Shown piece by piece: positions 1-21,339 of a DNA stretch of 21,339 bases. The stretch is taken from the IMG/VR virus record IMGVR_UViG_3300008012_000237, positions 1 to 21,339 of that record, one strand, 5' to 3'. The translations under genes and the position numbers were made by a program. Origin of the DNA: a virus. The number at the start of each line of letters is the position of its first letter. Position 1 is the stretch's first letter. The notes below the pieces were generated by a model. It worked only from the letters and a program-made list of their open reading frames with translations. It searched no databases and was not told the origin of the DNA.

Positions 1-208
1 TCCCGAACTGAAAAATTTTACATTTATTTATATCAACAAACACACACGTGCGCCGGGTATTATCGAGATGCCACAATCAGTCATTGAACGTGGTGGTGAA
101 AAATACAAGACGGCGGTTGAAGTATATATAAAAATATTTCACGAAAAGGAAATCGATGAAATCGAATTTTTGTTGGATCAATACGTTTATCGAGGAACCG
201 CACGATGA
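1..208 (+). CDS. Partial hypothetical protein (C-terminal 68 residues)
   Basis: An open frame enters the window already in progress, with its first complete codon at position 2, and ends at TGA 206-208. The visible part has 68 residues and a plausible amino-acid composition, with a strand-rich start (FTFIYIN) and an acidic helical end. The stop overlaps the ATG of the next gene as ATGA, the coupling arrangement used by other gene pairs here, which supports it as a real gene. I do not recognise a family. Its position next to DNA-metabolism genes suggests an early or replication role, but that is inference only. Confidence 0.7.
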   Translation, partial: PELKNFTFIYINKHTRAPGIIEMPQSVIERGGEKYKTAVEVYIKIFHEKEIDEIEFLLDQYVYRGTAR

Positions 209-408
209 ATCAAGACATTGTCCTTGAATATTATTACCTTGCAATGAATGACATCAAAAATGGTGCATCAATCAAAGAACTTGAAGAAGCCATGAAAATC
301 TACGAGAAAACCGAAGAATATGAAGCGTGTGCGGGAATACTCAAGGCAATAAACGAAGTTAAATACATGACAATAAAAAACTTAAAGAATGGACATAAAA
401 ATGATTAA
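205..408 (+). CDS. Small helical hypothetical protein (67 aa)
   Basis: This 67-residue protein is acidic and mostly helical, with a central segment KELEEAMKIYEKTEEYEACA that looks like a helical hairpin. Its ATG overlaps the stop of the preceding partial gene (ATGA), and its end overlaps the start region of the next gene by up to 20 nt, so it belongs to a translationally coupled early operon. No signal peptide, membrane segment or catalytic motif is visible. Small proteins of this style are common beside phage replication genes, but I cannot assign a function. A regulatory or adaptor role is only a guess. Confidence 0.7.
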   Translation: MNQDIVLEYYYLAMNDIKNGASIKELEEAMKIYEKTEEYEACAGILKAINEVKYMTIKNLKNGHKND

Positions 409-886
409 AAAGGTCGTGTCCGACACAACCGGAATCGACTTAAACGACACAAACTTAAATTCAAAAAGAATTGCCGAAAACGTACAAGCAAGAACAATGT
501 ATTTTAGTCTTGCAAGGGAATTCACGAAGTTATCACTTGCCGACATAGGCAAATCAATAAAACCCCGTAAAGATCACGCAACGGTCTTGTATTCGATTCG
601 TAAGGCTCAAGACGCCATTCAATTTGACAAAACATTTCGTTCGCGACTTGATGAACTACGTTCAAGGGTTGAATTTGTACGATCACAAATGGAAAATTCA
701 GAAATTGATTTTGTGACTGCGCTCAATAGACTTGAAAAAATGGAATTGAAGAATGAACAACTTACCAAAAGAAACATCGAATTGTTGAACCAAATTGACG
801 AATTAAATGGCAAAATCAAACGACAAAATAAATACCTTATTGAAAATGGATACCAAGTCAAGCGAAGCGTCTTCAAAGACCATTGA
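389..886 (+). CDS. DnaA domain IV-like DNA-binding protein with C-terminal coiled coil
   Basis: Residues from about 25 to 75 contain the segment ARTMYFSLAREFTKLSLADI followed by GKSI and KDHATVL. This matches the signature of DnaA domain IV, the helix-turn-helix that reads DnaA boxes (family pattern: AR..amyl.reltklsl.eIg...grDHtTVlha). No AAA+ ATPase part is present. The second half (about residues 95-150) is a charged heptad-like coiled coil (ENSEIDF, LEKMELKNEQLTKRNIELLN), consistent with dimerisation. A likely role is binding phage origin or DnaA-box-like sites, as a replication or transcription regulator; this is inferred. The start at 389 overlaps the previous gene; an in-frame ATG at 401 is an equally credible start (161 aa). 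Confidence 0.75.
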   Translation: MDIKMIKKVVSDTTGIDLNDTNLNSKRIAENVQARTMYFSLAREFTKLSLADIGKSIKPRKDHATVLYSIRKAQDAIQFDKTFRSRLDELRSRVEFVRSQMENSEIDFVTALNRLEKMELKNEQLTKRNIELLNQIDELNGKIKRQNKYLIENGYQVKRSVFKDH

Positions 887-1358
887 AAAACCCGCGTGTG
901 AAACGTGTGGTCAAAAACCTTCAATTGCATTCTTTGACGGACAAGTCAGCGCACACTTCAAGGGGTGTGATATTTATATCGGTGATCTTGACTTCAAACT
1001 AGCGGACGACACAAATGTCATAATCGCAGAAATAAAATACGTGTCTAAGGCACACAAATTCCTTGGAAGGAAAATCACATTCAACCAAGCAAAAGAATAT
1101 GCTGCAATGACTGGAGTGGTTGACAACCTTGGAAGGGAACAAAAGACTTATATATTCGAAGCACACGAAGTCGAAACACCTTACGTGGCAATTGTTCCAT
1201 TCTTAAAACCAACGGGTAAAGAACGACACGCATTCGACTTCTTAGATATAGACAATGCAAGACTTGTTTACGTGTTTAAGGACGATCAGTTTGGACGATG
1301 GCTTGCCGGTGACAGATATGTCGGAACTGAAATGCGACAAGCCTTAAAATGCGTATAA
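846..1358 (+). CDS. Hypothetical protein, possible PD-(D/E)XK-type nuclease
   Basis: I chose the ATG at 846 (170 aa) because an in-frame ATG at 807 would overlap the previous coding region by 80 nt. Near the N terminus is a CETCG pair of cysteines (residues 18-22). It is followed by an alternating strand pattern with acidic residues D47 and D49 and the segment IIAEIKYV (E62-x-K64), the spacing expected of a PD-(D/E)XK nuclease core. The following helix with NQAKEYAAM is also compatible. This is suggestive only, and no complete family signature is recognised. The gene overlaps the methyltransferase gene by 10 nt, so both are probably expressed together; a recombination or host-DNA-processing nuclease would suit the neighbourhood. 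Confidence 0.6.
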   Translation: MDTKSSEASSKTIEKPACETCGQKPSIAFFDGQVSAHFKGCDIYIGDLDFKLADDTNVIIAEIKYVSKAHKFLGRKITFNQAKEYAAMTGVVDNLGREQKTYIFEAHEVETPYVAIVPFLKPTGKERHAFDFLDIDNARLVYVFKDDQFGRWLAGDRYVGTEMRQALKCV

Positions 1359-1960
1359 ATTTATTCAATAAGGATTGCATGGAAGCCATGAAGGAAATGG
1401 AAGACAACCAATTTGATTTGGCCATTGTCGATCCGCCTTATGGAATAGACGTGAACAAGATGACACTTGGTTCGGGAAAATATAAATCCGACAAACAATG
1501 GGATTCAACAACCCCCCCCCAATTATATTTTGATGAATTATTTCGCGTCACAAAAAACCAAATTATATGGGGTGCAAATTATATGATTGACAAGATTAAA
1601 ACACCTTCAATGGGATGGGTATATTGGGACAAAATGAATGGAACGTCAGATTTCTCGGATGGTGAACTTGCATTCACATCGTTCAAACGCGCATTGCGTT
1701 CGTTTAAATACAATATTTCATCCGATCGGTCACAAAGGTTTCACCCGACACAAAAACCCGTTAAACTTTATGAATGGATTTTAATGAATTACGCAAATAA
1801 AGGCGACAAAATCCTTGACACACACCTTGGGAGTGGATCAATCGCAATTGCTTGTCACAATCTTGGATTTGATTTGACCGGATATGAAATTGACGAAGAT
1901 TATTTTAGTGCCGCCGTCAAGCGATACCAACAACACAAAAACCAATTAAGAATATTTTGA
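1349..1960 (+). CDS. DNA methyltransferase, beta-class (N6-adenine/N4-cytosine type)
   Basis: This 203-residue protein carries motif IV DPPY at residues 28-31, the HPTQKPV block at 132-138 (motif X region) and the S-adenosylmethionine-binding motif I as LDTHLGSGS at 156-164. That order (IV, X, I) defines the beta group of amino-methyltransferases. DPPY favours adenine-N6, but cytosine-N4 is not excluded. It is short, with little room for a target-recognition domain between motifs IV and X. No cognate endonuclease is adjacent, so it is probably an orphan enzyme protecting phage DNA or marking it for regulation. Codons 55-58 contain an uninterrupted C9 run (1512-1520). A one-base slip there would truncate the enzyme before motifs X and I. 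Confidence 0.9.
   Translation: MRINLFNKDCMEAMKEMEDNQFDLAIVDPPYGIDVNKMTLGSGKYKSDKQWDSTTPPQLYFDELFRVTKNQIIWGANYMIDKIKTPSMGWVYWDKMNGTSDFSDGELAFTSFKRALRSFKYNISSDRSQRFHPTQKPVKLYEWILMNYANKGDKILDTHLGSGSIAIACHNLGFDLTGYEIDEDYFSAAVKRYQQHKNQLRIF
1512..1520 (+). repeat. C9 homopolymer tract inside the methyltransferase gene
   Basis: Nine consecutive C residues lie inside the coding region, encoding part of a Thr-Pro-Pro-Gln stretch. Long C or G runs are rare in this AT-rich sequence. Such tracts are known slippage sites in phase-variable methyltransferases, though variation here is not shown. Confidence 0.8.
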
Positions 1961-1967
1961 TTTTAAC

Positions 1968-1987
1968 AAAGACAATCTTTTTTTATT
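1968..1987 (+). terminator. Weak hairpin plus T-run after the methyltransferase gene
   Basis: AAAGA (1968-1972) can pair with TCTTT (1976-1980) around a CAA loop, and a T-rich run follows. The stem is short and AT-rich, so it would be a weak intrinsic terminator at best. It sits in the gap between the early operon and the terminase genes, where a transcriptional boundary would make sense. Confidence 0.3.
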
Positions 1988-1990
1988 ATA

Positions 1991-2007
1991 TAATTAATTA
2001 ATTAATT
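1991..2007 (+). repeat. Tandem TAAT tetranucleotide repeat upstream of the small terminase gene
   Basis: A run of just over four TAAT units lies 12 nt before the ATG at 2019, in a pure A/T gap. It may simply be a translation leader like those before other genes here, or an easily melted site near a packaging region. Nothing in the sequence decides between these. Confidence 0.5.
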
Positions 2008-2018
2008 TTTATTAATTC

Positions 2019-2273
2019 ATGGACGGTCGTAAAAATAATGGGGGACATTCAACAAAAGGATTCGCGGGTCGCAAACCCAAGACGGAAGAAATCGAACTAA
2101 TTGAACGATTGTCACCATTGGATGACATGGCATTTGAAGCATTAAAAGACGGCATCAAACAAAAAGATTTCCGATATGTCAAGTTATTCCACGAATACCG
2201 ATACGGCAAACCAAAAGAAACAAAGGACATCAATCTTGACCAAGATGTTCCATTTATCATTGAAATGGATTAA
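2019..2273 (+). CDS. Putative terminase small subunit
   Basis: This 84-residue protein starts with a basic, glycine-rich arm (GRKNNGGHSTKGFAGRKPK). A compact helical part (ELIERLSPLDDMAFEAL, then DFRYVKLFHEYRYGKPKE) is of the kind seen in the DNA-recognition domain of small terminases. The best evidence is position: it lies directly upstream of the large terminase gene, separated by 24 nt and in the same reading frame. It would bind the packaging site and recruit the large subunit. It is shorter than most small terminases (usually over 130 residues), so it may be a minimal form. Confidence 0.65.
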   Translation: MDGRKNNGGHSTKGFAGRKPKTEEIELIERLSPLDDMAFEALKDGIKQKDFRYVKLFHEYRYGKPKETKDINLDQDVPFIIEMD

Positions 2274-2297
2274 CCATTCCCATTTCGTGATTCCAAT

Positions 2298-3476
2298 TTG
2301 GAAATAAAGAAAACCGAAGCATTCCGAAAAATATATAAACTCGACAAACGTATTCGTTTGATTCGTGGGGGGTCTGCTGCGGGAAAAACCATTTGCATCC
2401 TTACCATAATGATCAACGAGTGCATGAAGCCCAACAAAGGGTTTGAAATGTCCGTTGTGGCTGCGACATACCCAATGCTAAAAAGGGGGCCGGTAAGGGA
2501 CTTCAAATTGATAATGAAGGGACTTGGAAGGTGGCGTGATTCACGTTGGAATCAAACGACCTTGAAATATACATTTTCAACCGGGTCAACCATTGAATTC
2601 TTTTCAAATGAAAATCCGGATCGAACAAGGGGTGCGCGTCGCAGTCATTTGTTTGTGAACGAGTGTAATGTCGGAATCGACTTCGAAGCATTCAATCAAT
2701 ATGCAATCCGTACTTCTGAAATCATTTGGCTTGATTATAACCCGTCACAATTGTTTTGGGCGGATCGTGAACTTGTTCCAAGGGATGACGTTGATTTTAT
2801 TACAATCACATACAAAGACAACGACACGTTGCCACAAACAATCCTTGATGAATTTAAAATCGCAAGGGAAAAGGCAAAAACATCCGAATATTGGTTAAAC
2901 TTTGTAAATGTTTATTTGGAAGGTAAAATCGGACGTTTAAGCGACGTTGTGATTCCGGACTGGATTGAGGTACCAAAACTTCCCGAAGATGCACGTCTTC
3001 TTTGTTATGGACTTGACTGGGGGTATTCAATCGACGAAACAAGTTGTGTGGCATTGTACAAGCATGACGATGCTTACATCTTCGATGAGGTGTTGTATCA
3101 AAAAGGAATGTTGAATTCAAACATTTCCCAATACTTAGAAAACAACAATATCAAGGGTCAGTTGTGGGCGGATTCAGCCGAACCGAAATCCATTGCTGAA
3201 TTGCAATCGTATGGTCACACAATCAACCCGGTCACCAAAGGACGTGATTCAATAATCTACGGCATCAACTTAATAAACCAAAACAAAGTCTTCGTCACAT
3301 CAAGATCAAAGAACCTTATAAAAGAACTCAACGGATATGTATGGGCAACTGATAAGGTTGGAAACAAAATACAGAAACCAAATCCATTAAGTGGTGACCA
3401 CGCAATCGATGCCGCACGGTACGCGTTAATGATGCAACTTGAAAACCCAAACAAAGGGAAATATTTTATTTATTAA
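2298..3476 (+). CDS. terL: Terminase large subunit (packaging ATPase and nuclease)
   Basis: The N-terminal ATPase has a Walker A motif GGSAAGKT at residues 24-31 and a Walker B-like HLFVNE near 117-122. The C-terminal RNase H-fold nuclease shows its three acidic positions in GLDWGY (about 238-243), WADSAEPKS (about 290) and GDHAIDAARYA (about 365). At 392 residues it is complete but compact. It powers DNA packaging into the prohead through the portal and cuts concatemers. The start is TTG at 2298; no in-frame ATG or GTG lies between it and the in-frame stop of the small subunit at 2271-2273. The protein starts close to the usual beginning of the family (EIKKTEAFRKIY), so a TTG start is the simplest reading. 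Confidence 0.95.
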   Translation: MEIKKTEAFRKIYKLDKRIRLIRGGSAAGKTICILTIMINECMKPNKGFEMSVVAATYPMLKRGPVRDFKLIMKGLGRWRDSRWNQTTLKYTFSTGSTIEFFSNENPDRTRGARRSHLFVNECNVGIDFEAFNQYAIRTSEIIWLDYNPSQLFWADRELVPRDDVDFITITYKDNDTLPQTILDEFKIAREKAKTSEYWLNFVNVYLEGKIGRLSDVVIPDWIEVPKLPEDARLLCYGLDWGYSIDETSCVALYKHDDAYIFDEVLYQKGMLNSNISQYLENNNIKGQLWADSAEPKSIAELQSYGHTINPVTKGRDSIIYGINLINQNKVFVTSRSKNLIKELNGYVWATDKVGNKIQKPNPLSGDHAIDAARYALMMQLENPNKGKYFIY

Positions 3477-3493
3477 AAATAATTATTAAAAAA

Positions 3494-3525
3494 TTTGGTT
3501 AATAAAAATATTCGTTTTATATTTG
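3494..3525 (+). promoter_or_regulatory. Bacteroidetes-type promoter upstream of the 3555 gene
   Basis: TTTG at 3494-3497 and TATATTTG at 3518-3525 are separated by 20 nt. This fits the established Bacteroidetes -33/-7 consensus (TTTG, about 19-21 nt, TAnnTTTG). The -7 box ends 29 nt before the ATG at 3555, leaving a short leader. It would be read by the host primary sigma factor. Confidence 0.75.
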
Positions 3526-3554
3526 AATCATAATAACAAACAAAAACACATAAA

Positions 3555-3827
3555 ATGAAAAATGACATCTATTACAAAACTTGGGGATACGACAAAACAA
3601 TTGTAAGTTTCTTCAAGGTGGTCAAAGAAACTGAATTCTTCATCACATTTAAACCAATGGACAAAGTGAAGATCAAGAACACACCACAAGACGGACTTGT
3701 GATTCCTTCAGAAACCGACACCGAACACGAAACATTCAAGGTCAAGAAAAAGAAATATTTAACTTACCGTGTTTGGGACGGGACACCACAAGAAGAAAAT
3801 TACAATTACACTTATCAAGGTATCTAA
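3555..3827 (+). CDS. Small beta-rich hypothetical protein (90 aa), moron-like
   Basis: This protein begins with a TWGYDKT segment followed by VSFFKVVKETEFF, a pattern I associate with small phage or mobile-element proteins that open with an aromatic WGYD-type motif. The function of such proteins is unknown to me. The middle is rich in lysine and strand-forming residues and the C terminus has several tyrosines. No membrane segment or catalytic motif is visible. It has its own consensus promoter (3494-3525) and is followed 8 nt after its stop by a strong GC hairpin with a T-run, so it is a one-gene transcription unit between the terminase and tail genes. That arrangement suggests expression independent of the structural operon. 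Confidence 0.8.
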   Translation: MKNDIYYKTWGYDKTIVSFFKVVKETEFFITFKPMDKVKIKNTPQDGLVIPSETDTEHETFKVKKKKYLTYRVWDGTPQEENYNYTYQGI

Positions 3828-3835
3828 CAAACACC

Positions 3836-3855
3836 GGGGGGGAAACCCCCCTTTT
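3836..3855 (+). terminator. Intrinsic terminator with G7/C6 stem
   Basis: G7 (3836-3842), an AAA loop and C6 (3846-3851) form a six-pair all-GC hairpin followed by TTTT. It ends only 3 nt before the next ATG at 3859, so it could also affect translation of that gene from read-through transcripts. Confidence 0.85.
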
Positions 3856-3858
3856 AAT

Positions 3859-4077
3859 ATGAACACATTTACATTTGAAATATTTGAATACGATGGGGAA
3901 AATTACGAAGTATTTACTGACCCCGGAAAAGAAGTCCTTATCATTCAAGAATCGGACGGATATGATGTCAGCTTATTCACGGAAGTTTTTGACGGTGAAC
4001 GAGTGCATCACGAAGAAATCAAAACCGAAATGGATTTTGAAGATTATACACACGAATACGTTTGCAAAAATAAATAA
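3859..4077 (+). CDS. Small acidic hypothetical protein (72 aa)
   Basis: I chose the ATG at 3859. The frame is open upstream as far as 3769, but starting there would read through the terminator hairpin and overlap the previous gene. The protein is acidic, with alternating hydrophobic and charged residues (FTFEIFEYDGENYEVF) that suggest a small beta-sheet fold. No family is recognised. It begins immediately after a strong terminator, which is unusual: it must be expressed by read-through or from a promoter I cannot see. It is followed closely by the small membrane-protein gene at 4080. Confidence 0.65.
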   Translation: MNTFTFEIFEYDGENYEVFTDPGKEVLIIQESDGYDVSLFTEVFDGERVHHEEIKTEMDFEDYTHEYVCKNK

Positions 4078-4079
4078 TT

Positions 4080-4286
4080 ATGGAAAACAATCAAGTTGAA
4101 TGGATAATGGTCAGGAAGGCCACATCCAAAGAAAACCGAAAAAACTTAATCAAGACATTCTTATATGCCGGCTTGTTTTTGGCATCAAGTTTTGTTTTTA
4201 TGATCTTGACATTTGAAATGTTGATTTGGTTTTGGCATTCGTCACTTATTGAACAAATGGCTGAAGTTTTAAGATCATGGGCGTAG
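4080..4286 (+). CDS. Small single-pass membrane protein (68 aa)
   Basis: A basic N-terminal part (K13, K17, R20, K21, K25) precedes a hydrophobic segment from about residue 27 to 52 (FLYAGLFLASSF and onward to LIWFW), which predicts one membrane helix with the N terminus inside. A glutamate at residue 46 lies within the helix. A short amphipathic tail follows. It could be a holin-like or superinfection-related protein, but no lysis enzyme is nearby and the sequence gives no proof. It starts 2 nt after the preceding stop and overlaps the next gene by 10 nt, so it is part of a three-gene cluster. Confidence 0.7.
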   Translation: MENNQVEWIMVRKATSKENRKNLIKTFLYAGLFLASSFVFMILTFEMLIWFWHSSLIEQMAEVLRSWA

Positions 4287-4507
4287 AATATTGGAAGGTT
4301 TTGGACACTTGTTGGAAGAACGAGATTTTCGTTCACCAAAAACCCACGAACATCGGATATGTGCGCGGGGGACACAAAGTGAAATTAAATTTGGAAATCA
4401 ATGGTCGTATTGTTAAATTCGGAACAATGGAGTGGAAACAAAACACAAAAGAACTTTACGACAAGATTGAAGAAATTTACCGATCACGATACGAATTAAT
4501 AAATTAG
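4277..4507 (+). CDS. Hypothetical protein (76 aa)
   Basis: This protein has a central strand-like segment (HKVKLNLEINGRIVKFGTME) and a C-terminal helix (TKELYDKIEEIYRSRYELI). It is slightly basic and has no membrane segment. I do not recognise a family. It overlaps the membrane-protein gene by 10 nt and is the last of the three small genes before the tail region. A 90-nt AT-rich gap follows. Confidence 0.65.
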   Translation: MGVEYWKVLDTCWKNEIFVHQKPTNIGYVRGGHKVKLNLEINGRIVKFGTMEWKQNTKELYDKIEEIYRSRYELIN

Positions 4508-4597
4508 TTTTTTTTCATTTGTTTTTGATTTGGATTTGGCTGCGGAAACGTGGCCATTTCCTTTTATACATATTGGTCAAATATTTATTATTATAAT
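4508..4597 (+). other. AT-rich intergenic gap before the tail genes
   Basis: No gene is visible here. The gap has T-rich runs and a weak dyad (GGAAA 4543-4547 with TTTCC 4556-4560 around a TGGCCA core). Just before the next start is a TTATTATAATATG leader like those at 14411 and 18750. No convincing -33/-7 promoter pair was found. Confidence 0.4.
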
Positions 4598-5242
4598 ATG
4601 AAAGTAAAAATCAACGTTCCCGAAGATTTAAGCGAAATCACACTTGGTCAATACATGAAATTTCTGAAGCTGGATTTCAACGACGACACCAAGAATTCAT
4701 TCGCACTTCAAAAAATGATTGAAATATTTTGCAATGCAAATCTTAAAGATATTGCTGACATTCGTTTTTCGGACATCACACGGATCACAAATCACCTTCA
4801 GACCATATTCGACCAAGAATGCAAAATGATTCCGCAAATCGCCTTAAATGGACAAAAATACGGTTTCATTCCAAACCTTGACGATTTAAGTCTTGGGGAA
4901 TATATTGATCTTGACAATTACTTCCATGACTGGGACACAATGGACAAGGCAATGACGGTCTTGTATCGTCCGATTAAATATTCTAAAAATGGTAAATATA
5001 TCATTGAAGAATACAAAGGAACCGACAATCACATGGAAATGCGAAACCTTCCGTTGAATGTTGTTATGGGTGCAAAGGTTTTTTTTTACCATTTAGGAAT
5101 CGAATTGTTGAATCATATCCCGAACTTTTTAATGGAAGCGGACATGACGGATCAGCAACGGCAAATTTTGGAACAAAATGGGGATGGTATTCAAGCATTT
5201 ACGGACTTAGTCAAGGGAACGTTGCCCGGTTTGACAAAGTAA
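4598..5242 (+). CDS. Putative tail assembly chaperone (zero-frame product)
   Basis: I chose the ATG at 4598 (214 aa) over an in-frame ATG at 4550, because it follows a TTATTATAAT leader shared with other genes and gives a natural start (MKVKINVPEDLSEITLGQYM). The protein is helical and soluble, with recognisable blocks ITLGQYMKFLKL, LSLGEYIDLDNYFHDWDTM and AMTVLYRPIKY. The length and composition suit a phage tail assembly chaperone (lambda gpG-like) that loads the tape measure. The key support is an overlapping -1 frame that stays open past this stop and ends in ATGA on the next gene, as in G/GT systems. It lies 7 kb upstream of the tape measure, farther than usual. I am more certain that it is a tail-region gene than of the exact role. 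Confidence 0.65.
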   Translation: MKVKINVPEDLSEITLGQYMKFLKLDFNDDTKNSFALQKMIEIFCNANLKDIADIRFSDITRITNHLQTIFDQECKMIPQIALNGQKYGFIPNLDDLSLGEYIDLDNYFHDWDTMDKAMTVLYRPIKYSKNGKYIIEEYKGTDNHMEMRNLPLNVVMGAKVFFYHLGIELLNHIPNFLMEADMTDQQRQILEQNGDGIQAFTDLVKGTLPGLTK

Positions 5243-5331
5243 CAAAATTAAACGTTCACAAGTGTTTGACATTTTTGGCATTCGAAAAAGAAAAAACTGA
5301 ACTGGAACGTAAAATGATAAATAAGAAATGA
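5131..5331 (+). CDS. Putative -1 frameshift extension of the tail assembly chaperone (GT-like)
   Basis: In the -1 frame relative to the preceding gene, codons are open from 5008 to a TGA at 5329-5331 that overlaps the next ATG as ATGA. No ATG, GTG or TTG start is available in that frame before the coding-like part, so it would have to be made by -1 slippage. The translated end is protein-like: WGWYSSIYGLSQGN, then VTKLNVHKCLTFLAFEKEK. The tryptophan/helix style resembles T-domain extensions. Two slip sites are visible: UUUUUUU in the T9 run (5079-5087) and CUUUUUA at 5125-5131. The start given here assumes the second. The fusion would be about 244 aa. It also accounts for the otherwise empty 85-nt gap. 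Confidence 0.6.
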   Translation, partial: NGSGHDGSATANFGTKWGWYSSIYGLSQGNVARFDKVTKLNVHKCLTFLAFEKEKTELERKMINKK

Positions 5332-5786
5332 AACAAGTTTACGACACAACAACAAAAATAAAAGACCAACTTCAAGCGGAACCATTCATCAACACGGTGA
5401 CATTCGGTTCGCTTAATGATGTTGACCTTGACAAGCAGTCAATTTTTCCCCTTGGACATTTGACAATCAATTCCACGAATGTTGCGACAAATGTGTTTCG
5501 TTTCAATATGTCAATCCTTGTGATGGACATCGTGGACATATCAAAAGAAGAAACAACTGACAAATTCACCGGGAACGACAACGAACAAGATGTTCTTAAT
5601 ACAACACTTGCAGTTTTGACACGAGTGCTGAACATAATGCAAAGGGGTGACTTGTATACACAAAAATATCAAATCGAAGACGTGGTGTCTTGTGAACCAT
5701 TTGTCGACAGATTCGAAAACAAACTTGCGGGATGGGCAGCTTCATTTGATGTGGTTGTACAAAACGACATGACAATTTGCGATTGA
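5328..5786 (+). CDS. Putative tail completion/terminator-type protein
   Basis: This 152-residue protein has a helix near the N terminus and alternating strands (FRFNMSILVMDIVDISKE). A central helix (DVLNTTLAVLTRVLNIM) and a C-terminal strand pair (LAGWAASFDVVVQNDM) follow. This alpha/beta order is that of the small tail-terminator or tail-completion proteins that cap the tube and join it to the head. Its place before a gp10-like joining protein agrees. The start overlaps the -1 frameshift stop as ATGA, and the stop overlaps the next ATG by one base. No catalytic motif is expected or seen. The identification rests on size, fold pattern and context. Confidence 0.6.
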   Translation: MKQVYDTTTKIKDQLQAEPFINTVTFGSLNDVDLDKQSIFPLGHLTINSTNVATNVFRFNMSILVMDIVDISKEETTDKFTGNDNEQDVLNTTLAVLTRVLNIMQRGDLYTQKYQIEDVVSCEPFVDRFENKLAGWAASFDVVVQNDMTICD

Positions 5787-6319
5787 TGGAATTTAAGAAA
5801 ACACAAGAAGCACTTAAAACATTTGCCGAAACCGTTGTCAAGGAATCGAAGAAAATCGCACGTCAAAAATTCAAGAACACAACCGGGAATCTTGAAGGTT
5901 CAATTGGGTATGTTTTGAATGTATATGAAAATTCATTCAATCTTGAATTCACACTTGCAGCGGACAAAGACGGTGTACCTTATGGAAGTTTTGTTGACCT
6001 TGGTGTTCGTGGTTCAAAATCGAATTATCCAGCAAACAGAAATTCACCTTACAAATTTAGCGGAAACAAAAAATCAATTCCGCCACAATCACTTGACAAA
6101 TGGCTTGTGCGCAAAAAATTAGCACCACGAGACAATCAAGGACGATTCATTGACCGAAGATCAATCAAGTTTTTGATTGCACGTTCCATTTACGAAAAGG
6201 GTATCGAAGCGAGAAAATATTTCACAAAACCCTTTGAAGATAATTTTAACAAATTACCAAATGACGTTGTTGACGCGTTTGGATTAGACATTGACGAATT
6301 TTTTGAATTGACGACATGA
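5786..6319 (+). CDS. HK97 gp10-like head-tail joining protein
   Basis: I chose the ATG at 5786 (TGATG overlap with the previous stop) rather than an upstream TTG at 5777; this gives 177 aa. The N-terminal half is a basic helix (ETVVKESKKIARQKFKNTTG). A strand region with YGSFVDLGVRGSKSNYP follows; this aromatic-x(3)-VD-x-G-x-RG signature is typical of HK97 gp10-like and related minor tail/neck proteins. The C-terminal part has ARSIYEKGIEARKYFTKPFE, a helix also seen in that family. It would help join the filled head to the finished tail tube. The stop overlaps the next start as ATGA. Confidence 0.65.
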   Translation: MEFKKTQEALKTFAETVVKESKKIARQKFKNTTGNLEGSIGYVLNVYENSFNLEFTLAADKDGVPYGSFVDLGVRGSKSNYPANRNSPYKFSGNKKSIPPQSLDKWLVRKKLAPRDNQGRFIDRRSIKFLIARSIYEKGIEARKYFTKPFEDNFNKLPNDVVDAFGLDIDEFFELTT

Positions 6320-7764
6320 GTACAAAAATAAATGTAAGATCACCGTTTTATATTAACATCACCGAACCTTCGGTTCCGACACCAACATTCACGTGTGGGA
6401 TTGCGAACATCTTAAACTTATCAATTGACCAACAAGGTCAAATCAACACACCGACATTGTCATTTGGACAAATTGATTCAATCACTTCAAGTGATGCGGG
6501 TTTTTCAAATGGTAAGTTTGCAACGGTATCAACCGACACCGACAGAAACATCACCGTTCGTGTTTTGATTCCACAAGGATTTTCAAACGCAAGTGATGTT
6601 TACATTGATTGTGATAATCTTGTGACGCAACCCGCTTATGTTTTAAACACATCTTGTTCGGGTGGCCCGACAACAAACGGTTCAATTCCAAGTCAAACAT
6701 TAGACGTTGACGGTGATTCCGATACAATCGATTTGTCTTCTTATTTTACACAAGGAAGCGAAGCAATTGCGGGTTACACAATTTACAACCCTTCAGCGGT
6801 CGTCAATGCTTCAGTAAGTGGCGACACACTTACATTGTCATCAAATGCAATTGGTGGTTCAACCACGGTTCATGTATCGGCATTTGACAACGCATCAAAT
6901 TCTTGTACTGCGACACAATCAATAAGTGTGACAGTAAATGCACCAAGTCAAACTTATGCGTGTACAAATAACGGAATAAATGCATTGGCCGGTGGTTCAA
7001 TTGCACAAGACGGAACAATCACAAATCCAAATTCAACCGGAACAATCACGGCAATCAAGGCAACATCCGGCGGCGCAACAATCACATCACATTCAGCAAA
7101 CAACACCGGAAGTGATCGAAGTGTGACATTGTTCTTTGATATTACGGCACCGGCGGGATATTCAAATGCGGGTGCAACGATTGAATGTTCAGCAACATTT
7201 ACACAACCCGCGGGTGATCCCGAATTCACTTGTGACATTGCAAATTTAAGTGGACAACAGATTTCCACAAAAGGAATCATAAATCCCGGAAGTGCGCAAA
7301 TCGGTACAATTTCAGATTGGACGCCAAAAACATTTTCCGAAGTTTCAACCGACACATCAAGAACAATCACATTCACGGTTGATGTTCCAAGTGGATATTC
7401 AAATTCGGGAACAATCAGTTGTCCAAAGACAATAAATCAACCCGCATCAACACCAACGTGTGGAACAAACAATTTTTTCATAAGCGCGGGGTCATTGGTT
7501 CCGGGTAGTTTTTGCACCGCAGTATATCCAGTTTCAAGCGCGATTTCAAGCACCGGCAATTTATATGGACTTGGGGGTGTTGTGTGTAAAAATGGAACAC
7601 CATTCAATGGTCAAGACTTATATTATGCCGTTGCGGTAAGCAATGTAAATGTCGGCCCGAATTATGGTAATTTCATTATTTGGCAAATCGATTCAAATGG
7701 TGTTATTCTTGACGTAAGGGAATCAAATTGTAAGGGAACAGTCGGGGACACCGTCGCATTATAA
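6316..7764 (+). CDS. Repeat-rich Ig-like virion surface protein
   Basis: This 482-residue protein is rich in Ser, Thr, Asn and Gly, with almost no predicted helix. Three related units of about 75-90 residues start near residues 25 (FTCGIANI), 214 (YACTNNGI) and 304 (FTCDIANL). Each contains an S-D-R-x-(I/V)-T strand, a P-x-G-(F/Y)-SN turn and a final Cys followed by QPA. Between units 1 and 2 lies a cadherin/Ig-like segment (SIPSQTLDVDGDSDTIDLSS). The C-terminal 100 residues are distinct, end in SNCKGTVGDTVAL and resemble the terminal domains of the large protein at 8762. It probably sits on the tail surface and binds host polysaccharide or protein. It overlaps the previous gene by 4 nt. Confidence 0.7.
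   Translation: MSTKINVRSPFYINITEPSVPTPTFTCGIANILNLSIDQQGQINTPTLSFGQIDSITSSDAGFSNGKFATVSTDTDRNITVRVLIPQGFSNASDVYIDCDNLVTQPAYVLNTSCSGGPTTNGSIPSQTLDVDGDSDTIDLSSYFTQGSEAIAGYTIYNPSAVVNASVSGDTLTLSSNAIGGSTTVHVSAFDNASNSCTATQSISVTVNAPSQTYACTNNGINALAGGSIAQDGTITNPNSTGTITAIKATSGGATITSHSANNTGSDRSVTLFFDITAPAGYSNAGATIECSATFTQPAGDPEFTCDIANLSGQQISTKGIINPGSAQIGTISDWTPKTFSEVSTDTSRTITFTVDVPSGYSNSGTISCPKTINQPASTPTCGTNNFFISAGSLVPGSFCTAVYPVSSAISSTGNLYGLGGVVCKNGTPFNGQDLYYAVAVSNVNVGPNYGNFIIWQIDSNGVILDVRESNCKGTVGDTVAL
6388..7450 (+). repeat. Three diverged Ig-like coding repeats
   Basis: Units lie at about 6388-6645, 6954-7215 and 7225-7450. They align at protein level through their first Cys, the DR-x-(I/V)-T strand, the G-(F/Y)-SN turn and the closing C-x(n)-QPA. 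Units 2 and 3 are adjacent; unit 1 is separated from them by an unrelated Ig/cadherin-like segment. Confidence 0.65.
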
Positions 7765-7774
7765 AACAAAAAAA

Positions 7775-8761
7775 ATGGCATTAGGAAGCGCAACATTAAG
7801 ATTATATATTTATTCGGGAACTGAAGGTTCATATACCGACACCGACTTAAAATATACATTAAGTAAAAACATAATAAGCGGTCAATCAAACATTGTTCTT
7901 GAAATTGGTGAACTTGTTCGTGATTATCTTGACATCACATTTGACGGTTCATATACATCACACACAAAGTGGGTTTCCGCGGTTGTGACGTACTTCGATA
8001 CTAATGGTGACGAATACACATATTCAAGTCCTCAAACATTTAATTACATTGCACTTGACGGATATGGGTATTTTGAAGACGCAATCAATCCAGAATTGCA
8101 ACGTCATGCACTTATAAGCGCGGACAACATTTATTTGCCGGAAGGTACTGCGGGCAAACTTCCAATATTTGCTGAAGGTGTTGGCAAGGTGACGATCGAT
8201 TCAAGTGATACAGAAATCACCGACGATGGCAATTCAAACCAAAAGATTCAATACATTACAATTCCCGCAGATTCGTCAACAATACAAGTGTACGACACCG
8301 ACGACACAACTGTTTTAAAAACAATCACAGTCAACAATATATGTGAACCAAAATTCACACCTTACAAAGTGGTGTTTCAAAATAAATTAGGCGCATTGCA
8401 AGATTTGTATTTTTTCAAAAAAACAACCGAATCATTTAATGTCACAGATGAAACATTTAAACGTAATATCATAAACACCTCAACGGTCACTTATGATTTG
8501 GACGAAACACAAAATCAAAGATACAATGTCAACGGAAAAACAAGATTGACTTTGAATACTGGTTTTATAAAAGAAGACATGAATCAAACAATTGAAGAAT
8601 TGTTCTTGACTGAAAATGCGTGGATTGATTACGGTGGCAATGTGCTTCCGATAATCCCAGTAAGCAAATCAATGACATTCAAAACTTCATTGAACGACCG
8701 TTTAACCGATTACACAATTGATTTCGAATTTGGATTCGACAAGATAAACAACATCCGATAA
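7775..8761 (+). CDS. Putative tail structural protein (328 aa)
   Basis: The protein is beta-rich, starting SATLRLYIYSGTEGSYTDTD. Blocks such as IVLEIGELVRDYLDITFDGS and NPELQRHALISADNIYLPEG look like those of structural proteins that precede the large tail-tip gene in Bacteroidetes phages. The C terminus repeats strand-turn patterns (LTDYTIDFEFGFDKIN). There is no signal peptide or enzyme motif. It starts after an A-rich leader 10 nt past the previous stop, and its own stop directly abuts the next ATG, so it is made with the 1196-residue protein. A distal-tail or tip-adaptor role is inferred from position; I do not recognise a named family. Confidence 0.65.
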   Translation: MALGSATLRLYIYSGTEGSYTDTDLKYTLSKNIISGQSNIVLEIGELVRDYLDITFDGSYTSHTKWVSAVVTYFDTNGDEYTYSSPQTFNYIALDGYGYFEDAINPELQRHALISADNIYLPEGTAGKLPIFAEGVGKVTIDSSDTEITDDGNSNQKIQYITIPADSSTIQVYDTDDTTVLKTITVNNICEPKFTPYKVVFQNKLGALQDLYFFKKTTESFNVTDETFKRNIINTSTVTYDLDETQNQRYNVNGKTRLTLNTGFIKEDMNQTIEELFLTENAWIDYGGNVLPIIPVSKSMTFKTSLNDRLTDYTIDFEFGFDKINNIR

Positions 8762-11700
8762 ATGCTTCAAATACAATTATACGTTGAAAATGATCAAGGG
8801 GTTCTTGAAGAAGTCGAATTGTACAAGGACGAATCTGTCACACTTACGCAATCGATTCAAGATATTATGGACATCGAAAAGGTGTTCACCGATTATTCAA
8901 AGACGTTTAATGTCCCGGCATCAAAAACAAACAACAAATTTTTCAAGCATTTTTACAATTACCATATTGACGGATTTGATGCAAGAAGAAAAAAGAATGC
9001 GGAACTTCACCTTAACTACAAGCCGTTTAAAAAGGGAAAAATAAAACTTGAAGGTTCACAACTTAAAAACAATGAACCGCACACATACAAGTTGACATTC
9101 TTCGGAAACACCGTCACATTAAAAGACTTGATTGGCGAAGATAAACTTGGCAACCTTACCTTGTTAGACAATTTTAGTTTTCAATATAACGACACCAATA
9201 TTGAAACATACATGACGGACGGTATTGATGGGTATATTGGTGGTACAGATGAAATTGAAGATGCAATTGTTTTTCCGTTAATTACACACACCGATCGTTT
9301 GATATACGATTCGACAGATACTTCAGCAGGTACAAATAACTTGTTTTATTCATTACTTGACACAAACGCACACGGTGTCAAATTCAATCAGTTAAAACCC
9401 GCACTTCGTGTTTATGCAATCATTAAGGCAATTGAAAAGAAGTACGAAATTGAATTTTCCAATGATTTCTTTAATCAAACAAATTTGCAGTTTTATAATC
9501 TGTATATGTGGCTTCATGCAAAAGAAGGGTCTTTATTCGATGACCAAGATGCACAATATACAATCAAAGATTTCACAAATGTTCGTGGTGACGTTACACA
9601 CATAAGTGGTGTCCACAATTCATATTTGAATAATTCTTACGACGAATCAAAAGAAAAACGAACAATTCGTGTAAAAATAACACCGACAACAAGTGACGAA
9701 TATGGTCTTGTGATAAAACAAAACGGTGAAGAATTCAAGAAGTTTTCGGGATTAAGTGGGACGACAACAAACGGTGTTTCAAACAATGTCCCCGAAATTG
9801 AAATCCCAAATGGTGAATATACATTTTTCATTGAAGCTGAAAATGCTGCGACATTTACGGCTGACATAACAATCGAACAAACCGGTGGTGGTTTCCTTGG
9901 ATTAGCGGGAAGAAAACAAATCACATTCACCGGGAGTGTTGGAGTGCTTGTCGATGAACTTTTAAATATCACGTCGAACTTACCAAAAATGAAAACATTG
10001 GACTTCTTGTCCGGTATTTTTAAAATGTTCAATCTGACTTCATTTGTTGATGACAATGGTAAAATCGTTGTCAAGACATTGGATTCATTTTATGCTTCTT
10101 CGACAAACACTTGGGACATCACAAAACATTTAGACAAAGAAGAATCAATTGTTGATTCGGTTATTCCTTACCGACAAGTCAATCTTGGATACAAGGGTGG
10201 CGACACATTTCTTGCAAAGAACCACGAAAACCTTGCAAATAAAAAATGGGGAACATTAGAATATGCAGCATCGGACAAATTCGAAGGTGATGCATACGAC
10301 ATTGAAATCCCATTTGAACACATGAAGTTTGAACGTCTTCGTGATGCCGTAAGTGGTGGCCAAACAAATATTCAATGGGGTTGGTCGGTTGATTCAAAAC
10401 AAGAATCCACAATCGGTGAACCGCTTCTTTTTTATATTGGAAGACCAATCGCAACAATTGCCGCAGTAAAGATTGACGGAAGTCGTGTGAATATCGCATC
10501 ACCTTACACACCGACAAATTCATTGCAACTGACAAACTTATTTGGTGATCAATCGCAGTCATTAAATTTTCACGGTGAATTTGATGAATATACAGAAATC
10601 CCAAATGACAACACCTTGTTTGAAACATATTATAAGGATTATGTCAAGGATTTATTTGATAAGCAAAAACGATTGACATTTGTTTCGGCATATTTACCGA
10701 TGTCAATCACCGAACAATTATCCCTTGCGGATAAGATTATCATATTCGATAATTTATATCGTATCAATAAAATCACGACAAACTTCGAAACCAACAAATC
10801 GGATTTGGAATTGACAAACATACTTGAAGAAAAAGTATTCAATGTCAATCCTTTGGAAATCAATGTTGATTTGTCAAATGATATAATCACCGCAGATTCG
10901 TCAATATTAACCGCTGACATTGGAAACATTCTTGCGGACGGATTTACGATAATAGGAACACCGGAAGTCCCGGATGAAATCGAATCAAACGAAGTATCAC
11001 CACCAACAAGTGAACCTTGTGATGTTACTGCGGCAACAATTGGAAACGAAGAAAGTGTTTCGGGTTGTGACAATATCATATTCCGTACAACAATATTGAC
11101 CAAGGGAACATTGTGCGGAACTCAACAAATTGATGAATTTGGTTTCCTTTTGTCATCGACTGAATCTGACTTGACGGCAAGTGACGACATCGACACATTG
11201 AAGGCGGATTCAAATATTCAAGTCGTCCCGGTTATTCGACAAGCTGGTTCACCTTCTTTGACAAGTGGTCAAAAAACAACAACCAAGACTGGACTGACTG
11301 ACCCAGCAACACAATTTGCAAGATTTTATGTCCGTACAAATACAAGTGATTTATACGCATTTGCAGACGTTATTTCAAACGTATTCAGCGAAACAACAAG
11401 TTGTGGTGAATTTAGCACCGGTGATTCGACATCAATCACAGTTGACAATACCGTATTGACTGCGGATGTTGGTGACACCGACGGCGACGGAACACCCGAA
11501 GCACAAGTTTCAAACGCATTCTTGACATTGAGTGCGGGAACGGGTGACATAACTGGATATTCATCAATTCCAACACTTGCAGAAATTGACGCAAAAGAAG
11601 CAACAACACAAGCAGCCGGACGATGTGGCGAAACATTATTGTTTGGAACAATGTATCACAACGGTGACGGTGATGTTCCAGTTGTTGGTGATTCGATAAA

Positions 11701-12352
11701 AATGACGTTCAACTCAAATTACGCGGGCGGATATGGTTCATTCCCACAAATAATTGGGCCACCAGCAACATCAAATGATTATGGCGCATTTGCGTTTGGT
11801 TCAACCGATGACGGAACATTTGTTTCCGGTTCACGTTACAATTTAGAAGTGACAAAATATTTGGTTTTCCAATGGTCAACCGCAAAGGTGGTTGCCATTT
11901 ATAATTGTCCGGATGCCGTCATTGAATCAAGAACGACTTGGGGGAATTTAATATCCGGAAACGGTTCCGTATATGGTTTCTCAACAATACCGACATCAAT
12001 TGATGACATATTAAATTCGGCATGGTACACCGATCTTGGGAAAACACCGCCTAGTTGTACTGGTAATACAAAAATTCCAGCAGATTCAACAAGTTTACAC
12101 AATGGTCAAGGAAATTTACCAGTTGTCGGCGACAAGATTTGTCTTCGAACAGATCAAAATTTCAATGGTGGATTTGAATCATTTGGTGGGATTCCGGCGG
12201 GTTATGTGGTCGGTTTTGGAATTGATACAGATAAATTTTATGCAGCGTTTGGCATTTTAGATTCAACAATAAGAACGGGAAACAATTTTGTCGGATTTCT
12301 TGTTGCGGATGTGCGCACCGCCGAGGTTGTTGCAAGATATGATTGTCCTTAA
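8762..12352 (+). CDS. Large tail-tip/adhesin protein (1196 aa)
   Basis: This is the largest protein in the window. The first part (about residues 1-700) begins with a block of strands and a DIEKVFTDYSKTFNVPASKT motif. It looks like the constant tail-tip region of Bacteroidetes siphophages, including NYKPFKKGKIKLEGSQLKN. A proline/threonine-rich linker near 730-760 follows, then a fibronectin-like segment (DEFGFLLSST and TGLTDPATQFARFYVRTN). A DTDGDGTPE calcium-loop-like motif comes next. The protein ends in two tandem related domains (about 931-1050 and 1071-1196), each closing with YNCP or YDCP. The N-terminal part probably anchors it to the tip below the tape measure, and the C-terminal domains likely bind the receptor. 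No endosialidase or peptidase motif is visible. Confidence 0.75.
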   Translation: MLQIQLYVENDQGVLEEVELYKDESVTLTQSIQDIMDIEKVFTDYSKTFNVPASKTNNKFFKHFYNYHIDGFDARRKKNAELHLNYKPFKKGKIKLEGSQLKNNEPHTYKLTFFGNTVTLKDLIGEDKLGNLTLLDNFSFQYNDTNIETYMTDGIDGYIGGTDEIEDAIVFPLITHTDRLIYDSTDTSAGTNNLFYSLLDTNAHGVKFNQLKPALRVYAIIKAIEKKYEIEFSNDFFNQTNLQFYNLYMWLHAKEGSLFDDQDAQYTIKDFTNVRGDVTHISGVHNSYLNNSYDESKEKRTIRVKITPTTSDEYGLVIKQNGEEFKKFSGLSGTTTNGVSNNVPEIEIPNGEYTFFIEAENAATFTADITIEQTGGGFLGLAGRKQITFTGSVGVLVDELLNITSNLPKMKTLDFLSGIFKMFNLTSFVDDNGKIVVKTLDSFYASSTNTWDITKHLDKEESIVDSVIPYRQVNLGYKGGDTFLAKNHENLANKKWGTLEYAASDKFEGDAYDIEIPFEHMKFERLRDAVSGGQTNIQWGWSVDSKQESTIGEPLLFYIGRPIATIAAVKIDGSRVNIASPYTPTNSLQLTNLFGDQSQSLNFHGEFDEYTEIPNDNTLFETYYKDYVKDLFDKQKRLTFVSAYLPMSITEQLSLADKIIIFDNLYRINKITTNFETNKSDLELTNILEEKVFNVNPLEINVDLSNDIITADSSILTADIGNILADGFTIIGTPEVPDEIESNEVSPPTSEPCDVTAATIGNEESVSGCDNIIFRTTILTKGTLCGTQQIDEFGFLLSSTESDLTASDDIDTLKADSNIQVVPVIRQAGSPSLTSGQKTTTKTGLTDPATQFARFYVRTNTSDLYAFADVISNVFSETTSCGEFSTGDSTSITVDNTVLTADVGDTDGDGTPEAQVSNAFLTLSAGTGDITGYSSIPTLAEIDAKEATTQAAGRCGETLLFGTMYHNGDGDVPVVGDSIKMTFNSNYAGGYGSFPQIIGPPATSNDYGAFAFGSTDDGTFVSGSRYNLEVTKYLVFQWSTAKVVAIYNCPDAVIESRTTWGNLISGNGSVYGFSTIPTSIDDILNSAWYTDLGKTPPSCTGNTKIPADSTSLHNGQGNLPVVGDKICLRTDQNFNGGFESFGGIPAGYVVGFGIDTDKFYAAFGILDSTIRTGNNFVGFLVADVRTAEVVARYDCP
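11554..12349 (+). repeat. Tandem duplicated terminal domain of the tail-tip protein
   Basis: Two units at about 11554-11911 and 11972-12349 share the order (Y-x-S-x-IPT), a Cys, an HNG(D/Q)G-x-(V/L)-PVVGD block, an N-x-(A/N)-GG-(Y/F)-x-SF block, and a final (Y/F)-x(2)-F-x(6)-A-x-VVA-x-Y-(N/D)-CP. Conservation is at protein level with clear DNA divergence, so the duplication is old. Confidence 0.75.
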
Positions 12353-12361
12353 ATAAAAAAA

Positions 12362-12505
12362 ATGATTGATAATATTTTAAACCTACTGCAAATCGCAAAA
12401 GAAGAAAACTGGCAAGGCGAATACATCGACACCGCCCTTGGAAAAAACAAGATTCCCCAAACATTAAGGGAAGCAATAAAACAAATAAAACATGAAACAA
12501 GTTGA
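12362..12505 (+). CDS. Small ORF (47 aa) overlapping the tape measure start
   Basis: ATG 12362 to TGA 12503-12505 encodes 47 residues: MIDNILNLLQIAKEENWQGE, then a segment with YIDTALGKNKIP and an amphipathic helix TLREAIKQIKHE. It follows the tail-tip gene by 9 nt after an A-rich leader and overlaps the tape measure start at 12492 by 14 nt, so the two are probably translationally coupled. Composition is protein-like and it fills an otherwise empty gap of 139 nt. A small chaperone or leader role for the tape measure is possible but unproven. Confidence 0.55.
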   Translation: MIDNILNLLQIAKEENWQGEYIDTALGKNKIPQTLREAIKQIKHETS

Positions 12506-14381
12506 AATTGAATTAATTGCCAAGGCCGACAAGGCCATAAAGGAAGTCCAAGATTTAAAAAAGGAACTTGAAGCATCACGCAAGGCAACCGAAGAAATAA
12601 ACGAAACCGGAAAGAAGGGATTCAAGGGTCTTGGAAAATCCTTGAAAGACGTTCAAAAAGGTGTTGCCGGAATCAAAAAAGGATTTGGCGTTGCTGGTAT
12701 TGCCGTCAAGGGTTTTGTCTTGGCGTTGGGTGCTGGTATATTCAAAACGTTTGTTGATATTGCAAAACAAAATCAAGTTGTTGTTGATGCACTTGCAGTC
12801 GCATTTGGAACGGTTTCGTCCGTTGTGAATCAAGTTGTGAATGGTTTGACAAACGCATACAAATCGGTTCAAGATGCAACTGGTGGTTTTGATGCACTCG
12901 GAAAGGTCTTAAAAAATGTTGTACTTATTCCCTTAAATGTAATTAAAACAACATTCTTTGGACTTCAAAAGGCATTACTTACGGCACAAGCCGCGTGGGA
13001 AATGTCATTCCTTGGTGGCAAAGACCCGCAAAAACTTGCTGAATTAAATACCAAACTTGAAGAAGTTGATGCAAACATCAAAGAATCAACATCGTCACTT
13101 GTCGATAATGTAAAGAATATCGGTCAAGGATTCAGCGAAGCCGTTGACGAAGTTGCGACATTTGGTAAGGCGGCAATCGATAACATCAAAGAAATCGACG
13201 TTGTTCAAACGGCATCAAATCAGAAACGTTTACAACAATTAAGAAACGAGGCAAGACTGGCCATTGCAGAAAACGACAAACTTCAGTTTGAATATCAACT
13301 TGCAGCGGAACGACAAAGACAACTTCGTGACGACGTTACGGCATCAATTGAAGACCGTACAAAGGCAAACAACAAACTTGGCGAAGTATTACAAGAACAA
13401 TTTGCATTGCAAGAAGCAAACGCCTTGAAATTGCTTGAACTTCGAAAACTTGAATTGGCGGCAAATCCACAATCCATTGAAGCACAAGAAGCACTTATTG
13501 AAGCAGAAAAGAATCTTGCAGACGTCCGGGAAAACATTGCCGGGTTTGAATCTGAACAACGTGTGAATGCTGAAGCATTAGAATTGGAAGCGATTGAACT
13601 TATCAATACCAAAAAAGAAGCGGAAAACGCACGACTGATTGCAAAGAAACAATTCAATGCCGAAGAAATTGACGATGAACTTGCAAAACTTCAAGCATTA
13701 AAAGAAATCGCACTTCAAGAAAAAGAACTTGAAGAAACAAGATTGCAAGAACAAATCGATCGACTTGGAATCGGAACACAAGCACGTCAAGATGCCGAAC
13801 AACAATTGCTTGATTTCCGACAAGAAAAAGATTTGCAAATCCAAGAACTTGACAACCAAATCACGGATCAAGAAGACAAGAACAGAAAACAAACATTGGC
13901 CGAAGAAGAACTTCTTCAAAAACAAAAACTTGCAATTGCGAGTGATGCCCTTGGTGCCGTGTCACAATTACTCGGTGAAAATTCCAAGGCTGGTAAGGCT
14001 GCGGCAATTGCTCAAGCAATTATCAATTCATATCTTGGATTCACCGAAGTACTTAAAACACCGACAACACTTCCCGAACCGTTTGGTTCAATTCAAAAGG
14101 CCGTGTCCGCTGCGGGTATTCTTGCGAGTGGTTTAAAAACGGTCAAACAAATTGCATCAACACAAATTCCGGGTGGGGGTGGTGGTTCAGCGGGCGCACG
14201 GGGTGCGTCAGCACCAGCGGCACCAGCATTCAATGTCGTGGGTGCATCACCGGAAAATCAACTTGCCGAAGCATTGGGCGACCAACAAAAACAACCGGTC
14301 AAGGCTTATGTGGTATCGGATGACGTTACAAATGCACAAGCAATGGATCGTAAAATTGTCAAAGGTGCGTCAATTGGATAA
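12492..14381 (+). CDS. Tail tape measure protein
   Basis: This 629-residue protein starts with a charged coiled coil (residues 1-45). A hydrophobic, glycine-rich region follows at about 60-170 (GVAGIAVKGFVLALGAGIF, VVVDALAVAFGTVSSVV), then a long Glu/Lys/Gln/Ala-rich coiled coil to about 500. After that comes a second hydrophobic helix near AAAIAQAIINSYLGF and a glycine/alanine-rich linker with GGGGGSAGARG. The end, KAYVVSDDVTNAQAMDRKI, is a C-terminal signature I associate with tape measures of Bacteroidetes phages. It sets tail length; at about 1.5 Angstrom per residue the tail would be roughly 95 nm, an estimate. No peptidase or muramidase domain is visible. Confidence 0.9.
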   Translation: MKQVEIELIAKADKAIKEVQDLKKELEASRKATEEINETGKKGFKGLGKSLKDVQKGVAGIKKGFGVAGIAVKGFVLALGAGIFKTFVDIAKQNQVVVDALAVAFGTVSSVVNQVVNGLTNAYKSVQDATGGFDALGKVLKNVVLIPLNVIKTTFFGLQKALLTAQAAWEMSFLGGKDPQKLAELNTKLEEVDANIKESTSSLVDNVKNIGQGFSEAVDEVATFGKAAIDNIKEIDVVQTASNQKRLQQLRNEARLAIAENDKLQFEYQLAAERQRQLRDDVTASIEDRTKANNKLGEVLQEQFALQEANALKLLELRKLELAANPQSIEAQEALIEAEKNLADVRENIAGFESEQRVNAEALELEAIELINTKKEAENARLIAKKQFNAEEIDDELAKLQALKEIALQEKELEETRLQEQIDRLGIGTQARQDAEQQLLDFRQEKDLQIQELDNQITDQEDKNRKQTLAEEELLQKQKLAIASDALGAVSQLLGENSKAGKAAAIAQAIINSYLGFTEVLKTPTTLPEPFGSIQKAVSAAGILASGLKTVKQIASTQIPGGGGGSAGARGASAPAAPAFNVVGASPENQLAEALGDQQKQPVKAYVVSDDVTNAQAMDRKIVKGASIG

Positions 14382-14410
14382 CAAAAAACGAAAAATTTTA
14401 TTTTAATAAT

Positions 14411-15457
14411 ATGGAAATTGTAGAATTGTTTATTGACGAAGAAAACGAAATCGGTGGCATTGATGCCATAAGTGTCGTCGAAAACCCAGCAATCGAAGAA
14501 GATTTTATTGCACTTAAAAATCAAGAATTTAAACTTGCCGAAGTTGATTCGGAAAAACGAATCTTGATGGGGCCGGCACTAATTCCAAACAAACCAATTT
14601 TTCGCAAGAACGGTGAAGATGAATATTACATTTATTTTTCAAGAAACACCGTACGCAAGGCAAGTCAATTATTTTTTATTCGTGGCAATCAATCACGTTC
14701 GACACTTGAACACGATATGCCGCTTCAAGGACTTACCGTTGTTGAATCTTGGATTGTGGAATCTGAAAAAGACAAATCACGACATTATGATTTAAACGTT
14801 CCCGTGGGGACGTGGATGGTTTCAATGAAGGTTGATAATGACGAAGTGTGGAATGATTTTGTAAAAACTGGCAAGGTTAAAGGATTTTCAATCGAAGCAT
14901 ATTTTACCGACAAGGCGGAACGTCCAAAAGACAAAACAATCAAAGACGATCTTGCAGCAATTGAAGAAGAAGAAAAACAATACATTTTATCACAAATCCG
15001 TGCAATCATTAAAAATGACAAACGGACAAAATCCGGCAAAAAGATTGAAATGGAATCTTATTCAGATTATCCGGATGCGGTTTCTAACAATGCACAACGC
15101 GGAATTGACTTAAATAAAAAGGTCAACAATAAGTGCGCAACCCAAGTGGGGAAAATTCGCGCCCGTCAATTAAGTCAAGGAAAACCAATTTCAAAGGAAA
15201 CTTTGGTTCGAATGTTTTCTTATTTAAGTCGCGCACAAGAATATTATGACGAAGGTGACAACGAAGCGTGTGGAACGATTTCATATCTTCTTTGGGGTGG
15301 CAAGGCCGGTCTTCGATGGGCGACATCAAAAATGCGTGAACTTGATTTGTTGAAATCAGTTATGGACGAAGACAATCCTTGTCAAGCCGGATATGAAATG
15401 GTTGGTTTTAAAATGAAGAACGGACGTCGTGTCCCTAATTGTGTACCGAAGAAATAA
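14411..15457 (+). CDS. XkdF-like prohead protease with extra C-terminal domains
   Basis: Residues 14-34 (GGIDAISVVENPAIEEDF) and the segment with H101 and the S113 of VVESWIVESEK fit the XkdF-like/prohead protease pattern, with His and Ser as likely catalytic residues. GTWMVSMKV and VKGFSIEAYF complete the fold. An acidic linker follows near 170-190. A second domain at about 216-320 (YPDAVSNNAQRGI, RARQLSQGKPIS, LLWGGKAGLRWA) and a short final motif GYEMVGFKMKNGRRVPNCVP are appended. It should process scaffold and capsid precursors in the prohead. It lies shortly upstream of the scaffold and capsid genes, as expected, after an AT-rich leader without a Shine-Dalgarno sequence. Confidence 0.8.
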   Translation: MEIVELFIDEENEIGGIDAISVVENPAIEEDFIALKNQEFKLAEVDSEKRILMGPALIPNKPIFRKNGEDEYYIYFSRNTVRKASQLFFIRGNQSRSTLEHDMPLQGLTVVESWIVESEKDKSRHYDLNVPVGTWMVSMKVDNDEVWNDFVKTGKVKGFSIEAYFTDKAERPKDKTIKDDLAAIEEEEKQYILSQIRAIIKNDKRTKSGKKIEMESYSDYPDAVSNNAQRGIDLNKKVNNKCATQVGKIRARQLSQGKPISKETLVRMFSYLSRAQEYYDEGDNEACGTISYLLWGGKAGLRWATSKMRELDLLKSVMDEDNPCQAGYEMVGFKMKNGRRVPNCVPKK

Positions 15458-15663
15458 TGGGATTCAGTTTTTTTAAATATCCGGTTCCAAAAAATAATCG
15501 TCGCGCTTGTTTGTGTCGTGACGGTAGTTACAAAAACGAATGTTGTGATCCGAATGATTATTTTGCACAAGGTATCGGGAAAGACAGACAATCCGATTTT
15601 TTTCTATTGACTGAAGGTGGCGACATAATCGTTCAAGAAGATTCATCAAAAATATTTATATAA
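15457..15663 (+). CDS. Small cysteine-rich phage protein (68 aa)
   Basis: I chose the ATG at 15457, which overlaps the protease stop by one base (TAATG); the frame also extends to a TTG at 15439. The core is RRACLCRDGSYKNECCDP, with four cysteines as C-x-C and CC, followed by FAQGIG. I associate this C-x-C...DG-x-Y...CC...QGIG pattern with short proteins encoded beside the head genes of Bacteroidetes phages. The cysteines could bind a metal or form disulfides. The stop overlaps the next start by one base, so it is made with the protease and fibre-like protein. Its function is unknown; a minor head component is likely from context. Confidence 0.7.
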   Translation: MGFSFFKYPVPKNNRRACLCRDGSYKNECCDPNDYFAQGIGKDRQSDFFLLTEGGDIIVQEDSSKIFI

Positions 15664-16112
15664 TGGCAAACAAAAAAATTTCTGAATTAACTTCAGCAAC
15701 TGCATTGACCGGAACCGAACAAATTCCGATTGTACAATCAAGCACGACAAAAAAGACAACGGTCAATGATTTTAAAAATTACATGATTCCAAAAACAGAA
15801 ACCGCACAAGCATCAAACGATGTTGACCTTGGTGATTCGGATTATGCAAATGCGTTTTTGATTGTTTTATCTTGGTCAGGCGGAAATGGTCGTGCGACAT
15901 ATACATTGCCCGATGCAACAACAAACCAAAATCGACTTATTCGTTTTATAACGGATTCAACTTTTCACAACAGTACACACGTTGATCTGACACCAGCAAG
16001 CGGACAAAACCTTGACGGTTCTTCAAGTGCATACGACATAAATAAGGAATACGAAGGAATTGCCGTTTGGTCAAATGGAACTGAATGGTTTATAATCCAA
16101 AAGAAGGCATAA
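15663..16112 (+). CDS. Head-fibre or decoration-type protein (149 aa)
   Basis: The N terminus KKISELTSATALTGTEQIPI followed by VQSSTTKKTTVNDF is a widespread attachment motif of phage fibre and decoration proteins. The rest is a beta-rich, Ser/Thr/Asn-rich module (ATYTLPDATTNQNRLIRFI, WSNGTEWFIIQKK), like short trimeric fibre heads. It sits between protease and scaffold genes, which points to a capsid-attached fibre rather than a tail fibre. The start overlaps the previous stop by one base. No chaperone or enzymatic part is present. Confidence 0.65.
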   Translation: MANKKISELTSATALTGTEQIPIVQSSTTKKTTVNDFKNYMIPKTETAQASNDVDLGDSDYANAFLIVLSWSGGNGRATYTLPDATTNQNRLIRFITDSTFHNSTHVDLTPASGQNLDGSSSAYDINKEYEGIAVWSNGTEWFIIQKKA

Positions 16113-16149
16113 AAATACAACAACAACAAACAAATTTTATTAATTAAAT

Positions 16150-16725
16150 ATGAATTCAAAAGATATGTTAAATCAAATCAAAACCTTGCTTGGTGTCGAA
16201 GTTGAACTTGCACAAGCAAAATTGGAAAATGGTACTGTAATTGAAGCCGAAGAAATGGTTGAAGGCAAAGAAGTGTTCATCGTTTCTGAAGACGAAAAAA
16301 TTGCAATGCCAATTGGTGAATACGAACTTGAAGACGGAAAAATTTTAATCGTCGAAGAAGAAGGTATCATTGCCAAAATTGGCGAAAAAGAAGCTGAAGA
16401 AGTTGAAGCTGAAGATTTATCTGAAGACGTTACTGAAGAAGTGACTGAAGAAAATCTTGAAGAAGAAGAAAAAGAAGAAATGGGTTACGCGACAAAAGAA
16501 GAACTTGCCGAAGTAAAAGATATGATTGAAGAAATCAAGGCAATGATCGAGAAAAAAGAAGAAATGTCGGAAGAACCAAAAGAAGAACTTTCAGCGGTTG
16601 AACCAGTTGAAAAAATTACACACAACCCGGAAGCAGAAACAAAAAGACGTTTCATGTTGTACGGACAAAACAGACCACAATCCACAATGGATCGTGTTAT
16701 GGCACAAATCAATAATATTAAATAA
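16150..16725 (+). CDS. Capsid scaffolding protein
   Basis: This 191-residue acidic protein lies directly before the capsid gene. The N-terminal part (AQAKLENGTVIEAEEM, YELEDGKILIVEEEG) is a small beta domain. A glutamate-rich stretch from about 80 to 115 and a coiled coil (EELAEVKDMIEEIKAMIEKK) follow. The C-terminal helix is basic (MDRVMAQINNIK) and preceded by NPEAETKRRFMLYGQNRP; it would be the capsid-binding segment. Composition, location and the upstream protease fit a scaffold that is removed during maturation. The start follows an AAATTTTATTAATTAAAT leader. Confidence 0.8.
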   Translation: MNSKDMLNQIKTLLGVEVELAQAKLENGTVIEAEEMVEGKEVFIVSEDEKIAMPIGEYELEDGKILIVEEEGIIAKIGEKEAEEVEAEDLSEDVTEEVTEENLEEEEKEEMGYATKEELAEVKDMIEEIKAMIEKKEEMSEEPKEELSAVEPVEKITHNPEAETKRRFMLYGQNRPQSTMDRVMAQINNIK

Positions 16726-16752
16726 ATCTAATACACTAAAAATCAATAAGTT

Positions 16753-17748
16753 ATGGCTACGACCACAAGTTTGACAACAACGTATTCTGGTGAACACGCC
16801 GGTCAATACATTTCCCCAGCATTATTGTCGGGATCAACAATCGCGAATGGCGGGATTACCGTCAAGCCGAATGTAAAATTTAAAGAAGTCATCAAAAAAT
16901 TATCGACTGATGACATCGTCGCCGACGCATCGTGCGACTTTACGGACACGTCAACAATCACAATTTCTGAAAAAATTCTTCAACCGGAATTTCAACAAGT
17001 GAACCTTAGTTTGTGTAAAAACGACTTCGTTTCTGATTGGCACGCCCTTGAAATGGGATTGTCTGCACATCACGATCTTCCAAAGACGTTTGCGGATTAT
17101 TTAATTTCTTACGTTGCTGCGAAAGTTGCGGACAGAACTGAACGTTCAATTTGGAGTGGTGATACTGCGACAAGTGGACAATTTAACGGATTTACAAAAT
17201 TAGTTTCAACGGATGCTGACCTTCCAACTGGACAAGAAATCGCTGGAACAACCGTAACCGCTGCAAATGTTATCGATGAACTTGGAAGTATTGTTGATGC
17301 AATTCCATCAACATTATACGGAAAAGAAGATTTATTCATCTACGTTTCACAAAACATTGCACGTGCATACGTGAGAAGCCTTGGCGGATTTGCTGCAAGA
17401 ACACAACAAAATGCAGCCGCAGACGAAAACGTGGGCATTGCTGGAGTTGGTGCAAACGGATACGGCGGAAACGGAACAATGTGGTACAACAACGGCGGAT
17501 TAAGTTTCGACGGTGTGAAGATGTTTGTTGCTAATGGTTTAGCAGACAACGATGCAATCGCAACAACAAAAGACAACCTTTTCTTCGGAACTGGTTTATT
17601 AGCAGACCACAATGAGGTGAAAATCATTGACACAAGTGAAACACTTGGTGATGACAACGTTCGTGTTGTGATGCGATTTACGGCTGGTGTTCAGCTAGGA
17701 TCAATTGAAGATGTGGTGACATACGGAATCGCAAATTCAGCGAATTAA
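16753..17748 (+). CDS. Major capsid protein
   Basis: This 331-residue protein is presumed to have the HK97 fold. Order and context support it: it follows the scaffold and precedes the major tail protein. N-terminal residues (about 1-35) form an arm, followed by strands and helices (FADYLISYVAAKVADRTERS resembles the spine helix). A GFAARTQQNAAADENVGI loop follows and then a C-terminal strand region (VKIIDTSETLGDDNVRVVMR). The final residues GVQLGSIEDVVTYG fit the usual end of phage capsid proteins. GC is slightly higher than in neighbours, as often seen in highly expressed capsid genes. A terminator-like hairpin follows at 17765. Confidence 0.9.
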   Translation: MATTTSLTTTYSGEHAGQYISPALLSGSTIANGGITVKPNVKFKEVIKKLSTDDIVADASCDFTDTSTITISEKILQPEFQQVNLSLCKNDFVSDWHALEMGLSAHHDLPKTFADYLISYVAAKVADRTERSIWSGDTATSGQFNGFTKLVSTDADLPTGQEIAGTTVTAANVIDELGSIVDAIPSTLYGKEDLFIYVSQNIARAYVRSLGGFAARTQQNAAADENVGIAGVGANGYGGNGTMWYNNGGLSFDGVKMFVANGLADNDAIATTKDNLFFGTGLLADHNEVKIIDTSETLGDDNVRVVMRFTAGVQLGSIEDVVTYGIANSAN

Positions 17749-17764
17749 GAATAATTAACTAATG

Positions 17765-17808
17765 AAAAAGGGGTGGGCGATCCAAACGGTTCACCCGCCT
17801 TTTTTTTT
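17765..17808 (+). terminator. Intrinsic terminator after the major capsid gene
   Basis: AAAAAGG (17765-17771) pairs with CCTTTTT (17798-17804), and an inner GGG/CCC plus GA/TC and CC/GG pairs close around an AAAC loop with small bulges. A run of nine T ends it (17800-17808). It would limit expression of downstream genes relative to the capsid gene. Confidence 0.7.
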
Positions 17809-17824
17809 ATAAAAAAATAAAAAT

Positions 17825-18373
17825 ATGGCTTGCGATTTATCATTAGGACGAAAACTTCCATGCAAGGACGTTGTCGGTGGTTTGAAGGCGGTTTATTTCA
17901 CCGATTTTGGTGATTTTGGAACCGTGACACAAACAGACGATGAAATCACCGACATGGACGGAACGTTTACGGCATTTAAATATGAATTGAAGGGAAATTC
18001 TTCATTCGAACAAACATTCACGACATCACGTGAAAATGGCACGGTGTTTTGGGAACAAACATTGAATTTGACTTTGACAAAATTGTCAAAAGAAGACAAC
18101 AAAGAATTAAAACTTCTTGCATACGGAAGACCACACGTCGCCGTTGAAGATTACAACGGAAATGTTTTCGTGATGGGTCTTGAACATGGTGCCGAAGTAA
18201 GTGGCGGAACCGTTGTGACTGGCGGTGCGATGGGGGATTTGAGCGGATATACTTTGACGTTATCAGCACAAGAATTAAAACCAGCGAATTTTGTTGATTC
18301 ACCAACTGCGACTGATCCATTTGATGGAATGGGAAGTGCAACGGTGACCGTTACCCAAGGAACAAATTCATAA
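17825..18373 (+). CDS. Major tail tube protein
   Basis: This 182-residue beta-rich protein starts CDLSLGRKLPCKDVVGGLKA and contains the blocks YFTDFGDFG, SFEQTFTTSRENGTVFWEQ and GDLSGYTLTLSAQELKPAN. These match the tail tube protein pattern I know from Bacteroidetes siphophages, including the two N-terminal cysteines. Subunits form the hexameric tube around the tape measure. It lies apart from the rest of the tail genes, directly after the capsid gene. Terminator hairpins on both sides suggest that its messenger level is tuned separately, in line with a high-copy protein. Confidence 0.85.
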   Translation: MACDLSLGRKLPCKDVVGGLKAVYFTDFGDFGTVTQTDDEITDMDGTFTAFKYELKGNSSFEQTFTTSRENGTVFWEQTLNLTLTKLSKEDNKELKLLAYGRPHVAVEDYNGNVFVMGLEHGAEVSGGTVVTGGAMGDLSGYTLTLSAQELKPANFVDSPTATDPFDGMGSATVTVTQGTNS

Positions 18374-18393
18374 GAATTTTTTCATTTGATTTT

Positions 18394-18422
18394 AAGGGGT
18401 GTCCATTTGGATGCCCTTTTTT
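18394..18422 (+). terminator. Intrinsic terminator after the major tail gene
   Basis: AAGGG (18394-18398) pairs with CCCTT (18414-18418), then TGTCC (18400-18404) with GGATG (18409-18413) using two G-T wobbles, around an ATTT loop with one bulged G. Six T residues (18417-18422) follow. Confidence 0.8.
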
Positions 18423-18428
18423 ATTATA

Positions 18429-18443
18429 CGAACTTATTGTTCG
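18429..18443. promoter_or_regulatory. Inverted repeat, possible operator
   Basis: CGAAC-TTATT-GTTCG is a perfect 5-bp inverted repeat between the terminator and the start of the 63-aa gene. A TTCATATTTG stretch at 18453-18462, one base off the -7 consensus (CATATTTG for TAnnTTTG), lies downstream. The repeat overlaps the only TTG upstream (18437-18439), which sits 15 nt from that box, shorter than usual. Promoter and operator roles are tentative. Confidence 0.35.
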
Positions 18444-18493
18444 CACGTGTGTTTCATATTTGCTTCATGTTTAACCAATTAAATTTTTATATC

Positions 18494-18685
18494 ATGACAA
18501 ATTTAAATCACATTACGGATTATCTTGAAATCAAGAATGACATTAAATCACTAAAAAAGAAAATTAAAAATTGTTCAATTACTGGTGAAATAATGGGACG
18601 GAAAAACGAATTGTTTGTTGAATTGCTTGATGAATACATCAAACTATTAAAACGGCAATCGTGGGAACAAGAATATTTAAGATAA
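18494..18685 (+). CDS. Small helical protein (63 aa), moron-like
   Basis: I chose the ATG at 18494. The frame is open upstream through the terminator to 18386, but that part has no suitable start or protein-like composition. The product is a basic, mostly helical protein (YLEIKNDIKSLKKKIKN, then NELFVELLDEYIKLLKRQSW), likely a coiled-coil hairpin. No family is recognised. It is bracketed by intrinsic terminators at 18394 and 18690 and preceded by a possible promoter, so it forms its own transcription unit between structural genes, the usual layout of a phage moron. It might affect the host or the lysogen rather than the virion. Confidence 0.65.
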   Translation: MTNLNHITDYLEIKNDIKSLKKKIKNCSITGEIMGRKNELFVELLDEYIKLLKRQSWEQEYLR

Positions 18686-18689
18686 CAAG

Positions 18690-18713
18690 AAGGGGGGCAT
18701 TGCCCCCTTTTTT
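18690..18713 (+). terminator. Strong intrinsic terminator after the 63-aa gene
   Basis: AGGGGGGC (18691-18698) pairs with GCCCCCTT (18702-18709) around an ATT loop, using one G-T wobble, followed by TTTTTT. It starts 5 nt after the gene's stop codon. Confidence 0.9.
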
Positions 18714-18749
18714 ATTATAACAAATTGAAGGGTTTTTTATTATAATAAT

Positions 18750-19088
18750 ATGATAATTCTTGAAGAATCCGCATCGTCACAAACGATAAATTTCATCCCA
18801 AGGGAATACACCCAAGGGACGACATATACCGTCAAGATTGTAAACGAATCAACAAATGCTGAAGTGTACAATCAAGATGTGACGACATTTACGGAAAATC
18901 TTTATTATTATCAATATTCCGACACGTTCAGTTTAAAAGAAGACACATATTATTTGCTTACAATAACATCGTCGGAAGTGGTTTTTAAGGATAAAATATT
19001 TTGTACAAATCAAACCGTTTCATCGTATTCGGTCAATGAAGCGGAATACACACCACACACAACCGATAATGAATTTATTTTCTTATAA
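18750..19088 (+). CDS. Beta-rich hypothetical structural protein (112 aa)
   Basis: The protein starts ILEESASSQTINFIPREYTQ and continues with alternating strands (TYTVKIVNESTNAEVYNQDV, YYLLTITSSEVVFKDKIFC), an Ig-like sandwich pattern. The family looks like small neck or head proteins placed before portal genes in Bacteroidetes phages, but I cannot name it with certainty. It starts after a TTTTTTATTATAATAAT leader and its stop overlaps the portal ATG by one base (TAATG), so it is translated with the portal. No membrane or enzyme motif is seen. Confidence 0.65.
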   Translation: MIILEESASSQTINFIPREYTQGTTYTVKIVNESTNAEVYNQDVTTFTENLYYYQYSDTFSLKEDTYYLLTITSSEVVFKDKIFCTNQTVSSYSVNEAEYTPHTTDNEFIFL

Positions 19089-20836
19089 TGAATACACATT
19101 TTATCAATTTATCGTCGTACGTTAAACCCAAGGTCATCGAAGACAAACGAAAAGACTGGGTGGCTTATGGCGAAGACAATAATTATTACCAGTATTTAAT
19201 TGACTTGTTTATCAATTCAACGACAAACAATGCAATTATCACGGGTATTTCAAACATGATATTTGGCAAGGGAGTTGACGCACTTGATTCATCTTCCAAA
19301 CCGGATCAATATGCGGCCCTTAAATCAATCTTCAGCGATTCATGTATGCGTAAGGTCATCTTGGATTTTAAAATGCTTGGTGAGGCTTCATTTCAAGTTT
19401 TATATCAAAACGGTAAGGTAATTAAATCCGAACATTTTCCACGTCAAACATTGCGTGCTGAAAAGATGAACGACGACGGTGAAATTCAAGCATATTATTA
19501 TCACCCAAAATGGCACGAAGTAAAACCTTCGGACAAACCAAAAAGAATTGCGGCATTTGGTTTTGGTAATGGAAAAGAACCCGAAATCAAGGTAATAAAA
19601 AGATATGTGTCCGGGTACGATTATTATTGTCCGCAAGATTACGAAACTGCATACGCTGAACTTGAAACGGAAATATCCGACTTCTTAATCAATGACGTCA
19701 AGAATTCATTTTCGGGAACCAAGGTTGTAAACTTCAACAATGGGATGCCGGACATGGAACAACAATTGAACATCAAAAATGATGTGATGCACAAACTTAC
19801 CGGTTCCAAGGGTGAAAAAGTGATTGTTTCATTTAACAACAACCAAGAATCAAAGACCACGGTTGACGACATAAGTTTAAACGACGCACCAAGTCATTAT
19901 GAATATTTATCAAGGGAGTGTCAAAACAAACTTATTATTGCGCATCGTGTAACATCACCGCTTCTTTTGGGTATGCGGACAGAAAACAATGGACTTGGGT
20001 CAAATGCAGACGAAATAAAAACGGCTTCTTTGTTGTTTAACAACGTCACAATAAGACCTTACCAAGATATGATTTGCGAAGCAATTGACGACATTCTTGC
20101 GGTCAATGGTATATCCTTGAAGTTGTATTTTAAAACACTTCAACCGTTGGAATTCATCGACACAAGCAACGCAATAACAAACGAAGCACGTGAAGAAGAA
20201 ACCGGAGTAAAATTATCCAAGGACGAACGCCCATTTTTAGATGACGACACGGCAAATGAAATATGGGAAATGATCAAGGATTTGGGTGAAGATGAAAATC
20301 TTGACGAATATGAATTGATTGATGTCGAAGACACCGAAGATGAACCCGAAGATTTTGATGTTGAGGATTATTTAAATGGATTGCATTTGTCAGCGACACA
20401 AGATTCGTCACAAGACGACAAACGATACAAGGTTCGATATAAATATGTCAAAGGAACACGAAAAGAACCAAAAGGTGAATCAAGACCATTTTGCAAAAAT
20501 ATGCTTAAAAATGGCAAGATATTTCGAAAAGAAGACATCGGACAAATGTCAGCACGTGGTGTGAATAAAGAACACGGACACAAGGGTCGAAATTATTCAT
20601 TGTTTAAGTGGCAAGGCGGGGTGAATTGTTATCACCGATGGGAACGTCGTATTTATAAAAAACGATTGAAAAAAGACGGAACCGAATGGGGTGGGAACGC
20701 ACTTGACGGAACCAAATTTGTAAATGTACGTCAAGCGGTACGTGACGGATTTAAACTTCCGAAAAATCCAAAACAAGTGTCGGAAGCTAACATCACAAGA
20801 TCGGATCGAGGACATCACCCAAATTTTAAAGGATAA
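19088..20836 (+). CDS. Portal protein with fused C-terminal domain
   Basis: Residues 1 to about 400 are portal-like: DWVAYGEDNNYYQYLIDLFI at the N terminus, SNMIFGKGVD, and the later VTSPLLLGMRTENNGLGSNA with a following helix. This order is known from portal proteins of Bacteroidetes and related phages. It forms the dodecameric DNA gate and would dock the terminase. An acidic linker (about 395-430, rich in Asp/Glu) leads to a basic domain at about 445-582 with SRPFCKNML, a KEDIGQMSARGVN stretch and GGVNCYHRWERRIY. I have seen this domain as a C-terminal appendage of phage head proteases, so a fusion here is notable. At 582 aa it is longer than a bare portal of this type. Confidence 0.8.
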   Translation: MNTHFINLSSYVKPKVIEDKRKDWVAYGEDNNYYQYLIDLFINSTTNNAIITGISNMIFGKGVDALDSSSKPDQYAALKSIFSDSCMRKVILDFKMLGEASFQVLYQNGKVIKSEHFPRQTLRAEKMNDDGEIQAYYYHPKWHEVKPSDKPKRIAAFGFGNGKEPEIKVIKRYVSGYDYYCPQDYETAYAELETEISDFLINDVKNSFSGTKVVNFNNGMPDMEQQLNIKNDVMHKLTGSKGEKVIVSFNNNQESKTTVDDISLNDAPSHYEYLSRECQNKLIIAHRVTSPLLLGMRTENNGLGSNADEIKTASLLFNNVTIRPYQDMICEAIDDILAVNGISLKLYFKTLQPLEFIDTSNAITNEAREEETGVKLSKDERPFLDDDTANEIWEMIKDLGEDENLDEYELIDVEDTEDEPEDFDVEDYLNGLHLSATQDSSQDDKRYKVRYKYVKGTRKEPKGESRPFCKNMLKNGKIFRKEDIGQMSARGVNKEHGHKGRNYSLFKWQGGVNCYHRWERRIYKKRLKKDGTEWGGNALDGTKFVNVRQAVRDGFKLPKNPKQVSEANITRSDRGHHPNFKG

Positions 20837-21339
20837 TGGCAAAAGGATTAATGATTTCACGAAAGGACTTGATTAAATACACAAGTTTAAGCGGAAACAT
20901 CGACACGGATAAATTCATTCAATATGTGCTTATCGCACAAGAAATCACCGTTCAGCAATTATTGGGAACGGATTTGTACGAAAAGATTCAAACCGACATC
21001 GAAGGTTCGTCACTTGCTGGTGATTATTTGGCCCTTGTTAATGATTATATCAAACCCGTTTTGATTCATGCCGCGGCCGTTCAGTACATTCCTTTTGCTT
21101 CATATACATTTGGGAATAAGGGTGTGTTCAAACACACATCGGAAACCGGTGAAACGGTGTCAAAAGAAGAAGTCGATTATTTGGTTGAAAAAGAACGCGA
21201 CACAATGCAATTTTATGCAGACCGTTTGCTTGACCATTTGACATTCAATGCGCCTTCAAAATTCCCGGAATATTACACAAATACAAATGATGAAATTTCA
21301 CCCTTACACGGGCAATCTTATACCGGATGGATTTTATAA
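20836..21339 (+). CDS. Head-tail connector-like protein (167 aa)
   Basis: The protein begins MISRKDLIKYTSLSGNIDTD, followed by YVLIAQEITVQQLLGTDLYE. This helical pattern is typical of small head-completion or connector proteins that bind under the portal, and resembles the DUF6712-like family as I remember it. The middle helix IKPVLIHAAAVQYIPFASY is also characteristic. The C-terminal tail (FPEYYTNTNDEISPLHGQSY) is flexible. Its ATG overlaps the portal stop by one base, agreeing with a portal-adaptor role. The stop coincides with the window end, so the gene is complete; further head or neck genes may follow outside. Confidence 0.75.
   Translation: MAKGLMISRKDLIKYTSLSGNIDTDKFIQYVLIAQEITVQQLLGTDLYEKIQTDIEGSSLAGDYLALVNDYIKPVLIHAAAVQYIPFASYTFGNKGVFKHTSETGETVSKEEVDYLVEKERDTMQFYADRLLDHLTFNAPSKFPEYYTNTNDEISPLHGQSYTGWIL

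Follow-up and report, generated by a model that had tools for sequence, protein, structure and literature searches.

In phage lambda, the G/GT frameshift is a classic example of ribosomal recoding, through which a protein ratio is set for tail assembly. Slippage during transcription is represented by Thermus thermophilus dnaX, IS transposases, Shigella mxiE and spa13, and Citrobacter tssM, the last of which has been explicitly paralleled with the lambda G/GT pair (PMC4256274). Nine A or T residues is the length reported for efficient slippage of bacterial RNA polymerase in vivo (PMC5009743; PMC1088944), the RNA–DNA hybrid of the bacterial enzyme spans 9–10 bp (PMC5009743), and for the Escherichia coli polymerase T runs provoke slippage more easily than A runs do (PMC6260861). 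The literature searched, mostly papers available without subscription, yielded no report of transcriptional slippage for a phage tail gene or of the arrangement described below, and no measurement of T9 slippage for a Bacteroidota polymerase. Cultured Nonlabens phages P12024L and P12024S (Inhavirus) carry the same G gene, T9 run and −1-frame T part, which in both follow the large terminase gene; they differ in having a shorter zero-frame tail after the run and in being annotated with two separate proteins. The families phrog_32199 (G) and phrog_38404 (T) have no assigned function, and the literature searched describes no frameshift link between them.

The window analysed here is a 21,339-nt stretch of a viral metagenome contig (IMG/VR record IMGVR_UViG_3300008012_000237). 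Its G gene (4598–5242, plus strand) encodes 214 aa from an ATG at 4598 that aligns with the initiator methionine in 231 of 238 relatives. A GTG at 4550 gives the longest reading of G; the relatives begin at the ATG equivalent to 4598. The T9 run (5079–5087, plus strand), read in the zero frame as GTT TTT TTT TAC, codes for G residues 161–164. The −1-frame C-terminal part, T (5080–5331, plus strand), comprises 83 codons plus a stop (FFLPFRNRIVESYPELF...KWGWY...RKMINKK), and the tail of G in the zero frame overlaps it in a region (5088–5242, plus strand) whose substitution pattern indicates dual coding. The initial annotation gave the −1 frame as open from 5008 to 5331, bridging the 85-nt gap past the zero-frame stop at 5242; these coordinates are correct, as is the ATGA overlap between the end of T and the start at 5328 of the next gene (5328–5786, plus strand; 152 aa).

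This locus resembles lambda gpG/gpGT in its two predicted products with one N-terminus, −1 extension, dual-coding overlap and position among late structural genes. As in the G/GT chaperones, two overlapping frames appear to be joined by a conserved programmed frameshift, given the −1 relation at all 425 related loci and the conserved slip site. Unlike lambda, which has a heptamer near the end of G, the locus carries a T9 run, and the shift precedes the stop of G by about 50 codons, with the result that the G tail is replaced in G-T; moreover, the pair is not adjacent to the putative tape measure gene and shows no detectable sequence similarity to its lambda counterpart. With the transcriptional slippage genes it shares a conserved stretch of nine or more A/T residues inside a coding region, two joined frames and the lack of any detected stimulatory RNA structure, whereas it is a phage assembly gene known from its sequence and has a T run in contrast to the A runs of IS elements and tssM.

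The best overall explanation, which we regard as likely, is that polymerase slippage on the T9 run yields G and G-T as tail-chaperone-like forms. Ordinary transcripts would be translated into G. Where RNA polymerase slips on the T9 run, adding one U or losing two, the Phe-Phe codons would be the point at which the ribosome enters the −1 frame, and such slipped transcripts would direct synthesis of a G-T protein of about 246 aa, in which the conserved 83-aa helical part replaces the variable G tail. Both products would originate from the gene at 4598 and share their first ~163 residues.

Related loci were collected from IMG/VR, cultured phages and bacterial genomes, and divergent clades later supplied additional seeds. 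Every locus with both parts in the first relative set already showed T in the −1 frame of G, and the relation holds in 425 of 425 loci. By itself, the openness of the −1 frame is weak evidence, being only modestly unlikely: when codons are redrawn by usage under an unchanged zero-frame protein, it arises by chance with P of ~0.001 for 5008–5241 and 0.033 for 5080–5241, and a T9 appears somewhere in G in 18% of synonymous recodings. We take the frame as real because of its conservation, both in the 425 loci and in the uninterrupted run of at least nine T's present at 309 of 309 distinct sites, exactly where the conserved −1 peptide begins. Stops or a lack of conservation in the −1 frame of homologues, named in advance as grounds for rejection, were looked for among the relatives, and the frame proved to be conserved. 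The conserved peptide extends from the first codons in the T run (FFLxFxxRIxxxYxELF...FGxKWGWYQSIYGL...CLxxLxFEKEK), some 30 codons upstream of KWGWY, P12024L included. The −1 frame opens just two bases before the run in 11 non-redundant relatives and later in none. Since stops in this frame reach up to two bases before the run, −1 coding must start at the T9 (~5080) and not at 5008, where the initial annotation had placed the beginning of an otherwise genuine coding part. Since the frame never opens after the run start, the frame change occurs at or after the run, and the conserved peptide narrows this down to the run itself. The T9 had been proposed as a slip site, and the relatives bear this out. 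A second candidate, the CTTTTTA at 5125–5131, has to be abandoned: it is conserved in only 5 of 263 relatives, and the conserved −1 peptide is already present upstream of it.

Substitutions in the overlap were compared in both frames, as had been suggested, using 78 independent pairs. They number 626 and 632 at the third positions of the two frames and 357 at the remaining position, a pattern indicating that both frames are under selection, which in turn suggests that G and G-T probably both matter. Judged by all these comparisons among relatives, the −1 frame is real coding sequence and forms the C-terminal part of a frameshift fusion with G. A fusion of G and T in a single open reading frame was found in none of the fetched loci; further scans aimed at fusion-like chains brought new clades, with a T9 wherever the site was covered, and no such fusion. 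Several single viral chains in BFVD (A0A516L611, A0A516L5A8, A0A6J5SVK3, A0A6J7WDG4, A0A6J7WJY4 and others; 226–267 aa) match both the G and T models, which suggests natural G-T fusions elsewhere. We treat these chains as a lead only; if truly fused in line, they would confirm the G-T product. In locus L045, an in-frame TAG (~2797) interrupts G ahead of a T9 and a T that are both intact, which reflects either an error in the sequence or a defective copy; the automatic search missed its run, although the T9 is present. Locus L271 ends before the slip site.

What the two proteins do is a separate question. Our best guess, which we consider fairly probable, is a tail-assembly chaperone, because weak hints combine with the two-product layout. 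The initial annotation was right about a G/GT-like extension, and its tail-chaperone identification stays plausible rather than proven, with negligible profile matches and a tape measure gene 7 kb away. Structure prediction gives G a mixed fold whose core is confident to about residue 174 and whose tail is unreliable, and it makes T helical with moderate confidence. The hints comprise a BFVD match to a chain named tail assembly chaperone (E 0.15, probability 0.87) and a Phage_TAC_7 match in 1 of 58 members (E 0.022), both weak. In profile searches, the window's G matches phrog_32199 (E 2.6e-13), and 16 of 65 T relatives match phrog_38404 (best E 6e-44). A search with the window's own T in Pfam, PHROGs and the PDB gave nothing useful, and no solved structure in the PDB matches the G fold. 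The G fold has a relative in Flavobacterium phage 6H, a 191-aa protein (E 1.8e-4) that by its length is gp10, encoded within the block of genes that immediately precedes the annotated tape measure gene. In this phage (L314; NC_021867.1, 10047–10927, minus strand), an unannotated gap of 300 nt after gp10 contains protein-like open frames, which would require the reading frame to change close to a T6 run; a clean −1 continuation was looked for in the gp10 region and not found.

Alternatively, the frameshift may be real while G and G-T act as something else, for example another head–tail connector or assembly factor, an identity independent of the slip mechanism. This reading agrees with the lack of significant Pfam or PDB matches and with gene order: the locus is flanked by terminase on one side and neck-like genes on the other, and neck-like and other genes separate it from the putative tape measure gene (12492–14381), so the pair is not directly upstream of that gene, in the same order as in a related prophage. 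We nevertheless find it the less likely of the two, as a two-product layout is typical of the chaperones of long-tailed phages, and the BFVD and Phage_TAC_7 hints as well as the position of the 6H fold relative point the same way. Accepting the chaperone assignment, we infer that the products would act like lambda gpG/gpGT and that their ratio may matter.

The T run itself shows an unusual degree of constraint. Among the 309 distinct sites, 265 have T9, 41 T10, one T11 and two T12. The third base of the second Phe codon shows no changes in 238 sequences, although TTT to TTC at this codon would leave the zero-frame protein unaltered and exchange Leu for Leu in the −1 frame; on the same tree, conserved Phe codons elsewhere whose third base is free show 7–32 changes. 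The Phe at +3 is likewise invariant, and its third base is the middle base of the overlapping zero-frame Leu codon. Beyond a core of seven T's, the 5′ and 3′ extensions are distributed as (1,1) in 246 cases, (1,2) in 36, (2,0) in 18, (2,1) in five, (0,2) in one and longer in three; they never sum below two, and no member has a run under nine. The usual register is xTT TTT TTT Txx. In 18 relatives the 3′ T is lost and a 5′ T gained (TTT TTT TTT followed by another base), and in one the 5′ T is lost and a 3′ T gained (GGT TTT TTT TTG). On one approximate tree, parsimony has the run shift to (2,0) five times and to (0,2) once. Three registers with compensating changes that hold the length at nine or more thus provide an evolutionary test, the outcome of which indicates dependence on run length rather than codon register. 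The alignments indicate that selection acts on the run itself, with some of the extra T's probably also favoured by the encoded residues, hydrophobic before the run and aromatic after it. Other runs of at least nine T's are scarce (just eight in 413 kb of 75 diverse loci, before or between genes and most after terminator-like hairpins), which, as expected, would fit a T9 inside a gene being costly.

The initial annotation had attributed the slip at the T9 to a ribosomal heptamer; the site holds, and the evidence favours RNA polymerase as the slipping enzyme. In the ribosomal scheme, two Phe tRNAs would slip in tandem by −1 on a U_UUU_UUU within the run, in the manner of lambda-type tail genes, whose heptamer is a different one. 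That heptamer is present in frame in every member and all three registers, so the presence of the run alone cannot separate ribosome from polymerase; −1 ribosomal shifting is, besides, the known route for G/GT genes (PMC5009743). However, a heptamer needs no outer T's, and yet changes among these on the 5′ and 3′ sides offset one another so that the total stays at nine. U_UUU_UUC, equally canonical as X_XXY_YYZ, never occurs, though U_UUU_UUU may be the more slippery of the two. Frameshifting on U_UUU_UUU in E. coli is far weaker than on A_AAA_AAG (PMC5009743). A stimulator such as a stem-loop or pseudoknot after the heptamer is frequent in ribosomal frameshifting, though not universal. As judged by folding z beside the run, no RNA structure signal was detected downstream or upstream of the site, the mean downstream value being −0.04 to −0.18 in 70 relatives. 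We consider ribosomal slippage unlikely. Because run length is held at nine or more while the register slides, with no TTC and no RNA structure, programmed RNA-polymerase slippage is the favoured mechanism and, on this comparative evidence, quite probably the correct one.

It is highly improbable that T stands alone as a gene, expressed from a start codon of its own or through reinitiation beyond the stop of G, with no fusion formed. The annotation of P12024L and P12024S does present T as an independent gene, beginning at an ATG that overlaps the earlier stop of G, and between the run and KWGW an ATG occurs in 11 of 244 relatives and a GTG or TTG in 19. Nevertheless, the remaining 214 of 244 have no start codon there, and in the window the −1 frame contains no ATG, GTG or TTG upstream of KWGWY, in agreement with the original statement that no start codon serves this frame. 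The −1 peptide is conserved well upstream of KWGWY, in P12024L as well, and a separate gene would leave the invariant T9 unexplained. Least credible of all is a phase-variation tract at the DNA level or a sequencing or assembly error hiding an in-frame gene: homopolymers are prone to both, but G and T share a frame in none of the 425 loci, longer runs arise by substitutions that preserve the −1 relation, both overlap frames appear selected, and the site turns up again in cultured phages, in many independent metagenomes and on a chromosome-scale contig.

The predicted T9-linked fusion is, as far as these comparisons reach, widespread in phages of marine Flavobacteria, and current annotation misses it by splitting or truncating the gene. 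In P12024L (L162; JQ823123.1, locus 2501–3195) and P12024S (L163), the parts are annotated as two hypothetical proteins, genes 40/41 and 38/39, respectively, and the annotated start of the second gene is likely misplaced in both. In cultured phages, tblastn with a short T query gave no match; a longer T consensus found the Nonlabens phages only, plus one chance-level match. Whether a group of Bacteroidota phages sets its tail-chaperone ratio by polymerase slippage on T9, not by ribosomal frameshifting, we regard as evenly balanced. If so, the ratio of two assembly proteins would be fixed at transcription by the host polymerase, and an output of the G/GT kind would apparently come from a different machine. 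The preservation of nine T's under a sliding register amounts to a natural experiment, and the idea predicts productive T9 slippage by Bacteroidota RNA polymerase; it is testable, as cultured P12024L and P12024S carry the site.

The same site is found in a prophage (L323, 5230–18437) on a 3.9-Mb contig, in a genome belonging to the same family as a Winogradskyella assembly. Its gene order follows that of the window (terminase, G/T, neck-like, tail, tape-measure-like, protease and capsid genes), and the gene that follows T in the window is also the next one there. The tail region of the window additionally encodes, at 6316–7764, a 482-aa protein bearing Ig-like repeats, which has no PHROG match and no counterpart at that position in the prophage. 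A candidate tail-tube gene lies at 17825–18373. Finally, a G+C-rich inverted repeat followed by a second T9 run (17800–17808) lies at 17768–17808, between a capsid-like gene and the next gene; this run is an intrinsic terminator, not a slip site.
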